Shown here piece by piece: positions 1-64,000 of a stretch of DNA of 64,000 bases; within the stretch, counting starts at the first letter, position 1, and each line of letters begins with the position of its first letter. Location: contig NZ_FPAS01000001.1 of the NCBI RefSeq assembly GCF_900116425.1, positions 248,001 to 312,000 of the forward strand. Reading direction: 5' to 3'. This stretch comes from Lishizhenia tianjinensis. Its GTDB lineage: Bacteria; Bacteroidota; Bacteroidia; Flavobacteriales_D; Crocinitomicaceae. Under the pieces are notes generated by a model. That model made no database searches. It saw only the letters and a program-made list of their open reading frames with translations, and was not told the origin of the DNA. The translations under genes and the position numbers were made by a program.

Positions 1-389
1 GGGTGAGCTTGAGCTGGGTAAGCTTCGAAGAATTGCTTCATATCTTCGTGAACCAACGTGTGCTTTGTAATGCTGTTGTGGAAGTTTTCCAATTCGTGAG
101 CCTGTGGTAATTCACCGTAAATAAGCAAGTATGCAACTTCCATGAAAGATGCTTTCTCAGCCAACTGCTCAATTGGATACCCACGATATCTTAAGATTCC
201 TTTTTCTCCATCTAAGAAAGTAATAGCACTTGATGTACTACCTGTGTTTTTAAAACCTGGATCTAAGGTAATGTACCCTGTTTCCGCTCTTAATTTCTTG
301 ATGTCAATCGCTTTTTCGTTTTCACTTCCAGTGAAAACTGGTAGTTCGTAAACTGTACCGTTGAGTTCTAATTTGGCTACTTCGCTCAT
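1..389 (-). CDS. gltA: Citrate synthase, N-terminal part (cut by window edge)
   Basis: The minus-strand frame opens with ATG at 389 and runs off the left edge, giving about 129 residues. It begins MSEVAKLELNGTVYELPV and contains GYITLDPGF, an RYRGYPIEQLAEKASFMEV stretch and a YLLIYGELP segment, all typical of the N-terminal domain of type II (hexameric) citrate synthase. The enzyme condenses acetyl-CoA and oxaloacetate into citrate, the entry step of the TCA cycle, in the cytosol. The catalytic residues lie beyond the window, so activity cannot be judged. It stands alone here, with a plausible Bacteroidota promoter upstream at 432-461. Confidence 0.93.
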   Translation of the reverse strand, partial: MSEVAKLELNGTVYELPVFTGSENEKAIDIKKLRAETGYITLDPGFKNTGSTSSAITFLDGEKGILRYRGYPIEQLAEKASFMEVAYLLIYGELPQAHELENFHNSITKHTLVHEDMKQFFEAYPAQAH

Positions 390-431
390 TTTTTAAATTT
401 AATAAATTTTAAGGTTAAAATATATCGACGA

Positions 432-461
432 CTAAGATAGTAATAAACTTGATTGTTCAAA
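432..461 (-). promoter_or_regulatory. Candidate promoter of citrate synthase
   Basis: Read on the minus strand, TTTG (458-461) is followed after 18 nt by TATCTTAG (432-439). This is one mismatch from the Bacteroidota -7 consensus TAnnTTTG, with slightly short spacing. It would give a 5' UTR of about 35 nt before the ATG at 389. Identified by pattern only. Confidence 0.4.
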
Positions 462-506
462 GAATTTCATTCTATCTTAAACGCGAAATAATTTTTATTG
501 TCGCAA

Positions 507-1019
507 TTATTTCAATTGTGTCAAAAATTGCTCAGGATTCATAAATCCTATTAGTTTTTTTTCTCTGTTTCCATTGTTGTTCAGCACCACAAATGAAGGG
601 TAACTTAAACGACCATCTAACAATACTGCTGCCAGTTCGTGGTAGCCTCTTCGGCCATTGTTTACAAACTTATAATCTGTTCCAAAGAAGTTAACCGTAT
701 CCTTTTCTTCTCCGTCAAATTTCACGGCGATGTAGTCTTGATTTAATGCCTTGATAACTTCCTTATCTTTAAAAGTTGAAGCATCCATTTTCTTACACCA
801 TCCACACCAGTCTGTGTAAACATCTACAAAGATTAGTTTGTTCTGTTTTTGGGCCAAAGAAATTCCTTCTTCCATACCATACCAATGAACAGTACTATCA
901 TTTATAGTAGTTACTTTGTGCGTGGTCTCAGTTATTTCTGCTTCTTTCTTATCCTTTAAGTTAGCACAAGAAAATAGCAATAAGCCCAGCCCTAATATAG
1001 TATATGTAAATCCTCTCAT
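507..1019 (-). CDS. Thioredoxin-fold lipoprotein (thioredoxin_7-like)
   Basis: A 170-residue protein with an N-terminal hydrophobic segment and a lipobox LLFSC (Cys18), so it is probably a membrane-anchored lipoprotein. A thioredoxin fold follows: IFVDVYTDWCGWC carries the redox pair Cys72/Cys75, and the cis-proline lies in LSYPSF (Pro141). WCGWC is typical of the DUF255/thioredoxin_7 group, often found in periplasmic disulfide reduction or repair. The start codon lies 2 bp after the stop of the DPP IV gene, so the two are probably co-transcribed. It may act on exported thiol proteins; the substrate is unknown. Confidence 0.85.
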   Translation of the reverse strand: MRGFTYTILGLGLLLFSCANLKDKKEAEITETTHKVTTINDSTVHWYGMEEGISLAQKQNKLIFVDVYTDWCGWCKKMDASTFKDKEVIKALNQDYIAVKFDGEEKDTVNFFGTDYKFVNNGRRGYHELAAVLLDGRLSYPSFVVLNNNGNREKKLIGFMNPEQFLTQLK

Positions 1020-1021
1020 TT

Positions 1022-3205
1022 TTATAAATGTTCTAAGGTGTAAGTATACATCATTTTAAAGAGATGGTTACGTGTATTTCCACCATAAATTCCGTGATTC
1101 TTGTTAGGGTAAATGAACAAATCAAACTGTTTGTCGGCATCAACAAAGGCGTTTATCAACTCCATGGTATTTTGGTGGTGTACATTGTCGTCAAAAGCTC
1201 CGTGTATCAAGAAGAATTTCCCTTCCAATCGCTTCACTAAGTTAACAGGAGAGTAGTTTTCGTAACCTTCCTGATTTTCAGCAGGTGTACGCATGAAACG
1301 CTCCGTGTAAATATTGTCGTAATATTTCCAATGTGTTACTGGAGCCACAGCTATACCCATTTTGAAAACGTCATTTCCTTTTAACATAGAAAGGGTTGTC
1401 ATCGTTCCTCCAAAACTCCAACCTTGGATTCCCACTCTGTTTTCGTCTACATAAGGAAGTTGCGCAAAGTTTTTAGCAGCCGCAACTAAATCATCAGATT
1501 CTAAATTTCCGAGTTGTAAATAGGTCGACTTTTTAAATTTCGCACCTCTATACATTGTTCCTCTCGTGTCAACAGAAACTACCAAGTAACCCGATTGGGC
1601 AAGTAGTTGATGATATGCAAAGTTATGTCCATCAAATTTATCTAACACCATATTGCTACCAGGGCCACAGTAAATGTTAAAGTATACCGGGTATTGTTTT
1701 GTAGAATCAAAATTATCTGGCTTAATTATCCAAGCATTCAATAGATCTCCATTTGCACCTTCAAGGGTGAAGAATTCTTTGGGTTGGAAATTGTAAAGTT
1801 TTAGTTCCTCTGCAAAAATTGCGTTATCCTCCAAGGTTCTAATCACTTCTCCATTGTTTTTATGAAGTGTCGTAATTGTAGGTGTATTCGCATCACTCCA
1901 TCGGTTAATGTAGTATTTCATACCTGTAGAGAACTCTGCGTGGTTGTAACCTCTATTTGCACTCAGTTTAATTGGAGTTTTAGCACTTTCTATATTCGTT
2001 TTATAAAGGGCTTTATACATGGCTCCTTCTTGGGCAGAGGTAAAGTATATGTCTTTACTTTCGGCATTGTATCCTTTGTATTCGATTACATCCCAATTTC
2101 CTTTTGTGATTTGTTTTACCTCTCCGTTTAAAAAGATTTGGTAGATGTGGTTAAAACCATCTTTTTCACTTGTTCTTATAAAAGATAAGCCATCCGGTAA
2201 GAACTCCAAGTTATCATCAATTTCTACATAAGCCTCGTCCTCCTCTTGGTACACCAACTTAGGTGTTAAGCTTTTATCTTCTGCATCAATTAATAAACAT
2301 TGCAACCTATTCTGGTGACGGTTTAATGTAATTGCAACCAATTGGTTGGTATGAACCGCCCAGCTAAAGCGAGGAATGTATTCATACTCTGTTAAATCAA
2401 CTTGTTTAGATTTCCCGTTCTTTGTTTTCGCTATATAAAGACCAATCTTACTGTTATCTTCTCCAGCTTTGGGATACTTGTAAGTATAGGCAGTAGGATA
2501 GAGGTCTTTGTACCAGTTTAAGGTAAATTCTTTCACATTGCGTTCGTCAAACTTTAAGTAAGCGATGTAGTTTCCATCTGGCGACCATTCAAAACCTTTG
2601 GTAAGTGCAAACTCTTCTTCGTTTACCCAATCCGTGGTACCGTTGATGATTTTATTGAACTCTCCATCTTTGGTGATTTGTTTGATATTTCCAGATTCTA
2701 GGTCTTTTACAAACAAATTGTTTTCACTTACATAAGCTACTTTGCTACCATCGGGTGAATATTCGGCCAAGGTTTGTGGGAAATGTATTTCGTCTAATGG
2801 CGCAAGTTCTTTTGTTTTTAAATCGTACACGTAATAGAGTGCATCGAAAGATCTTCTGTATTTTTTACGCGTTTGTGTAGTAAAAAGCATTTTACTTTCA
2901 TCGGCGTTGAAGAAATAGTTATCTATTTTTAAAACCTCACCTCTAAAGAATAAAGTACTTCCATCTACGATTAATTCTTCTTTGTTTTCATCCGTAAAAG
3001 AATATTTATAAATGGATTTAATTTTTCCTTCTCTTTTGAACTGTGTGTAGTGTTCACCATCATTTGTTGATCTAAAACCAGCAACGCTATTTTCTTGAAA
3101 AGTATAATCTTTCCAGATGGTTTCGACATCCAATTTTTTCGATTGTGCATTTGCTGTTCCCAGTGTAACTAGCGCAAGAAGTGTAAGTAATAAAGTGTTT
3201 TTCAT
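1022..3205 (-). CDS. Dipeptidyl peptidase IV, S9B family
   Basis: A 727-residue exported serine peptidase with an N-terminal signal peptide ending near ANAQ. Residues about 30-470 form the DPP IV beta-propeller; the C-terminal alpha/beta-hydrolase domain carries the triad: Ser597 in GWSFGG, the Asp672-Asp673 pair in GAFDDNVHH, and His704 in NKNHGIYGG. Length matches the family. It removes X-Pro or X-Ala dipeptides from peptide N termini in the periplasm or at the surface, feeding peptide catabolism. It is followed 2 bp downstream by a thioredoxin-fold lipoprotein gene, a likely operon partner. Family assignment is firm; exact substrate preference is inferred. Confidence 0.93.
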   Translation of the reverse strand: MKNTLLLTLLALVTLGTANAQSKKLDVETIWKDYTFQENSVAGFRSTNDGEHYTQFKREGKIKSIYKYSFTDENKEELIVDGSTLFFRGEVLKIDNYFFNADESKMLFTTQTRKKYRRSFDALYYVYDLKTKELAPLDEIHFPQTLAEYSPDGSKVAYVSENNLFVKDLESGNIKQITKDGEFNKIINGTTDWVNEEEFALTKGFEWSPDGNYIAYLKFDERNVKEFTLNWYKDLYPTAYTYKYPKAGEDNSKIGLYIAKTKNGKSKQVDLTEYEYIPRFSWAVHTNQLVAITLNRHQNRLQCLLIDAEDKSLTPKLVYQEEDEAYVEIDDNLEFLPDGLSFIRTSEKDGFNHIYQIFLNGEVKQITKGNWDVIEYKGYNAESKDIYFTSAQEGAMYKALYKTNIESAKTPIKLSANRGYNHAEFSTGMKYYINRWSDANTPTITTLHKNNGEVIRTLEDNAIFAEELKLYNFQPKEFFTLEGANGDLLNAWIIKPDNFDSTKQYPVYFNIYCGPGSNMVLDKFDGHNFAYHQLLAQSGYLVVSVDTRGTMYRGAKFKKSTYLQLGNLESDDLVAAAKNFAQLPYVDENRVGIQGWSFGGTMTTLSMLKGNDVFKMGIAVAPVTHWKYYDNIYTERFMRTPAENQEGYENYSPVNLVKRLEGKFFLIHGAFDDNVHHQNTMELINAFVDADKQFDLFIYPNKNHGIYGGNTRNHLFKMMYTYTLEHL

Positions 3206-3364
3206 TGTTTAAATCTGTCTGTTGCGAAAATAATTAAAAGTTCCGAATAGCTCTGTAACCAAGGTGTCTGACCAATAGAAATGTTAAATAAACAAAGATT
3301 TAACATTTTTGGCATATGGCTTGTAAATGAAAATCCGTAATTTAATACTTGTAAAACTAAGATC

Positions 3365-4081
3365 ATGAAAAAGAAAACCTTAATCCTACTCGGTGGATTA
3401 TTAATTTCGACAGTAACTGCTTATGCTCAAACTGAAAAAGTTTATGTAACCAACAAGCGTTCGAGATTTTTTAATACACCACCATCACAAAGAATAGAAG
3501 TTGAGCACATGAATGTGGTTAAATTCGACTTATTAAATCAATTGAACGGAGAAATGAGATTCTCTTACGAACACGTAGTTGGAGATAAATCATCTATAGA
3601 ATTAACAGCAGGACCAAACGTAAGTAATATTTGGTCAGGTAGATTTCTTTCTCAATACGGAGGTGAAGTCGGTAAAATGGGAGTTTCTGCAGAAGTTGGA
3701 TTCAGATATTATCCACTTCGAGAATTATCTGCTCTTAATCAATTCTACATCATGCCAGCTGTTGGTGTGAAGCATTTTAATTCAGAATACCACGCGCCTG
3801 TATTAGAAGGACAGGTAACACCAGACCCTTTCTCAGGAAATGATACGCGTATCTATTACACCTTTAACATCGGTTATCAACATTGGGTATCTAAAACGAT
3901 GTCTATTGATTATTTTATAGGTATGGGATTGGCTCAAAGAAATCAAAGCTCTGCATATACCACGTATAATTGGAGTCAGAACGGTGAGATGACAACAGAA
4001 TGGGTACAAGAATCTACTTCTTTTCCTACCGTACAAATTAATGCCGGTTTAAGATTCGGTATTGGTTGGTCATCACTTTAA
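3365..4081 (+). CDS. Predicted outer-membrane beta-barrel protein
   Basis: A 238-residue protein with a clear signal peptide (lysine-rich start, hydrophobic core, ending AYAQ). The remainder is rich in alternating aromatic and polar strands and ends with a hydrophobic-aromatic stretch, RFGIGWSSL, as expected for a small 8-10 stranded barrel. It resembles the DUF3575/opacity-like porins common in Bacteroidota, but I cannot name the family from sequence alone. It stands as a single gene, converging on the hbd gene with a shared bidirectional terminator at 4102-4132. Function unknown. Confidence 0.75.
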   Translation: MKKKTLILLGGLLISTVTAYAQTEKVYVTNKRSRFFNTPPSQRIEVEHMNVVKFDLLNQLNGEMRFSYEHVVGDKSSIELTAGPNVSNIWSGRFLSQYGGEVGKMGVSAEVGFRYYPLRELSALNQFYIMPAVGVKHFNSEYHAPVLEGQVTPDPFSGNDTRIYYTFNIGYQHWVSKTMSIDYFIGMGLAQRNQSSAYTTYNWSQNGEMTTEWVQESTSFPTVQINAGLRFGIGWSSL

Positions 4082-4101
4082 TATAAATTGAACGGATACA
4101 A

Positions 4102-4132
4102 AAAAGGGCGACTATAATTAGTCGCCCTTTTT
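4102..4132. terminator. Bidirectional rho-independent terminator
   Basis: Perfect stem AAAAGGGCGACTA / TAGTCGCCCTTTT with a 4-nt loop, flanked by A-rich and T-rich tracts, placed between two convergent genes. It can serve both strands. Confidence 0.92.
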
Positions 4133-4150
4133 CTATGCTTTAAAATGTGC

Positions 4151-5044
4151 TTATTTCTTAAAGTTATCAGCAACAATTAAATCCTTTGTTCCGTGTGTCC
4201 AACTGTAGAAACCTTCTCCAGATTTAACACCTAATTTACCTGCAGTAACCATGTTTACTAACAACGGACAAGGTGCGTATTTTGGATTACCAAATCCTTC
4301 GTACAACACTTCCATGATTGCCAAACAAACATCTAAACCGATGAAATCTGCCAATTGTAATGGTCCCATAGGATGCGCCATACCTAACTTCATTACAGTA
4401 TCAATTTCTTCAACACCAGCAACACCTTCGTGTAAAGTAATGATAGCTTCGTTGATCATAGGCATCAAAATACGGTTGGCAACGAATCCAGGGTAATCGT
4501 TCACTTCAACTGGAACTTTATTTAAGTTCTTTGAAGTCTCCATGATTAAGTTACAAACTTCATCAGAAGTAGAGTAACCTCTAATTATCTCAACCAATTT
4601 CATTACTGGAACTGGGTTCATGAAGTGCATTCCAATTACCTTATCTGCACGATTTGTAACCGCTGCAATTTTAGTAATAGAAATAGAAGATGTGTTCGTT
4701 GCAAGAATCACGTCATCTGCTGTAACTTCACTAAGGTTTTTAAAGATTTTCAATTTTAAATCTACATTCTCAGTAGCCGCTTCAACTACTAATTGAACAT
4801 CTTTTACACCGTCTTCTGTAGAAGTGAAAGTTGTGATGTTGTTTAAAGTGTTCGCTTTATCGTCAGCAGAGATTTTTTCCTTCGCTACCATACGATCTAA
4901 ATTTTTAGTGATCGTAGCAACTCCTCTTTCTAAACTCTTTTCTGAAATATCAATTAAAGAAACCTTATATCCACATTGAGCAAAAACGTGGGCAATTCCA
5001 TTCCCCATTGTTCCTGCACCAATTACTGCAACATTTTTTATCAT
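4151..5044 (-). CDS. hbd: 3-hydroxybutyryl-CoA dehydrogenase
   Basis: A 297-residue cytosolic enzyme. The N-terminal Rossmann fold shows VIGAGTMGNGIAHVFA (NAD-binding GxGxxG), and the C-terminal 3-hydroxyacyl-CoA dehydrogenase domain contains GMHFMNPVPVMKLVEII (active-site His-Asn region), PGFVANRILMPM, and GPLQLADFIGLD. Length matches single-domain PaaH/Hbd enzymes. It interconverts acetoacetyl-CoA and 3-hydroxybutyryl-CoA with NAD(P)H, serving short-chain fatty-acid or aromatic catabolism. No beta-oxidation partner lies beside it in this window. Confidence 0.93.
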   Translation of the reverse strand: MIKNVAVIGAGTMGNGIAHVFAQCGYKVSLIDISEKSLERGVATITKNLDRMVAKEKISADDKANTLNNITTFTSTEDGVKDVQLVVEAATENVDLKLKIFKNLSEVTADDVILATNTSSISITKIAAVTNRADKVIGMHFMNPVPVMKLVEIIRGYSTSDEVCNLIMETSKNLNKVPVEVNDYPGFVANRILMPMINEAIITLHEGVAGVEEIDTVMKLGMAHPMGPLQLADFIGLDVCLAIMEVLYEGFGNPKYAPCPLLVNMVTAGKLGVKSGEGFYSWTHGTKDLIVADNFKK

Positions 5045-5213
5045 CTTATAATTTTTTGGTGTCGTAAAATTAAAAGTACTTTTCTAATATCCCAAGGAAG
5101 TGCTGTCTTTATGAATACGGTAAGATTTTTGTTTTTATGCATACAGATGTTTTTGTTTTATCAAAATTTAAATAACTTGTAAGGGTAAAACCTTAATTAA
5201 AAAATGTGATTGT

Positions 5214-5666
5214 ATGAAAAGCCTATTGCTTATGTTTAGTTGTGTACTTCTTATGGGAGCTACTACCAAATCATCATCTACTGCAGAACCAACCATTTTC
5301 GGGAAGTGGATTACTATAGATGATGAAACCAATAAAAAGAAATCTGTAGTTGAAATCTTTGAGCGAGATGGAAAGGTCTACGGTAAAATTGTTAAACTCT
5401 ATCCTAGAGAAGGTAGAGGACCTAATCCGAAATGTGACAAGTGTACGGATGACAGAAAAGATCAACCTTTGGTTGGTTTAGAAATTATCAGAGACATGGA
5501 GAAGGATGATGACGAGTACGAAGACGGTACTATCTGTGACCCAGAAAACGGTAAAATTTACGATTGTGCTCTTTGGTTAAACGAAGACAACACGAACCGT
5601 TTAATGGTGAGAGGTTACTTAGGATTCTTTTATAGAACTCAAATCTGGGTGAGATTGCCGGAATAA
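5214..5666 (+). CDS. DUF2147 family exported protein
   Basis: A 150-residue protein with a signal peptide, then the DUF2147 signature: GKWITIDDETNKKKSVVEIF, YGKIVKLYPREG, a Cys-x2-Cys pair in KCDKCTDDRKDQPLVGLEI, an acidic YEDGTICDPENGKIY, and an RGYLGFFYRTQIWVR end. The family is small, beta-rich and periplasmic or secreted; its role is unknown. It is a single gene whose stop lies 4 bp from the convergent end of the DUF58 gene. Confidence 0.88.
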   Translation: MKSLLLMFSCVLLMGATTKSSSTAEPTIFGKWITIDDETNKKKSVVEIFERDGKVYGKIVKLYPREGRGPNPKCDKCTDDRKDQPLVGLEIIRDMEKDDDEYEDGTICDPENGKIYDCALWLNEDNTNRLMVRGYLGFFYRTQIWVRLPE

Positions 5667-5669
5667 ACA

Positions 5670-6590
5670 TTAATACAATTTACTGCGTTTAATCATGTAT
5701 TGTGTGAGAACGCTTTGTAAATCTTCATGTATATCTATTGTAATAAAGTCAACAGCATATTGTTGACTTTTTAATTTTATGGCATCAAAGTATTTCTTGG
5801 ATTGCTCGGCGTACTTTTCTTTGATTTGATTGGGTTGAAGCTTCATTTTTTCACCCGTTTCCATATCAATTAGTACATGTGGCTTGTTGTCTAATTCAAA
5901 ATTTAATTCGCGTTTCTCATCCACAACTTGGAAGATGATAACTTCGTGTTTGTTGTGTTTTAAGTGTTGAATAGCCGCAAAATAATCGTCTACTTTTTCA
6001 GGATCGTCTAAAAAGTCTGAAAAGAGTATAATTAAACTTCTTTTGTGGGTGAGTTCTGCAATGTCGTGCAATAAGGCACTTGCATCTGTGCTCGTTCCTT
6101 TTTCTTTGTTGAAATTTTGAAGTTCTTTTTCCAGTTGCGCGTATAAGAATTTGTGGTGACGAAGCGAGGATTTGGCCTCCGTATGTAAAGATAAATTTTC
6201 CTTCATCATACTTAAACCGACAGCATCTCGTTGTTTTTTTAGTAATTCTATTAAAGAGGCAATGGCATAAACGGCATAATGCATTTTATTCATTTCTTCC
6301 TCTAAAGGAAACTGCATGGAACTCGAACAATCCAAAACGATTTGGCAACGAAGGTTGGTTTCCTCCTCATACTTTTTAGTGAAGAGTTTTTCACTTCTGG
6401 CAAAAAGTTTCCAATCTATATGTCGTGTAGATTCTCCTTTATTGTAGAGTCTGTGCTCGGCAAATTCTACAGAGAAACCGTGAAAAGGACTTTTGTGGAG
6501 TCCTGTTATAAATCCTTCAACAACTTGTTTGGCCAGTAATTCAAGATTACCAAACTGTACTAAGTCTTCTCTTTTAATCGTAGTTGCCAT
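5670..6590 (-). CDS. DUF58 domain protein (vWA-like)
   Basis: About 306 residues from the ATG at 6590 (MATTIKRED); an upstream in-frame TTG at 6599 is a weaker start. The DUF58 core is visible in GFSVEFAEHRLYNKGESTRHIDWKLFARSEKLFTKKYEEE, followed by a vWA-like metal-site region LDCSSSMQFP (DxSxS) and IILFSDFLDD. DUF58 proteins usually accompany MoxR ATPases and Bat proteins, but none is beside this copy. It sits 36 bp downstream of nth, probably in the same transcript. Cytoplasmic; the role is inferred to be chaperone- or stress-related. Confidence 0.88.
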   Translation of the reverse strand: MATTIKREDLVQFGNLELLAKQVVEGFITGLHKSPFHGFSVEFAEHRLYNKGESTRHIDWKLFARSEKLFTKKYEEETNLRCQIVLDCSSSMQFPLEEEMNKMHYAVYAIASLIELLKKQRDAVGLSMMKENLSLHTEAKSSLRHHKFLYAQLEKELQNFNKEKGTSTDASALLHDIAELTHKRSLIILFSDFLDDPEKVDDYFAAIQHLKHNKHEVIIFQVVDEKRELNFELDNKPHVLIDMETGEKMKLQPNQIKEKYAEQSKKYFDAIKLKSQQYAVDFITIDIHEDLQSVLTQYMIKRSKLY

Positions 6591-6626
6591 ATCGACCAAG
6601 ATAAGAAAAAAGAGGGGGGATGTGGA

Positions 6627-7271
6627 TTATTTATAATCTTTTAAGACAGATTTTCTTCCTATAGCTACTGTAATGTAGTCTTTCTCTAATTTTGGAGAGC
6701 GTGCAGGTGAATATTCTCTTCCATAGAAGATAATTTGTAAGTGGAGTTTGTTCCACAATTCACGCGGGAAAATTTTCTTGGCGTCTTTTTCTGTTTGATC
6801 TACACTTTTACCATTCGTGAGTCCCCAACGGTACATAAGCCTGTGTATATGTGTATCTACAGGGAAAGCAGGAACTCCAAAAGCTTGTGCCATTACAACA
6901 CTTGCCGTTTTATGCCCCACACCTGGTAATTCTTCCAAATCTTCAAAACTTTGAGGAACTTTGCCCTGGTGTTTGTCGAGTAAGATGTGAGAAAGGTCGT
7001 AGATAGCCTTTGATTTTCGCGGTGATAAACCACAAGGTTTGATAATTTCTCGAATTTCTTCAACGTCGAGTTTAACCATGTCTGCCGGGTTATTCGCTTT
7101 GGCAAACAACTTCGGTGTAATTTGGTTAACGCGTTCATCTGTACATTGCGCAGATAAAAGAACAGCGATTAATAAGGTGTATTCATCGGTGTGATCTAAG
7201 GGAACTGGAGTTTCGGGATATAATTTTTCTAATTCTTCAACTACAAATTCAGCTTTCTCTTTTCTTGTCAT
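6627..7271 (-). CDS. nth: Endonuclease III-family DNA glycosylase without the Fe-S cluster cysteines
   Basis: A 214-residue protein of the HhH-GPD family. The helix-hairpin-helix reads ELPGVGHKTASVV with catalytic Lys121, and PVDTHIHRL gives catalytic Asp139. It excises oxidised pyrimidines and cuts abasic sites. The C-terminal four-cysteine 4Fe-4S loop of classic Nth is absent: after YGREYS (188) there is PARSPKLEKDYITVAIGRK and no cysteine, leaving only Cys43 and Cys80 in the whole protein. It lies 1 bp after the TPR gene's stop (same strand), so it is probably translationally coupled to it. Confidence 0.92.
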   Translation of the reverse strand: MTRKEKAEFVVEELEKLYPETPVPLDHTDEYTLLIAVLLSAQCTDERVNQITPKLFAKANNPADMVKLDVEEIREIIKPCGLSPRKSKAIYDLSHILLDKHQGKVPQSFEDLEELPGVGHKTASVVMAQAFGVPAFPVDTHIHRLMYRWGLTNGKSVDQTEKDAKKIFPRELWNKLHLQIIFYGREYSPARSPKLEKDYITVAIGRKSVLKDYK

Positions 7272-7272
7272 G

Positions 7273-7899
7273 CTATTTTACCTTAAATCCGTTTTTGATA
7301 AATCTAACAAATTCTTTAAAAGTACTTTTATCAGTAACGATTTTAGATACTAGTTTTCCTTTACTTAATTCCTCTTCTTTTTCGATTTTCTTAGGTTGCA
7401 GTTTAACACCATTTTCTGGTTTGGGCGTGTTTTCCTCACCGGCTATTTCAGCTTCTTCTTGAGCCATAAGCTCCTCAAAATGTTTCTCGTGTTTGGCAAC
7501 TTTATCTGCTTTGGCAAAATGTCTATCTGCTTTTTCTTTATAGCCTTTTTTCTCTAGTAAAATACCTAAGTTATTATTGGCTACCGCATCATCAGGGTCT
7601 AACTGCACCGCGATTTGATAGTCCGCTATGGCTCCATTTGTATCACCATAAAAGTCTTTGGCGTAAGCGCGCGAGGCATACCTGTAACTGTATTCTGGAT
7701 CTAATTCTACTGCAAGGTTAAAATCTTGCATGGCCAAATGCTCCTGTTGCAAGTGAATGTAAAGTACAGCTCTATCATTGATAATCTGCGCATTGTTGGG
7801 ATGTTCCTCCAATGCTTTAGCAAAGTGCCTTAAGGCTTTGTCTAGTTCTTTGGTATCGATGAATTCCTGAGCTTTTTTATGATTCGCGTTGACAAACAT
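7273..7899 (-). CDS. Tetratricopeptide repeat protein
   Basis: A 208-residue protein with about four TPR units over residues 10-145, for example ALRHFAKALEEHPNNAQI, AMQDFNLAVELDPEYSY, AIADYQIAVQLDPDDAV and NNLGILLEKKGYKEKADRHFAKA. A charged, probably disordered tail follows. No signal peptide, so it is cytosolic and a likely protein-binding scaffold. It heads a compact minus-strand run (TPR, nth, DUF58) and is divergent from the 7916 gene with only 16 bp between the two start codons. Confidence 0.85.
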   Translation of the reverse strand: MFVNANHKKAQEFIDTKELDKALRHFAKALEEHPNNAQIINDRAVLYIHLQQEHLAMQDFNLAVELDPEYSYRYASRAYAKDFYGDTNGAIADYQIAVQLDPDDAVANNNLGILLEKKGYKEKADRHFAKADKVAKHEKHFEELMAQEEAEIAGEENTPKPENGVKLQPKKIEKEEELSKGKLVSKIVTDKSTFKEFVRFIKNGFKVK

Positions 7900-7915
7900 T
7901 TTCTATCTTCGTTTT

Positions 7916-8164
7916 ATGGAACACAAAGTTAAGGACTTTCCGCAATATCGCAGGCTGTTTAATGGTAAGTCATATTACAAAATAACGAGTAGTAGTGAAT
8001 TTGTTGAATTACAGCAGGTAGGAGAGAAATGGTTTTGTTATCAAATAAAAGCGGCGCAATATTTCGAAATACTGCGCCTGAATGATATGTTGGAAACTAG
8101 TGATTTGTATTTAGAAATTCCAGCTCAGGAATACTTAACTATTGAACAACAAATCGCTGACTAG
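7916..8164 (+). CDS. Small conserved-looking hypothetical protein
   Basis: An 82-residue acidic protein from ATG 7916 (MEHKVKDFPQYRRLF). An upstream in-frame ATG at 7889 would overlap the divergent TPR gene and is less likely. No motif, signal peptide or membrane segment is seen; the mixed alpha/beta pattern (YYKITSSSEFVELQQVGEKWFCYQIKA) suggests a small globular fold. Its last 26 bases overlap the 3' end of the convergent esterase gene. Function unknown. Confidence 0.65.
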   Translation: MEHKVKDFPQYRRLFNGKSYYKITSSSEFVELQQVGEKWFCYQIKAAQYFEILRLNDMLETSDLYLEIPAQEYLTIEQQIAD

Positions 8165-9254
8165 TTATAGCTTCTTTCGTTGAAATTACCAATTGATAAA
8201 CTCCTTCCTTGAGGTGGTTTATGTCTATATTTTTCTTATCCTCAACTTCTAAAACAAGTTGACCCAGTAGGTCATAGATTTCAACCTTAAACTTTTCTTG
8301 GTCGAAAAGTAGAGATATGCTTGTCGAACTAGGGTTCGGGAAAATACTCGCTTCTATTGTGTTAAAGCTTGCCGTGCTTAAGGTGTTCCTAGGGTTGGGA
8401 TGTTGCCATTTGCGCAAGAACTTCCAGGTTTCTATAAAGTGATTAAAATCGTTTACGGGTTGTATGTAGAAATCGTGATCTCCACCATTGGTTCTCCAGT
8501 GTTCTAAAGAACCGTCTGCAGTACATCCGTTGTAAACAAATCTATCGGTTGTTAAGCCATCATTGGCAATATCGGCAATTCGTGTAGAGTCCATGCTTCC
8601 ATCGCAGGTTTTTTCATTTTCCCACCAAGCTATGGTTTCTGTTGCCAAACTTAGTGTTGGTAAAGGATTACTGTCGTAAGGAACTGTTGCATCGTCCGTT
8701 CCATGGAAATGTATAATGGGGGTAGAGTAGGAAGGGTCACAATCGGCCATTACACTTGTGGCCATAGGACCAAAAATACAACCGATGGCTGCAAATCTGT
8801 CGTTAAGGTCACATGCCAATCGGTAACTCATAATACTCCCCATAGATACTCCAGCCGCATAAACTCGGCTCAGGTCTATGTTATACATTAACATCGCTGT
8901 GTCTATCAGAAGGTTACTGAAATAAATATCCTCAGCCATAGGTGATAACCCTGTTTCGTTGTTCCAACTTGTTTGACCAAAGCTATTGGTTAATCCTTGA
9001 GGATACATGAGTATAAGTCGTGCAGTATCAGCAATTGCATTAAAACCAGCAAAAGTCAAGGTCTCATTATTCATGGTTAAACCATGGTAAACAATAACCA
9101 AAGGAAGTGACTCTGTTTGAGGGTCAAAATTTACGGGTAAATAGGTTATAAAATTTCTATCTACACCATTTACATCTAGTGTATCTGAGAATTGTTGTGC
9201 TTGTGCAGTACAAATACTACACACAAATATGAAGAGTAGTAAGGCTTTGTGCAT
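8139..9254 (-). CDS. Secreted esterase/PHB-depolymerase-like (LpqC family) with T9SS sorting tail
   Basis: A 371-residue protein with a signal peptide ending AQAQ, then an alpha/beta-hydrolase of the feruloyl esterase/polyhydroxybutyrate depolymerase type: oxyanion region VIVYHGLTM (about 54-61), nucleophile Ser137 in GVSMGS, HGTDDATVPY with the likely acid, and GGDHDFY with the likely His. Residues 304-371 form a type A T9SS (Por) sorting domain: IFPNPSS, VEIYDLLGQLV and a LKEGVYQLVI end. This directs secretion across the outer membrane. The natural ester substrate cannot be read from sequence. Confidence 0.88.
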   Translation of the reverse strand: MHKALLLFIFVCSICTAQAQQFSDTLDVNGVDRNFITYLPVNFDPQTESLPLVIVYHGLTMNNETLTFAGFNAIADTARLILMYPQGLTNSFGQTSWNNETGLSPMAEDIYFSNLLIDTAMLMYNIDLSRVYAAGVSMGSIMSYRLACDLNDRFAAIGCIFGPMATSVMADCDPSYSTPIIHFHGTDDATVPYDSNPLPTLSLATETIAWWENEKTCDGSMDSTRIADIANDGLTTDRFVYNGCTADGSLEHWRTNGGDHDFYIQPVNDFNHFIETWKFLRKWQHPNPRNTLSTASFNTIEASIFPNPSSTSISLLFDQEKFKVEIYDLLGQLVLEVEDKKNIDINHLKEGVYQLVISTKEAITSQRFVVQ

Positions 9255-9389
9255 GAACTTTCAATTTTGTTCTAAAGTTAGGGAATAAAAGTTATCAACT
9301 TAAAGGAAAGTGACAGTGTGTATATAAAATTTTGTGTGTCAGTAGATAAAGTTGTAAATTGAAGGGTAAACCAAAAAAAGAGAAGGACT

Positions 9390-9848
9390 ATGAAGAAACG
9401 AAATTTTACGTTTAGATATGGCCTCTATATTTACTTAAGTATAGTTGCTTTTTTTGCCCTAATGAAAGTGTTTAATCTAGAGGATGTAAGTGAGTTGAGA
9501 TTATTCAATTTTGTGTTTGTGATTTATTTCGTGAATAAATTGATCGTACGAAATTTCATAGAGGATGATAAAGTTGGATACCTTTACAATCTCCGCACTG
9601 CATTTGGTGCATCTGCCACTGCTGTTTTTTTAAGTTGTGCGAGCATGTTAGTATACACCACCTTCGTTTCTCCCGAATTTCCAGAGGTTTTGGAAGGAAG
9701 TTTTTTATTCGGTAGAAATTTGACAGGTATGCGTGTAGTACTCGTGTTATTTTTGGAGGGAATGGCCTCTTCAGCAATTGTGGCTTTTACATTGATGCAG
9801 TATTGGAAAAATTATAAGCGGGAACACAAAAATGTCGCTTTAGATTAA
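9390..9848 (+). CDS. Four-helix inner-membrane protein, DUF4199-like
   Basis: A 152-residue protein with about four hydrophobic segments (near residues 10-27, 35-53, 68-90 and 112-136) and a basic C terminus (YWKNYKREHK). The topology and size resemble the DUF4199 family of Bacteroidota, but this is a weak assignment. It is a single gene, followed by a strong terminator at 9889-9927. Function unknown. Confidence 0.7.
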   Translation: MKKRNFTFRYGLYIYLSIVAFFALMKVFNLEDVSELRLFNFVFVIYFVNKLIVRNFIEDDKVGYLYNLRTAFGASATAVFLSCASMLVYTTFVSPEFPEVLEGSFLFGRNLTGMRVVLVLFLEGMASSAIVAFTLMQYWKNYKREHKNVALD

Positions 9849-9888
9849 GATCTAAATATAGCGCGGCCTTAAAACCGCACGAATCATT

Positions 9889-9927
9889 GAAAGGTGGGAG
9901 TTTTACTTCCACCTTTCTCTTATTTTT
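9889..9927 (+). terminator. Rho-independent terminator after the membrane-protein gene
   Basis: Stem GAAAGGTGG (9889-9897) / CCACCTTTC (9909-9917) with an 11-nt loop, followed by TCTTATTTTTG. The T-rich tail overlaps the presumed -7 element of dinB. Confidence 0.8.
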
Positions 9928-9928
9928 G
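9921..9928 (+). promoter_or_regulatory. Candidate -7 element of dinB
   Basis: TATTTTTG matches TAnnTTTG exactly and ends 11 nt before the dinB ATG, implying an almost leaderless mRNA. I see no convincing -33 TTG; its place is taken by the terminator stem. Confidence 0.35.
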
Positions 9929-9939
9929 TAGCGCGCAAA

Positions 9940-11013
9940 ATGACCAATTTTAGAAAAATAATACACGTAGATATGGATGCGTTTTACGCGTCTATAGAGC
10001 AGCGTGACAATCCTGATCTAAAAGGTAAGCCCGTTGCAGTAGGAGGAAATGCTGAGCGTGGAGTTATAGCCGCGGCCAGTTATGAAGCCAGAAAGTTTGG
10101 TGTGAAATCGGCTATGAGTTCGATGAAAGCCGCACGAATTTGTCCGGATTTGATTTTTGTTCCGCCTCATTTTGATAAATACAAAGCTGCGAGTCAAGAA
10201 ATCCGATCCATATTTCAACGCTACACAGATCTTATAGAACCCTTGGCGCTGGATGAGGCGTTTTTGGATGTAACCGACCATCCCATGCAATCAGCAACTT
10301 TTATTGCGAAAGCCATTAAGAATGATATTTACGAATCTTTAGGTTTGGTGGCCTCTGCAGGAGTTTCTTATAATAAGTTTTTGGCAAAAATTGCTTCTGA
10401 TCAAGACAAGCCGGATGGATTGTTTGTCATAGCACCCGAGGAAGGGGCAGACTTTGTAGCGCAACTTTCAGTAGATAAATTCTTTGGTGTAGGTAAGGTG
10501 ACGGCCCAAAAGATGAAGGAGTTAGGGATCTATTTTGGTAGAGACTTGCTCAAATTTAGTGAACAAGAGTTGAGTACCTATTTTGGAAAGGCGGGACACT
10601 TTTTTTATCAAATCGCCAGGGGTATAGATCATCGCCCCGTTAAAGCGCACAGAGAACGAAAAAGCATAGGTGCAGAGCGAACTTTGAGTGAAAATATTTT
10701 GGAGAGAGATGAAATTGAGTTTCAATTGAAAAAAGTAGTCGATGCACTTTGGAAACGCTACGAAAAAGCCGAAAAGAAGGGTTATACCTTATCCATTAAA
10801 CTGAAGTTTTCTGATTTTACCCAGCTAACAAGAGCATTTACAGGAAATAAGGTCATACAAACAAAGGCCGAAATATGGAATCTTTCTCTTCAGTTAATTG
10901 TAGAGAATTACGACAGAAAAATGCCTCTACGCCTGTTGGGTGTTGCAATATCAAATTTTACAGATGAAGGAGATGAGCGAAAGGAAGAGTTTGTTCAATT
11001 AAGCTTGCTCTGA
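9940..11013 (+). CDS. dinB: DNA polymerase IV (Y family)
   Basis: A 357-residue translesion polymerase. Catalytic motifs: HVDMDAFYASIE (metal-binding Asp11) and LALDEAFLDVT (Asp105, Glu106). The thumb-region helix-hairpin-helix FFGVGKVTAQKMKELGI and a C-terminal little-finger domain follow. It ends with VQLSLL, close to the QLxLF/L type of sliding-clamp binding motif. It bypasses DNA lesions at low fidelity. The 3' end overlaps the convergent gene by 15 bp. No LexA-type operator is recognisable. Confidence 0.95.
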   Translation: MTNFRKIIHVDMDAFYASIEQRDNPDLKGKPVAVGGNAERGVIAAASYEARKFGVKSAMSSMKAARICPDLIFVPPHFDKYKAASQEIRSIFQRYTDLIEPLALDEAFLDVTDHPMQSATFIAKAIKNDIYESLGLVASAGVSYNKFLAKIASDQDKPDGLFVIAPEEGADFVAQLSVDKFFGVGKVTAQKMKELGIYFGRDLLKFSEQELSTYFGKAGHFFYQIARGIDHRPVKAHRERKSIGAERTLSENILERDEIEFQLKKVVDALWKRYEKAEKKGYTLSIKLKFSDFTQLTRAFTGNKVIQTKAEIWNLSLQLIVENYDRKMPLRLLGVAISNFTDEGDERKEEFVQLSLL

Positions 11014-11427
11014 TTTTCCTCGGTTGAAAAGTATCCAAAGCAAAGAGAATAGAAAAGCGTAAGCAGTGAAGAACAAAGCGCTCATCAAAAAGTCGGCATT
11101 GGAAAATATCTTTTCAGGAACTTTGCCCTGAACAACCGCATTTATAGGATTAATTCCAACAGCAAGCCACAAAGAAATGTAGGCAGCGCTAAAGGAAAAA
11201 TTAAGAAGGTGTTTAACAATAACATTCTTGCTTTTGTGTATACCAAAGAATTTAAAAGGATAAAAGAGTAGGTACTTAACCACGCGCTCCAATAAAATAG
11301 CACCTACTATGATGAGTAGCCATTTGATGGGGACCTGTATCTCTTGTGTAATTTGGTAATCGAGTAAATAAGAAGGAACCCAAAGGATGAGTAAGGTGAG
11401 AAAGCCTATGAATAAGGACTTGAGCAT
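10999..11427 (-). CDS. Hypothetical inner-membrane protein
   Basis: A 142-residue protein with four hydrophobic segments (about 4-22, 36-54, 72-92 and 112-134) and no signal-peptide cleavage site. I do not recognise the family; the YLLFYPFKFFGIHKSKN linker between helices 2 and 3 is basic, consistent with a cytoplasmic loop. It lies downstream of the stomatin-like gene on the same strand (61-bp gap) and may be cotranscribed with it. Confidence 0.65.
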   Translation of the reverse strand: MLKSLFIGFLTLLILWVPSYLLDYQITQEIQVPIKWLLIIVGAILLERVVKYLLFYPFKFFGIHKSKNVIVKHLLNFSFSAAYISLWLAVGINPINAVVQGKVPEKIFSNADFLMSALFFTAYAFLFSLLWILFNRGKSEQA

Positions 11428-11488
11428 GAAGTAATCTTATAAAATGAAAGGAAAAACTGCCGGTCTTTCACCAACCGGCAGCAAACAT

Positions 11489-12430
11489 TTAATCTTTGTC
11501 TTTTTCTTCATCCGGATCTGTAAACTCGTTGAGTTTTTCACCGATGAAGGTACCTTGTATAATTTGATTTTGGAAATCTTGCATCGCACCAGGAGAGTGC
11601 GGAATTAAGATAGAAGTGTTTTTAGAATTAGATCCAACATTATTGATGGTGTCGAAATATTGCGTTAACAATACAAACTGCATTACCTCTTCATGAGATA
11701 CATTTTTCAAGGTTTTCTGGAAATCTTCTACAGATTCTTTAAAACCACGAACAATTTCTAAACGCTGACGAGCAATACCTTCTCCCGATAGACGCTTAGA
11801 TTCGGCCTCTGCTTCAGCCTCTGCAATGATGGTGATTTTTCTTGCCGCCGCAACTTCCATGGCCGCTTCTTTATCTCTTTTTGCAGCATTAATTCTGTTC
11901 ATAGATTCTTTAACTTTATGGTCGGGATCTATATCTGTTATCAAGGTTTTGATAATGGTATATCCAAACTCCTCCATGATTTCAGCAATGTTAATACGCA
12001 CGGCCTTGGCGATATCATCTTTCTTGGCGAAAACATCATCTAATTCTAATTTTGGAACTTCGGCTCTTACATCATCAAATACGTAAGAAGCGATCTGACC
12101 TCTGGCGTTATCTAAAGAGTAAAAGGCATCTTTTACTTTTTCTCGCGTCACTTTAAACTGCACCGAAACCTTTAAATTTACGAACACATCATCCATAGTT
12201 TTGGTTTCAACCCCCACATCCAACTGTTGCACCCTAAGGTTAACGATATCTACTTTTCTATCGATGAAAGGAATGATGAAGTGAAGTCCTGAAGGACATA
12301 TTTTATTGAATTTTCCTAAGCGTTCAATTACGGCTGAACTCTGTTCTTTTACAATGACTATACTCTTGAAAATCAAACCGAAAATAACGGCGATTATAGC
12401 AGCATTGAAAATTAAGTCTGTTTGTTGCAT
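11489..12430 (-). CDS. SPFH/band 7 (stomatin-like) membrane protein
   Basis: A 313-residue protein with one N-terminal membrane anchor (about 7-24) and the band 7 domain: AVIERLGKFNKICPSGLHFIIPFIDR, LDVGVETKTMDDVFV and LDNARGQIASYVFDDVRAEVPKLELDDVF. A helical EAEAEAESKRLSGEGIA region (about 205-222) matches stomatin coiled coils. Such proteins oligomerise at the inner membrane and organise microdomains or membrane proteases. No NfeD partner is adjacent; the neighbour is a small membrane protein of unknown function. Confidence 0.9.
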   Translation of the reverse strand: MQQTDLIFNAAIIAVIFGLIFKSIVIVKEQSSAVIERLGKFNKICPSGLHFIIPFIDRKVDIVNLRVQQLDVGVETKTMDDVFVNLKVSVQFKVTREKVKDAFYSLDNARGQIASYVFDDVRAEVPKLELDDVFAKKDDIAKAVRINIAEIMEEFGYTIIKTLITDIDPDHKVKESMNRINAAKRDKEAAMEVAAARKITIIAEAEAEAESKRLSGEGIARQRLEIVRGFKESVEDFQKTLKNVSHEEVMQFVLLTQYFDTINNVGSNSKNTSILIPHSPGAMQDFQNQIIQGTFIGEKLNEFTDPDEEKDKD

Positions 12431-12459
12431 GATTTAATGTTTTTTCTAAATGTAAAGAT

Positions 12460-12467
12460 TAAATTTG
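12460..12467 (+). promoter_or_regulatory. Candidate -7 element upstream of GAPDH
   Basis: TAAATTTG fits TAnnTTTG about 90 nt before the GAPDH ATG. The -33 region is not convincing, so this is tentative. Confidence 0.3.
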
Positions 12468-12556
12468 GATAATAATGGTATTTATGTCAAAGAAATTAGC
12501 AGAAATTTATGAAGGGCTAATTTTAATGACAAGTAGAACAAAGATTGCAACGCGAA

Positions 12557-13552
12557 ATGATACATATAGGAATTAATGGTTTTGGAAGAATAGGTCGTTA
12601 TTTAACACGATTGATTTTAGATAGAGAAGACATTAATGTGGTTCAGGTAAATGACCTTGCTGATATAGAAACCTTGGCGCATTTGTTAAAGTATGATAGT
12701 GTTCATAGGGGATTGAAGCATAGTTTTAAAATAGACGGTCAGCGTTTAGTTTTTGAAAATGGGAAGCAAATTACTTTTACCCAGTACAAAGATCCAGCTC
12801 AAATTCCTTGGAAAGAATTGGGCGCTGAAATAGTTGTGGAGTCCACAGGTATTTTTAGGACAAAAGAATTAGCATCTCAACATTTGAAGGGGGGAGCCGA
12901 GAAGGTGATTATTAGTGCCCCAGCGAAAGGTGAAGATGTGAAAACGGTAGTGTTGGGAGTCAATGATGATTTGCTCGTTGGAGATGAAAGTGTAGTATCG
13001 AATGCTTCCTGTACAACAAATTCTGCGGCGCCAATGATTAAGGTAATTAAGGAGTTGTGCGAAATAGAAAGTGCGTACATAACAACTGTTCACAGCTACA
13101 CAACCGACCAACGCTTGCACGATGCACCGCATGCCGATTTAAGAAGGGCCAGAGCGGCTGCACAGTCTATCGTTCCAACGACAACTGGAGCGGCGAAGGC
13201 ATTGACCAAAATATTTCCAGAGTTAGAAGGTTACATGGGTGGATGTGGAATTCGCGTACCTGTTCCCGATGGGTCGTTGACAGATTTAACAATTAACGTA
13301 AAATCTAATCCACCGAGTGTGGAGGCTATCAATGCAGCGTTTAAAAAAGCGAGTGAGGCAGATTTAAAGGGAATTTTAAGTTACATAGAAGATCCCATAG
13401 TTTCTACAGATATACTTGGAAACTCCAACAGTTGTGTGTTTGACAGCTTGCTTACCTCTGTGGTTGGTAATATGATCAAAATTGTGGGTTGGTACGACAA
13501 TGAGGCAGGGTATTCTAACCGTTTGGTAGATTTGATTGCAAAAATAGCCTAG
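12557..13552 (+). CDS. gap: Glyceraldehyde-3-phosphate dehydrogenase, type I
   Basis: 331 residues from ATG 12557 (MIHIGINGFGRIGR); an in-frame TTG at 12545 is less likely. NAD-binding INGFGRIGR, catalytic Cys in SNASCTTNSAAP, catalytic His in TTVHSYTTDQRLHDAPH, phosphate-binding TTTGAAKALTKI and C-terminal GWYDNEAGYSNRLVDL are all present. It oxidises glyceraldehyde-3-phosphate to 1,3-bisphosphoglycerate in the cytosol (or the reverse in gluconeogenesis). The metallo-beta-lactamase gene starts 1 bp after its stop, implying translational coupling. Confidence 0.96.
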   Translation: MIHIGINGFGRIGRYLTRLILDREDINVVQVNDLADIETLAHLLKYDSVHRGLKHSFKIDGQRLVFENGKQITFTQYKDPAQIPWKELGAEIVVESTGIFRTKELASQHLKGGAEKVIISAPAKGEDVKTVVLGVNDDLLVGDESVVSNASCTTNSAAPMIKVIKELCEIESAYITTVHSYTTDQRLHDAPHADLRRARAAAQSIVPTTTGAAKALTKIFPELEGYMGGCGIRVPVPDGSLTDLTINVKSNPPSVEAINAAFKKASEADLKGILSYIEDPIVSTDILGNSNSCVFDSLLTSVVGNMIKIVGWYDNEAGYSNRLVDLIAKIA

Positions 13553-13553
13553 A

Positions 13554-14285
13554 ATGAAAGTTGCATTCGGGGTTATTTTAATGTTGGTCCTTTTTTCAGC
13601 GTGTGCTACCCGTTATCAGAAATTGGATAGTGAAAATCCTGTACTTCAGATTTATAAGGTAGCACCTCATACCTACAGACATGTTAGTTTTTTGGAGACG
13701 GAGCGTTTTGGAAAAGTAGCATGTAACGGAATGATTGTGATAGACCAAGACGAAGCTGTAGTTATAGACGCCCCTACCAATGATGAAGCAGCAGCTGATT
13801 TACTGTATTATGTGAAGAATGATTTGAACGCTGAAGTAAAAGCTGTTGTTGTTACTCATTTTCATGAGGATTGCTTGGGAGGTTTGAAATCCTTTCACGA
13901 AAAAAATATTCCCTCTTACGCCTATTTCTTAACGCAAGAGTTGGCTAGAAAAAATGGAGAGGAAATTCCGCAGCATACCTTTAAAGATTCGTTAATGCTC
14001 GCTGTTGGAAAAGAAAAATTGAACGTTTACTATTTAGGTGCAGGTCATACCGCGGACAATACAGTAGTCTATTTTGAGCAAGATCAAAGTCTGTTCGGAG
14101 GATGTTTGGTGAAAAGTCTAGGTGCGAGCAAAGGTAACTTAAGTGATGCGCGCGTTGAGGATTGGTCTACAACTATTGAACATGTGGAGGAGAAGTTCAC
14201 GCATGTAAAACACGTCATTCCTGGTCATGGTAAAGATGGGGGAAAGGAATTATTGACTTATACCAAAGAACTTTTTGCTTTGTAG
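13554..14285 (+). CDS. Subclass B1 metallo-beta-lactamase-like lipoprotein
   Basis: A 243-residue protein with a lipobox LFSAC (Cys17), so probably membrane-anchored on the periplasmic side. All B1 zinc ligands are present: HFHED (His102, His104, Asp106) with Cys107 and GG after it, His165 in GAGHTADN, Cys184 in FGGCLVK and His225 in IPGHG. Lys187 (CxxK) and GNLSDA also match B1 enzymes such as CcrA and BlaB. It should hydrolyse beta-lactams, including carbapenems, if functional; an ancestral or different hydrolase activity cannot be excluded. It follows gap by 1 bp, which is odd for a resistance gene and suggests a chromosomal, intrinsic gene. Confidence 0.87.
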   Translation: MKVAFGVILMLVLFSACATRYQKLDSENPVLQIYKVAPHTYRHVSFLETERFGKVACNGMIVIDQDEAVVIDAPTNDEAAADLLYYVKNDLNAEVKAVVVTHFHEDCLGGLKSFHEKNIPSYAYFLTQELARKNGEEIPQHTFKDSLMLAVGKEKLNVYYLGAGHTADNTVVYFEQDQSLFGGCLVKSLGASKGNLSDARVEDWSTTIEHVEEKFTHVKHVIPGHGKDGGKELLTYTKELFAL

Positions 14286-14940
14286 TTGAAGTATTGACGG
14301 TGAAGTTATGATTTAAGGATACAGGGATTCAAAAATTTAAAGATTCAACAATTCAAGGATTTATCCCTCGGGTTCCTTAATTCAAAGATTGGAAGATAAA
14401 GAGATAGTGTTGAGGTCTAAGTAAAGACTTTAAGATGTTGATTCAACCAAATCCATCCTAGTGATACAAGCATCTAAAATTCTTTCTCCAAACAGGGATG
14501 GGATGAAAAGCTTGGTGTAGCATGGGGTTAGTTATGCTCCTTAGGCAGGGGCGACATACAGAAGCCACTGCATAAGTTGCAGAACTTAGGCCTTGGTAGC
14601 CAACTTGTAAGTACAGCCCGGCTGTTTGCCAAAAACATAGCATATTCAAGGATTCAAGGATTCAACAATTCAAGGATTCATTAATTTGAAGATTCATATC
14701 TCGATAGTTCGGCTCCGCTCACCTCGATTTCGCTCAGCACAACGCACCACAACGCTCGCTCGAGAACCTTCTATTTACGAGGATAAAGTATTGCTTAGGA
14801 ATCTCTGAGAATCCTTTGATATTACTTCAACCTTGTTTTGTCTAAAAATCAAAAAGTCTAGGCGTCTAGAAATCTAGCCATCTAGAAATCTAGAGAGCTA
14901 TCTAACTTATTAACACCCTGTAATGGATTAATTATCAATT
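14286..14940. repeat. Repeat-rich spacer with degenerate TTCAA(G/A)GAT units
   Basis: No gene is supported here. Two runs of degenerate 9-10-nt units built on ATTCAAGGATTCAACAATTC occur at about 14325-14396 and 14642-14700, flanking a GC-richer block (14458-14640). The stretch after 14700 has CGCTCACCTCGATTTCGCTC-like low-information sequence and a TCTAGAAATCTAGCCATCTA run near 14860-14895. The same TTCAA units recur at 17969-18008 and, in the other orientation, around 44.8, 46.7 and 53.7 kb. Confidence 0.75.
14458..14640. other. Hairpin-rich block, possible structured RNA or dispersed element
   Basis: This block is less AT-rich than its surroundings and packed with short inverted repeats: AGCAT/ATGCT (14519-14523, 14534-14538), CTGCA/TGCAG (14568-14572, 14578-14582), TTGG/CCAA (14593-14596, 14600-14603), AAGTTG/CAACTT (14574-14579, 14601-14606) and ACAGCC/GGCTGT (14613-14618, 14620-14625). 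The minus strand has a 63-codon open frame rich in Cys and Arg that does not look like a natural protein. It is bracketed by TTCAA repeats. It could be a noncoding RNA or a repeated intergenic element; no known Rfam family was recognised. Confidence 0.35.
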
Positions 14941-14958
14941 CAGAAGACAGAATAAATT

Positions 14959-14989
14959 TTGTTATATCTGAGAAAACTCCCTATCTTTG
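14959..14989 (+). promoter_or_regulatory. Promoter of rpsA
   Basis: TTG (14959-14961, within TTTTG), a 20-nt spacer, then TATCTTTG (14982-14989): a textbook Bacteroidota -33/-7 pair. Transcription would begin near 14996, giving a leader of about 100 nt before the rpsA ATG. Confidence 0.85.
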
Positions 14990-15006
14990 CAGTCCATTTA
15001 GGAAAA

Positions 15007-15066
15007 ATGTTACGAATCCTGCGTTAAGTAACTCATTATTAATTTCTTTTGGAGGTTTGCAGGATT
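15007..15066 (+). promoter_or_regulatory. rpsA leader: inverted repeat and 6-codon upstream frame
   Basis: AATCCTGC (15015-15022) can pair with GCAGGATT (15059-15066), an 8-bp stem closing a 36-nt loop that contains GGAGG (15051-15055), an unusual SD-like string here and about 40 nt from the start codon. A tiny frame MLRILR-stop (15007-15027) overlaps the 5' arm. Ribosomal protein S1 genes are commonly autoregulated through leader structures, so this is a candidate autoregulatory element; no experiment supports it. Confidence 0.45.
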
Positions 15067-15094
15067 ACCCAAAATACAATTATTATACGCCATT

Positions 15095-16879
15095 ATGGCT
15101 GAAAACAAAATTTTAGAGCAGGGATCTGCTGATTTCGATTGGGAAGCTTTAGCAAATGAGGGTTACTCATTAGCACAAAAAGCAGAGTACGCTGAGACTT
15201 ACGAAGCAACTTTAACTTCTATCAACGAGAAAGAAGTTATCAAAGGAACTGTTGTTGCAGTTACTAAGAAAGAAGTTGTTGTAAACATCGGGTACAAGTC
15301 TGAGGGAGTAGTTCCTATCAACGAATTCCGTTACAACCCAGATTTAGCGGTAGGTGACGAAGTTGATATTTACGTTGAATCTCAAGAAGACAAGTACGGT
15401 CAGTTAGTAGTTTCTCACAGAACTGCACGTATGCACAGTGCTTGGGCTAAAGTGAACGAAGTATTGAAAACAGGAGAGGTTATCACTGGTTATGTTAAAT
15501 GCAGAACTAAGGGTGGTCTTATTGTTGACGTATTCGGAATCGAAGCCTTCTTACCAGGATCACAAATTGACGTTAAGCCAATTCGTGACTACGATATCTA
15601 CGTTGGTAAGAACATGGAGTTCAAAGTTGTTAAGATCAACCAAGAATTCCGTAACGTTGTTGTTTCTCACAAAGCGCTTATCGAAGCTGAGCTTGAAGAG
15701 CAGAAAAAACAAATTATCTCTGGACTTGAAAAAGGTCAGGTATTGGAAGGAACTGTTAAAAACATCACTTCATACGGTGTATTCATCGACTTGGGTGGAG
15801 TTGACGGTTTAATCCACATCACAGATTTATCTTGGGGTAGAGTTAATCACCCAGAGGAAATCGTTGAATTAGATCAAAAATTAAACGTTGTAATTCTTGA
15901 CTTCGATGATGACAAGAAGAGAATTGCATTAGGATTGAAACAATTACAACCACATCCATGGGACGCTTTATCAACTGACTTAGCTGTTGGAGATAAAGTT
16001 AAAGGGAAAGTTGTTGTATTGGCTGACTACGGTGCGTTTGTTGAAATCGCTCCAGGAGTAGAAGGTTTAATCCACGTTTCTGAAATGAGCTGGTCTCAAC
16101 ACTTGAGAACTGCACAGGATTTCTTAGCTATCGGAGACGAAGTTGAGGCTGTTATTCTTACTTTAGATAGAGAAGAAAGAAAAATGTCTCTAGGTATTAA
16201 GCAATTGATGCCAGATCCATGGGAAGGAATTGCTGAGCGTTACCCAGTTGATTCTAAGCACAACGCAAAAGTTCGTAACTTCACTAACTTCGGTGTATTC
16301 GTAGAATTAGAAGAAGGTGTTGACGGATTGATCCACATTTCTGATCTTTCTTGGCAAAAGAAAATCAAGCACCCATCTGAATTCTGTAAGGTAGGTGATG
16401 CAATGGAAGTTGTTGTATTAGAAATCGATAAAGAAAACAGAAGAATTTCTTTAGGTCACAAGCAGTTAGAAGAGAACCCATGGGATGTATTCGAAACTTT
16501 ATTCGGTGAAGGATCAGTACACCAAGGTACAATTATCGAACAAAAAGATAAGTCTGGAATCGTTGCTTTACCATACGGTGTAGAAGGAATTTGTCCTGCT
16601 AAGCACATGCGTAAAGAAGACGGATCTAACGCTAAGGTTGACGAAACTTTAGATTTCAAAGTGATCGAGTTTAACAAAGACGCTAAGAAAATTGTTGTTT
16701 CTCACGTTAGAACTTTCGAAGAAGGTGAAGACAAGCCATCTACTTCTGCAAGAGGTGGTAAGAGAAGTGGAGGAGGAAACTCTAAAGCTGTTGAGAACTT
16801 GAATAAGAGCAATGAAAAATCTACATTAGGAGATTTAGATGCATTGGCTGCTTTGAAAGATAAAATGGAAGGAAAATAA
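15095..16879 (+). CDS. rpsA: 30S ribosomal protein S1
   Basis: A 594-residue RNA-binding protein with six S1 (OB-fold) repeats, roughly residues 50-115, 130-195, 210-280, 297-368, 382-455 and 470-540. Recurrent GxVxxxxxYGVFxDLxGVDGLIHITDLSW-type cores are visible, as in SYGVFIDLGGVDGLIHI, DYGAFVEIAPGVEGLIHV and NFGVFVELEEGVDGLIHI. A basic Gly-Ser-Lys tail follows. It recruits mRNA to the 30S subunit, which matters in Bacteroidota where Shine-Dalgarno sites are scarce. Codon use is strongly biased, as for a highly expressed gene. It is monocistronic, with a strong promoter and terminator. Confidence 0.97.
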   Translation: MAENKILEQGSADFDWEALANEGYSLAQKAEYAETYEATLTSINEKEVIKGTVVAVTKKEVVVNIGYKSEGVVPINEFRYNPDLAVGDEVDIYVESQEDKYGQLVVSHRTARMHSAWAKVNEVLKTGEVITGYVKCRTKGGLIVDVFGIEAFLPGSQIDVKPIRDYDIYVGKNMEFKVVKINQEFRNVVVSHKALIEAELEEQKKQIISGLEKGQVLEGTVKNITSYGVFIDLGGVDGLIHITDLSWGRVNHPEEIVELDQKLNVVILDFDDDKKRIALGLKQLQPHPWDALSTDLAVGDKVKGKVVVLADYGAFVEIAPGVEGLIHVSEMSWSQHLRTAQDFLAIGDEVEAVILTLDREERKMSLGIKQLMPDPWEGIAERYPVDSKHNAKVRNFTNFGVFVELEEGVDGLIHISDLSWQKKIKHPSEFCKVGDAMEVVVLEIDKENRRISLGHKQLEENPWDVFETLFGEGSVHQGTIIEQKDKSGIVALPYGVEGICPAKHMRKEDGSNAKVDETLDFKVIEFNKDAKKIVVSHVRTFEEGEDKPSTSARGGKRSGGGNSKAVENLNKSNEKSTLGDLDALAALKDKMEGK

Positions 16880-16914
16880 TCCAACCGATTTATAAAACAG
16901 ATCTCTGTTAGAAG

Positions 16915-16945
16915 TCCCGACCAAGTAATTGGTCGGGATTTTTTA
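16915..16945 (+). terminator. Terminator of rpsA
   Basis: Stem TCCCGACC (16915-16922) / GGTCGGGA (16931-16938), an 8-nt loop, then a T-rich tail. Confidence 0.92.
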
Positions 16946-17176
16946 TTTAAGGATTTAAGATCCACTTGCGTGGACTTTAAAGATTTAAAATAGTTTGAGT
17001 ATCACCTTGGGTAGATGAAAGAATGAGCTTTCATATTATTCAAATCAATTCATTCTCCGATTTCTTAGATGAGTAAACACGGAGGTTCAGGATGGGAGTT
17101 GAGTGGCCGTATTATAACAAAACATTTTATATTTTACTATTTCTGCTTACGCAATACCCACACTCAAAACTGACTC

Positions 17177-17563
17177 CTATTCCATAATTTTCACCGGCTT
17201 CTTGTTCTCATCTATAGCCACAAAAGTGAATTCACCACTTACGGCTTTTTCTCTTTCTTCCGTATACATTTGCTCAATGTAGATATCCACCCTTACTTTT
17301 AAACTTGTGTTTCCGGTGTAAGTTACTTTTCCTAATAATTCTATAATGGTTGCTGCAGGAATGGGCTTTTTAAAGTCAATTCTATCACTACTTACAGTAA
17401 CCATGCGCTGGCGACTAAAACGCGTAGCTGTAATAAAAGCAACCTCGTCCATCAATTGCATGGCTGTACCTCCGAATAGGGTGTCGTAATGATTCGTAGT
17501 ATTGGGAAATACCGCTTTGAATATGCGTGTTTCAGATTTTTGGATTCTTTCTTCCTTTGTCAT
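17177..17563 (-). CDS. Acyl-CoA thioesterase, hotdog fold (YciA/BFIT-like)
   Basis: A 128-residue single hotdog domain: VFPNTTNHYDTLFGGTAMQLMDEVAFI holds the conserved Asn-His and GG region with the acidic LMDEVA helix, and VSSDRIDFKKPIPA matches the acyl-CoA thioesterase family (acyl-CoA hydrolysis in the cytosol, typically hexameric). The substrate chain length is unknown. It is the first gene downstream, on the same strand, of the cobalamin riboswitch at 17754-17907, about 190 nt away, with no intervening gene. Confidence 0.88.
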   Translation of the reverse strand: MTKEERIQKSETRIFKAVFPNTTNHYDTLFGGTAMQLMDEVAFITATRFSRQRMVTVSSDRIDFKKPIPAATIIELLGKVTYTGNTSLKVRVDIYIEQMYTEEREKAVSGEFTFVAIDENKKPVKIME

Positions 17564-17753
17564 TTTATTTTCTCTTAATGTGGCGTTAAACGCCGTTGTT
17601 ACATTTTATTCGGTTCTTAACAGACCATGCTTGCGAGAAAATAAGGGAAAGGGTGTAACATGAAGAAGTGAAGATTTCACATCTCCTATAGGGATTTATT
17701 CATGTACTCAACCTGACTCATAGCTTCAAATCGCGAAAGCATCGTCAATTAGA
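17564..17753. other. Spacer between riboswitch and thioesterase gene
   Basis: No long frame. On the minus strand it holds an 11-codon frame beginning MSQVEYMN (about 17720 downwards), a GTGAA/TTCAC hairpin and a short palindrome GGCGTTTAACGCC (17583-17595) just before the thioesterase start. No strong terminator is evident, so read-through from the riboswitch into the gene is possible. Confidence 0.5.
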
Positions 17754-17907
17754 AGAGGCAGGTCTCCTGACTTATAACCCTTTAACTTCCTTCCCATTCT
17801 TATGTTTTAGAACAGTGGATAATCGTTAAAGCTTCTTTGTTACTTACAGTTGCGCGACAGTTCATGATTTACACATGATTCCCTTTTCATTTGCGTTAAG
17901 CAAAACC
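17754..17907 (-). ncRNA. Cobalamin (B12) riboswitch
   Basis: Read on the minus strand, the conserved blocks occur in order: AAAAGGGAATCATGTGTAAA, CTGTCGCGCAACTGTAA, a CCACTG arm, GAATGGGAAGG, and the terminal AGTCAGGAGACCTGCC box (17754-17768). These match the adenosylcobalamin-class aptamer core, including the GTCAGGAGACCTGCC B12 box. Such elements repress B12 uptake (btuB, TonB-dependent receptors) or synthesis genes. Here no such gene follows; the next gene on the strand is the acyl-CoA thioesterase at 17563. Confidence 0.93.
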
Positions 17908-18172
17908 TTTTCTTGTTTTAAAAAGAACTTCTGGCGGCGAAAGTAGTAAAATTATGTGGGCAAAGACGAAGATTCAAAGATTCAAGGATTCAACAATTCA
18001 AAGATTCATCCCTAGGCTTCGCGGGAGAACTTTTTATGTAAGGGTTTAAGGGTGGAATTGCACGTTCGAAGTTAAAAGTGCGGTGCATTGTCATTTTATA
18101 ACTCTCTTTTTCTTTTGGCTATCCTTACATTTGTCGCACGCTTTTCGGAACCTACAGAAAAGAATAAAGAGC
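17908..18172. other. Spacer with TTCAA repeats
   Basis: No gene is seen. A run of TTCAAAGATTCAAGGATTCA-type units at 17969-18008 matches the copies at 14.3 and 14.65 kb. A TACATTTG string (18126-18133) could be a -7 element for the 18173 gene, but no -33 is evident. Confidence 0.5.
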
Positions 18173-19195
18173 ATGAACACACACAAAGTAGCATATTCAG
18201 TTTTAGACCTTGCCGTAGTAGCCCAAGGTAATAGTATACAAGAAACCTTACACCGTTCTTTGGCCGTTGCCAAGGCAGCCGAAGCGAGTAATTACGAGCG
18301 TGTTTGGTACGCAGAGCACCACAATACAGAAAATGTAGCGAGTACCGCTACTTCCTTATTGATAGGGTACGTAGCCGAAAATACCGAACGCATACGTGTA
18401 GGTTCAGGTGGTGTAATGTTACCGAATCATTCTCCATTAATCATTGCAGAGCAGTTTGGGACTTTGGCACATTTGTATCCGAATCGTATAGATTTAGGTT
18501 TGGGGAGAGCACCAGGTACTGATCAGGCAACAGCACATGCTATACGTGCAGATTTTATGCAGGCGGCGCAATCTTTTCCCAGAGAAATTGAGAAAATAGA
18601 AACTTACTTTTCTGAGGCAAATAAAACTTCCAATGTAAGAGCCGCCATCGCGGAGGGAACCAATGTTCCCTTATATATTTTAGGTTCGAGTACAGATTCT
18701 GCACATTTGGCGGCTGCAACGGGTAAACCTTATGCATTTGCGAGTCACTTTGCGAGTACGTATTTACACCAAGCCTTGGAGATTTACAGACAAGAGTTTA
18801 AACCATCAGAAGAAATAGATAGACCTTATACAATTGCCGGTATCAACGTTTTTGTCGCCGATACAGACGAACAAGCCGAAGCCATGTTTACCTCCCTAAT
18901 TCGTTTGTTTGTAAGTATATTGACAGGGTCTAGAGAATCTATACAAGCACCGGAACCTATGAATCAAGAATATGCTGAATTGTTCCAGCATCCTCGCGTA
19001 AATCAGATGATCAAGTACTCTTTTGTAGGAAGTAAAGAAAGCGTGAAAACACAAATGCGCCAATTTTTAAACGAAACGGGTGTGGATGAAGTCATTACGT
19101 CAACGAATGCTTACTATGTGGAAGACAGAATCAAATCTGTGCAGTTATTTGCAGAGTTGATGGATGAATTGAATGAAGAGAGAATGGGGGAGTAG
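18173..19195 (+). CDS. Luciferase-like flavin-dependent monooxygenase (LLM class, group 1)
   Basis: 340 residues from ATG 18173 (MNTHKVAYSVLDLAVV); an upstream in-frame ATG at 18083 would add a hydrophobic stretch unlike the family. Conserved: VWYAEHHNTENVASTATSLLIGYVA, IRVGSGGVMLPNHSPLIIAEQFGTLAHLYPNRIDLGLGRAPGTD (flavin/phosphate-binding core), and YILGSSTDSAHLAAATGKPYAFASHF. It belongs to the LLM flavin oxidoreductases (YhbW-like), which use FMNH2 to oxidise small molecules; the substrate is unknown. Single gene followed by a probable terminator. Confidence 0.88.
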   Translation: MNTHKVAYSVLDLAVVAQGNSIQETLHRSLAVAKAAEASNYERVWYAEHHNTENVASTATSLLIGYVAENTERIRVGSGGVMLPNHSPLIIAEQFGTLAHLYPNRIDLGLGRAPGTDQATAHAIRADFMQAAQSFPREIEKIETYFSEANKTSNVRAAIAEGTNVPLYILGSSTDSAHLAAATGKPYAFASHFASTYLHQALEIYRQEFKPSEEIDRPYTIAGINVFVADTDEQAEAMFTSLIRLFVSILTGSRESIQAPEPMNQEYAELFQHPRVNQMIKYSFVGSKESVKTQMRQFLNETGVDEVITSTNAYYVEDRIKSVQLFAELMDELNEERMGE

Positions 19196-19216
19196 AATTT
19201 ACTTCTTTTAAGATAT

Positions 19217-19252
19217 AGGAACGGGAATGACGAAGGAGTTGTTCCTGTTTTT
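19217..19252 (+). terminator. Probable terminator after the monooxygenase gene
   Basis: AGGAAC (19217-19222) / GTTCCT (19241-19246) followed by GTTTTTTAT; the loop is long (18 nt), so this is moderate evidence. Confidence 0.5.
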
Positions 19253-19264
19253 TATGAATTGATT

Positions 19265-19981
19265 TTATTCAATTCTTAGTTCTCCACTTTCAAAATCATA
19301 AATTATTTTTTCGGGTTGACTGCTTAGGGGGAAGTAATTAATAGAGAAAAATGTTCTTTTGGTTTGGTAATTAAAGTAAATGGCATCTTTAGAGCTTGTT
19401 TGAAGACATGTTTCTTCCGTTATTTTTGTGCTGTCTATTGTAGAATAAATTTCCTTTAATTCTAATTTATAAAAACTATTACTCATGGCACTTCTACAAT
19501 GGTCTGTGAGCGTATCTTTCATTTGGCCATTCAAAAGTATACCTGAATCGGAAAGTAGAGCTAAGTATCGTTTACTTGTATCACTATTTTTTAATTCAAA
19601 GTTTACGTTTCCGCTGATGAATTTGCCCAAGGCTACATCTTGAATATTAAATGCACTACAACAGGCGATGTAAAAGAGACGGTATTCTTTCGGTTGACTG
19701 ATGTTACAGAGTAGGGTGTCAAAATTATTTCCCCATCCAAATAAAATAGTATCCATCTGTTGAGCATTTACCCTCACCTTAACAGTGTCCGAAAGGAAGG
19801 TCATTTTTTGCCCATTGATGTACCATTCTTGCTGGGTTACATAATTTGGTAAGTTTTGTGTTTTATGATTTCTTTCCAGGAACAACCTTGTGGAATCTAT
19901 GGTGAAAATTGCGTAATCCTGCGCGTTAATTACATTAGGCAGTAGAAAAGCCATAAGTAAGAGTAATTTAAATAATTTCAT
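19265..19981 (-). CDS. Exported hypothetical protein
   Basis: A 238-residue protein with a signal peptide (MKLFKLLLLMAFLLPNVINAQ). The mature part is beta-rich with a Cys-rich centre (LLCNISQPKEYRLFYIACCSAF). No family is recognised. Four mature cysteines or more suggest periplasmic disulfides. Single gene between a convergent monooxygenase and a VOC-family gene on the same strand. Confidence 0.7.
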   Translation of the reverse strand: MKLFKLLLLMAFLLPNVINAQDYAIFTIDSTRLFLERNHKTQNLPNYVTQQEWYINGQKMTFLSDTVKVRVNAQQMDTILFGWGNNFDTLLCNISQPKEYRLFYIACCSAFNIQDVALGKFISGNVNFELKNSDTSKRYLALLSDSGILLNGQMKDTLTDHCRSAMSNSFYKLELKEIYSTIDSTKITEETCLQTSSKDAIYFNYQTKRTFFSINYFPLSSQPEKIIYDFESGELRIE

Positions 19982-20070
19982 AGTATCAAGTGATTGATTC
20001 TCTTTTTAAAAGATAGGATTACTAACAGTAACAACTCAAAATTCGCACATAGAAACTTTTAACTGATTTA

Positions 20071-20499
20071 TTACTCCATCAAAACAAACTGCCAATTCAC
20101 TCCAAACTTATCCGCACACCAACCGAATTTTCTTCCAAAGCCATAGTCGCCTTCTCCTTTATAATCGTCTAAGGGTACCATAACTTGACCGCCCTCGGTT
20201 GAAAGTTGATTGTACAAATGTTGAAGTTGCTCCTCTGAATTATCTCGTACAAGTATCGATACTCCTGGAGTAAAACCCCATTCATGGTTGTAATTGCTTT
20301 CTGAAAGCAAGTAGGAAGTTCCATTCAAAGTAAACTCCGCAAACTTGATCAAATCAGGTGCGCCGCCAGGTTCTCCCTCTTTATAATGATCTAAACGTTT
20401 AATCTCTGAATTAGGGAAAAGGGAAGTGTAGAGCTCAATTGCTTCTAATCCTTTACCACATTGGCCGCCTACGAAAGTTAAGAAGGATGTTGTTTGCAT
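20071..20499 (-). CDS. VOC superfamily protein, PhnB-like
   Basis: A 142-residue protein of the PhnB/3-dmu-9_3-mt group: TSFLTFVGGQCGKGLEAIELYTSLF, IKFAEFTLNGTSYLLSES and YGFGRKFGWCADKFGVNWQFVL. The C-terminal DKFGVNWQ signature is diagnostic. These are cytosolic, dimeric, metal-binding-fold proteins of mostly unknown activity, often annotated from weak similarity to glyoxalase. A TACTTTTG -7-like string lies about 45 nt upstream (20545-20552 on the minus strand). Confidence 0.87.
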   Translation of the reverse strand: MQTTSFLTFVGGQCGKGLEAIELYTSLFPNSEIKRLDHYKEGEPGGAPDLIKFAEFTLNGTSYLLSESNYNHEWGFTPGVSILVRDNSEEQLQHLYNQLSTEGGQVMVPLDDYKGEGDYGFGRKFGWCADKFGVNWQFVLME

Positions 20500-20568
20500 A
20501 GTTTTTAATATTGGTAAAGATTTAATTTTTCACCTTGTCTCATACAAAAGTACTCAGATTATAATTAA

Positions 20569-22137
20569 TTAATACGTATGCCTCTTGTATGGAAAATTGA
20601 AGATTTCCGAAAGTTCCGAAAGTGTTTTGGTGTTATTTTCTATAAGTAAGAGTGTGGGATTTTCTTGCACAACTTTACAATCCATGTTTTTTTGAATTTC
20701 ATCAAGATTGGGTACATAAGCATTGTAGAGCAAAACATTATTTCTAACCTTATTCTTTTCTTCTTCAAATACCCAAGTTCTACGTTCGTAAACGTTCATT
20801 ACTGTGTTTTGTGCATTATCTTCAAGTATAGGGCAGCCGTAGTTGTATAGTCCTATTTCTGCAGCATTGATTTTCCAGTCAGCTATATAAACCACAAGAT
20901 CAACATCATATTTTGCAACGATGTGTTGGAGTTCATCGCATCCTTCTTGGAGTTCATTTATATCCTTTATGGCTATGGGACCAAAATTTGTGGTTTGGGT
21001 GTGCTTTTCAACAATAGAGGAGCTTGTAGTGATTTTACGAATACCTACAAAGAGAACAAGTGTCAGTATTATCCAATTCCAGTTCCTGCTATTTTTAGGT
21101 TGAGGATTTAACCAAAATAGAGCTAACCCTAGCAGTAAAGGAAGGGCTAAAAACATACGGACAGAAGAAAGAAATAGCACACCGATGTCATCGTGGATTT
21201 TGTGTACTCCCAGTGAAAGTAGAATGAAAATTACTCCTAAAATGATACTCACTCCTTTTTGCCAATTTTTGCGCATGATCAGGTATCCGATGACTAAAAT
21301 TACAGGTAAAACCAACCAATTTCCACTCCATATTACGGGAGTGAGGTACCGAAAGAATTGATCCAAATGTTGAAAGGCCTCTACTATGAGCTCAAGATAA
21401 AAATCCATTCTTCCTAAAGCATGTGTTAAATAACTCGGGTTGACCACATAGAAATTATTGGCAAAATACATGAGTAGAAAGGTGGGTAGGGCAGCAAGGA
21501 GAGTTCCGATGTAGAAGGTGATGGATTTGTAATTTAAAAAGAAGAGGTACAGACAAACGGGCAGACTAAAAACAACGGAATTTGCATTGAACCAAAAGCC
21601 CAAAGAGCAAATAAGTCCTAAGAGGTAGAAAGAAGATTTTTTTTGCGGTTGGAGAAGAGGGTAGATTAAAAATGAACAGATAAAAATTCCGCTGGTAAAA
21701 CCTCTTGTTAATGAGGTAAGTATGTCGTATTCTGTAGCTAGGGTAATGGGAATCAATAAAAAGAGATAAGCCGGATAATGGTAGTGTCTTTTAAACAGTA
21801 CAAAAGCGATAAAAACAAAAGGAAAAACACCCACAAAGCTTGAAACAATGGGCAATGCAAGTTCTACAGAAACTCCCAATTTTATTAATGGAAGAGCCAA
21901 CAAAGCTTCCAGCATAGGGTTGTAGTTTTGACCGTAGAAGTAAGGTTCATGAAATATTCCTTGGGCATAATCTGTTGCGCCTTGCCAATAAATCAGAGCA
22001 TCATTACTAGTAAACTCAAAACTGTAGTTTACTAATACTATGGTTTTAAGCACCAGTAATACAACTACCAGAAATCCAAAAAGGAAAGGTGGTTGGTGGA
22101 GTTTGGAAGTGATTTTTTGCTTAAGGCTGGTGTTCAT
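20569..22137 (-). CDS. Polytopic membrane protein, possible GT-C glycosyltransferase-like
   Basis: A 522-residue protein with about 10 transmembrane helices and a soluble C-terminal domain of about 120 residues (after 380). The N terminus reads FLFGFLVVVLLVLKTIVLVN, then an external loop TSNDALIYWQGATDYAQGIFHEPYFYGQNYNPMLEALLALPLIKLG. The acidic, aromatic first loop followed by many helices is typical of GT-C (PMT/ArnT-like) enzymes, but no defining motif is certain. It may transfer a lipid-linked sugar; treat this as a suggestion. Confidence 0.6.
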   Translation of the reverse strand: MNTSLKQKITSKLHQPPFLFGFLVVVLLVLKTIVLVNYSFEFTSNDALIYWQGATDYAQGIFHEPYFYGQNYNPMLEALLALPLIKLGVSVELALPIVSSFVGVFPFVFIAFVLFKRHYHYPAYLFLLIPITLATEYDILTSLTRGFTSGIFICSFLIYPLLQPQKKSSFYLLGLICSLGFWFNANSVVFSLPVCLYLFFLNYKSITFYIGTLLAALPTFLLMYFANNFYVVNPSYLTHALGRMDFYLELIVEAFQHLDQFFRYLTPVIWSGNWLVLPVILVIGYLIMRKNWQKGVSIILGVIFILLSLGVHKIHDDIGVLFLSSVRMFLALPLLLGLALFWLNPQPKNSRNWNWIILTLVLFVGIRKITTSSSIVEKHTQTTNFGPIAIKDINELQEGCDELQHIVAKYDVDLVVYIADWKINAAEIGLYNYGCPILEDNAQNTVMNVYERRTWVFEEEKNKVRNNVLLYNAYVPNLDEIQKNMDCKVVQENPTLLLIENNTKTLSELSEIFNFPYKRHTY

Positions 22138-22299
22138 TTTCTACGTGATTTCAGGTATGTTCTTTTCATGTTAATTTGAATCTCGAATCTTAAATAGTCA
22201 CTTTGGGCTCCTAAATTAATCAAAAGATTTTCTCTGAATTACGAATTTCCACAGGGTAAACTTTTTTGATGAAGGTAAGCGAAGTTGTACCTTCTAGGC

Positions 22300-23130
22300 A
22301 TGAAAACCTACCTAACTCTTTTCGGGTGCTGTGCAGTTATATATGTAAGTTCCCAAATCAACCCTAGTCATGGTGCAGATGTGCAAGCGTTGGCCGGTAT
22401 TTCGGTTGTTTATGACTCACCCTTTTCAAGTATTCAAAATCCGTCGTTGGCGAGTTTGCAAAAACAAGCTTCTTTCGCTTTCAGTTATAACAATAAATTC
22501 ATGCTGAAAGAGCTCCAAGCCCAAAGTTTGGTATTGCATTTCCCCCTAAAAAGCTCAAATCATGCACAGTCATTTCTTTTCAGTCTCCAGCATTATGGTT
22601 ATAGTTTATATAGTGACCTGAGATGGAGCTCAGCTTACTCCATGGAGCTTTCCCAACAATTATCGCTAGGGATAAAATTGAATTATTTGTACCTCAACAT
22701 AGGACAAGGAAATTTTAAGAAACATCGTTTAAGTGGAGATGTGGGCTTGTTGTACAACTTAAATGCACAAACCCGCTTGGGAATGTCCATCAATCACCTC
22801 AACCAACCCAGAATTGATGCTTTTTTAGATGCAGGTTATTCCTCCGTTATTCTTATGGGGGTTCAACATAAATTAAGTGAAGGGGTACAAGTTTTGGCAC
22901 AACTGGATAAATCAACACAAAAAGCCTATGGTCTTTCAACAGGACTTCTTTACCAACCCCATGAAAAATTCCAATGCATGGCTGGGATACGGTTTCCAAC
23001 CTGGGAATATGCTTTCGGTTTTGCCTACCAAGCCTCTTGGCTCAAACTCATATTTTCCTTTCGTTATTCGCAACAATTGAGTTGGTCGCCAGCTACAAGT
23101 TTTATTCTAAAATCTTTTGAAAATGAATAA
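22300..23130 (+). CDS. Outer-membrane barrel protein, PorV/PorQ-like fold
   Basis: 276 residues from ATG 22300 (MKTYLTLFGCCAV; a hydrophobic export signal). The sequence opens ADVQALAGISVVYDSPFSSIQNPS, matching the start of FadL-fold proteins such as PorQ, where an Asn-Pro-Ser/Ala follows a Gly-Ala run. Repeated amphipathic strands follow (SLGIKLNYLYLNIGQG, LGMSINHLNQPRI). It overlaps the next gene by 14 bp, so the pair is translationally coupled. The exact role is unknown; it may assist T9SS or act as a porin. Confidence 0.65.
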   Translation: MKTYLTLFGCCAVIYVSSQINPSHGADVQALAGISVVYDSPFSSIQNPSLASLQKQASFAFSYNNKFMLKELQAQSLVLHFPLKSSNHAQSFLFSLQHYGYSLYSDLRWSSAYSMELSQQLSLGIKLNYLYLNIGQGNFKKHRLSGDVGLLYNLNAQTRLGMSINHLNQPRIDAFLDAGYSSVILMGVQHKLSEGVQVLAQLDKSTQKAYGLSTGLLYQPHEKFQCMAGIRFPTWEYAFGFAYQASWLKLIFSFRYSQQLSWSPATSFILKSFENE

Positions 23131-25132
23131 GTTTTGGGGTGTGATATTACTACTTTTTTGCCATGCGATTTACGCACAAGAAGAGGTACAACAAAGTCTA
23201 GAATATTTGGCTGAACAACAAGAAGTAGAGGAGGTAGACCTTACGCAAAGTAGAGATTTATTGTTGTTTTATAAGGAACACCCCCTTAATTTAAATCAAG
23301 AAGATTTAGCACCTTTGGTTGATTTAGGTTTACTCTCCGAACTTCAAGCAAAGGCCTTGAAAGAACACATACAAAAGGCTGGGAAGTTGCTCAGTATTTA
23401 TGAATTACAAAGTGTAGAACATTTGTCACAAGAGGTAATTGCACGTGTACTTCCCTTTGTTGAAGTAAAACAGAATTTTGAAAACAGGTCCTTGCCTTTG
23501 CGCGACCTGTTTTTTTATGCCAACAAACAGCTTTACTTGAAAAGTTTAGGAATAACGCAACAAAAAAGAGGGTATAGCGCTGATACGTCTGTGAATGGCT
23601 ATTTGGGAACTCCCAGGTCCTACTACCTCCGTGCACGAATGCATTATGGAAATCTTTTTAGTGTGGGTTTTACTTTAGAGCAAGATGCAGGTGAGCAATT
23701 AACAAAGTCTAAACTTCCCGACTTTTCATCGGCTCATTTTTATGTTGGAAAAAGAGGTGTGCTAGATGCCTTAGTTCTGGGAGATTTCACCGCACAAATG
23801 GGACAAGGTTTAACCCATTTTACGGGGTATGCTTCGGGTAAGTCTATGGTGCTTACAAGTGTAAAGAAAAATGCACGTGCGCTGCGACCTTCTACATCTG
23901 TAGATGAAAGTAGGTTTTTGCGAGGCGTAGGGGTGAATTTTAAACATAAAGACTATGCATTCATGACTTTTATTTCTCGTAAGAGTTTAAGTGCTCGACT
24001 CAACGCAACACAAGATACCGCTTTGAGTATTCTCCGCTCTGGCTATCACCGAACAGAAAGCGAATTCAGCACAAAGGGGAATTTGAAGGAAAGTATGTTA
24101 GGTGCATCCATTCAGCGGAAGGGAGAGCAGTTAAAGCTCGGTGTAAACGCCATTTATCAACGTTATAACTTACCCTATTTCAAAGTTGAGAATGTTTACA
24201 ATGCTTTTCAATTTCGAGGTCAGGAAGCATTCAACACTAGTATTGATTACTCTTGGAATTATAGAAATTTCGAGTTCTTTGGTGAATCCGCTTATGCCTG
24301 GCAACAAAGTGCTTGGGCTCATCTTCAAGGTGTGCTACTTGCACTTAATCAATCCCTAAGCATGAGTGTGCTCCATAGAAATTACGATAGGGCCTATCAC
24401 GCTTTTTATGCCCAAGCTTTTGCAGAGAATTCTAACCTTGAAAACGAGCAAGGTACTTTTATGGCGCTCGCTTACAAAAGAGGTCGCCATCAATTCAATG
24501 CTTATGTGGATGTGTTCCGGTTTCCTTGGTTAAAGTATCAAGTAGATGCTCCAAGTGCTGGTCAAGAGTTGAATGCCATGTATCAATACAATTGGGGAAA
24601 ACATGCTTTTTTCTATTTACGTTACCGTTTTAGGAATAAACCGAAAAATGTAAAAGATAGTCCACAGAAAACCAACCCTGTTGAAGATGTTATCCAAGAG
24701 AATTATCGTTTTCAATTACAAGTGGAAATTCTAAAAGGATTGACCTGGAAAATGCGTTGGGAGGGAGTACAGGTTAAAAGAGGAGGAGAGGTCATTACAG
24801 GTAATTTACTCTTGCAAGATTTGAATTATAGACCTCTGAGTTTTCCAGTGGATGTTAGTTTACGTTACGCCTTGTTTGACACAGATAATTATGAAGCGAG
24901 AATCTATGCCTATGAAAATAATGTACTCAATGTGTTTAGTATTCCACCTTACTATGATAAAGGTTCGCGCTACTATATTGTTGTGCGTTGGCGCATGAAT
25001 AAAAGTCTAGATGTTAACCTAAGATTAGCCTCAACGCACTATTCAAATAAAAAAGAGTTAGGCTCTGGTTTAGAACAGATTAAAGGGAGTCAAAAAACAG
25101 AGGTGACCTGTCAACTACGCTTAAAATATTAA
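23117..25132 (+). CDS. Outer-membrane protein with N-terminal helix-hairpin-helix domain
   Basis: 671 residues with a signal peptide (core MNKFWGVILLLFCHAIYAQ; a second ATG at 23123 is the better start). Residues about 50-120 form helix-hairpin-helix motifs: NLNQEDLAPLVDLGLLSELQAKAL and GKLLSIYELQSVEHL, like ComEA-type HhH. The rest (about 140-671) is a large beta-barrel with many aromatic-rich strands, e.g. VLGDFTAQMGQGLTHF and AFFYLRYRFRNK, ending VTCQLRLKY. The combination is typical of a Bacteroidota family of unknown role. It overlaps the previous gene, and its end overlaps the convergent tsaD by 12 bp. Confidence 0.75.
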   Translation: MKMNKFWGVILLLFCHAIYAQEEVQQSLEYLAEQQEVEEVDLTQSRDLLLFYKEHPLNLNQEDLAPLVDLGLLSELQAKALKEHIQKAGKLLSIYELQSVEHLSQEVIARVLPFVEVKQNFENRSLPLRDLFFYANKQLYLKSLGITQQKRGYSADTSVNGYLGTPRSYYLRARMHYGNLFSVGFTLEQDAGEQLTKSKLPDFSSAHFYVGKRGVLDALVLGDFTAQMGQGLTHFTGYASGKSMVLTSVKKNARALRPSTSVDESRFLRGVGVNFKHKDYAFMTFISRKSLSARLNATQDTALSILRSGYHRTESEFSTKGNLKESMLGASIQRKGEQLKLGVNAIYQRYNLPYFKVENVYNAFQFRGQEAFNTSIDYSWNYRNFEFFGESAYAWQQSAWAHLQGVLLALNQSLSMSVLHRNYDRAYHAFYAQAFAENSNLENEQGTFMALAYKRGRHQFNAYVDVFRFPWLKYQVDAPSAGQELNAMYQYNWGKHAFFYLRYRFRNKPKNVKDSPQKTNPVEDVIQENYRFQLQVEILKGLTWKMRWEGVQVKRGGEVITGNLLLQDLNYRPLSFPVDVSLRYALFDTDNYEARIYAYENNVLNVFSIPPYYDKGSRYYIVVRWRMNKSLDVNLRLASTHYSNKKELGSGLEQIKGSQKTEVTCQLRLKY

Positions 25133-26143
25133 ACGAGCTGTGGCCGCAATCTTCTGATCGGCAAATTCTCCACGTAAGTAATGGTACCTTCCTGTTATCG
25201 CTATCATGGCTGCATTATCTGTACAGTATTCGAATTTTGGAATAAAGGTTTTCCATTGGCGTTTTTTAGCTTCTTCTTCAAGGCGTGTTCTTAAGCCCGA
25301 GTTGGCAGAAACTCCACCCGCAATGGCTATGCTTTTGATGTTTTGTTCTTTGGCTGCTTTAATGAGCTTTTTAAACAAGATATCCAAAATCGTTTTCTGT
25401 ATAGAAGCACACAAATCATTCATGTTTTCTTCTACAAAGTTTGGTTTCTCTTTCTCTTGTTTTTGAATGAAGTAGAGGATGGAAGTTTTAAGTCCACTAA
25501 AGCTGTAATCTAAGTCTTTTACCTGTGGCTTGGCAAACTCAAATTTGTTTTCGTCTCCCAACTTTGCGTATTTATCTATCAAGGGCCCACCTGGGTAAGG
25601 AAGTCCGAGAATTTTAGCCGATTTATCAAAAGCTTCACCTGCCGCATCGTCTATGGTAGTGCCTATAACTTCCATGTCTAAATAATCTTTCACCAATACG
25701 ATTTGTGTATGTCCTCCAGAAACAGTTAAACACAAGAAAGGAAATTCGGGTTTGTCTTTACCTTCATCATCTATGAAATGCGCAAGAACATGACCGTGCA
25801 TGTGGTTACAATCTATCATAGGAATGTTCATTCCAAGGGCAAAAGACTTGGCAAAAGAAGTTCCTACAATTAAAGACCCAAGAAGTCCCGGACCACGCGT
25901 AAATGCTATGGCATCAATGTCTTCCTTTTTAATTCCAGCCTTTTTAATGGCAGTATCAACTACAGGAATAATATTTTGCTGGTGTGCCCTTGATGCTAAC
26001 TCAGGAACTACCCCTCCGTATTCTTGGTGAACACGTTGACCCGCAATTTCATTTGATAAAATTTCTTCATTTCTTAAAACCGCCGCAGAAGTATCGTCAC
26101 AGCTAGATTCTATGCCTAAAATGATAATTTCTTTATCCTTCAT
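25121..26143 (-). CDS. tsaD: tRNA N6-adenosine threonylcarbamoyltransferase
   Basis: A 340-residue protein of the Kae1/TsaD family: GIESSCDDTSAAVL (ATP-site), FTRGPGLLGSLIVGTSFAKSFA, the metal-binding NHMHGHVLAHF (His-x3-His), SGGHTQIVL, and AIAGGVSANSGLR plus CTDNAAMIA at the C-terminal end. It transfers the threonylcarbamoyl group to A37 of ANN-decoding tRNAs with TsaB and TsaE (not in this window). Divergent from tamB with only 34 bp between start codons. Confidence 0.97.
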   Translation of the reverse strand: MKDKEIIILGIESSCDDTSAAVLRNEEILSNEIAGQRVHQEYGGVVPELASRAHQQNIIPVVDTAIKKAGIKKEDIDAIAFTRGPGLLGSLIVGTSFAKSFALGMNIPMIDCNHMHGHVLAHFIDDEGKDKPEFPFLCLTVSGGHTQIVLVKDYLDMEVIGTTIDDAAGEAFDKSAKILGLPYPGGPLIDKYAKLGDENKFEFAKPQVKDLDYSFSGLKTSILYFIQKQEKEKPNFVEENMNDLCASIQKTILDILFKKLIKAAKEQNIKSIAIAGGVSANSGLRTRLEEEAKKRQWKTFIPKFEYCTDNAAMIAITGRYHYLRGEFADQKIAATARLIF

Positions 26144-26177
26144 GATTGGACCAACTTTTGATTATTTTTACAATTCG

Positions 26178-29100
26178 ATGGCAAAGTTACTCAAAATACT
26201 AGGAAAAGGATTCTTGGGACTCTTAGAATGGGTTTTGATTATCATTTTTCTTCTCGTTTTAGCCATCAGGAGTCCTAAATTTCAAACCTACGCCGCACAA
26301 AAAGCAACATCTTTTTTAAGTGAAGAACTGCAAGCGCGCATAGAGATAGAAAAGGTGGATATACGTTTTTTTGACCGCGTTTATTTGAAAGGAATTTTCG
26401 TTGAAGATCACAAACAAGATACTTTGGCTGCCATAGAACTTTTGGAAGTCAATATCAACGCTTTGAAAGCAAAGCAATTACTTTTCAAATTAGATGAGGT
26501 AAAGCTCCAAAATGCACGCGTGAATCTGAAAACTTATAAGGGAGAGAAGAACCTTAATTTACAGTACATTGTTGACTATTTTAAAAGTGATAAACCAGCT
26601 TCACCCACACCTAACTTTGTTCTAAATGCGCGATCATTAATTCTTGAGAATGTTGATTTTTCGTTGATAGATGAGAACAAAGCTTTAAATCCCTATGGTG
26701 TGGATTATGACCACATGCATTTTAAAAATACCCATGTTCGTTTTAGTGATTTAAACTATACGTCAAAGGGATTGGTTGCGACTTTAGATCACCTGAGTAC
26801 CCAAGAGAATTTTTCCGGTTTTCAGTTGGATGAACTTTCCGGCAAAGTAAAACACAGTGGAGAAGGTATCTTCTTTGAGCAAATGATAATCAAAACCGCT
26901 GAAACCGATTTGAAAGCAGAGAAGTTGGCTTTGATTACCCATAGTTATGGAAATTATTTAGAGTTTGTAGACAGTGTAGATTTTGACGTGAGCATTTCTG
27001 GGGCTAAGGTTTCTATGAGGGACGTTTCTATGTTTGCTCCAGAATTAAAGGGGATGACAGACATTGTCCATTTGGATGTGAAGGCTTCGGATAGAATCAA
27101 GAACTTGAATTTGAAGGACGTGTACCTACAGTTTGGACTTTCCTCTTACATAGCCGGTGATTTTATTTTGCCAGATTTTAGAGAAATGGATGATTTACAG
27201 TTCAATGAGCTGATTAAAGATTTTTACATCACGCTTAAAGATTTGGAAGGATTGCATTTGCCAGAAAGTGCTGGTGATCCGCATTTACTGTTGCCCCAGC
27301 AAGTGATGAATTTTGACTATGTCAACGGGAGCAATGTGTACTTTACAGGTAACCTGGAGGAGTTTAAATTGAAAGCTAAAAATATCAGAACGGCTCTGGG
27401 GATAGTGCATATTTCAAGAGATTTGGCTTTTCACTATCATCCCGAGGATGCGGCTTATTTCTTTGGAGAATTTAAAGATTCATCCTATTACATAGATGTT
27501 GAAGACTTTCAATTGGGCAACTTCTTAGGCTTAGAAGATTTTGGAAACACCACGGCTAGTTTTGCGGTGAGTGGATATGCCCCGAGTTTTAGTGAAATAA
27601 ATTTTTCTTCCATTACTGGATTCGTGGAACGTTTTGATTATCGCAATTATCCTTACTCTAATATCACCATTGAGAAAGGACAACTCATCGGAAATCAAGT
27701 AAGTGCACAACTCGATATGCAAGATAAGTTGGTAGATCTACAGTTCGATGGCGATATAAATTTCTCAGATAAAGAATTCATGCAGTTTGAAGTTGCTGTA
27801 GATGCCTCACACTTAGAGGCATTAAACCTGGGCTTACCAGATTCTGTGGATTTAAAAGCACACATGAAGGTCGATTTAAAAGATTATACAAAGGCATCTT
27901 TTAAAGGAGCGGTGAATATAGCAGACATACATTACGCCCAATCTGGTAAATCCTTCGATTTGGAAAAACTAGAGGTGAAGGCGGAAAGAAGTCCAACCAA
28001 AGACAAGTTTTCTTTGAACTCAGATTACTTGGATGCCGACATGGAAGGGAAGTTCAATTTTGCGGAAATACCAAGTAATATATCCTTTCAGTTGGAACAA
28101 ATATTCCCCGCCCTTTTTATACGTAAGGAAAAGGAAATAGAGAATGTTCAGAATGACTTTACCTATCACTTACTAATAAAAGACGCTCAACCCGTATTGG
28201 ATGTTTTATATCCTGAGTTGGGTATCGCAAACAATACCTTGGTTTTCGGTGCGTTCGATGCACCACAAAAGAATTACAGTTTAACCCTTAATTCACCCAA
28301 AATCAGCTTTGGAGATTATTATGGAGAAGGAATATCAACTACGCAAGAATTGTATTCGGGGAATTTAATTGCGGTATGCGACATGAATACGGTGTATTTA
28401 AACGATACCTTAAATTGTGAAGATTTCCATTTCACAAGTATGAGTTTGGGGGATTTATTAGATGCCCAACTGTCGTGGAATGCTACGAAAACAAACCCTA
28501 CATCTCTTTCTTGGTATACCTTCATTAATGGAGAAGATGATTTGAAATTTGACATTAAAACCTCATATTTCACCATCAGAGATCACCGTTGGGATATACG
28601 AAAGAACTCTGTAATTCACATGAAAGGAGATAGTTTGGATATAGACAATTTCCGTATGGCAAGAGACCAACAATTCTTGAGTTTAGATGGATTAATTACC
28701 AATCAACCCGAAGACAAACTAGAGGTCATAGCCAAAGATTTCGACCTCAGTGATATCGCCGGAGTTTTTGGTGATTTTGCCGTTAAAGGTATTGCCAATA
28801 TAACCGGAGAAGTAGCCACACCATTTACGGATTTATTTTTTACGGGGAAGGGAAATATTGATTCCTTATTTATCAACAATGAAGAAGTAGGAGATATATC
28901 GCTATTGGCAGGCTACAGACAGAAACAAAAGAAAATAGATGTTGAAGGTAAAATCAATTATAGAGGGATAGAAACCTTCGATTTTAATGGCTATTATGAT
29001 GTTATCGCTAAAAAGGATAACCTTAATTTTTTACTCGATTTCAAAGGGGCAGATTTACAAGTAGCCAACGCCTTTATGGATGAAGACGTAGTGTCTAATA

Positions 29101-30725
29101 TCGCCGGGAAATTAGCCGGAAAAATACAGGTTCGCGGGGAGATAGATGCTCCTATCTTGGAAGGTAAAGTAATGTTATCGGATGGTAATGCCAAACTGCA
29201 GTTGTTGGGTGCCAATTTTAAATTTGGTGGAGAAATAGAAGTGGTTGACGGCGGTGTTTTCTTAAACAATATTCCCATTCAAGATGAAGAAGGAAATACA
29301 GGGGCTGTTGTAGGACAAATTTTCCATAATAAATTCAAGAATTTCAACTTTGATTTAACCTTTGATATGGAGGAACAATTGGTGAACAACAAGTTCATCC
29401 CTATCGATCGTTTCTTAGTAATGAACACCAAGTATAACGAGGATGAATATTACTATGGAAAGGCTTACATACGAGGAACGGCCAATATTTCAGGTTCTAC
29501 GGATAACCTAAGAATAGACGTGAATGCCAATACTCGCAAAGGTACTTGGATAGATTTCCCCATGTATGGAGCATCAGAAATAGAGGAAGCACAATTTATA
29601 GAATGGCTGCCACGTATTGCCGATTCTTTGCTTGCGGATGAACCGAAAATAGATTTTACGGGTGTTGAGTTAAACTTAAACATAGGAGTTACCCCAGATG
29701 CTCGCTTGAAAGTGATATTTAACGAAGAAACGGGTGATGAAATTACTGCTTTTGGAGAGGGGAATATTATCATTGGTTTAGATAACCTGAATCAATTGAG
29801 TATGGAGGGTGTATTTACTGTGGATAGAGGGAATTATAACTTTGTTTTAGGACCTTACAAACAAAACTTTATACTTGAAAAAGGAGGAACGGTGCAATGG
29901 TCGGGGAGTCCTTACGACGCTACAGTGAATTTACAGACCTATTATAAAACTACTGCCAATTTAGATGTGGTGGTCCAAGATGTAATGACGAACAATGGAA
30001 CCAGAAAAGATGAGATAAACTGTTACCTCAGCTTAAACGGTGATTTGATGAAACCAGACATTACCTTTGATATTAAAGCTCCTAAGGCCAATGAAATGGG
30101 GAAAGCCACCTTGGCCAGAATACGTTCAGACCAAGATGAATTGAACCGCCAGTTCATCAATTTGATGGTCTTTAAACAATTCACTCCCCTGAACTCTGGA
30201 GGTTCTCTTGGAGGTGGATTAGATTTGGTAAGTACTCAAATTAATTCACTCATCGATAAGCTCAATACGGGAGCCAATATTGGCGTAGCCTTGGATAAAG
30301 ATGAGTTAACAGGAGACAACACCGTCGAGCTTGGTGTGAGTAAAGAATTTTTAGACGATAAGTTAATTGTGTCCACTTCATTTGGAGTGGAAAATAGTGC
30401 TGCAAATTCTGCCACAAATACCAGTAACTTTATCGGTGATGTAAGGGTAGAATACGTCCTTAATGATGCTAGAACCATGCGTGTGAACGTGTACAATGAG
30501 TCTAATGACTATTCTGTAATACAGGACAATAATCAAGGACAATATACCCAGGGAGTTGGTATTCACTACCAAGAAGACTTCCAAAATTTAAGCGACTTCA
30601 AATTATTCCAGTATATTGGGAACCTGTTTCGAAAAGAAGACAACAAAAAAGAAGATAATAAGAATAAAAAGAAGATTCCTCAGGAGTATATAGACAACCC
30701 CGCGTTGTTGAATGAGGAGAACTAA
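26178..30725 (+). CDS. tamB: Translocation and assembly module protein TamB (DUF490)
   Basis: 1515 residues from ATG 26178 (MAKLLKILGKGF); the in-frame ATG at 26112 would overlap tsaD. One N-terminal anchor (about 11-29), then a very long AsmA-like beta-taco region, and the conserved C-terminal DUF490 domain: GKATLARIRSDQDELNRQ, QFINLMVFKQFTPLN and GLDLVSTQINSLIDKL. TamB-type proteins bridge the periplasm and help lipid transport or barrel assembly with TamA/BamA. A biotin carboxylase gene starts 17 bp downstream. Confidence 0.92.
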   Translation: MAKLLKILGKGFLGLLEWVLIIIFLLVLAIRSPKFQTYAAQKATSFLSEELQARIEIEKVDIRFFDRVYLKGIFVEDHKQDTLAAIELLEVNINALKAKQLLFKLDEVKLQNARVNLKTYKGEKNLNLQYIVDYFKSDKPASPTPNFVLNARSLILENVDFSLIDENKALNPYGVDYDHMHFKNTHVRFSDLNYTSKGLVATLDHLSTQENFSGFQLDELSGKVKHSGEGIFFEQMIIKTAETDLKAEKLALITHSYGNYLEFVDSVDFDVSISGAKVSMRDVSMFAPELKGMTDIVHLDVKASDRIKNLNLKDVYLQFGLSSYIAGDFILPDFREMDDLQFNELIKDFYITLKDLEGLHLPESAGDPHLLLPQQVMNFDYVNGSNVYFTGNLEEFKLKAKNIRTALGIVHISRDLAFHYHPEDAAYFFGEFKDSSYYIDVEDFQLGNFLGLEDFGNTTASFAVSGYAPSFSEINFSSITGFVERFDYRNYPYSNITIEKGQLIGNQVSAQLDMQDKLVDLQFDGDINFSDKEFMQFEVAVDASHLEALNLGLPDSVDLKAHMKVDLKDYTKASFKGAVNIADIHYAQSGKSFDLEKLEVKAERSPTKDKFSLNSDYLDADMEGKFNFAEIPSNISFQLEQIFPALFIRKEKEIENVQNDFTYHLLIKDAQPVLDVLYPELGIANNTLVFGAFDAPQKNYSLTLNSPKISFGDYYGEGISTTQELYSGNLIAVCDMNTVYLNDTLNCEDFHFTSMSLGDLLDAQLSWNATKTNPTSLSWYTFINGEDDLKFDIKTSYFTIRDHRWDIRKNSVIHMKGDSLDIDNFRMARDQQFLSLDGLITNQPEDKLEVIAKDFDLSDIAGVFGDFAVKGIANITGEVATPFTDLFFTGKGNIDSLFINNEEVGDISLLAGYRQKQKKIDVEGKINYRGIETFDFNGYYDVIAKKDNLNFLLDFKGADLQVANAFMDEDVVSNIAGKLAGKIQVRGEIDAPILEGKVMLSDGNAKLQLLGANFKFGGEIEVVDGGVFLNNIPIQDEEGNTGAVVGQIFHNKFKNFNFDLTFDMEEQLVNNKFIPIDRFLVMNTKYNEDEYYYGKAYIRGTANISGSTDNLRIDVNANTRKGTWIDFPMYGASEIEEAQFIEWLPRIADSLLADEPKIDFTGVELNLNIGVTPDARLKVIFNEETGDEITAFGEGNIIIGLDNLNQLSMEGVFTVDRGNYNFVLGPYKQNFILEKGGTVQWSGSPYDATVNLQTYYKTTANLDVVVQDVMTNNGTRKDEINCYLSLNGDLMKPDITFDIKAPKANEMGKATLARIRSDQDELNRQFINLMVFKQFTPLNSGGSLGGGLDLVSTQINSLIDKLNTGANIGVALDKDELTGDNTVELGVSKEFLDDKLIVSTSFGVENSAANSATNTSNFIGDVRVEYVLNDARTMRVNVYNESNDYSVIQDNNQGQYTQGVGIHYQEDFQNLSDFKLFQYIGNLFRKEDNKKEDNKNKKKIPQEYIDNPALLNEEN

Positions 30726-30742
30726 TATACTTAATACAAGAG

Positions 30743-32203
30743 ATGAAAAAAGTACTGATAGCCAACCGTGGTGAAATTGCAAGAAGAGTAATTAGAACCT
30801 TGCACAGATTGAACATTGAAAGTGTAGCTGTATATTCTGACGCAGATGCTAATGCGCCTTTCGTTTTGGAAGCAGATGAAGCTGTTCATATTGGAGCTTC
30901 TCCTTCAGCAGAAAGCTATTTGGTGCAAGATAGAATTTTAGAGGCGGCAAAAGCTACGGGTGCAGATGGTATACACCCAGGTTACGGGTTCTTATCAGAA
31001 AATTCAGAGTTCTCTGAGAAAGTAAAAGCAGCAGGAATTACCTTCATAGGACCATCGGCTCATGCCATGGAGTTGATGGGGGATAAGTTAAGTGCCAAAC
31101 AAGCCGTAAAAGAGTTTGATGTGCCTTTAGTACCTGGTATCGATAAAGCAGTTTCTGATTTTGATGAGGCCTTGGATGTTGCCAAAAAAATTGGTTTCCC
31201 TGTGTTAATCAAAGCCTCTGCCGGTGGTGGAGGTAAAGGAATGCGTTTGGTAGAGCGTGAAGAGGATTTAATCGAACAAATGCAATTGGCGCAATCTGAA
31301 GCGCGTTCTTCTTTTGGAGATGATGCGGTGTTCGTGGAAAAGTTTGTAACCAAACCTCGTCATATTGAAATACAAGTTTTTGCCGATAGTCATGGAAATA
31401 CAGTTCATTTGTTTGAACGTGAATGTTCTATTCAACGTCGTCACCAAAAGGTAATTGAAGAGGCACCGAGTGCTGTTTTAACACCTGAGATTAGAGAAAA
31501 AATGGGACAAGCAGCGATTAATGTTGCAAAAGCTTGTAACTACGAAGGAGCTGGTACCGTTGAATTTTTAATTGATGCTGATTTAAACTTCTACTTCTTG
31601 GAAATGAATACACGTTTGCAAGTAGAGCACCCGGTAACTGAAGAGATTACTGGACTTGATTTGGTAGAATGGCAAATTAGAGTTGCCAGAGGTGAGGAAT
31701 TGCCTTTAAAGCAAGAAGAAATTAAAATGAAAGGTCATGCCGTGGAAGTACGTGTGTACGCTGAGGATGCCTTGAATAATTTTGCACCAGACATAGGAAC
31801 CTTAAGAAGATACAGAAAACCAAGTTTTGATTGGGTACGTGTAGACGACGCGTTTGAAGAAGGAATGGAAATACCTATCTACTACGATCCAATGATCGCT
31901 AAATTGGTGACTTATGGTGAAGATAGAGCGCAATCTATAGAGCGTATGATCAAAGCCATAGATAACTATGAAATTTCAGGTTTAAGAACAACTTTAGATT
32001 TTGGTAAGTATGTAATGAAGCACAACGCTTTTACTTCTGGTAATTTCGATACTAACTTTGTGAAGCATTATTTTGAAGTTCCTTCAGTGATGAAAGGAGC
32101 ACAGAAAGAAGAAGAGAAAGCTTTGATAGCTGGTATCAACAAAATCTGGGATAGATTAAAAGAAAGAGAGAAAGAAGAATTTGCAGTTCAACCTGTAAGG
32201 TAA
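30743..32203 (+). CDS. accC: Biotin carboxylase subunit (acetyl-/acyl-CoA carboxylase)
   Basis: A 486-residue ATP-grasp enzyme. N-terminal VLIANRGEIARRVIRTLHRL; ATP loop KASAGGGGKGMR; PRHIEIQVFADSHG and ERECSIQRRHQKVIEEAPS; catalytic EMNTRLQVEHPVTEEITG. It carboxylates biotin on a carrier protein using ATP and bicarbonate. The size suits an acetyl- or propionyl-CoA carboxylase subunit; no carboxyltransferase or biotin-carrier gene is adjacent, so the acyl partner is uncertain. It lies just downstream of tamB, probably in one transcript, and is followed by a terminator. Confidence 0.9.
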   Translation: MKKVLIANRGEIARRVIRTLHRLNIESVAVYSDADANAPFVLEADEAVHIGASPSAESYLVQDRILEAAKATGADGIHPGYGFLSENSEFSEKVKAAGITFIGPSAHAMELMGDKLSAKQAVKEFDVPLVPGIDKAVSDFDEALDVAKKIGFPVLIKASAGGGGKGMRLVEREEDLIEQMQLAQSEARSSFGDDAVFVEKFVTKPRHIEIQVFADSHGNTVHLFERECSIQRRHQKVIEEAPSAVLTPEIREKMGQAAINVAKACNYEGAGTVEFLIDADLNFYFLEMNTRLQVEHPVTEEITGLDLVEWQIRVARGEELPLKQEEIKMKGHAVEVRVYAEDALNNFAPDIGTLRRYRKPSFDWVRVDDAFEEGMEIPIYYDPMIAKLVTYGEDRAQSIERMIKAIDNYEISGLRTTLDFGKYVMKHNAFTSGNFDTNFVKHYFEVPSVMKGAQKEEEKALIAGINKIWDRLKEREKEEFAVQPVR

Positions 32204-32226
32204 CTAATAACTTCTTAGAAGATAGA

Positions 32227-32262
32227 AAAAGGATTACTCGTTGGGTAGTCCTTTTTTTATGA
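32227..32262 (+). terminator. Terminator after accC
   Basis: AAAGGATTAC / GTAGTCCTTT stem around a short TCGTTGG loop, then a long T run at about 32252-32259. Confidence 0.88.
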
Positions 32263-32361
32263 ATAAAGATCTAAGTTACAATGAATTTTCTCGTTGAAGT
32301 TAGTTGAGAATAGGCTTAATTTCTTTGTGATTTTCCATTAAATATTCGTAACTTCTCAAAC

Positions 32362-32754
32362 ATGAAACACTATAATTGTCCATATTGTCATGCATATTTA
32401 AATGCAGCTGGTTACATAGCTCTAGGAGTGAAGAAACCGCATGGAAACAGTGGTGTTATATTGTTAAGTGAAGAAATAGGAGACTACACTACTAAAATTA
32501 ACCCAAAGCTAGATATACATGAAGGAGAGTTAACTCACTTTCATTGTCCTAGTTGCACAGAATCTTTACACTTACCTTCTGACGAACGTTTAGTAAGGAT
32601 TTTGAAAACAGATAGCAATGGAGTGGAACACACAGTTATCTTCTCAGCTATTAATGGTGAAAGGTCTACTTATTTAATTTCAGATGAAAGACAATTAACA
32701 TTTGGAGAACATGCGTTGAAATTCATGGACCCAGAATGGTACCTGAAGTTATGA
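32362..32754 (+). CDS. Hypothetical protein with two CPxC zinc-ribbon-like knuckles
   Basis: A 130-residue cytosolic protein. Two Cys-Pro-x-Cys knuckles (NCPYCHAY near residue 5 and HCPSCTESL near 60) could bind one zinc as a rubredoxin-like ribbon. The C-terminal half (VEHTVIFSAINGERSTYLISDE and FGEHALKFMDPEWYLKL) has no recognised family. Single gene; a T-tailed terminator follows at 32846-32884. Role unknown. Confidence 0.7.
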   Translation: MKHYNCPYCHAYLNAAGYIALGVKKPHGNSGVILLSEEIGDYTTKINPKLDIHEGELTHFHCPSCTESLHLPSDERLVRILKTDSNGVEHTVIFSAINGERSTYLISDERQLTFGEHALKFMDPEWYLKL

Positions 32755-32845
32755 GGTGCTACTACTGTAACTTTACCAAGCTTTAAGTGTAAGCTTAAAG
32801 ATTCTAATTTTGTTGTTCAAAATTTTCCGTCACTAGGAAAGAAGG

Positions 32846-32884
32846 GCTGGAAATCAAGGTTTTGTTTTGATTTCCAGCTTTTTA
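32846..32884 (+). terminator. Terminator between convergent genes
   Basis: Perfect 12-bp stem GCTGGAAATCAA (32846-32857) / TTGATTTCCAGC (32867-32878) with a T-rich tail; mainly serves the plus strand. Confidence 0.88.
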
Positions 32885-32886
32885 TT

Positions 32887-34545
32887 TTATGCTTTTTTAG
32901 GAAGGATTTGTTGGATCAATATTCCGACTATAACTACCACGGTACTTCCAATAATGTTGTACATCAAGTAACTTAATTCAAAGAATTCATACACCTTTAA
33001 TACGTGAATGATAAGTACGGTTAATTGACCAATGATTCCTGCAATAAGTGCTGCTTGATGGCCCACTTTTTTAAAGAAGAAAGCCAATAGGAATACACCC
33101 AAGATGGTTCCGTAAAACAAAGATCCGAGTATGTTCACCAATTGGATGAGGTTTTCAAAGAGTCCGGCCGTTAACGCAATTACGATGGCCAATACTCCCC
33201 AAATAATAGTGAGCATTTTAGAGACGCGTACGTCCTTTTTATCTTCGTCAGATTTAGACCAAAACTTCTTGTAGAAGTCTATGGTTGTAGTAGAAGAGAG
33301 GGCATTTAGCTCTCCTGCTGTAGAGGACATAGCTGCAGAGAAGATAACTGCAAGTAGAAGTCCTATTAAACCCGGTGGTAAATACTCCAATATAAAACCA
33401 AGGAAAATATAGTCACTGTCTTTTTGTTCGTAATTCGGATCAAAGGCCGTTAGTTTTTCTTTGTAGCTTGTGCGCAAAGAATCTTGCGTTAATTGTAATT
33501 GTTGAGCAAGATGTAAATCTCCACCCTCACTTAAAAGCAATTTCTTTTCTTCGAATACCCTATCGTAAGCATTTTCAATGGCACTTAACTCAGCCTGTTG
33601 TTCTGTATTGATATCTACCAAATGTTGGTTGAAAACGATGGGCGGTTTATTGAACTGAAAAGATACAAAGACCATCACACCAATAAAGAGTATGAAAAAT
33701 TGCATAGGTATCTTCATCAAACCGTTGAACATTAACCCCAGTCTGGATTCTTTCAATGATTTTCCTCCTAAATAACGTTGTACTTGCGATTGATCTGTAC
33801 CGAAGTAAGAAATAAACAAAAACAAGCCTCCTGTGAGTCCAGAAAAAAGCGTATATCTATTTTCAGGATCTATGGATAAATCTATAATGTTCATTTTTCC
33901 CAAAGCACCTGCAATGTCAACTCCCTCGCTCATGCCTATACCTTCTGGGAAGCTATTCAAAACGTAGTAAAAGGCAATGAACATTCCGGTCATAATAATC
34001 CCCATTTGCCACTTTTGGGTGAGAGAAACGGCTCTACTTCCTCCAGATACCGTGTAAATGATCACCAATCCTCCTATGAGTATGCAGGTTAATTGCAAAT
34101 TCCAATCTAAGAGCGTAGAAAGGATGATGGCGGGAGCATATATGGTAATTCCGGCGGCTAATCCCCTAGAGAGTAAAAACAAAAATGCCGTGAACGAACG
34201 TACTTTAACATCGAAGCGTTCTTCCAAGTATTGATAGGCCGTGTAAACTTTTAATCTATAGTAAATCGGAAGGATGAAAACAGAAATGAATATCATCGCC
34301 AGGGGCAATCCAAAATAGAATTGCACAAAGCCCATTCCGCTTTCGTAGGCCTGACCAGGTGTTGAAAGAAAGGTTATGGCACTGGCTTGTGTTGCCATAA
34401 TAGACAAACCTATGGTGGCCCAGTTTTCAGAATTATCGCCTTTTAAATAGCCTTTAAGGTCTTTGTTGAGCTTCGTTTTCCAAGTTCCATAAGCAACAAT
34501 GGAAAACAAGGTAACAAGTAATACGGTCCAATCTATCCAACTCAT
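32887..34545 (-). CDS. Sodium:solute symporter family (SSS) transporter
   Basis: 552 residues with about 13-14 transmembrane helices. Conserved GLSIMATQASAITFLSTPGQAYE (Na+ site helix 1), GLPLAMIFISVFILPIYYRLKVYTAYQYLEERFD, YTVSGGSRAVSLTQKWQMGI and AMSSTAGELNALSS are SSS hallmarks. A soluble, helical insertion of about 70 residues (around 305-375, VDINTEQQAELSAIENAYDRV) separates two helices. It imports a sugar, sialate- or amino-sugar-like solute with Na+; the substrate is not shown. The start codon overlaps the stop of the 36-residue frame upstream (ATGA), downstream of a PIG-L deacetylase. Confidence 0.92.
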   Translation of the reverse strand: MSWIDWTVLLVTLFSIVAYGTWKTKLNKDLKGYLKGDNSENWATIGLSIMATQASAITFLSTPGQAYESGMGFVQFYFGLPLAMIFISVFILPIYYRLKVYTAYQYLEERFDVKVRSFTAFLFLLSRGLAAGITIYAPAIILSTLLDWNLQLTCILIGGLVIIYTVSGGSRAVSLTQKWQMGIIMTGMFIAFYYVLNSFPEGIGMSEGVDIAGALGKMNIIDLSIDPENRYTLFSGLTGGLFLFISYFGTDQSQVQRYLGGKSLKESRLGLMFNGLMKIPMQFFILFIGVMVFVSFQFNKPPIVFNQHLVDINTEQQAELSAIENAYDRVFEEKKLLLSEGGDLHLAQQLQLTQDSLRTSYKEKLTAFDPNYEQKDSDYIFLGFILEYLPPGLIGLLLAVIFSAAMSSTAGELNALSSTTTIDFYKKFWSKSDEDKKDVRVSKMLTIIWGVLAIVIALTAGLFENLIQLVNILGSLFYGTILGVFLLAFFFKKVGHQAALIAGIIGQLTVLIIHVLKVYEFFELSYLMYNIIGSTVVVIVGILIQQILPKKA

Positions 34546-34652
34546 AAAGTGTAGGTGTTAGTCATCCATAAATAAACTAATATTTGCAAAGCTAAAAAGC
34601 CTACAAGCGCCCAATACCAGGCTTTCCAATTGGTCTTGTCTTTTTCTTCCAT
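34542..34652 (-). CDS. 36-residue membrane microprotein
   Basis: A short gene: MEEKDKTNWKAWYWALV, a hydrophobic helix (GFLALQILVYLWM, about residues 18-30), and an end at TNTYTL. The ATG (34652) lies 2 bp after the deacetylase stop (34655), and its TGA overlaps the symporter ATG as ATGA, so translation of all three genes is probably coupled. The charged N terminus and single helix suggest a small inner-membrane subunit or regulator of the symporter. No homologue is known to me; reality rests on frame, coupling and composition. Confidence 0.7.
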   Translation of the reverse strand: MEEKDKTNWKAWYWALVGFLALQILVYLWMTNTYTL

Positions 34653-34654
34653 GT

Positions 34655-37114
34655 TTAATAACTCAAAAGGTTCGCAAATAAACGGTAAGCACCCATTACT
34701 CCTTTGGGTAATTCTCTAAAGAAAGAAATACCTGTGTATACAACTTGACCTTCGCCCATTTTCGCTACAACTAAAGCTCCTTCTTGTGGTGCTTCTCCTT
34801 GATCTGCCCAACTTAGTAAGGCTTGGTATTCTGGAGAATAATTTTCTGCGAAATACAAACCTCGTTCTTGAACCCATCCTTCAAAATCATTGTTCGTGAT
34901 AGCATTGGGTTGAGTAAAAATGGGGTGCTCAGGGTTTAATATTATGGCTGTAGCATCTTCTTCGGTAACTCTATTTCTACCAATTTTAAAAGGTAGAGGT
35001 GAGAAAGGTGAGAAATCACCAGACCTTGAAGCCGTATTGTACTGAATGATGAGGTTTCCTCCTGCCTTTACGAAGTTTTCTATTTGAGGATGGAAATTTT
35101 CCAATTCAGGATGAACATTGTAGATACGAATTCCTAATACAACAGTGGTATAGTTGCTTAAGTCAATCGTCACTAAATCACTGACTTCAAATTCATCTAC
35201 CTGCACTCCAAGTTGACGAATAGCATTGGCTACATCGTCTTCGACCCCTTTGATATAGGCCACTTTTAAGTTTTCTTTTACTTGAAGATCCAGTGGTATG
35301 CATTTTAGGGCTGCTGGACTAAAAATAACCTGAGTAGGAATGTGGTCGTAGCTAATTTCTGTAGCGTCAAAGACCCTATTTCCTTTACTGTCTTTTATGA
35401 TGAGTTCACCTGACTTTGCTCCGGCATTAGGTGTTAACTTGAGAGTCACACTTTGTTCCTGATGTTTTTTGGTGAAGTGAACCGCTATTTTGGATAGATT
35501 AATCGTCCATCCTTCAGGTGCAATTACACTTAATTCATCCTCGTAATTGCTGTGGTAACCGTGTAAAGTCAGTACAATTTCTTTTTCAACACCTGGTTTT
35601 GCAATCAAAATATTTTGATCCAACGTTGCGGTGAGGCTAGGTGCAATCACCAGCGGTCGGCGTCTTTCACCATAAGAAGGATCTCTCCATTTGTAATCCG
35701 CTGCGACGGGTAAAGTAAAGCTTTCACCAAAGATTTCTACTTCTAAATTTCCGTGTACAGCTGCTCTGTTTTCAGCTCTTAATATATTTTGTTCATCGTT
35801 TATGGTGTACAAATCTGTATGTGATGATCTTAACCAATAAGGCGTAGAAAGTAGTGTTGTGGGTGCTGTAGTAAGGGCATGTTTGTACTCTTTGTTGTTC
35901 GGAAGTTCTGTACCGATTTCTATTTCTGTACCATCATTCAAACGCAAAGTTTTTAAACGAACAGGAGTAGAAGATCTATTGATCGCTACTAATTCTAGAG
36001 GAATTTTATAACCTAATGCAAAGCTGTGGTCGTCGGCTAAAAGTTCTAAATTCATCCCTAAACATTGAGCTATAATTTCTTTACAAAGTGCAACTTTTTC
36101 ATCGCGCAATTGAGGATCTACAATTTGCTCCATGTAGTCCAGTATTTCGAGTAAAGCAGGAATGTTTTGCGCCGGGTCTTGGAAATTGAAATTCTCCAAA
36201 AGTTTATGGAAGTGCTTATCTACATTGCTTTTGGTCAAATTAAACCAATCGCGCTGCGCGTGTTCAAAGAAAGAGTTTTTAAGTTTTTTACCTTTTAAAT
36301 ATTGAAAGTACTCTGTTTGTTCCCCACGTTCAAGCAAGTTTCCGAAACCTTGACATTTGTGTTGCGAACGCGCTAACGTACCAATTTCATTGTAGGATTG
36401 ACCCAACAGAGGTGCATAACCACCGATGTCCTTCACCAAATAGTCAGGATTGTTTTGGGCACTGTCTGCTATACTCGGATTCCACCAGTAGGATGAATTC
36501 CAGTACACGCTGTTTACCTGCCAGGTACCCAATTCTTTTACCTGCTCGGGTAAATAAGTTGCATCGGCAGCTTTATCGAAAGCTTCTAAAGCCAAAAGGG
36601 CAGAGGCGGTGTGGTGACCGTGTCCAGCTCTTTCATCGGGCGGGAAACGTGTAACAATCACATCGGGTTTAAAACGACGTATCATCAATACTAAATCTGC
36701 CATCAATACGTCCTTTCCCCATTTTTGGAAAGATTCTTCTGCTGATTTGGAATAACCAAAATCAACGGCATGAGAGAAATATTGCTTGGCATGATCATGC
36801 GAACGGGCAGCTAATAATTCTTGAGTTCTCAATACTCCAAGTGCATCACCGAGTTCATTGCCTATCAGGTTTTGTCCACCATCTCCACGTGTCAGTGAAA
36901 AATAAGCCGTTTCCGCTTTTTCGCCCAAAGAGAACCAAGCCAAGGCTCTGGTGTTTTCATCATCGGGGTGAGCAGCCACGTACAATACACGTTTGAGAGA
37001 GTGTAATTTTTGAACTTGAACATAAATGGATGAGGCAGGCTGAGCTGCCTGCGCAAATGAGGTAAAGAAAAGGGTCAATACTAAAATACCCTGAGTGATA
37101 TAATTTCTTCGCAT
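34655..37114 (-). CDS. PIG-L family (LmbE-like) N-acetylglucosaminyl deacetylase, large exported form
   Basis: 819 residues with a signal peptide (FFTSFAQAAQ). Residues about 40-240 carry the PIG-L domain with zinc motif AHPDDE (48-53) and HGHH (165-168), plus LTRGDGGQNLIG. A beta-rich middle follows, and about 620-819 has a ThuA/GATase-like fold (VVLGIRIYNVHPELENFHPQIENFVKAGG). Predicted to deacetylate an N-acetylated sugar outside the cytoplasm. It heads an operon with a microprotein and an SSS symporter, which suggests an extracellular sugar de-acetylation and uptake pathway; the substrate is unknown. Confidence 0.87.
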   Translation of the reverse strand: MRRNYITQGILVLTLFFTSFAQAAQPASSIYVQVQKLHSLKRVLYVAAHPDDENTRALAWFSLGEKAETAYFSLTRGDGGQNLIGNELGDALGVLRTQELLAARSHDHAKQYFSHAVDFGYSKSAEESFQKWGKDVLMADLVLMIRRFKPDVIVTRFPPDERAGHGHHTASALLALEAFDKAADATYLPEQVKELGTWQVNSVYWNSSYWWNPSIADSAQNNPDYLVKDIGGYAPLLGQSYNEIGTLARSQHKCQGFGNLLERGEQTEYFQYLKGKKLKNSFFEHAQRDWFNLTKSNVDKHFHKLLENFNFQDPAQNIPALLEILDYMEQIVDPQLRDEKVALCKEIIAQCLGMNLELLADDHSFALGYKIPLELVAINRSSTPVRLKTLRLNDGTEIEIGTELPNNKEYKHALTTAPTTLLSTPYWLRSSHTDLYTINDEQNILRAENRAAVHGNLEVEIFGESFTLPVAADYKWRDPSYGERRRPLVIAPSLTATLDQNILIAKPGVEKEIVLTLHGYHSNYEDELSVIAPEGWTINLSKIAVHFTKKHQEQSVTLKLTPNAGAKSGELIIKDSKGNRVFDATEISYDHIPTQVIFSPAALKCIPLDLQVKENLKVAYIKGVEDDVANAIRQLGVQVDEFEVSDLVTIDLSNYTTVVLGIRIYNVHPELENFHPQIENFVKAGGNLIIQYNTASRSGDFSPFSPLPFKIGRNRVTEEDATAIILNPEHPIFTQPNAITNNDFEGWVQERGLYFAENYSPEYQALLSWADQGEAPQEGALVVAKMGEGQVVYTGISFFRELPKGVMGAYRLFANLLSY

Positions 37115-37333
37115 AGGGCTTAAAAATAAATAAAAGAACGTGCCCTGAGAGGATAATTTTTGATAATAAATGACAATCCAATTGCTTTGCTAAGCGCTCG
37201 CATTTATTTCATCCCTTTTTCATCGAAACTTAAAACATTATTTTCTCCACTAAATCTTTAAATCCTTTTCTTTGCGCGCAAATTACGGAGGGTGCATAAT
37301 TCCTTCCTTACACTTTCACGGTAAACAAAAGAT

Positions 37334-39331
37334 ATGAAACCTGGTATTACAAATAATATCAAAACACAAGACAGTGATCCTAAAAGTTGGGTTCCTAATT
37401 TTCCTAATCCTGCCGATTTTAGGTTTGATTACTTTAAGTTATTGAAAGAATCACCTAAGGGCTTGGCCAAACTCAAACAAGAACAACCTTCTGTAGCCAT
37501 TATGGGAGCCGGTGTGGCGGGTGTAACTGCCGCGAGAGAACTTTTGCGTTGTGGGTATAAAGTGACCCTTTTCGAAGCCTCTAATCGAATTGGAGGTAGG
37601 TTATATACGCTTAAAAATCCTTTAGATAAAGGTGTGGAACGTAAGCATGCTGGATTAGAAATGGGAGCTATGCGTATGCCTTTCTTTAGTAAACCAGGAG
37701 ATGAAAACTGTTTGTTGGGCTATTATTTAAATCATGAACCAGGTCGAAATAAAGCTATACTGACACCTTTCCCTAACCCAGGTGCTGCACCCGGAAATAC
37801 AGGTATTTATATTAATAAAGGCTACGGACCAAAAGGTGCAGAAAGCGAAAAACCAAGTATGATTTTCTGGCCCTTGGATGAAGACGGCGTAAGACGTTAC
37901 CCGAAGAATGAAGTTTTACAAAAGCTTTGTCAGAAAGTTGAGGCCTTCGGACAAAATTTCCAGCAAGCAGCCAAACAATACTACACGCAAAACAATGAGT
38001 TGTGGACCATTTGTTGGCGTAAAATGCGCGCGCATTACCAAGGCATGAGTTTTAAAGATTTGGTCTTAGAACCTTCTTTAACACGTGAAGAAATTTTACA
38101 TAAAATCGCTCACCTAGAAGAATTTGATGGTGATTTGGGTGGCTTTGGAATGACCACAGAGGAAGCCAATTTATTGTACATCATAGGTACAGGAGATGGA
38201 AGTTGGGGAGCCTTTTATGATATAGGTGCCATGTGGTTCATCCGTTGTACTTACTTTGGGTTTGATTCTAACCTGCAAACCGTAGAAGGACTTTCTCATC
38301 CAGAAGAATTGCCCTATTTCATGCGTACCGTTTTGGATTCATCTACGCCTCAAAAAGCTTTTGAAGGTCCAAGTTATGAAGGAATTCAAGGTTTGGCAGA
38401 ATACCTCATGTTTGCACCTTTACCAGGAGAAGAAGAAAAGTCTTTATATACAGAAGGTGATTTGTTCATGGAAACACCGGTTACGAAAATCAAGAAGACA
38501 GAAAAGGGTGTGTTGGTGTATTCAGAACAGCATCCAGAAGGTCAGTTTTTTGACAAAGCTTTGGTGACCTCTACCAAATGGGCTGCCCAGTTGTCTATGG
38601 ATTTTGAAGGATTTCCAGAAGAAGAATTACCCCAAGATAAGATCATAGCTGCGCAAACCCAGCACAACATTTCGAGTTGTAAATTATTCTTCCCGCTTAA
38701 AGCAAGGTATTGGGACAAAGAACAATTTCCTGACTGTAAGATACCGCAAGTACTTGTAACTGATACTTTAATTCAGGACATGTACGGGTTGGCGTGGAGC
38801 AACAAACCCGAAGATCCAGGAGTGATTTTGGCGAGTTATACTTGGGAGGATGATTCCTTAAAATTATTGGCATTTAACAATGAAGAATTAAGTGATATTG
38901 TTTTAAAAGAGTTGAAAGCCATCACGCTAGAAACCTTGGGAGAAGATATCACCGAATATATAGATACCACAAAACCTGTTTCTATTCAATGGATTAAAGA
39001 ACCCACTTATTTAGGTTGTTCTAAATTATACAGGGCGCACAATGAAGCTGAAAACATGATAGACTTGGGCTACAACGAACACTTTGCCCAAGCGTCTCAC
39101 TTGTACTTCGCCGGAGAAAATTATGGGGTAGAAGGTGGTTGGACAGAGCCAGCCTTGCGTTCTGCTATAGATTGCGTATTACACATGATTAAGCATACAC
39201 CGGGTGCGGAGTTACAACATCCAAATTTCTCTTTCGAAGAAGACTATCCCTCTTGGCCTACTTATGACTATAAGAAAGAAGAGCAAACCGTTAAGGTGAG
39301 TACGGATACAGAGTTGTTTTCGGTGAATTAG
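37334..39331 (+). CDS. Flavin amine oxidase, tryptophan-monooxygenase/L-amino-acid-oxidase-like
   Basis: A 665-residue FAD enzyme. The dinucleotide-binding motif VAIMGAGVAGVTAAREL (GxGxxG at about 58-63) is followed by Glu81 in EASNRIGGRLYTL; LEMGAMRMP is the motif of bacterial tryptophan 2-monooxygenase and related L-amino-acid oxidases (IaaM, VioA). The C terminus has YFAGENYGVEGGWTEPALRSA (FAD-binding). It lacks a signal peptide. Substrate and product are not shown: indole-3-acetamide formation from tryptophan is one possibility. Confidence 0.82.
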   Translation: MKPGITNNIKTQDSDPKSWVPNFPNPADFRFDYFKLLKESPKGLAKLKQEQPSVAIMGAGVAGVTAARELLRCGYKVTLFEASNRIGGRLYTLKNPLDKGVERKHAGLEMGAMRMPFFSKPGDENCLLGYYLNHEPGRNKAILTPFPNPGAAPGNTGIYINKGYGPKGAESEKPSMIFWPLDEDGVRRYPKNEVLQKLCQKVEAFGQNFQQAAKQYYTQNNELWTICWRKMRAHYQGMSFKDLVLEPSLTREEILHKIAHLEEFDGDLGGFGMTTEEANLLYIIGTGDGSWGAFYDIGAMWFIRCTYFGFDSNLQTVEGLSHPEELPYFMRTVLDSSTPQKAFEGPSYEGIQGLAEYLMFAPLPGEEEKSLYTEGDLFMETPVTKIKKTEKGVLVYSEQHPEGQFFDKALVTSTKWAAQLSMDFEGFPEEELPQDKIIAAQTQHNISSCKLFFPLKARYWDKEQFPDCKIPQVLVTDTLIQDMYGLAWSNKPEDPGVILASYTWEDDSLKLLAFNNEELSDIVLKELKAITLETLGEDITEYIDTTKPVSIQWIKEPTYLGCSKLYRAHNEAENMIDLGYNEHFAQASHLYFAGENYGVEGGWTEPALRSAIDCVLHMIKHTPGAELQHPNFSFEEDYPSWPTYDYKKEEQTVKVSTDTELFSVN

Positions 39332-39491
39332 TTGGGGTAGAATTATTAGAGTTAATTTCTCGACTATCACTTGAAAGCCCTTTCTGTCCATATTTAGCTA
39401 ATGGATTTTTAGGTACTTCGGTGATGGTCGAGAGTTTTACTTCTGATGTTTTCTTATTTTTAAGCTCTACTACAAAATCTAGAGAAGAAAA

Positions 39492-40103
39492 ATGAGCCAC
39501 TTAGATTATAATCTTGATGAAGTTCTTCATGAACTACTTAGTTTTCTACTTGTTTTGAAGGAGAATGAAAATCAAGGAATAAAGGGTGATGAAAGCCTTC
39601 TTAGGTTTAAAAATGACGAGGGTTTTCGACTTGAACTACTGAAATTTTTGGAAGCACAATTTTTCATTGAGGAGGAACTAGATTTCTATTTTTTATCCAT
39701 CGAATATTATGAATACAGCGAACATCAATTGTGGTCTAAGCTAGAAACGGACTGGTTTCATACAAATTTTGAAGATTATAAATACTTAAAAGAATACCAT
39801 CAGCACCAAGTACTTTTAGTTAACGCAGAAAATGCAGAGTATGAATTGGATGACGATGAAGAAAGGGTTCAGGTTTTTCAGCCTGAGAAACGAAAAAGTA
39901 CTTTCTCTAAAATCTTTTTGTTATTACTTCCACTTATTATTCCCATGTACTTAATACAGCGCAGTCAAGATAGGAGACAAGAGGAATACTTTTATCCCAG
40001 GAGTAATTCTCCTGTATATGAAATCAAATCGAATGGTTTGGAATTGAACGAAGAACAGATACGTCTGATGATAGATACAATAAGGAAAATCGAAAATTTG
40101 TAA
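39492..40103 (+). CDS. Acidic hypothetical protein with C-terminal membrane anchor
   Basis: 203 residues; N-terminal two-thirds acidic and helical (DEVLHELLSFLLVLKENENQ; LELLKFLEAQFFIEEELDFYFLSIEYYEYSE), then one transmembrane segment (FLLLLPLIIPMYLIQ, about 140-155) and a polar tail. No family is recognised. It lies 160 bp after the amine oxidase gene with no evident promoter, so it may be cotranscribed. Confidence 0.6.
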   Translation: MSHLDYNLDEVLHELLSFLLVLKENENQGIKGDESLLRFKNDEGFRLELLKFLEAQFFIEEELDFYFLSIEYYEYSEHQLWSKLETDWFHTNFEDYKYLKEYHQHQVLLVNAENAEYELDDDEERVQVFQPEKRKSTFSKIFLLLLPLIIPMYLIQRSQDRRQEEYFYPRSNSPVYEIKSNGLELNEEQIRLMIDTIRKIENL

Positions 40104-40110
40104 CTGTCGC

Positions 40111-41184
40111 TTACAGAAGGATCTTCTTCATCTCCTCCATCTCCACCTTCGTATTAAAAGCATGAACACAAACTCTTAACCTTTCTTCACCGGCTTTTAC
40201 GGTTGGGGGGAGTATGCACTTAATACCGATGTCAGCGGCTTTTAAATTCTTTTCCCAAATTCTTAAGGTTGCTATGTTTTCTGCGGTTAGGCACTGTATG
40301 GGACTACCATTGTTGGGAATGCCAAACAAGGCACAGAAATAAGCGATGTTTTCTTGTAATTTTTCTTGAAGTATAGTGAAATCAGTTTGCGTAAGAATTT
40401 GCTGTATGCGATAAACACTGCTTTCTGGTAGGGTAGTAGTATAGATAAAAGATCGTGCAAAGTTGATCAAATTGTCTTTGACCAATTGTGAAGATAGAAC
40501 GACTGCGCCATGCGCGCCAAATCCTTTTCCGAAGGTGAGTAAACGGGCAAAGACTTCCTTCTCTAATCCTAATGCTTCTATTCTTCCGCCACCATTTTTA
40601 CCAAAACAAGCTCCAGCATGGGCTTCGTCAACGATAAGGTGTGCGCCGTACTTATTACACAGATCAATGCTTCCTTTTAAGTCAGCCAAATCTCCGTGCA
40701 TGGAGTAGAGGGATTCTACCAAAACAAAAACTATCCCTTCTGCTTTTTGTAAACGTTCTTCTAAATGTTGTAGGTTGTTGTGTTGAAAACTATAGGCTTT
40801 TGCTCTGGCCAATACCAATCCATCTCTAGAGGAGGCATGGATGTGTTCGTCGTAGATAACCGTATCATGACGTGTTACTAAGGCTTGTAATAAACCCAAA
40901 TTGGCATCATAGCCTGAATTGAAAAGTAGAGCTGCTTCTGAATGGAAGCGTTGGGCCAATAAAGTTTCAACTTCGTGGTGTAGGGAGGAAGTCCCAGAAA
41001 TGAGTCGAGACCCCGTTCCACTTTCTAAGAAGTGTGTTGGAGTCTCGAATTTCTTTTGTGCTAAGCCCAGATAATTATTCGAATAAAAATCTACCGCATA
41101 GCTATTAATGTTCAAAGATCTAAGGGTTGAACTTTCATTACGCTGATTGATTTTATCAGCCAATCGTTGGTTCAACGCATTCAT
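40111..41184 (-). CDS. bioF: 8-amino-7-oxononanoate synthase (or close alpha-oxoamine synthase)
   Basis: A 357-residue PLP enzyme: YSNNYLGLAQKK and GTGSRLISGTSSLHHEVETLLA at the N terminus, FNSGYDANLGLLQALV, VDEAHAGACFG (Asp-x2-His for the PLP pyridine), and LLTFGKGFGAHGAVVLS with the PLP lysine. Condenses pimeloyl-ACP with alanine in biotin synthesis. It begins 1 bp after bioB's stop, forming bioB-bioF. Confidence that it is bioF rather than kbl comes from that pairing. Confidence 0.9.
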   Translation of the reverse strand: MNALNQRLADKINQRNESSTLRSLNINSYAVDFYSNNYLGLAQKKFETPTHFLESGTGSRLISGTSSLHHEVETLLAQRFHSEAALLFNSGYDANLGLLQALVTRHDTVIYDEHIHASSRDGLVLARAKAYSFQHNNLQHLEERLQKAEGIVFVLVESLYSMHGDLADLKGSIDLCNKYGAHLIVDEAHAGACFGKNGGGRIEALGLEKEVFARLLTFGKGFGAHGAVVLSSQLVKDNLINFARSFIYTTTLPESSVYRIQQILTQTDFTILQEKLQENIAYFCALFGIPNNGSPIQCLTAENIATLRIWEKNLKAADIGIKCILPPTVKAGEERLRVCVHAFNTKVEMEEMKKILL

Positions 41185-41185
41185 C

Positions 41186-42286
41186 TTAGTCTTCTACTAC
41201 AGTAACTTTTCTTGGTTGGAAGTCAGCCGGCTTACCTTTCGCTGCTGCGATTTCTGCCTTACGTGCTTCTGCCTTTTTTTGCTTTTCTACCAAAATAGCG
41301 TCTTCCTTTGTTTCTGGCTTTTCACCATCTTGGAAAGGAGCTTTAGATTTCAATCCTAATGTTTTGAACATCTCAGCATCTTCGTTGTATTCTGGGTTAG
41401 GTGTTGTTAACAATTTGTCACCGGCAAAAATAGAGCTCGCTCCAGCTAAGAAACAAAGTGCTTGACCTTCCTGACTCATAGAAGTTCTACCTGCAGACAA
41501 ACGTACTACAGACTCAGGGAATACGATACGCGTAGTGGCAACCATTCTTACCATTTCCCAAATTTCAACTGGCTTTTGGTCTTCCATAGGTGTACCTTCT
41601 ACAGCAACCAATGCATTGATAGGAATAGATTCTGGTGGAGTTTCCATTTTCGTGTACGATAAAAGAAGTCCCATTCTATCCTCAACAGATTCTCCCATTC
41701 CGATAATACCACCTGAACAAACAGAAATTCCTGCTTTTCTAGCGTTACCGATTGTATCCAATCTATCTTGGTATTCACGTGTAGAGATTACGTCATCGTA
41801 GTAATCTTCTGAAGTATCTAAGTTGTGGTTGTAAGCGTAAAGTCCAGCATCTTTCAAACGCTGTGCTTGGTCTTCGTTCATCATACCTAAGGTACAACAA
41901 ACCTCCATATCCAAACTGTTTACACCCTGTACCATTTGTATTACTTTGTCGAAATCAGAGTTGTCTCTAATGTTTCTCCAAGCGGCACCCATACACAAAC
42001 GAGAAGAACCATTGGCCTTCGCATTTTTCGCTTGCTCAATAACAGATTCAACCGTCATTAATTTGTGTGCCTCAACATCTGTGTGGTAACGTGCCGCTTG
42101 CGGACAGTATCCACAATCTTCCGGACATCCACCTGTTTTGATACTCAACAAAGAAGACATTTGTACTTCGTTAGGATCGTGGTGTTGTCTGTGAACGGTA
42201 GCAGCTTCGTATACCAATTCCATTAAAGGAGTATTATAAAGCTCTACCAAAGCTTCAACTGATGTATATTTTGGATTTACTTTCAT
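41186..42286 (-). CDS. bioB: Biotin synthase (radical SAM)
   Basis: 366 residues; radical-SAM cysteines Cys54, Cys58, Cys61 in GGCPEDCGYCPQ; LCMGAAWR, LGMMNEDQAQRLKDAGLYAYNHNLDTS, CSGGIIGMGES and the C-terminal RTSMSQEGQALCFLAGASSIFAGDKLLTT typical of BioB. Inserts sulfur into dethiobiotin. It carries a C-terminal lysine/alanine-rich extension (after about residue 320: KQKKAEARKAEIAAAKGK), apparently longer than the E. coli enzyme. First gene of the bioB-bioF operon. Confidence 0.96.
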   Translation of the reverse strand: MKVNPKYTSVEALVELYNTPLMELVYEAATVHRQHHDPNEVQMSSLLSIKTGGCPEDCGYCPQAARYHTDVEAHKLMTVESVIEQAKNAKANGSSRLCMGAAWRNIRDNSDFDKVIQMVQGVNSLDMEVCCTLGMMNEDQAQRLKDAGLYAYNHNLDTSEDYYDDVISTREYQDRLDTIGNARKAGISVCSGGIIGMGESVEDRMGLLLSYTKMETPPESIPINALVAVEGTPMEDQKPVEIWEMVRMVATTRIVFPESVVRLSAGRTSMSQEGQALCFLAGASSIFAGDKLLTTPNPEYNEDAEMFKTLGLKSKAPFQDGEKPETKEDAILVEKQKKAEARKAEIAAAKGKPADFQPRKVTVVED

Positions 42287-42387
42287 GCTTATTGCTTTGT
42301 TTTTTAATTGTTTAGCAATGAGAGAAGAATTTCGTTCTTAAAAAGAAGCCGAATTTCTTTGCGCTTTTCCCCTCATGTATAACCCTG

Positions 42388-42395
42388 CAAATATA
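42388..42395 (-). promoter_or_regulatory. Candidate -7 element of the bioB-bioF operon
   Basis: On the minus strand TATATTTG fits TAnnTTTG and lies about 100 nt before the bioB ATG. The -33 is not clear. Confidence 0.35.
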
Positions 42396-42579
42396 ATTAT
42401 ATCCTTTTTTAACCCTAAGGAAGGAGGGGAAAGTTTTGGTGAATGAGAACAAATGTCAATTTATTTATCCCCCATTATTCCGCGTATAATCATTGCTTGG
42501 AAACTAACTTTTTAAAATTGGTCACATCTCCAAACTTGCACCAACATATAAGGAATACTATTTGTATATTGCAGCAAGA

Positions 42580-43374
42580 ATGAAACTCCTATTAAGTATA
42601 ATCGCACTCACTTCACTTTTCTTTTTTGAGGAAGGGAAGTTAAGCTGGACCAAGGTTGCAGAACTTGAAGTTCAGCCTACCGCATGGAGTGTAGATCCTT
42701 TGGGAAATGTGGTGTATACACAAGGAGATGTCATTTATAAACTCGACACCAGTTTTAACGTTCAGTTTCAACAAAGCACCAAGGGCTTGGGTGAGATTAC
42801 AGAAGTAGATGCTTCTCACGCCCAAAAGACCATGGTTTTTTCGGAAGATCAACAACAGATCTTCTTTTTAGACAATACCCTTACACTGGCCGATGCGAGC
42901 ATAGATTTAAATCAAGAAAACATTGCTTACGCTACCCATGTGAGTTATTCCAACCAACCGACGCGTTATTGGGTATACGATTTAGACAACTTTAAATTAT
43001 GGTTGTTTGATGATTTGATGCCGAAACCAACGGTAATAGAAAATTTGAGTGGGGTGTTGAACGGACTCACTGTCGATGCTTTGTTTGAAGCAGAAAACAA
43101 ACTCTTTATATGGGATAAAGCCAAAGGTGTGTATCAATTTGATGTCTACGGTTCCTTGATCAAAACCTACAAAATAGAAAACGCAGACGCCTTAACCTAT
43201 TGGAATGGAAGTATCTTTTATTTCAAAGATGAAAAGCTCATGGAGTGGACCCAATTAGGGACGCAAAAGGAACTAGAATTTCCGTTGAAAAAAGTCAAAC
43301 AATTCGCCATCGAAGAGCAAGACTTTTACGTTCAAACGGATACGAAAATTATTAAATATTCTTTAAACAAATAG
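42580..43374 (+). CDS. Exported hypothetical protein, propeller-like
   Basis: 264 residues from ATG 42580 (MKLLLSIIALTSLFFF, a signal peptide); an upstream TTG at 42562 is unlikely. Repeated beta-rich units such as WSVDPLGNVVYTQGDVIYKLD, RYWVYDLDNFKLWLFDD and LFIWDKAKGVYQFDVYG suggest a beta-propeller. No catalytic motif is seen. Located between bioB (divergent) and a nucleoside kinase. Role unknown. Confidence 0.7.
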   Translation: MKLLLSIIALTSLFFFEEGKLSWTKVAELEVQPTAWSVDPLGNVVYTQGDVIYKLDTSFNVQFQQSTKGLGEITEVDASHAQKTMVFSEDQQQIFFLDNTLTLADASIDLNQENIAYATHVSYSNQPTRYWVYDLDNFKLWLFDDLMPKPTVIENLSGVLNGLTVDALFEAENKLFIWDKAKGVYQFDVYGSLIKTYKIENADALTYWNGSIFYFKDEKLMEWTQLGTQKELEFPLKKVKQFAIEEQDFYVQTDTKIIKYSLNK

Positions 43375-43436
43375 TAGATCGAATGGGGAGAAAGTTTAGA
43401 TTTGTAGCTCATTCGGACTAAAAAATATTCATAAAA

Positions 43437-44051
43437 ATGCATATAGCTGTAGCAGGAAACATAGGTTCTGGGAAAACTACCTTAACCAAGTTATTGGCCA
43501 AACATTACGGGTGGCAAACTCATTTTGAGGATGTGGAACAAAACCCATATTTGAATGATTTTTATGAGGACATGCAGCGTTGGTCGTTCAACCTTCAGAT
43601 CTATTACCTCAACAGTCGTTTTACGCAAATACAAGAGATTAAGCAAACCAACCATAATGTAATTCAAGATAGAACCATTTATGAAGATGCCTTCATTTTT
43701 GCACCTAACTTGCATTCTATGGGCTTAATGACAACCAGAGATTTTGAAAACTATTTCTCTTTGTTCAACTTGATAGAATCTTTCGTTTCTGCACCAGACT
43801 TGTTAATTTACTTGAGAGCTTCTGTTCCTACTTTGGTAAATCAAATACAACAACGTGGTAGAGATTATGAAGAATCTATTCGTTTGGATTACTTAAAGCG
43901 TTTGAATGAGCGTTACGAAGCATGGATTTCTACTTACGATAAAGGGAAATTATTGATTGTAGATGTAGACAACAACAACTTCCACGAAGTACAAGAAGAT
44001 TTGGGGAAAATTGTCAATCAAATCGACGCGGAGATCAACGGATTGTTCTAA
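43437..44051 (+). CDS. Deoxynucleoside kinase (dAdo/dGuo kinase-like)
   Basis: 204 residues: P-loop AVAGNIGSGKTTL, FEDVEQNPYLNDFY (substrate-pocket acid), NLQIYYLNSRFTQI, VIQDRTIYEDAFIF (Asp-Arg motif), RASVPTLVNQIQQRGRDYEESI (lid, Arg-rich) and the terminal DVDNNNF motif. It phosphorylates purine or pyrimidine deoxynucleosides for salvage. A rho-independent terminator follows at 44075-44106. Confidence 0.93.
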   Translation: MHIAVAGNIGSGKTTLTKLLAKHYGWQTHFEDVEQNPYLNDFYEDMQRWSFNLQIYYLNSRFTQIQEIKQTNHNVIQDRTIYEDAFIFAPNLHSMGLMTTRDFENYFSLFNLIESFVSAPDLLIYLRASVPTLVNQIQQRGRDYEESIRLDYLKRLNERYEAWISTYDKGKLLIVDVDNNNFHEVQEDLGKIVNQIDAEINGLF

Positions 44052-44074
44052 GCACGCGATAAAAAAATATAGCG

Positions 44075-44106
44075 AAAGCCTTGCCTGATTGGGTGAGGCT
44101 TTTTTA
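44075..44106 (+). terminator. Terminator after the deoxynucleoside kinase gene
   Basis: AAAGCCT (44075-44081) / AGGCTTT (44096-44102) with inner CC/GG pairing and a T run. Confidence 0.85.
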
Positions 44107-44130
44107 TTTTCACAAATGAAGTTTTAAGGT

Positions 44131-44733
44131 ATGGAAAAGAATAAGACGGTGGAAGGCTATTTGGCCAAAAGAACAGAAGAGCAGGTTGCACAACTCAATG
44201 TTTTGCGCAGTATTTTACAACGTACAGTATTAGAAGAGGGTGTAAAATGGGGTGCTCCTGTATACATGTTGAAAGGAAAAAACGTTGTCGGTATGGCTGC
44301 GTTTAAATCTTATGTCGGACTCTGGTTCCACAACGGCGTTTACCTCAAGGACGAAGCCCAAAAACTCATCAATGCCCAAGAAGATGTCACCAAAGCCTTG
44401 CGCCAATGGCGTTTTACGAGCTTGGAAGAAATCCAAGAGCACGAAGACCTTATCCATGCCTACATCCTCGAAGCCATAGAAAACCAAAAAGCAGGCAAGG
44501 AGCTCAAACCCAAGAAAACAGCTTTAGTAATTCCAGAACTTCTCCAAAAGGAGTTAAACACCAACGCCCAACTAAACACCCAATACAAAAGCCTTACGCC
44601 TTACAAACAAAAAGAATACGCCGAGTACATTTCCTCCGCCAAACGAGAAGCTACGCAGCAATCACGCCTAGAAAAAGTGATCCCCATGATTTTGGAAGGG
44701 AAGGGGTTGAATGATAGATACAGGACGAGTTAA
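44131..44733 (+). CDS. YdeI/OmpD-associated family protein (DUF1801 plus C-terminal helix)
   Basis: 200 residues: a DUF1801-type domain (YLAKRTEEQVAQLNVLRSIL, VKWGAPVYMLKGKNVVGMAAFKSYVGLWFHNG) and a C-terminal YdeI-like helical region with PELLQKELN and YKSLTPYKQKEYAEYISSAKREATQQSRLEKVIPMILEGKG. Cytosolic; YdeI is linked to antimicrobial peptide tolerance in other bacteria, which need not apply here. The centre uses C-ending codons (ctcaaggacgaagccc type), richer than its neighbours. Confidence 0.88.
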   Translation: MEKNKTVEGYLAKRTEEQVAQLNVLRSILQRTVLEEGVKWGAPVYMLKGKNVVGMAAFKSYVGLWFHNGVYLKDEAQKLINAQEDVTKALRQWRFTSLEEIQEHEDLIHAYILEAIENQKAGKELKPKKTALVIPELLQKELNTNAQLNTQYKSLTPYKQKEYAEYISSAKREATQQSRLEKVIPMILEGKGLNDRYRTS

Positions 44734-44946
44734 GAATGCAGAATTATGAATTAAGAGTTAAGAGGGGAGTGATAAGGCAAAAGCAGTATTGAGTGTGAGA
44801 AAAATCAGTATTGAGTGTGAGTAATGAGCAAGACGAAAGGGGGTGGTCAGATAGATCAATTTTCAAATCTTTCAAATTTAAATCCTTGAATTATTGAATC
44901 CTTGAATTCCCCTGGCAATGTACAAGAAATGAACAATACCCAAGCC
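44734..44946. repeat. Repeat-filled spacer, copy 1 of the bracket repeats
   Basis: From 44776 it holds GGCAAAAGCAGTATTGAGTG, a GAGCAAGACGAAAGG block and GTGGTCAGATAGATCAAT followed by TTTCAAATCTTTCAAAT units, up to about 44880. The same series recurs at 46627-46710. A 31-nt piece AAGAAATGAACAATACCC... (44924-44954) recurs at 47160-47190 with one mismatch; this overlaps the hydrolase 3' end. Confidence 0.8.
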
Positions 44947-45819
44947 TTACAATGCATCCAAACTAGAAGCCAATATCTCCTCCTGTATCACTCTATTCTG
45001 CTCGGAATTCTGAACATGTTTAGAATTTTCTAAAAGCACAGCCTTTCTAAGAGATGGAAAAATCTTCTCTGCGCGTTTAAGCATCTTTTTGCCAGGAAAC
45101 ATGATGTCTTGATCTGCGGCAAAAAGGGTAATGGGCGTGGTGATTTGTTGAGCATTTTTCTTTTTAATAACGGGAACAGGGGTGAAGTCCATGTTAAAAT
45201 GCAGGAAAATTTGCGACAAAAATTCAATTGCAAAGGTGTCTCTGTGGGTAAATACTTCTCCTAAAAAGTTTTCGACGTAGGCTTTGTCTTGGGTTTTCAT
45301 GTATTTCTTCATGGGCCTAAAAACTTTGAACAGCGACTTGAAAGGATTGCCGTTGACGATGTAAGCTGGAGCAGAGAGAAAGACTTCTTTGATTTTACTT
45401 TCATCGTGTTCTAGGGTTTTGAGTATGACCAAACCACCAAAAGAGAAACCAGCCAAACTCACCTCCGTAAGTTGTAAACTATCTATGATTTCATTCATCC
45501 ATATACCGTAAGAAGCATCCTTCATACTCAAACGTGTTTCTGCACTCTTGTTGGGTTGCGCCAATACATCTACGGCGTAAACATTGAAATGGTCGAGCAA
45601 CAAAGCATAGGTTTCCAAAGCTATGGGCGCACATCCATTTGATCCATGTACCAAAATTAATGGTGCCTTTGAAGGGTCTCCAGCTTGTAAAATATGTGTG
45701 CTACCGTATTGTGTTTCAATATTTATACTCGTCGTGGGTACATTCAGTTCTTCTAGTTTTTGATCGTAAAGCTCAAGTATGGCTTCTTTTCCTGCGGGAG
45801 TTTTGTAGAGGGATTGCAT
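44947..45819 (-). CDS. Alpha/beta hydrolase, missing its signal peptide by an in-frame stop
   Basis: 290 residues from ATG 45819: LILVHGSNGCAP (oxyanion), the Ser nucleophile in LAGFSFGGLVIL, ITLFAADQDIMFPG (likely acid), and ENSKHVQNSEQ (likely His). Directly upstream and in the same frame, 45903-45838 encode MKTTSALISLALLFITSLIQAQ, a textbook signal peptide, followed by TAA at 45837-45835. Before that mutation the protein was probably exported; now translation may restart at 45819, giving a cytosolic form, or the gene is silent. Divergent from a TetR regulator with a shared operator-like region. Confidence 0.82.
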   Translation of the reverse strand: MQSLYKTPAGKEAILELYDQKLEELNVPTTSINIETQYGSTHILQAGDPSKAPLILVHGSNGCAPIALETYALLLDHFNVYAVDVLAQPNKSAETRLSMKDASYGIWMNEIIDSLQLTEVSLAGFSFGGLVILKTLEHDESKIKEVFLSAPAYIVNGNPFKSLFKVFRPMKKYMKTQDKAYVENFLGEVFTHRDTFAIEFLSQIFLHFNMDFTPVPVIKKKNAQQITTPITLFAADQDIMFPGKKMLKRAEKIFPSLRKAVLLENSKHVQNSEQNRVIQEEILASSLDAL

Positions 45820-45903
45820 GGGTGTTTCTGTTTTTTATTGTGCTTGAATGAGACTTGTTATAAATAGAAGTGCCAAACTTATTAGTGCTGATGTTGTCTT
45901 CAT
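45820..45903 (-). pseudogene. Signal-peptide part of the hydrolase gene, cut off by TAA
   Basis: Minus strand: ATG at 45903, 22 codons of signal peptide ending IQAQ, then TAA (45835-45837) and in-frame KTETP into the MQSLYKTP start of the hydrolase. One base change (for example CAA, GAA or AAA to TAA) would explain it. A sequencing or assembly error is the main alternative. Confidence 0.75.
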
Positions 45904-45922
45904 TTCAACTTATTATTTCTAT

Positions 45923-45969
45923 TTTTAGGACAAATTTACTAAAACTTTATTTTAGGACAAGTTTACTAA
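45923..45969. promoter_or_regulatory. Tandem operator-like repeats between hydrolase and TetR genes
   Basis: TTTTAGGACAAATTTACTAA (45923-45942) and TTTTAGGACAAGTTTACTAA (45950-45969) differ at one base and are offset by 27 bp; the second touches the A of the TetR ATG. The first is an imperfect palindrome (TTTTAG...CTAAAA). Location and symmetry fit an operator for the adjacent TetR regulator, controlling both divergent genes. Confidence 0.7.
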
Positions 45970-46598
45970 TGAAAAAATCGAAAACAAAAATCAAAATATT
46001 GGCAGCGGCTAGAAAGTTATTCAATGAGCAAGGCTTTAGTCAGGTAACCATTCGAATGATAGCCATGGAACTGAATATGAGTGCTGGAAATTTGAATTAC
46101 CATTACAAAACCCGCGAAGAAATATTGGAGGCTTTGTATTTTGAAATGGTAGAAATGTTTGACACTAGGGTTAAGGATTTGGGAAATACACCCATCACTT
46201 TTGCTACTATACAAGCCGACATGCTCAGTAGTTTAAGACAGATGCTAGACTATCGTTTCATTTGGACAGATTTGTACAACCTGCTTCGCATCAACGAAAA
46301 GATGAAACACCATTTTGAACAAGTCTACCAAGACCGCTACAAAGGCTATGAATTTTTGTTCGACTACCTCCAACAAAAAGAATGGATGGCACCTTTCGAC
46401 TCTAAAAAAGAAAAACACCTCCTCATAGAACGCATGATAGCCCTAAGTAATACGAGTCTCTACAACTCTTTTATCTACGACAATGAAATTGACGAGCAAG
46501 AACTTTTAGAACTCTGTCACCAACTCATGTACATGTTCCATCCTTACCTAACACCGCTTGGTAAATCAGAATTTAATAAGGAAAAAAGACAGTATTGA
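45969..46598 (+). CDS. TetR/AcrR family transcriptional regulator
   Basis: 209 residues from ATG 45969 (MKKSKTKIKILAAARKLF); an earlier ATG at 45870 would cross the operator and the hydrolase promoter. HTH: IKILAAARKLFNEQGFSQVTIRMIAMELNMSAGNLNYHYKTREEILEAL. The C-terminal ligand domain is helical and not assignable. Divergent from the alpha/beta hydrolase; the tandem repeats overlapping its start point to autoregulation. The final residues (RQY) come from the downstream dispersed repeat. Confidence 0.87.
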   Translation: MKKSKTKIKILAAARKLFNEQGFSQVTIRMIAMELNMSAGNLNYHYKTREEILEALYFEMVEMFDTRVKDLGNTPITFATIQADMLSSLRQMLDYRFIWTDLYNLLRINEKMKHHFEQVYQDRYKGYEFLFDYLQQKEWMAPFDSKKEKHLLIERMIALSNTSLYNSFIYDNEIDEQELLELCHQLMYMFHPYLTPLGKSEFNKEKRQY

Positions 46599-47255
46599 GT
46601 TAAGAGTATTTAGCAAGACGGAAAGAGGCAAAAGCAGTATTGAGTTTGGAGTATTGAGCAAGACGAAAGGGCGTGGTCAGATAGATCAATTTTCAAATCT
46701 TTCAAATCTTTCAAATCTTCAAATCTTCAAATCTTTCAAATCTTCAAATCTTTCAAATTTGAATAATTGAATTGAAGACGGCCTTCGAGACTTCTCGTTC
46801 CCCAAATACAGTATTGAGTGTGAGTAATGAGCAAGACGATAGGGGTGTAGTGAACCAAGTCAGTCTTCAAATCTTTCAAATTCTCAAATCCCTCGAATTT
46901 GAATCCTTGAATTTTCCTTTTTTGAATTTTAATTTTTAAACTTTGAATTGAAGTCGGCCTTGAAAATACTTCTTATTAAAACAAGAAAAAACGCCGGGAA
47001 ATGAACCCAGTGTTTGAGCTCAGCTTTCGGATTTTTCTCGGAAAAATCAGTTAAAAGCGTTTGCGAGTTGGGGTGAATGACCAGAGTGTTTCGTAGCTTT
47101 TAAAAGAATTGTTTTCCAGCCTAGATTTTTCTTTGGTTCGTTTCTTTTCATCGATGGAAAAGAAATGAACAATACCCAAGCTTTACAATGAACATTACTT
47201 GATGGTCAGATCTCAAGCTTTACAATGAATGAGAACTAGAATCTCCACTTGCACC
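46599..47255. repeat. Long spacer of dispersed repeats, copy 2 of the bracket repeats
   Basis: No gene is supported. Holds a near-identical copy (46627-46710) of the 44776-44880 block, a tandem TTTCAAATC run (46688-46760), a third, diverged copy (46803-46890: CAGTATTGAGTGTGAGTAAT... then CAAATCTTTCAAATTC), an unrelated stretch 46975-47130, a hairpin (47136-47170), AAGAAATGAACAATACCC... (47160-47190) and a partial repeat of its end, CAAGCTTTACAATGAA, at 47214-47229. The whole resembles accumulated mobile or expanding intergenic repeats. Confidence 0.8.
47136..47170. repeat. Perfect-looking hairpin element (REP-like)
   Basis: GTTCGTTTCTTTTC (47136-47149) and GAAAAGAAATGAAC (47157-47170) form a 14-bp stem with one mismatch and a 7-nt ATCGATG loop. 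No T tract, and too far from a gene end to be a terminator. The downstream arm continues into the shared AATACCCAAG repeat. Confidence 0.6.
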
Positions 47256-48140
47256 TCACTCTGCAAACTCCCTCCCTGGAACCGCTACCAAATCATCTTC
47301 CCCTTCTATCATAGGAAACTTCTTCTGCATCCAATCTTCTTTGGCTTTTTCTATGACGTATTTGTTGGACGACACAAAATTCCAGAAAATAAAGCGTTCT
47401 TCTTCGAAAGGAATTCCTCCAAAAATGAAGATGTGGGCATTGGGGGATAGGGTAATGCTGCACAACTCGTCTGCGGTGTTGACCAAGAGTTGTTTTTCTT
47501 CGTAAATGTTGCCCTCGGCGCTTATGCTTCCGTCCAAAATGTATATGCCGACTTCTCCATACAATTCTTTGCCTATACACACTTCAGCTTCTTCTTTCGT
47601 TGTGATTTCTAACAAAAACAATTCGCTGTGTACAGGTACAGGTGAAGTCTTGCCAAAGGCTTTTCCGGCAACGAGTTTATAGTTGACCTTGTTATCTTGC
47701 CAAAGGGGCAAATCTTGTGCTTCGGTATGGGAGAAGAAAGGTTCGTCATTTTCTACTGACTTGGGCTGTGCTACCCATATTTGTAATCCGTGGACTACTT
47801 TTTCTGTCCCGCGTAAATAATTGGGCGTACGCTCAGAGTGTACCACACCTTTCCCGGCCGACATCCAATTGACCGCCCCGGGTTTTATCTCTATGTCAGA
47901 CCCTATGCTATCTCTGTGTTGCATGCTGCCCTCCAACAAATAGGTGAGGGTAGAGAGCCCAATGTGCGGGTGCGGACCTATGTCCATGTTCTCCGCTGGT
48001 CCCATGTGCGCCGGCCCCATGTGATCAATAAAAATAAAAGGCCCCACCATTCTCTTTTTACGAAAAGGCAATAATCTACCTACCATAAAATTACCAATGT
48101 TGGCTGCTCTTTCTTCGATGATGAGGGTTGTGTTGGACAT
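47256..48140 (-). CDS. Pirin family protein (bicupin)
   Basis: 294 residues: GRLLPFRKKRMVGPFIFIDHMGPA, DIGPHPHIGLSTLTYLLEGSMQHRDS with the metal-binding His residues, IKPGAVNWMSAGKGVVHSE and the second cupin with IYILDGSISAEGNIYEEKQLLV. Pirins are iron-binding quercetinase-like or redox-regulatory proteins; the substrate is unknown. No signal peptide. It is flanked upstream by the AT-rich spacer before the DUF262 region. Confidence 0.9.
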   Translation of the reverse strand: MSNTTLIIEERAANIGNFMVGRLLPFRKKRMVGPFIFIDHMGPAHMGPAENMDIGPHPHIGLSTLTYLLEGSMQHRDSIGSDIEIKPGAVNWMSAGKGVVHSERTPNYLRGTEKVVHGLQIWVAQPKSVENDEPFFSHTEAQDLPLWQDNKVNYKLVAGKAFGKTSPVPVHSELFLLEITTKEEAEVCIGKELYGEVGIYILDGSISAEGNIYEEKQLLVNTADELCSITLSPNAHIFIFGGIPFEEERFIFWNFVSSNKYVIEKAKEDWMQKKFPMIEGEDDLVAVPGREFAE

Positions 48141-48431
48141 GCGTTTTGAGATTTTTGTTTGTTGGGGAAATATAGGGATTAATGAGCAACTTATTCTTTT
48201 ATGTTTTTAGAGATGTTTAGGAAGGAGTGATAAGTGACAAGAGGAGACAGTTTTGAGTGTGAGTGAGGAGCAAGAAAGAAAATATCGTATTTTTAAGAAT
48301 ACACAAGAATCAAAAAAGGTGTAAATTGTTTAGTGATGAGGGGATGTATGTGTATTTCAACTGATTCGTTATTGTGATTTAAATATAAAAAAAAGGGTGT
48401 TCCCATTAGAAACTCCCTTTTTAATTACAAA
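48141..48431. other. AT-rich spacer between pirin and the DUF262 locus
   Basis: Contains a GAGTGTGAGTGAGGAGCAAGAAAG variant of the AGTATTGAGTGTGAGTAAT repeat (about 48247-48275) and a terminator for the minus-strand gene at 48388-48424. No gene is seen. Confidence 0.55.
48388..48424 (-). terminator. Terminator downstream of the 48432 gene
   Basis: On the minus strand AAAAAGGGAGTTTC ... GAACACCCTTTTTTTT: an imperfect GGGAGTTTC/GAACACCC stem with a long T run. Confidence 0.75.
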
Positions 48432-48692
48432 TTAATTACTGTAGTACTCTTTTAATTCACTTAATGGAAATATTAAGATTTCATCGAATCCTCCGAAGTC
48501 AGGTGTTGTTGAATAAACTTCAGAACATATTTGTGCTAATTTTTGACCCTCAGGCCCGTTAATATGTGTTTTATTCTCTGAAGAAGGATTAAATTTTTTC
48601 TTATATGTCCATACAGACATAAAATCTGTTCCGTTTACTTTATAATGTCCATTTGAAATGTATTCAGGACTGCTTTTGTCAAAATCTGTCAT
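48432..48692 (-). CDS. Small hypothetical protein next to the DUF262 nuclease
   Basis: 86 residues, acidic and polar, with TDFMSVWTYKKKFNP, THINGPEGQKLAQICSEVYS and PDFGGFDEILIFPLSELKEYYSN. No family is recognised. It lies 98 bp downstream of the DUF262 gene on the same strand, with a terminator after it, so it is a candidate accessory gene in the same transcript. Confidence 0.55.
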   Translation of the reverse strand: MTDFDKSSPEYISNGHYKVNGTDFMSVWTYKKKFNPSSENKTHINGPEGQKLAQICSEVYSTTPDFGGFDEILIFPLSELKEYYSN

Positions 48693-48790
48693 TGTGATTT
48701 ATTGTAAAATTTGGATTTACTTAAAATGATTTAAATGGAAGCATTAGGTTTTGCGGTTATTATTTCTAATTGGTTTTTTTAGTAATTGTA

Positions 48791-50854
48791 TTAATTATTT
48801 AAAATGTTATCTCTTTTTTGATCGAAAGCATTAAGTATAATATCACCTCTTAGTTCTTTTAAATCGAGGATATTGTTAAGATTAGAGTATTTTCGGAAAT
48901 CCAATAAATTTATAGATTCATACTTTTCGATTTGGTCAATTAACCATTGATTAGTAATCTCAATTAGTTTTTTATTGCCTTTGCCGATATTTTCATCTTT
49001 TGGCAATAAGCCTAAATTAAAAATATTGTGCACAAGAATATCTTTGTCAATTAGAGTTGAACTTTTAAATATTGACTGAGGTATAATGTGATCTACTTCT
49101 ATATCGTAATTTGTATCAGGTCCTTGGATTTTAGAAATAGCATAGAAGTGATATAATATTGGTTGCATTAGACCTTGATTGATTTTATTACCATCAATGG
49201 AATTTGAATTTAAAATTTCATCGATTAAAAGTCTCCATTTCTCCTTCGATACAGGAGGTAATATATCTGGTTTATAAGTGAGTTCAGATATGTTCTTTGA
49301 AATTTTAGAATCACTCGAACCTCTCCATCCTTTGGTTACATATTCGTATATGGATTGATCTAGTATAGAGAACGCATTCTTTTGTAGTTGCTTAACTCTA
49401 TTATCATAACCAATTGGTTTCCCTTTTCTAACCCAATCTTCATAGGTGATCAAAACGAAATTAATAGCAATAGCATCACTTAAAGTATTTATTATTGAGA
49501 ATTTCCATGATTTTAGGTACTTAAAATAATCAGAGCTTAATAATAATTTAGATACGGTATTTAAATCACTTATAAACTGCTCAAATTCAGATTCCCATTG
49601 AATCTTCTTATTTCTGCCTAGTTTATCAATGTCATCCTTGTTTACTCCCTTTTGGTACTTACCTGCTAAAATTTTAAAACCTAGAGTTATTCTTTTTGAA
49701 AAATCAGTTTTAGAATTTGGACTGAAATTTTTAAACAGGAAATCCGTAGAATCCATTCTAGATATTAAAGTTGCAGGTAGATCCCATTTTACAATGTCGG
49801 AATTAACAACATTTATAGTATTATAAAGATTTTTGACACTTTCGATTTGTGGAGGTGTAGGGTTTGTAATTTTAACATTCCAACTAGGTTTAGCTGAAAG
49901 TATTTCAACAGCTGAAAGTTTGGTTCCCTCTGAGTTGATAATGTTAAATATTTTTTGAGAATCTACAGATTTTAGGTTTTTCACTTCTATAAGTCCTATC
50001 TTCGAATTTAAATAGATGTTTGTTATTTTATCCAAAATGTCAATTCTTTCTAAAATGTGTTCCCAACTTTGTTCTATTTGCTTGTTGATATTTTTTTTTG
50101 TTTTTTCATCATAAGAGAACCTATATTCCATAAAATCCTCAAAGCTTGCTAAGGATTTGTAATCAAGTGAATCATTAGAACAATAAGACTTATATTCGTT
50201 AATGAAGGACTTTAGTTTTTGTGAATTCAACACCTTTTTACCATTGTCGATAATCTGATATGGTAGTTTTTCAATGTGTTTTGTGAAATCAAATGGTCGA
50301 GTAAAACCACTGTGCTTTATTGCCTTAGTATGTGTTAATTTAATAATATGTAAAAGAAGGTCCAGTCCTGTTTTTGAAGAATCATAATTTTCTATTTCTG
50401 GCTCTTTAAATAGGCTAAGTTTTTCTTTGTCATCCTCTGATTGAGGTTCTTCATTAAGTCCATCGTCTTCTTCAAGTTCGTCCTCTTCTAAATATTCATT
50501 AATAGACTTCCAGAATTTATCATCAATATCAAGTAATTGATCATTTGCTTTAATACCAATAAACTTTTTAGCCCATACATATATGTTCTCAGGATCTTGG
50601 AAAAACTTAGTTAGTGCATTTCTTCTTTGTCTACCATCTAATAACCATCTTGTTTTCATGCCAGAGTGATCTTCGACATTAAGAATACTGACTCCGAGAG
50701 GGTACTCTTTAAAAAGACTTATGCATAATTGAAAATTCTTTTTGTCATCCCATGTTTGTTTCCTTTGAAATCGTGGTAATTTAATGTTAGTGTCTTCTAT
50801 AAAGCTTTTTAAAGATTCAGGTCTTATTTCATACATATTTCTTATTATTTTCAA
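48791..50854 (-). CDS. DUF262/DUF1524 (GmrSD-like) putative restriction or defence nuclease
   Basis: 687 residues, AT-rich. The N-terminal DUF262 domain shows LPRFQRKQTWDDKKNFQLCISLFKEYPLG (about 24-52) and WLLDGRQRRNAL, the variant of the DGQQR nucleotide-binding motif. A long helical middle follows. The C-terminal HNH/DUF1524 shows EVDHIIPQSIF (Asp588-His589 onward) and FNLGLLPKDENIGKGNK. In characterised GmrSD type IV enzymes the two domains cut modified or glucosylated DNA; target and partners here are unknown. It is one polypeptide, not split. It may instead be a phage-sensing gene. Confidence 0.83.
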   Translation of the reverse strand: MKIIRNMYEIRPESLKSFIEDTNIKLPRFQRKQTWDDKKNFQLCISLFKEYPLGVSILNVEDHSGMKTRWLLDGRQRRNALTKFFQDPENIYVWAKKFIGIKANDQLLDIDDKFWKSINEYLEEDELEEDDGLNEEPQSEDDKEKLSLFKEPEIENYDSSKTGLDLLLHIIKLTHTKAIKHSGFTRPFDFTKHIEKLPYQIIDNGKKVLNSQKLKSFINEYKSYCSNDSLDYKSLASFEDFMEYRFSYDEKTKKNINKQIEQSWEHILERIDILDKITNIYLNSKIGLIEVKNLKSVDSQKIFNIINSEGTKLSAVEILSAKPSWNVKITNPTPPQIESVKNLYNTINVVNSDIVKWDLPATLISRMDSTDFLFKNFSPNSKTDFSKRITLGFKILAGKYQKGVNKDDIDKLGRNKKIQWESEFEQFISDLNTVSKLLLSSDYFKYLKSWKFSIINTLSDAIAINFVLITYEDWVRKGKPIGYDNRVKQLQKNAFSILDQSIYEYVTKGWRGSSDSKISKNISELTYKPDILPPVSKEKWRLLIDEILNSNSIDGNKINQGLMQPILYHFYAISKIQGPDTNYDIEVDHIIPQSIFKSSTLIDKDILVHNIFNLGLLPKDENIGKGNKKLIEITNQWLIDQIEKYESINLLDFRKYSNLNNILDLKELRGDIILNAFDQKRDNILNN

Positions 50855-51202
50855 TTAATTCAAAATTGTTTTAGAATAGATGTACTTTTTTCTAAAACAT
50901 CATTGGAATTTATTTGCTATATACAGCAAATACCCAAAAAAAATCTTCCGAAAATACCTTTTTCAATGCTAAAACCTTAGGAATTGATCAAGGGTGGTCG
51001 CAAAAAGGGGAAAAGTCCCCTAAGTGGTGGGAAGGCTGGCTAAAACTAATAAATTAATTATGTAGTTGGGTGGGGTGGCGCAAAAAAATGTGATTTGAAA
51101 AAGGATAGGCGAAATTCCGTAAGGAGTGTGAGCAAAGTCAGTAATGAGTGTGAGTAGGGAGCAAGAGATTGTAAGAGAGAAATTGTTTATAGATATTAAC
51201 TA
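50855..51202. other. Spacer upstream of the DUF262 gene
   Basis: AT-rich with the palindrome at 50911-50932, a TATTTTCTAAAAC-like stretch, then a run of mixed composition and a variant of the dispersed repeat (GTCAGTAATGAGTGTGAGTAGGGAGCAAGAG, about 51134-51166). No gene seen. Confidence 0.5.
50911..50932. promoter_or_regulatory. Palindrome upstream of the DUF262 gene
   Basis: TATTTGCT (50911-50918) and AGCAAATA (50925-50932), a perfect 8-bp inverted repeat around ATATAC, placed 57 bp before the start codon. Could be an operator; no regulator is adjacent. Confidence 0.4.
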
Positions 51203-51967
51203 TCAATCCTTCATCCAATTCCATAAGCGAGTTAGGAAACTTTTAGTTGGGCTTGAATGAAGTGCGGTAGGTTTATTCCTTATAGCTTTTTCTTGGGTTA
51301 TTTTTTTAGACGTAGCAAATTTTTCAAAATTGTCCTCATCTACAATTTGTAGGATTTCTTTTAGTAATTGGTCAAAAGTTGGTCCTGTGTATTTATATAG
51401 GAAGTCACCAGCAATATTGTCTGTATAGTAGTTGTTGTTATCGTCTACATAAAGATAGACATGTGCGTTATGGGTGTATGCAAAACATACCAGTGAAATA
51501 TTTGTTTCAAATTCATCTGTATTTTTTTCATAAGGTTCCGTTAGAAACTCAAGTAGGGTTGGAGTCCATTCTTCATGCGTTTCATTTGAATTAAATTTCA
51601 ACCTACCGAATTCATTAATTATGCTGAGCGCGTTTTCAAAGGCTTGAGTACTGGGAAATGTGGAATTACTAATCTCTAGGTTTCTATCTTTAAACCAACC
51701 CGATTTTTTTAGTAATGCGTGCAGTTTCCATTCATTAAAATCATCGGTGGTTATATAATTTTGAAATACTATTTTCTTTAATTCGTGGCGAACTTGCTTA
51801 TTCCTGTAATTGGTATCAATAAGTTCGAAATAGAATTCCTTCCCCAATCTTTCTTCTAAGTCTGGAGTGTAATAAAGCCATTGTTCTAATGCTTCGGTTG
51901 AAAGATCTCCATTGAGAAAACCAAATAGTTTATCCTTGTCTTCGGTGTTTAATGGGTTGGTATTCAT
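51203..51967 (-). CDS. SUKH-like (SUKH-3) immunity-type protein with unknown N-terminal domain
   Basis: 254 residues. The N-terminal ~75 (LNTEDKDKLFGFLNGDLSTEALEQWLYYTPDLEERLGKEFYFELIDTNYRNKQVRHELKKI) is a helical region of unknown family. The C-terminal part carries LKKSGWFKDRNLEISN, FPSTQAFENALSIINEFGRLKF and HVYLYVDDNNNYYTDNIAGDFLYKY, resembling SUKH-3 domains that act as immunity proteins against secreted toxins. No toxin gene is adjacent. Assignment is by motif similarity, moderate. Confidence 0.6.
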   Translation of the reverse strand: MNTNPLNTEDKDKLFGFLNGDLSTEALEQWLYYTPDLEERLGKEFYFELIDTNYRNKQVRHELKKIVFQNYITTDDFNEWKLHALLKKSGWFKDRNLEISNSTFPSTQAFENALSIINEFGRLKFNSNETHEEWTPTLLEFLTEPYEKNTDEFETNISLVCFAYTHNAHVYLYVDDNNNYYTDNIAGDFLYKYTGPTFDQLLKEILQIVDEDNFEKFATSKKITQEKAIRNKPTALHSSPTKSFLTRLWNWMKD

Positions 51968-52043
51968 GTGACAATGTTAAATGAAAGTTTCAAAAGTAGC
52001 ATTTGTATTATCGTGTTTCTCATGAAAGTCTTGTTCAAATTGT

Positions 52044-52559
52044 TTAATGCTTTTCCACCTCAAATCTAACCACCTTTTCTACCACCAATTCTCCTTTTTT
52101 ATAATCTAGAATAACTTCCTTATAGTGAGTTTCCGATTCCTGTTTTGTAGCATCCTCATTTTCCACCTTCAAATAAATTTCATCTTTTCCATCTTCGTCG
52201 AAATCTTTGATGAAGAATTGGGTGCTTTCTGTGAGGGTATCCGTTGTATGGAGGAAGGGCATGTCTAGGGTAAGGTTAGTAAATGCTTGCTCTGTGTTGT
52301 CTGAACTTAATACTACTACCGGGTGAAAATAGGCATGTGCTCCGCCATTACTTATGAAAGTGAGGGAGTCTGATATTCCATCTCCATCTAGGTCGCAATG
52401 GTTAAAATATTGGTAGTGGAGGAGCTTGGTTTGTAAGAGAGAGTCATAGACATACAACGCATTTTCTGCATTTGGGGTTTCTACGAGAATTGTGGAGTCC
52501 GTTTGTGCATGCGACAAAGTGAGATTGAAAAGCAAGAAGAGTAGGAGAGTGGTTTTCAT
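52044..52559 (-). CDS. Exported protein with two Ca2+-loop-like acidic repeats
   Basis: 171 residues with a signal peptide (LSHAQ). Two acidic loops, NHCDLDGDGISDSL (near 56) and KDFDEDGKDEIYL (near 120), match the DxDxDG of FG-GAP/VCBS calcium loops. A single truncated VCBS-like domain is possible. Next to an ankyrin gene whose start lies about 930 bp away; unrelated by function as far as seen. Confidence 0.65.
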   Translation of the reverse strand: MKTTLLLFLLFNLTLSHAQTDSTILVETPNAENALYVYDSLLQTKLLHYQYFNHCDLDGDGISDSLTFISNGGAHAYFHPVVVLSSDNTEQAFTNLTLDMPFLHTTDTLTESTQFFIKDFDEDGKDEIYLKVENEDATKQESETHYKEVILDYKKGELVVEKVVRFEVEKH

Positions 52560-52567
52560 TTGCTACG

Positions 52568-53488
52568 TTAATTATTATAAATGGCTTTTACGTACTCCAT
52601 TTTCTTACGTTGTTTTACAGAAAGATATGGGTGAAAAAGGGTTAATCTGGCGTAAAGAAAGTTTTTGGCAGTAGGGTTGGGTGTAAAGTAAATTCTTCTG
52701 CTATATCCAGCCGAGAAAATTGGACCTAACGAAATACCTATATGGGGTTCAATAGCGGAAACACGGTTTTGGTCAGGAAGGATCTTATACGAAAGTCCTA
52801 TATCTGTGAGCATGTATTGAAAAGAGAGGTTAACATCTAGTCCAACCGTATTTGTAGATGAAAACATTGGACCAGCAAGTAATCTTAGCGATGACATTGC
52901 AAGATAGTAATCATCATTCCAAAAAATAAGACCACTTTGTATGGAGTAATAGTTATGTTGTTGAGCCCTCGAATAAGTAAAAGAAAGTGGAATAAATAAT
53001 TCGGGAGACCAATCAAAATACTTTTCATAGCGTTTATAAGTTTGGGTTAGTTTATTTCCTTTCGGCACCAACCTCATTTTAGCTTTGTAATAAGGGTGGT
53101 CAACTCGTTTTACGGGGTAGTGACCTCTTTCAATGTATAAATCCACAAGTATATATTTACGGTGTTGTAGTGCTTTGTCTATCGCGTTGTTTCCAAATGC
53201 ATCTGTAATTTCAGGTGAAGCACCATGATTTAACATGAAATCAATCAAGGTGGTGTCTTCGGGACGAAACAAATAGGCTATTCGTAATAAAGGGGTGTCT
53301 TTGCGTTGTGGGTGTAAACCATTTACATCGTATCCTTGTTCGATATAGCGCATGATGTCTGTTTTGGAACAATTTCCGTTATCGATTGCACAGTGAATTG
53401 GGAATTCAGAGGAATCACAACTTTCACATTGGCCAAATGAAATATTCACATTAAAAATGAAAAGAAGGAGTATTAAGATGATTTTCAT
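52568..53488 (-). CDS. Exported ankyrin-repeat protein with barrel-like C-terminal part
   Basis: 306 residues with a signal peptide. Residues about 28-130 hold about three ankyrin repeats (FPIHCAIDNGNCSKTDIMRYIEQGYDVNGLHP; TPLLRIAYLFRPEDTTLIDFMLNHGASPEITDAFGNNAIDKALQ), and the C-terminal half (DWSPELFIPLSFTYSRAQQ onward, PHIGISLGPIFSAGYSRR) looks like an outer-membrane barrel. The stop lies 8 bp upstream of the next gene's start on the same strand. Function unknown. Confidence 0.65.
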   Translation of the reverse strand: MKIILILLLFIFNVNISFGQCESCDSSEFPIHCAIDNGNCSKTDIMRYIEQGYDVNGLHPQRKDTPLLRIAYLFRPEDTTLIDFMLNHGASPEITDAFGNNAIDKALQHRKYILVDLYIERGHYPVKRVDHPYYKAKMRLVPKGNKLTQTYKRYEKYFDWSPELFIPLSFTYSRAQQHNYYSIQSGLIFWNDDYYLAMSSLRLLAGPMFSSTNTVGLDVNLSFQYMLTDIGLSYKILPDQNRVSAIEPHIGISLGPIFSAGYSRRIYFTPNPTAKNFLYARLTLFHPYLSVKQRKKMEYVKAIYNN

Positions 53489-53720
53489 AGGACTTAAATA
53501 TACTTATTCTTCGCGTACTTTGTGAAAGTCTTTGCGTGCTTTGTGGTTAATTCTTCGTGTCTAGGATACTTGGTGGTTAACCACAAAGTGCACAATGTTT
53601 TTCCACGGAGGGCACAAAGGAATTCAATGATTCAACGATTCAAAAATTCAAAAATTCAAAAATTTAAATTTGAGGGATTTGAGAATTTGAAAGATTTGAA
53701 GATTCACTTGTCTGACCTCA
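53489..53720. repeat. Repeat spacer with a 12-bp inverted repeat and TTCAA units
   Basis: CTTTGTGGTTAA (53539-53550) and TTAACCACAAAG (53577-53588) are perfect inverted copies of a Bacteroidota-style intergenic palindrome. Then a run TTCAATGATTCAACGATTC to AAAATTCAAAAATTC (53622-53705) is the reverse-strand version of the TTCAA family, extending into the CDS at 53721. Confidence 0.7.
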
Positions 53721-54461
53721 CTATTTCGTCTTGCTCAATATCAAACTCAAAACTACTTTTGACTTATCACTTATCTCTACGTAGTAAAACCCTCTCACCA
53801 AACTCTCCTCGGTAATATACTTCGCTTCCAATTCCTTGTACACCTTTTCGCCATTTTCAATTTGAATAGGTTCTGAGAAAATAGGACCGTCGTAGCAAAA
53901 GCTGTGGAATTCGCCGTTTTCGCCGCAAGGGTCTACTTCTGCGGGGAGGGAAGAGAGGAAGTTGTGGTCGTAGTCTTGGCCGACATGCGCTTCATTTAAA
54001 TAGGCATCACTTACGCAACAAATACGTGTTTTAAAACCTGCTGCTATGAAGGCTTTGGAGAGTTCATGGGTGTCTTTTTTCCACAAAGGGAAGAAGCCTT
54101 TAAGGTCGACCTGCGCCAGGTTGTTTTCTCTGTAAGTTCTCAAGTCTTCTAAAAAGATGTCGCCAAAAACTACACCGGCGATGTTGTGTTTGCCTTTGTA
54201 CTCTTCCAAGACCTTGCGCATTTGCTCTTCGTAGTGCGTATTGGTGCTTTCGCTCACGGTCATTTCTATGAGGGGCAAACCTATGCTTTGGGCTTGCTTA
54301 CGCGTTAAATCTATGTGGGTACCGTGCATGGAAACACGTTGTAAATCTATGTTGTAGGTGGTCATCAAGGCCACCACTTCGAAATTCGGATCTTGCAAAG
54401 TTTGCCAAAGGGCGTAACTCGAGTCTTTTCCGCCACTCCAGGCGAAGATTACTTTTTGCAT
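53721..54461 (-). CDS. Dph6-like ATP pyrophosphatase (MJ0570 family)
   Basis: 246 residues: PP-loop FAWSGGKDSSYALW, VVALMTTYNIDLQRVSMHGTH, KHNIAGVVFGDIFLEDLRTYRE, PLWKKDTHELSKAFIAAGFKTRICCVSDAYLNE, and HVGQDYDHNFLSSLPAEVDPCGENGEFHSFCYDGPIF, all conserved in this N-type ATP pyrophosphatase/diphthine-ammonia-ligase-related family. In bacteria the substrate is unknown, as diphthamide is archaeal/eukaryotic. Its last ~10 codons and stop (LSLILSKTK) lie in the dispersed repeat. It begins 6 bp after folP. Confidence 0.88.
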   Translation of the reverse strand: MQKVIFAWSGGKDSSYALWQTLQDPNFEVVALMTTYNIDLQRVSMHGTHIDLTRKQAQSIGLPLIEMTVSESTNTHYEEQMRKVLEEYKGKHNIAGVVFGDIFLEDLRTYRENNLAQVDLKGFFPLWKKDTHELSKAFIAAGFKTRICCVSDAYLNEAHVGQDYDHNFLSSLPAEVDPCGENGEFHSFCYDGPIFSEPIQIENGEKVYKELEAKYITEESLVRGFYYVEISDKSKVVLSLILSKTK

Positions 54462-54467
54462 CTTAGT

Positions 54468-55319
54468 TTATTGATTTAAAAGGGTGTTCAATTCTACCAC
54501 TTGTTTGGCTTCCTTCACATCGTGTACGCGCAAGATGTTAGCACCTTTGTTTAGGGCGTACATGTTCAAGGCTGTTGTTGCACTTAAACTCTCTGCGGCT
54601 GTGATGTCGAGCGCTTTGTAGATCATAGATTTTCTCGAAATCCCTGTCAAGATAGGGTAGCCCATCGTAGTGAACTTATTTTGTTGGGCCAAGAGTTCGT
54701 AATTCTGTTCCAAAGTTTTGGCAAAACCATAACCGAGGTCGAGGATGACGTTGTTGTGCTCCAAGGCATTTAACTTCCTTACCTTTTTCATCAAATCTTC
54801 GTAGATGTCTTCGATCAAATTGTCGTAGTTACACATACTCTGCATGGTTTGAGGTGTGCCGCGCATGTGCATGAGGATGTAAGGAATTTGGTGTTGGGCT
54901 ACGGTTGCAAACATGGCCTCGTCCAAAGTCCCCCCAGAAACATCGTTGATGATGTCGGCCCCTTCGGCTATTCCGCGCTGGGCGACTTCACTTCTAAAGG
55001 TATCTACAGATATCCAAACTTCTCCAAAATTTTTGCGAATGGCCTGCACGGCTTCTTGCACGCGTTGTACTTCTAACTCTACGGGAACTTCTATAGCTCC
55101 TGGTCGCGTAGAATAAGCCCCTAAGTCCAAAATATCTGCTCCATCCTGCAACATTTTCTCCACAGTTGTTAATAACTCCTTAGTGGATTGATTTCTACTA
55201 GGTTCGTAGAAAGAGTCTTGGGTCAAATTCAGTATCCCCATCACCCGTGGTGTACTCAAATCGAGTACTTTGTCACGGTATCGAAGTAGGCTAGAAATTT
55301 TATTATTCTTATCTTTCAC
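54468..55319 (-). CDS. folP: Dihydropteroate synthase
   Basis: 283 residues: VMGILNLTQDSFYEPS, ILDLGAYSTRPGA, VWISVDTFRSEVAQRG, NDVSGGTLDE, ILMHMRGTPQTMQ and PILTGISRKSMIYKAL all match the DHPS TIM barrel. It joins dihydropterin pyrophosphate to p-aminobenzoate, the folate step and the target of sulfonamides. Cytosolic. It is divergent from DUF1599 with 28 bp between start codons. Confidence 0.96.
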   Translation of the reverse strand: MKDKNNKISSLLRYRDKVLDLSTPRVMGILNLTQDSFYEPSRNQSTKELLTTVEKMLQDGADILDLGAYSTRPGAIEVPVELEVQRVQEAVQAIRKNFGEVWISVDTFRSEVAQRGIAEGADIINDVSGGTLDEAMFATVAQHQIPYILMHMRGTPQTMQSMCNYDNLIEDIYEDLMKKVRKLNALEHNNVILDLGYGFAKTLEQNYELLAQQNKFTTMGYPILTGISRKSMIYKALDITAAESLSATTALNMYALNKGANILRVHDVKEAKQVVELNTLLNQ

Positions 55320-55347
55320 GTCTATTTTTTTGAAGTAATATTAAAGG

Positions 55348-55890
55348 ATGTCTAAAACAACGGAGCAATATACAAAAGTGATTTCCATTTGCAGGGAAAT
55401 TTTTGAAAAGAAAACCAAAGATTACGGTACTTCATGGAGAGTTTTTCGCTCGAGTTCACTGACCGATCAGTTGTTTATCAAGGCACAGAGAATACGCACA
55501 CTTCAAGTCAACGGAGAAAGCAAAGTAGGCGAGGGCATTTACGACGAATTCGTAGCCATAGTGAACTACTGTGTAATGGCCTTGATTCAATTGGAGCAAG
55601 ATGAAAACTTGGCCATGGAATTGACCCAAATGGAAGCCATACAGTTGTACGACGCCTACATTAAGAAAGCCAAAGAATTGATGGAGAAAAAGAACCACGA
55701 CTACGGGGAAGCCTGGAGAGATTTGCGTGTGAGTTCTTTAACCGATTTGATTTTGGCCAAAATTCTCCGCGTCAAACAAATTGAAAACAACGCTGGAAAA
55801 ACCATAGCAAGCGAGGGGATAGATGCTAACTATTACGACATGCTGAACTATGCTGTTTTTTCATTGATACATTTAAACGAAGAAAACTAA
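55348..55890 (+). CDS. DUF1599 protein, two tandem copies of one domain
   Basis: 180 residues with an internal duplication: residues about 9-78 (ICREIFEKKTKDYGTSWRVFRSSSLTDQLFIKAQRIRTLQ) and about 100-178 (YIKKAKELMEKKNHDYGEAWRDLRVSSLTDLILAKILRVKQIE) align through KxKDYGxxWRxxRxSSLTDxxxxKxxRxxQ. Family role unknown. It heads a plus-strand run with the DoxX-like protein, tpiA and prmA, an arrangement common in Bacteroidota as I recall it. Confidence 0.88.
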   Translation: MSKTTEQYTKVISICREIFEKKTKDYGTSWRVFRSSSLTDQLFIKAQRIRTLQVNGESKVGEGIYDEFVAIVNYCVMALIQLEQDENLAMELTQMEAIQLYDAYIKKAKELMEKKNHDYGEAWRDLRVSSLTDLILAKILRVKQIENNAGKTIASEGIDANYYDMLNYAVFSLIHLNEEN

Positions 55891-55903
55891 GCGCTAAATA
55901 AAT

Positions 55904-57799
55904 ATGAGAACAGTTGACCAAATACAAGGACGTTCCCTACTTTTAAACCTGATAGCAATTTTATTAAACCTTACGGGGTTAACCTTTTTAGTGATAGGAT
56001 ATCACGACAATTTTGAGGCCGACGCCATGCTCTACAAGAGTATAGGAAGTGCCCTCTTCTTTTTAGGAATGGCAGGGTTTATCGCCTTGAAAGGATTGCA
56101 ACTCAGCTCTTATGTATTTAGAGCCATTTCAGGTGGTTTGTTCATTGTTTCTGGACTCATCAAAGCCAATGATCCCTTAGGATTTGCCTACAAATTAGAA
56201 GAGTATTTCGAAGATGGAGCCTTGGCTTTCCGTGTAAAAGAACTTTTCAATGCACCCGAATTTAGTTTAGAGTTTTTTATAAAGTATGCCCTTCCATTAA
56301 GTGTAATCATCTGTATACTAGAAATCGTTTTAGGTGTCCTTTTAATTATAGGAGGAAAACTAAAGCTGGCGTCTTTCCTAACTTTGGGAATGATGTTCTT
56401 TTTTACCTTATTGACCTGGCACACCAAAGAATGTGATCCCAACGCGATGTTTATGGATGTGGACAGGTATGAAATCAATTCATCTACTGCCCAACAAAAA
56501 ATACAAGCTGCAGAAAGCGATACCATGGTGCGTATTTTAGAAACTACACCGACTTACGTGAAAGTAGGCGAGTACAAGTCTACGCAGTGTGTAAGCGATT
56601 GTGGATGTTTCGGAGATGCTTTGAAAGGAAGTGTGGGTAGATCATTAACACCGCAAGAGTCTTTCTGGAAAGATTTGATTTTCTTATACTTCTCGATTTT
56701 CATTTTTATAGCGTCATTTAGATCAGCACCAAACACGCGCAACCAAAACTTGTTGATGATACCAGCATCTATGCTTGTGAGTATCTTCTTTAGTTATGTG
56801 TTCGGTTGGTATTTCCCTATCTTCTTTGCCTTGATTACCATTTTAGGTGCTTTATGGGTGAAGCGTTCGAACAACAAATGGGTAGGTAACTACTGGGTAG
56901 CTGCTTTATGGGTGATTTTCATCAGTACTTTGTTTGTGACTTATGTATTGGCCTACATGCCGGTGAAGGATTACAGACCTTATGCAGCAGGTAGTGACTT
57001 GAACGAGAAAATGAACGATGGAAGAGAGGGAGTATTTGAAACTTTCTTGACCTACAAAAATTTACAAACCGGAGAGTTGAAAGACTTTACCTCTGCTGAA
57101 TTCAGTGCTTCTGACATTTGGAAGCCAGAGAACAAAGACAAGTGGGAGTTTGTAAGTAGTGAAACCAAAACCATCGTTCCTACGCGTTTACCTTCTATCG
57201 TTTCATCAGAATTCAACCCGAATTTGAATGTTTCAGATTTAACAGAGGTAGAATCTAACATGCCTTATGTAAAAGAAATGTTAGAAGCGCACGAAGTGGC
57301 TCAAGTGTTTGTGCAAGAGATTGAAAGTGGAGGCGGTTACTATGTGCCTTTAGAAGAGTTCAGTGCAGAAGCTTACGATTCTACGATGTACATCATTGGA
57401 GATACAGTTATGGGCTTAGATCCTTACTTCCCAGAGGTGAGTGTACAAGAGTTGATTTTAACATCTCCACGTATGATCTTGTTGGTGAGTAAAAACTTGC
57501 CGAATGTGGAGTTGAGTCAGAAACGCATAGACAGAATTAAGAGCGTTATCGCCGATGCCCAAGCAGACGGAGTTCCTGTAGTTATGGCAGCGGTAACAAC
57601 TACAGCAGATATTCAGAAGTTCAGAGAGGAAACAGGAATCATCGTTCCTACTTTCATGAATGACGAGAAAATATTGAAAGCCGTGGGTAGAGCAAATCCT
57701 ACCTTAATGGTCATAGAAAATGGCGTTGTAAAAGCCAAATATCCTTACCGTTCTATCCAAGAGTGGAGCTGGATGAAAGAAAATGTTTTAGAAGATTAA
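55904..57799 (+). CDS. BT_3928-like DoxX-family membrane protein with Cys-rich loop
   Basis: 631 residues with about 9 transmembrane helices. SGLIKANDPLGFAYKLEEYFEDGA (about 82-105) and YALPLSVIICILEIVLGVLLIIGG are the DoxX core; a periplasmic/cytosolic loop has TQCVSDCGCFGDALKGS (about 226-242; three closely spaced Cys). The C-terminal ~290 residues are soluble with a thioredoxin-like part (VQELILTSPRMILLVSKNL, GIIVPTFMNDEKILKAVGR ANPTL). Role unknown, probably redox-linked. Precedes tpiA by 9 bp. Confidence 0.85.
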   Translation: MRTVDQIQGRSLLLNLIAILLNLTGLTFLVIGYHDNFEADAMLYKSIGSALFFLGMAGFIALKGLQLSSYVFRAISGGLFIVSGLIKANDPLGFAYKLEEYFEDGALAFRVKELFNAPEFSLEFFIKYALPLSVIICILEIVLGVLLIIGGKLKLASFLTLGMMFFFTLLTWHTKECDPNAMFMDVDRYEINSSTAQQKIQAAESDTMVRILETTPTYVKVGEYKSTQCVSDCGCFGDALKGSVGRSLTPQESFWKDLIFLYFSIFIFIASFRSAPNTRNQNLLMIPASMLVSIFFSYVFGWYFPIFFALITILGALWVKRSNNKWVGNYWVAALWVIFISTLFVTYVLAYMPVKDYRPYAAGSDLNEKMNDGREGVFETFLTYKNLQTGELKDFTSAEFSASDIWKPENKDKWEFVSSETKTIVPTRLPSIVSSEFNPNLNVSDLTEVESNMPYVKEMLEAHEVAQVFVQEIESGGGYYVPLEEFSAEAYDSTMYIIGDTVMGLDPYFPEVSVQELILTSPRMILLVSKNLPNVELSQKRIDRIKSVIADAQADGVPVVMAAVTTTADIQKFREETGIIVPTFMNDEKILKAVGRANPTLMVIENGVVKAKYPYRSIQEWSWMKENVLED

Positions 57800-57808
57800 T
57801 TACAAGAT

Positions 57809-58561
57809 ATGAGAAGAAAGATAGTAGCAGGGAATTATAAAATGAATTTGAACCCAGCAGAAGTTGCTGAATTGTTCGACGGTATTACAGATTATCATTT
57901 TATAGAGGAAAATAAAGAAATGAAGGTGTTTCCACCATTTATCTATTTGTCAGAAGCTTTGGCAAAGTTGGGGAAATCACCCATTACGGTAGGTGCACAA
58001 AACGGATACTTTGAAGCAAAAGGTGCTTTTACTGGAGAAATCAGCATGGCGCAATTGAAGGCTTTTGAAGTGGAGTCTGTATTGGTAGGTCACTCTGAGC
58101 GAAGAGAAATTTTTGGAGAAGACAACGCTATCATCAAAAAGAAAGTAGATGCAGCCTTGGCTGAAGGATTAGAAGTGATATTCTGTTGTGGTGAGCCTTT
58201 GGAAGTAAGAGAAGAAGGAACACAAAAGGATTTTGTTATCAAGCAATTGGAGGAGAGTTTATTCCACCTATCTGCAGAGCAAATGAAAAATGTAGTGATC
58301 GCTTACGAACCTATTTGGGCCATTGGTACAGGGAAAACTGCTTCTAGCGCACAGGCAGATGAAATGCACAAAGACATACGTGCAGCAATTGCAGGAAAGT
58401 ACTCAGAAGACGTAGCACAGTCTACTTCAATTTTATACGGAGGAAGTGTGAAGCCAGACAACGCAGTAGAGTTATTTGCTTGTGAGAATGTAGACGGTGG
58501 TTTAGTAGGTGGAGCTTGTTTAAAAGCGGCTGATTTCATCGCTATCGCGAACGCACTTTAA
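57809..58561 (+). CDS. tpiA: Triosephosphate isomerase
   Basis: 250 residues: AGNYKMN with Lys11 (usually GNWKMN, here Tyr), TVGAQNGYFEAKGAFTGEIS, VGHSERREIFGE with His catalyst, IAYEPIWAIGTGKTAS with Glu catalyst, and LYGGSVKPDN phosphate loop. Interconverts DHAP and glyceraldehyde-3-phosphate. It sits between the DoxX-like gene and prmA, so the operon mixes glycolysis with unrelated functions. Confidence 0.97.
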   Translation: MRRKIVAGNYKMNLNPAEVAELFDGITDYHFIEENKEMKVFPPFIYLSEALAKLGKSPITVGAQNGYFEAKGAFTGEISMAQLKAFEVESVLVGHSERREIFGEDNAIIKKKVDAALAEGLEVIFCCGEPLEVREEGTQKDFVIKQLEESLFHLSAEQMKNVVIAYEPIWAIGTGKTASSAQADEMHKDIRAAIAGKYSEDVAQSTSILYGGSVKPDNAVELFACENVDGGLVGGACLKAADFIAIANAL

Positions 58562-58585
58562 GAGAAATCTATACGCTTACTTTAT

Positions 58586-59425
58586 ATGGAGTACTTAGAA
58601 TTAGACATTAAATTAAATCCAGTTTCACCTTGGGACGACATCATCGTTTCTCAGTTGGCAGAATTAGGTTTTGAAAGCTTTACCAATGATAAAACAGGGG
58701 TGAAGGCTTACGGACCAACCGCCGATGTAAATATGGAAGAAGTGATGGCGCAATCTATCTTGGGCAATGTTCCAGAAGGGTTGACCTTGAGCTTTACGCA
58801 AGAAGTAATTGCAGAACAAAACTGGAACGCGACCTGGGAGGCAGATTTTGAACCTGTTTTTGTAGAAGATAAATTGACCATTTTGGCCCCTTTCCACGAT
58901 GCAAGTATCGCAAAGGGAATGAAGGTGGAGATACAACCGCAAATGTCTTTCGGTACCGGTCACCACCAAACAACATGGTTAATGTCCAAAGCATTGTTTG
59001 CCGAAGATTTACAAGGTAAGCGCGTATTGGATGTAGGTTCTGGAACTGGAGTATTGGCCATAGTCGCCAAGAAATTGGGCGCTGGCTTTACCATGGGTAC
59101 AGACATAGAAGAAGGTGCGGTAGAAAATGCCATAGAAAACCAAGGAAGAAATGATATCAACGATATTACTTTCTTATTGGGAGATATAGATGTGGTGAAA
59201 GAAGATAATTTTGATCTGCTTTTGGCCAACATCAACAAAAACGTATTGAAGGCACATATGCCAACGTATGCAGCTTTATTGAAATCAGGTGGAAAACTAA
59301 AATTGAGTGGTTTTTTCGAATCTGATGTAGATGAACTTGTAACTATTGCTGCCCAAAACGGTTTTACTAAGGAAGGTGTACTTCTGAAGGAAGGTTGGGC
59401 CGTGATACAGTTAATAAAAAACTAA
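58586..59425 (+). CDS. prmA: Ribosomal protein L11 methyltransferase
   Basis: 279 residues: DSA motif I VLDVGSGTGVLAI, QPQMSFGTGHHQTTWLM (substrate region), TDIEEGAVENAIENQGRN and DLLLANINKNVLKAHMPTYAALLKSGGKLKLSGF are all PrmA. It trimethylates L11 using S-adenosylmethionine. Last gene of the run, followed by a stem-loop. Confidence 0.94.
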   Translation: MEYLELDIKLNPVSPWDDIIVSQLAELGFESFTNDKTGVKAYGPTADVNMEEVMAQSILGNVPEGLTLSFTQEVIAEQNWNATWEADFEPVFVEDKLTILAPFHDASIAKGMKVEIQPQMSFGTGHHQTTWLMSKALFAEDLQGKRVLDVGSGTGVLAIVAKKLGAGFTMGTDIEEGAVENAIENQGRNDINDITFLLGDIDVVKEDNFDLLLANINKNVLKAHMPTYAALLKSGGKLKLSGFFESDVDELVTIAAQNGFTKEGVLLKEGWAVIQLIKN

Positions 59426-59441
59426 GAGCAGTTAATACTTG

Positions 59442-59471
59442 GTGCCGTAAAAGTCTTGATTTTTACGGCAC
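59442..59471 (+). terminator. Stem-loop after prmA
   Basis: Perfect 11-bp stem GTGCCGTAAAA (59442-59452) / TTTTACGGCAC (59461-59471) with an 8-nt loop. There is no T run immediately after, so it may instead stabilise the mRNA or act as a weak terminator. Confidence 0.65.
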
Positions 59472-59624
59472 TAAACCTTTCCTTTACCTTACACCCTTTT
59501 TATTTTTTACCCCGTTTGGCGTAAATTAAAATTGCGTTAGCCCTTTGTTATTTTTTTTAGAAAAATGAAACAGAGCGCTTTTGTGGTGGACTTAAATTAT
59601 TCATTCTATTGTAAATTAGTAAAC
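59472..59624. other. Spacer before the giant secreted gene
   Basis: AT-rich, with GCCCTTTGTTATTTTTTTT-like stretches. No promoter of consensus shape and no gene are clear. Confidence 0.35.
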
Positions 59625-62600
59625 ATGAAAATAGCTGTAGTACTAAGTATACTTTTTTTCTCTTTTCACACTTTGGCTCAGGGCTTTAGTGCCGACAGAG
59701 AGAAGTTCTTCAAAGAGCTTCAGAAACAATTGAAACCATTAACCCCAAAAGAGGAGTATGATTTCATAGAGAACATCTTTGAAGCCAATCTTTTGGAAAG
59801 TGATTTAATCAAAGACGCCGTTTTCGAGCGTATGGTCAAAACATCTAACCTGATCATAGAAAAGAGAATGGACGTTTACCCAGAAGTCTATAATTATGTA
59901 TACTCGGTGAACTCTCTGATGGAGAAAAGAGCCAATGATTCGTATACAGCTTGGCACCAAGCTATAGATAAGCAGTTAGATTCTCGAAACTCCAAAAAGT
60001 TTGAAGAGTTCATTCAGGTGTCTAAAGCTTTCTTTGATAGAAGAGTGATTTATATCAACAATGGATTTGAATGGTTTTATGAAGGGGGAACCTTTGACTT
60101 CGTTTACAACAGAGGTCCGGAAATCGTTTTAGAAGGAGGAAACTTGATTTGTAGAACCATCAATACGTCATCTTCGACGAAAAAGGACATTCCTTACACA
60201 GACAGTATGGTAGTCTACAGAACCTCAGGTGTATATGATCCTGCTTTGGAAAAGTGGCAAGGAAAAGGAGGTACGATTACTTGGGAGAAGGTAGGACTAG
60301 AGCGCGGGAAGACACGTGCTGAAATTTCTTACTACGATGTATCCATGAAATCGCCTTATATGAACATAGATACCGCTTATTTAACTTCTCCTTACTTTAC
60401 AGAAAAGACCATAGGTAAATTGTCTGAAAGAGCCCAGCGTGGAGCTTACAAGGAAGGGAAGGGAGATGAATACCCACAGTTCTCTTCTTTTGAAAATAGA
60501 TTAAGCATTCCCAACATTGTAGAAGGTGTAAATTACGAAGGAGGATTCTCTTTAAAAGGAGCCGAATTCGTTGGATTGGGAACCCAAGAAGAACCCATTC
60601 GACTTTCTTTCAAAAAGGGAGGAAAAGAATTCATTACCACAGAATCACAATCCTTGAATATTACAGAAGATAAATTGACAACTTACAACTGTAAAACCAT
60701 CATTCACCTAAGTTCTAAAGATTCTATTTGGCACCCTGGTTTACGTTTTGCTTACGATAGAGTGAACAAACGTATTGAATTGGTAAGGGGTAATGTAGGG
60801 GTAGAGCAATCTCCTTTCACCAATACCTTCCACGACTTAGATATGTATGTTACTCAAATTTCATGGGCTATAGATAGCGATGTTTTAGCCTTTGATTTCG
60901 GTATAGGAACTTCTCAAGAACAACGTATTGCGCGTTTTGAATCTAGAAATTACTACGATCAAGGTTTGTATGAGTCCTTACAAGGTATGGAATCTGTGCA
61001 CCCTTTGGTGGCTTTGTCTAAGTATTCTTATAAGTACGACTTACAAGTCTTACCAGAAGGAACAGCTGCCTCAGCTTTGGGAAGAACTATTTCTCAAGCC
61101 AAGCAAACCTTCTTGAAATTATCGGCACTAGGTTTTATTTCTTACGATACAGATAAGGGAGAAATCATCTTAAAAGATAAACTCTACAACTTTATTAATG
61201 CGCGTTCAGGGAAACAAGATTATGATAACATCGTGTTTGAATCTAACCTGGCGCCTATGCGACCTAAGAACTATACCAAGGAAGAGTTGGAAAAGGAGCC
61301 GAGCTTACAATATGAAATTAAAAAAATTGAAGATCACAATGCCTACATTAAAGGAGTTCAGAGTCATGGTAGTATAAATTTAAATACCATGAATATGGGA
61401 CTTGTAGCCGTAAGTCAAGTACCTATCTCTGATTACCAAGCCACGGCAATTTTCCCAGATTCGAGCAAAGTAATGATCAAAGAAAACAGAGATATCATCT
61501 TTAAAGGATGGGTAAATTCTGGAAAGTGGCAAGTAGATGTTACCAATGGGTACTATGATTACGCAGAAAATAAAATCAACATCACTTCTTCTAATAATGC
61601 CCTGTTTAGAGCCAATCCTTTGCGTGAGGAAGATGGGAAGAGTCCTATTCCTCTGCAATCAAGTTTAACGGGTATTGTAGGTTATATCTTAGTAGATGAT
61701 CCAAACAACAGAAGTGGATTAAAAGAAGAATTCCACAACTATCCTATGTTGTATTCTGAAGGAAAAACGAAAGTATTCTGGGAGTACGATGCCATTCACA
61801 AGAGTGCGTATAAAAAGGAGACTTTCTTCTTTGAGGTGGAGCCTTTCGTAGTAGATAGCTTGGATAATTTTGATGAAAAATCTATTGCCTTTAACGGTAA
61901 AATGCACTCTGCAGGTATCTTCCCTGTGTTCGAACAAGATTTGAGCATCATGGGTGATTATTCTTTAGGATTTAGCACCGTTGCACCTACAGGAGGGTAT
62001 GACTTCTACGGTGATGTGGCCAAATATGAAAACAAAATTGTGCTTTCAAATAATGGGTTACAAGGGGCCGGACAAATTGATTTCATTCAATCGACATCTA
62101 TATCTAAAGCCTTTACTTTCTTGCCTGATAGTACCATAGGAATAGTAGAGTTTAGAAATGAACCTTTGGCTACAGGAGTTCAGTTTGCTGAGGCAGAATC
62201 GCCAAATGCTTTCATGACTTATCTTCCAAAGAACAAGATGTTGAAGGTGAAATCAACCAGAGATCCTATTGTGATGTATGGTGGAGAAACCAACTTGTTT
62301 GGTACTACGATTATTCAACCTTCAGGAATGACAGGTATGGGTAGAGTAGACATGGAGAAAGCCTTGTTGACCTCAAAAGCCTTTGAATTTGATAGATGGG
62401 ACATCATTTCAGATTCAGCAGCCTATTACTTGAAAAATTTAGACAAGAAACCGGGAGATTTGATGGCTTCTGAGTACTTGTTGACCAGTGAGAATGTGAA
62501 AACGAAAATAGACTTGAAAGGTAGAGAGGGAACCTTCTCTATTATGGATGATGATTCTGAATTGCGTTTCCCTGTAAACGAGTTTAGATGTTCAGTAAAA

Positions 62601-64000
62601 GATTTCGACTGGAAAATAGATGAAGATGAAATCACACTAGTGAACCCAGAAGAGAAAGCGAAATTCTACGCTTTGCGTCCAGAACAAAAGATGTTGACCA
62701 TAGAAAGTGGTAACGCACAGTTCGATATGAAGAAGCGTATCATCAACTGTTATGAAACAGAGTTCGTAGAGATCGCCGATGCTTTGATTTATCCAGATAG
62801 TCAGTATGTAGAAATTCAACCTAAAGCGGTAATCGATACCTTGAGAAACTCAATCATTAAATCACGTGACGAAGAAGTATTACACACGATTGTTAATGCA
62901 AATACGACCATACAATCAAGCGAAAGTTTCTTGAGTTATGGTGATTACAAGTACTTCGATTTAGACTCAACTTTGCACTACATTCCTATGCACAAGGTGT
63001 ATGTAGACAAAGATTTACAGACCAGGGCCAATGGTAAAGTAGCGGAAGGAACAGACTTCATGCTTTCACCTCAGTTTGATTTCTATGGAGATGTAGAGCT
63101 CTATGCCAACAATCCTTTGATCAACTTTAAAGGAGCTACCAAGATCGTTCACGATTGTGAGGGGATAGCGAAAAACTGGATGGCCTTTAGTTCTGCCATA
63201 GATCCTAAAGATGTTCAAATACCTGTAGGAGAGAATCCTGTAGATTTAGAGGGGAATGCAATTTCAGCAGGACTAGTTTGGAGAAATACAGAGAACATAG
63301 ATTCATTGGAGATCTACCCAACCTTCCTTTCTGCTGTAGAAAACAAAGAAGATACAAAAGTGATTGCAGGTACAGGTTTCTTAAAGTATAACCCTGCTTC
63401 TTACGAGTTCGAAATCGGTAATAAAGAAAAATTATTAGATTTAACGGCTGTTGGAAATTACGTTTCTTTGAATTTGAAGACGTGCGGAATGTACGGTAAC
63501 GGTAAGATTGATTTAGGTATGGACTTCGGGGATTTGGAAATTGCAAGTGTGGGTACTGTGATTTACAACCAAGAGAAGAAGGATGCAAACTTCAATTTAA
63601 CCATGCAGGTGAAGACGCCTATGGACGAGAAAGTATTCGAGGCTGTGGCAAACAAAATTAACTTGCAAAGTAACTTGGTGGCGGCTGATTTAAAATCGAA
63701 TACTTTGGTAGATGCGATTGCAACTTGGTCGTCTGAGAAAGAAGCGAAAGCTTTCTCTGATAAGTTAACAGAAACAGGTGCCGTTAAAAAGTTACCGAAG
63801 GAAATGGAAGCTACTTTCGTTTTCTCAGGTGTACGTTTAAGTACGTATGATTTAGTAGATGATTACCAAAAAGGATTGAAGACAAGCATGTCGAAAGTCA
63901 TTTTAGTTTCTATTAATGATGTACCTGTATTAAAGTATGTCGACTTCAAATTATTCGCCGAGCAACGTGTGTTGTTAGGAGATAAAGTTGGATTCATGAT
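59625..64000 (+). CDS. Very large exported repeat-strand protein (C terminus beyond window)
   Basis: At least 1458 residues from ATG 59625, open to the right edge. Signal peptide MKIAVVLSILFFSFHTLAQ, then helical residues about 20-130 and a long series of beta-rich units: EWFYEGGTFDFVYNRG, GYYDYAENKINITS, DFYGDVAKYENKIVLSNNG, LQGAGQIDFIQSTSISKAFTF, DFYGDVELYANNPLINFKGAT. They resemble stacked strands of a filamentous or OstA/AsmA-like fold. I recognise no named domain. It probably acts in the periplasm or on the surface; it may be a conserved Bacteroidota family of unknown role. Confidence 0.75.
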   Translation, partial: MKIAVVLSILFFSFHTLAQGFSADREKFFKELQKQLKPLTPKEEYDFIENIFEANLLESDLIKDAVFERMVKTSNLIIEKRMDVYPEVYNYVYSVNSLMEKRANDSYTAWHQAIDKQLDSRNSKKFEEFIQVSKAFFDRRVIYINNGFEWFYEGGTFDFVYNRGPEIVLEGGNLICRTINTSSSTKKDIPYTDSMVVYRTSGVYDPALEKWQGKGGTITWEKVGLERGKTRAEISYYDVSMKSPYMNIDTAYLTSPYFTEKTIGKLSERAQRGAYKEGKGDEYPQFSSFENRLSIPNIVEGVNYEGGFSLKGAEFVGLGTQEEPIRLSFKKGGKEFITTESQSLNITEDKLTTYNCKTIIHLSSKDSIWHPGLRFAYDRVNKRIELVRGNVGVEQSPFTNTFHDLDMYVTQISWAIDSDVLAFDFGIGTSQEQRIARFESRNYYDQGLYESLQGMESVHPLVALSKYSYKYDLQVLPEGTAASALGRTISQAKQTFLKLSALGFISYDTDKGEIILKDKLYNFINARSGKQDYDNIVFESNLAPMRPKNYTKEELEKEPSLQYEIKKIEDHNAYIKGVQSHGSINLNTMNMGLVAVSQVPISDYQATAIFPDSSKVMIKENRDIIFKGWVNSGKWQVDVTNGYYDYAENKINITSSNNALFRANPLREEDGKSPIPLQSSLTGIVGYILVDDPNNRSGLKEEFHNYPMLYSEGKTKVFWEYDAIHKSAYKKETFFFEVEPFVVDSLDNFDEKSIAFNGKMHSAGIFPVFEQDLSIMGDYSLGFSTVAPTGGYDFYGDVAKYENKIVLSNNGLQGAGQIDFIQSTSISKAFTFLPDSTIGIVEFRNEPLATGVQFAEAESPNAFMTYLPKNKMLKVKSTRDPIVMYGGETNLFGTTIIQPSGMTGMGRVDMEKALLTSKAFEFDRWDIISDSAAYYLKNLDKKPGDLMASEYLLTSENVKTKIDLKGREGTFSIMDDDSELRFPVNEFRCSVKDFDWKIDEDEITLVNPEEKAKFYALRPEQKMLTIESGNAQFDMKKRIINCYETEFVEIADALIYPDSQYVEIQPKAVIDTLRNSIIKSRDEEVLHTIVNANTTIQSSESFLSYGDYKYFDLDSTLHYIPMHKVYVDKDLQTRANGKVAEGTDFMLSPQFDFYGDVELYANNPLINFKGATKIVHDCEGIAKNWMAFSSAIDPKDVQIPVGENPVDLEGNAISAGLVWRNTENIDSLEIYPTFLSAVENKEDTKVIAGTGFLKYNPASYEFEIGNKEKLLDLTAVGNYVSLNLKTCGMYGNGKIDLGMDFGDLEIASVGTVIYNQEKKDANFNLTMQVKTPMDEKVFEAVANKINLQSNLVAADLKSNTLVDAIATWSSEKEAKAFSDKLTETGAVKKLPKEMEATFVFSGVRLSTYDLVDDYQKGLKTSMSKVILVSINDVPVLKYVDFKLFAEQRVLLGDKVGFM

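Follow-up and report, generated by a model that had tools for sequence, protein, structure and literature searches.

Riboswitch and thioesterase gene in Lishizhenia tianjinensis

The window, a 64 kb stretch of the L. tianjinensis genome (3.56 Mb in 13 contigs), carries on its minus strand a cobalamin riboswitch aptamer and, 3' of it, a gene for a hotdog acyl-CoA thioesterase. The features of this locus are as follows.

17938..17945 (-): possible Bacteroidota-type -7 element TACTTTCG, found by eye just 5' of the aptamer
17740..17925 (-): cobalamin riboswitch aptamer RF00174 (Rfam, 105.6 bits, E = 2.1e-25, full model 1-189)
17853..17857 (-): L5 loop bases UCGCG, predicted from the sequence to kiss L13
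17757..17773 (-): conserved 3' core of the aptamer, presumably the B12 box, AAGUCAGGAGACCUGCC (Rfam match and sequence)
17723..17740 (-): P13 hairpin GCUUUCGCGAUUUGAAGC, with a loop CGCGA (17735-17731) complementary to L5 (sequence)
17634..17653 (-): putative anti-start-codon segment with core UUAUUUUCUC (17644-17635), complementary to GAGAAAAUAA at 17574-17565 just 5' of the ATG (duplex test)
17177..17563 (-): hotdog acyl-CoA thioesterase of 128 amino acids, 4HBT, ACOT7/YciA-like (ORF list, Pfam, profile against the PDB)

The earlier note on this DNA had placed a minus-strand cobalamin aptamer at 17754-17907, to be checked with the Rfam cobalamin model, and this interval lies inside the RF00174 match, the score of which exceeds the Rfam gathering score of 31.5 bits. 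It is the sole Rfam match at gathering score within the 64 kb. The -7 element was assigned using TAnnTTTG, which we take to be the Bacteroidota consensus; TA-N-N-TTT-like motifs are also seen by eye 5' of the aptamer in several relatives. The term 'B12 box' is used in the accessible part of PMC2258182.

The distance from the end of the aptamer model to the ATG of the thioesterase is 176 nt. None of the listed ORFs occupies this gap, and an 18-codon ORF begins, as judged by eye, inside P13. The downstream neighbour encodes an S1-domain protein (15095-16879, plus strand) and is convergent, so the riboswitch unit appears to consist of a single gene, in agreement with the one thioesterase at 17563-17177 that the note had described. 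The upstream neighbour, a luciferase-like monooxygenase, is divergent. The note had also seen no obvious terminator, and a simple scan of 17100-18100 returned one plus-strand site and no minus-strand site; an intrinsic terminator in the thioesterase leader was therefore rejected. A Rho-type C-rich leader was rejected as well, as the composition after P13 is not consistently C over G.

The whole 3.56 Mb genome contains two RF00174 matches, and an adjacency within 200 nt on the correct strand is thus very unlikely to arise by chance (about 6e-5 per gene by our own estimate). Downstream of the second match (L002) are encoded a secreted DUF4465 protein and the first part of a TonB receptor (TonB plug), a locus of uptake type, so that B12 uptake is probably under a switch of its own.

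The thioesterase resembles acyl-CoA hydrolases

The 4HBT match in Pfam (E = 2.6e-16, 60.1 bits) is well above the cut-off of 20.6 bits. A profile made from 12 close orthologues (A1) picks up 27 distinct PDB sequences at E ≤ 0.001, 23 of which are named acyl-CoA or acyl-coenzyme A hydrolase or thioesterase, or plain thioesterase. The closest, 2gvh and 2eis, have names of uncharacterised proteins and are followed by bacterial acyl-CoA hydrolases, ACOT7 and ACOT12. Asn24 and Asp39 are invariant across the A1 alignment and presumably correspond to the catalytic pair of the ACOT7/YciA enzymes. The protein thus resembles the YciA, ACOT7 and ACOT12 hotdog thioesterases in its 4HBT domain, its conserved Asn and Asp and its solved relatives (2gvh, 2eis, 5egl and 6vfy), but differs from them in its link to a B12 riboswitch and in its score against the YciA equivalog NF007970 (NCBIfam), which at 53.6 bits stays below the cut-off of 162. 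A search of 59 near genomes gives 12 matches, including the window, at E ≤ 8.5e-42, and the next match is a paralogue at 2e-24. None of the thioesterase paralogues in these 59 genomes was seen by eye within 10 kb of an RF00174 match.

The arrangement recurs in Bacteroidota

A cobalamin-class riboswitch lies upstream in six of the 12 close orthologues from the 59 near genomes. The link is direct in the window, L033, L034, L036 and L043, and a small CWC-like gene stands in between in L035.

The class was sampled evenly, with 197 genomes. With the window protein as query at E ≤ 1e-38, orthologues were obtained in 25 of them (the window genome included), a setting that misses more distant orthologues in the class, and 1.7 to 5.6 kb upstream of the thioesterase was read. 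Thirteen of the 25 orthologues lie behind a cobalamin-class riboswitch, one of them, G113, by virtue of an AdoCbl match that falls short of the threshold (36.6 bits where 50 are required, E = 0.0034); among the 12 unlinked genomes, G012 and G060 were scanned at a laxer threshold and the other ten at the gathering score only. The link is direct in G000, G070, G113, G206 and G322, and the thioesterase comes behind MetE in G184 and G333, behind NrdB or NrdB-NrdA in G075, G175, G185, G318 and G336, and behind a TonB receptor in G326. The aptamer of G175 and G336 is of the AdoCbl-II type (RF01689).

Among the best 80 orthologues of the matches listed, 50 are linked to a riboswitch, including the sub-threshold pair L179 (48.5 bits) and L181 (46.6 bits). 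The riboswitch lies within the 3 kb flank in 38 of them (36 at the Rfam cut-off and two below it). In these 38 loci of the best 80 listed the thioesterase follows the riboswitch directly (ten) or in the company of MetE (12), CWC (six), PAS (three), PF01902 (three), FabH (two), DUF6580-CWC-binding protein (one) or a secreted protein (one). Their intervening listed ORFs of at least 75 amino acids are all codirectional, the exception being an 82-residue antisense ORF that overlaps the L157 leader. Gaps between MetE and the thioesterase are up to 315 nt, and the MetE of L164 was read as two ORFs.

The remaining 12 of the best 80 listed are linked further out, as judged by position. Nine have the order MetE-FabH-thioesterase, two include PAS (L134 and L135) and the last is L141. 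Three of the 12 were read as sequence (L128, L134 and L141), five have a FabH copy on the same contig between the riboswitch and the thioesterase (L133, L138, L140, L168 and L171), and four rely on matching coordinates with the contig assumed (L129, L132, L135 and L153). The order in L134 is NrdB-like, NrdA-like, x, PAS and thioesterase, and L135 has the same distance. L141 (read as L211) runs binding protein, permease, ATPase, TonB receptor, PF01902-like, PAS and thioesterase. A check of L154, L155 and L167 for a distant link gave none. Pfam confirmed MetE, NrdB, NrdA, FabH, PF01902, CWC, PAS and the TonB plug on one or two representatives each, as well as the transport genes of L211 and L102.

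Outside the class but within the phylum, the link is also seen in G161, where NrdB-NrdA-like ORFs intervene. G151 has it in direct form. Genera with the direct form include the window relatives, Chryseobacterium, Tenacibaculum and others. B12 control of the thioesterase is not universal, given the sizeable share without a link: six of the 12 near-relative orthologues, 12 of the 25 in the class and 30 of the best 80 listed, with L166 among the 30 ending at a contig end and thus unjudgeable. In two family relatives with an unlinked thioesterase (L062 and L063, from G005 and G026), a cobalamin riboswitch is seen by eye before class I ribonucleotide reductase-like ORFs.

Like a B12-bypass gene, the thioesterase is thus placed directly or in an operon behind cobalamin riboswitches across genomes (13 of 25 in the class and 50 of the best 80 listed). 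The note's heading 'not a B12 gene' has to be reworded, given that the thioesterase recurs as a B12-regulon gene in its own right.

Operon partners

The partners in riboswitch-led thioesterase operons are MetE, NrdB/NrdA, FabH, a TonB receptor, PAS, CWC and PF01902 proteins. MetE and NrdAB are the B12-independent replacements of MetH and NrdJ.

FabH stands directly before the thioesterase in ten Pedobacter and two Flavobacterium loci, with L167 counted apart; among the best 80 listed it is found in two of the 38 flank-linked and nine of the 12 far loci. In all eight operon genomes checked at E ≤ 1e-30 (L128, L133, L138, L140, L143, L160, L168 and L171), the operonic FabH is additional to another copy. 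Its identity to the FabH of L160 is 61-63% in the six Pedobacter and 82-100% in the two Flavobacterium, compared with 51-54% for the other FabH copy of the same eight genomes. The window genome and G032, of its own family, have one FabH match each (54-55%).

Small Cys_rich_CWC (PF14375) genes are located between the riboswitch and the thioesterase in L102, L103, L111, L118, L119, L126, L169 and L035, identified with Pfam in L102, L118 and L169 and by similarity or eye in the rest. A CWC-like gene was also seen by eye in L064, a salvage-type locus. A PAS-domain protein is encoded directly 5' of the thioesterase in L104, L134, L135, L141, L154, L155, L179 and L181, in some cases with overlap, and the pair is under a cobalamin riboswitch in several of these loci, L154 and L155 not being among them. 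Diphthamide synthase-like PP-loop proteins (PF01902) occur in the cobalamin-riboswitch operons of L113, L120, L125 and L141/L211 (Pfam for L120, similarity for the others), and visual inspection showed PF01902-like proteins in L064 and also downstream in L169.

L5-L13 complementarity and the anti-start segment

The complementarity between L5 and L13 that is expected of RF00174 is present in the window, where UCGCG (17857-17853) faces CGCGA (17735-17731). Forty-six leaders were scanned by script and L5 was located in 41; the other five are L202, L186, L194, L002 and the window itself, for which the pair was read from the sequence. Among the 41, UCGCG/CGCGA is found in 20, the co-changed pair UCGUG/CACGA in three (L179, L181 and L189) and the core CGCG in the same hairpin in six. 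An identical, co-changed or core pair is therefore seen in 29 of the 41, and 12 have no match (L036) or one elsewhere or different (11); in L109 a TTTCGCG hairpin that the script missed is visible by eye. Taken leader by leader, none of the L5-L13 matches is significant against chance (p from 0.07 upward). Such an L5-L13 pseudoknot is described as the usual means by which AdoCbl riboswitches act in the accessible part of PMC2258182.

In the window, the minimum free energy fold (z = -2.15) pairs 17634..17653 with the start region, and the predicted anti-start duplex has an energy of -12.2 kcal/mol compared with a mean of -7.5 for shuffled sequences (p = 0.027). Seven of 12 less redundant direct leaders, a set fixed when seven test results were already known, reach p ≤ 0.05 (combined p = 2e-4), and with near-duplicates kept the count is eight of 17 (combined p = 1.8e-5). 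L034, L105, L106, L189 and L196 do not reach this level, and L202, for which no P13 was obtained, was omitted. Control orthologues with no riboswitch in the locus reach it in one of 38 cases (Fisher p = 6e-5 against seven of 12), where the control is a fixed 86-nt stretch from 38 of the 42 riboswitch-less loci, those with no ATG there or with N being skipped; a more distant link exists in 12 of the 42, and in none was a riboswitch found directly 5' of the thioesterase. As the idea of an anti-start segment was drawn from some of the same leaders, the test is not an independent one.

The segment at 17653-17634 suggests that it is the thioesterase itself whose translation is controlled. Comparison of genomes thus bears out the note's claim that the riboswitch is aimed at this gene (13 of 25 in the class, 50 of the best 80 listed and an anti-start segment in seven of 12 direct leaders), and from these sequence comparisons the thioesterase is very probably under riboswitch control.

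Acyl-CoA mutases and the methylcitrate marker

The corresponding B12-dependent enzyme, an acyl-CoA mutase (PF01642), is present in all 13 linked genomes (G000 included), in nine of the 12 unlinked ones and in 187 of the 197 class genomes overall, and the acyl-CoA mutases are the remaining widespread B12 enzymes of the class sample. Given the 187 of 197, presence in the linked genomes is weakly informative, and the difference in absence between linked and unlinked genomes (0/13 versus 3/12) is not significant (p = 0.096).

PrpD, the marker of the methylcitrate route, is found in 15 of the 197 class genomes. It is present in none of the 13 linked genomes compared with four of the 12 unlinked ones (p = 0.039, post hoc and uncorrected for ancestry), and three of these four have divergent thioesterases of 55-57% identity. 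The linked genomes thus appear to be reliant on the B12 route for propionyl-CoA. Across the class sample, PrpD occurs in nine of the ten mutase-negative genomes versus six of the 187 mutase-positive ones.

Proposed role of the thioesterase and alternative explanations

Taken together, the MetE and NrdAB partners, the widespread mutases, the PrpD pattern and FabH make acyl-CoA relief the most likely role of the thioesterase, to which we give about an even chance. In the presence of B12 (adenosylcobalamin is the probable form), the aptamer would fold, L5 would kiss L13 and the start codon would be hidden in a hairpin with the anti-start segment. Scarcity of B12 would free the start and allow the thioesterase to be made. 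The AdoCbl-dependent acyl-CoA mutases would then be idle and short acyl-CoAs would accumulate, and the enzyme would hydrolyse propionyl-CoA, methylmalonyl-CoA and perhaps butyryl-CoA, isobutyryl-CoA or branched acyl-CoAs, such that CoA is recovered and the acid leaves the cell. A FabH using short acyl-CoAs as primers would contribute to this relief. This direction of control, in which B12 would repress the thioesterase, is suggested by analogy; the B12 riboswitches of Bacteroides thetaiotaomicron are repressed by 37 nM cyanocobalamin, according to the accessible part of PMC6143338.

The thioesterase would thus form a third B12-bypass arm beside MetE (for MetH) and NrdAB (for NrdJ). It does not do the same job as a B12 enzyme without B12, since the mutase reaction is not one that a 4HBT hydrolase would be expected to carry out, and it is perhaps bypass-like, a relief valve and not a replacement isozyme. 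Considered as a whole, the model in which a cobalamin riboswitch governs the translation of a dedicated thioesterase that relieves acyl-CoA at low B12 appears reasonably probable. The earlier note had offered propionyl-/methylmalonyl-CoA detoxification as one possible logic: the operons with MetE, NrdAB and a second FabH and the absence of PrpD from the 13 linked genomes favour it circumstantially and PF01642 is uninformative, so that it is something we infer rather than observe. A wider reading, which we put forward tentatively and at slightly less than even odds, is that Bacteroidota have an unrecognised third arm against B12 scarcity, an RNA-switched CoA-ester relief valve (joined in some lineages by an extra FabH) that guards against loss of mutase activity. 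Made together with MetE and NrdAB, it would be a bacterial counterpart of the excretion of methylmalonic and propionic acid in B12 deficiency.

The note's alternative was that a btuB-like gene has been lost and that the riboswitch, its remnant, has no control over the thioesterase. A TonB-receptor gene separates the riboswitch from the thioesterase in G326 and, together with other uptake genes that precede it, in L211 (Roseivirga spongicola), and the direct form could arise from such an order by loss of the uptake gene. The note had counted relatives with a TonB-receptor gene here, together with a transcript that ends before 17563, as evidence against thioesterase control, and such receptors do exist in these two loci, but the thioesterase follows codirectionally in both. 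Moreover, the direct arrangement is found in several genera with the aptamer, the L5-L13 pair and often the anti-start segment retained, and the window genome has a separate riboswitch before its DUF4465 protein and TonB receptor. A remnant would be under no selection for a link to the gene downstream, and the recurrent link and the anti-start segments suggest that such selection exists. A remnant is therefore highly improbable.

Two further explanations accept the control but assign the enzyme another task. It may be an accessory of B12 uptake, salvage or remodelling and not an acyl-CoA relief enzyme: it is the last gene of the binding protein-permease-ATPase-TonB receptor-PF01902-PAS operon of L211, adjoins a TonB receptor in G326 and comes after a binding-protein gene in L102, and the salvage-type locus L064 contains a CWC-like gene (by eye). 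We regard this as quite unlikely, since the thioesterase stands alone behind the riboswitch in many genomes, its neighbours MetE, NrdAB and FabH in others handle no corrinoids, and the solved relatives hydrolyse acyl-CoA. Adjustment of fatty acids or the membrane at low B12, carried out with FabH and distinct from detoxification of mutase substrates, would explain the FabH directly 5' of the thioesterase in L143, L160 and the MetE-FabH-thioesterase operons, and finds a parallel in the desaturase under a cobalamin riboswitch in the part of PMC2211319 that was accessible. Most linked loci, however, were read to be free of FabH (present in two of 38 flank and nine of 12 far loci of the best 80 listed), and a primary role of this kind is unlikely. 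A FabH that takes propionyl-CoA or isobutyryl-CoA as primers fits acyl-CoA relief too, so that the fatty-acid and relief readings overlap.

Comparison with known systems

The known targets of cobalamin riboswitches are mainly uptake, synthesis and B12-independent isozymes. Targets named in the accessible parts of the sources are uptake, synthesis, metE and a fatty-acid desaturase (PMC2211319), btuB, btuF, metE and nrdD (PMC8620254) and a TonB receptor in Flavobacterium psychrophilum (PMC9723704). We found no report of a B12-controlled thioesterase among the open-access papers listed, subscription papers being outside this scope. In the same way, a cobalamin riboswitch in control of a thioesterase or acyl-CoA hydrolase is not mentioned in the accessible parts of PMC9723704, PMC8620254, PMC4809877, PMC2211319, PMC9600381, PMC2258182, PMC6143338, PMC7205611, PMC4465626, PMC8216456, PMC13194489, PMC2700814, PMC2996986, PMC10599522 and PMC3953431.

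The riboswitched B12-independent isozymes (metE, nrdAB and nrdD) resemble the present system in their aptamer families (RF00174, RF01482 and RF01689), in being useful without B12 and often in sharing the operon, with MetE or NrdB/NrdA 5' of the thioesterase. They replace the reaction of the B12 enzyme, whereas the thioesterase would drain the substrate pool instead. The riboswitches of btuB and other uptake genes in Bacteroidota, one of which is present in the same genome (L002), have the aptamer family and probable translational control in common with the window but control transport, in contrast to a gene of acyl-CoA metabolism.

Caenorhabditis elegans uses a propionate shunt at low B12. There too disposal of propionyl-CoA is switched on at B12 shortage, but the shunt is controlled by transcription factors and consists of several enzymes, whereas the system of the window would be a single RNA-controlled hydrolase.

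If the model is true, the thioesterase represents another kind of riboswitch target, one that drains the substrates of idle B12 enzymes, and a gene annotated only as 'acyl-CoA thioesterase' acquires a testable function. Many environmental Bacteroidota would then be predicted to excrete propionate or methylmalonate at B12 shortage, which would connect B12 supply with carbon exchange in the community, and the CWC, PAS and PF01902 proteins would be placed in the B12 regulon.

One of the CWC-containing loci (L103, CP034120) comes from a record named Glaciecola amylolytica, a member of the Gammaproteobacteria, and contains a Fluviicola-like riboswitch-CWC-thioesterase operon. Either a wrong label on the record or transfer of the operon may account for this.
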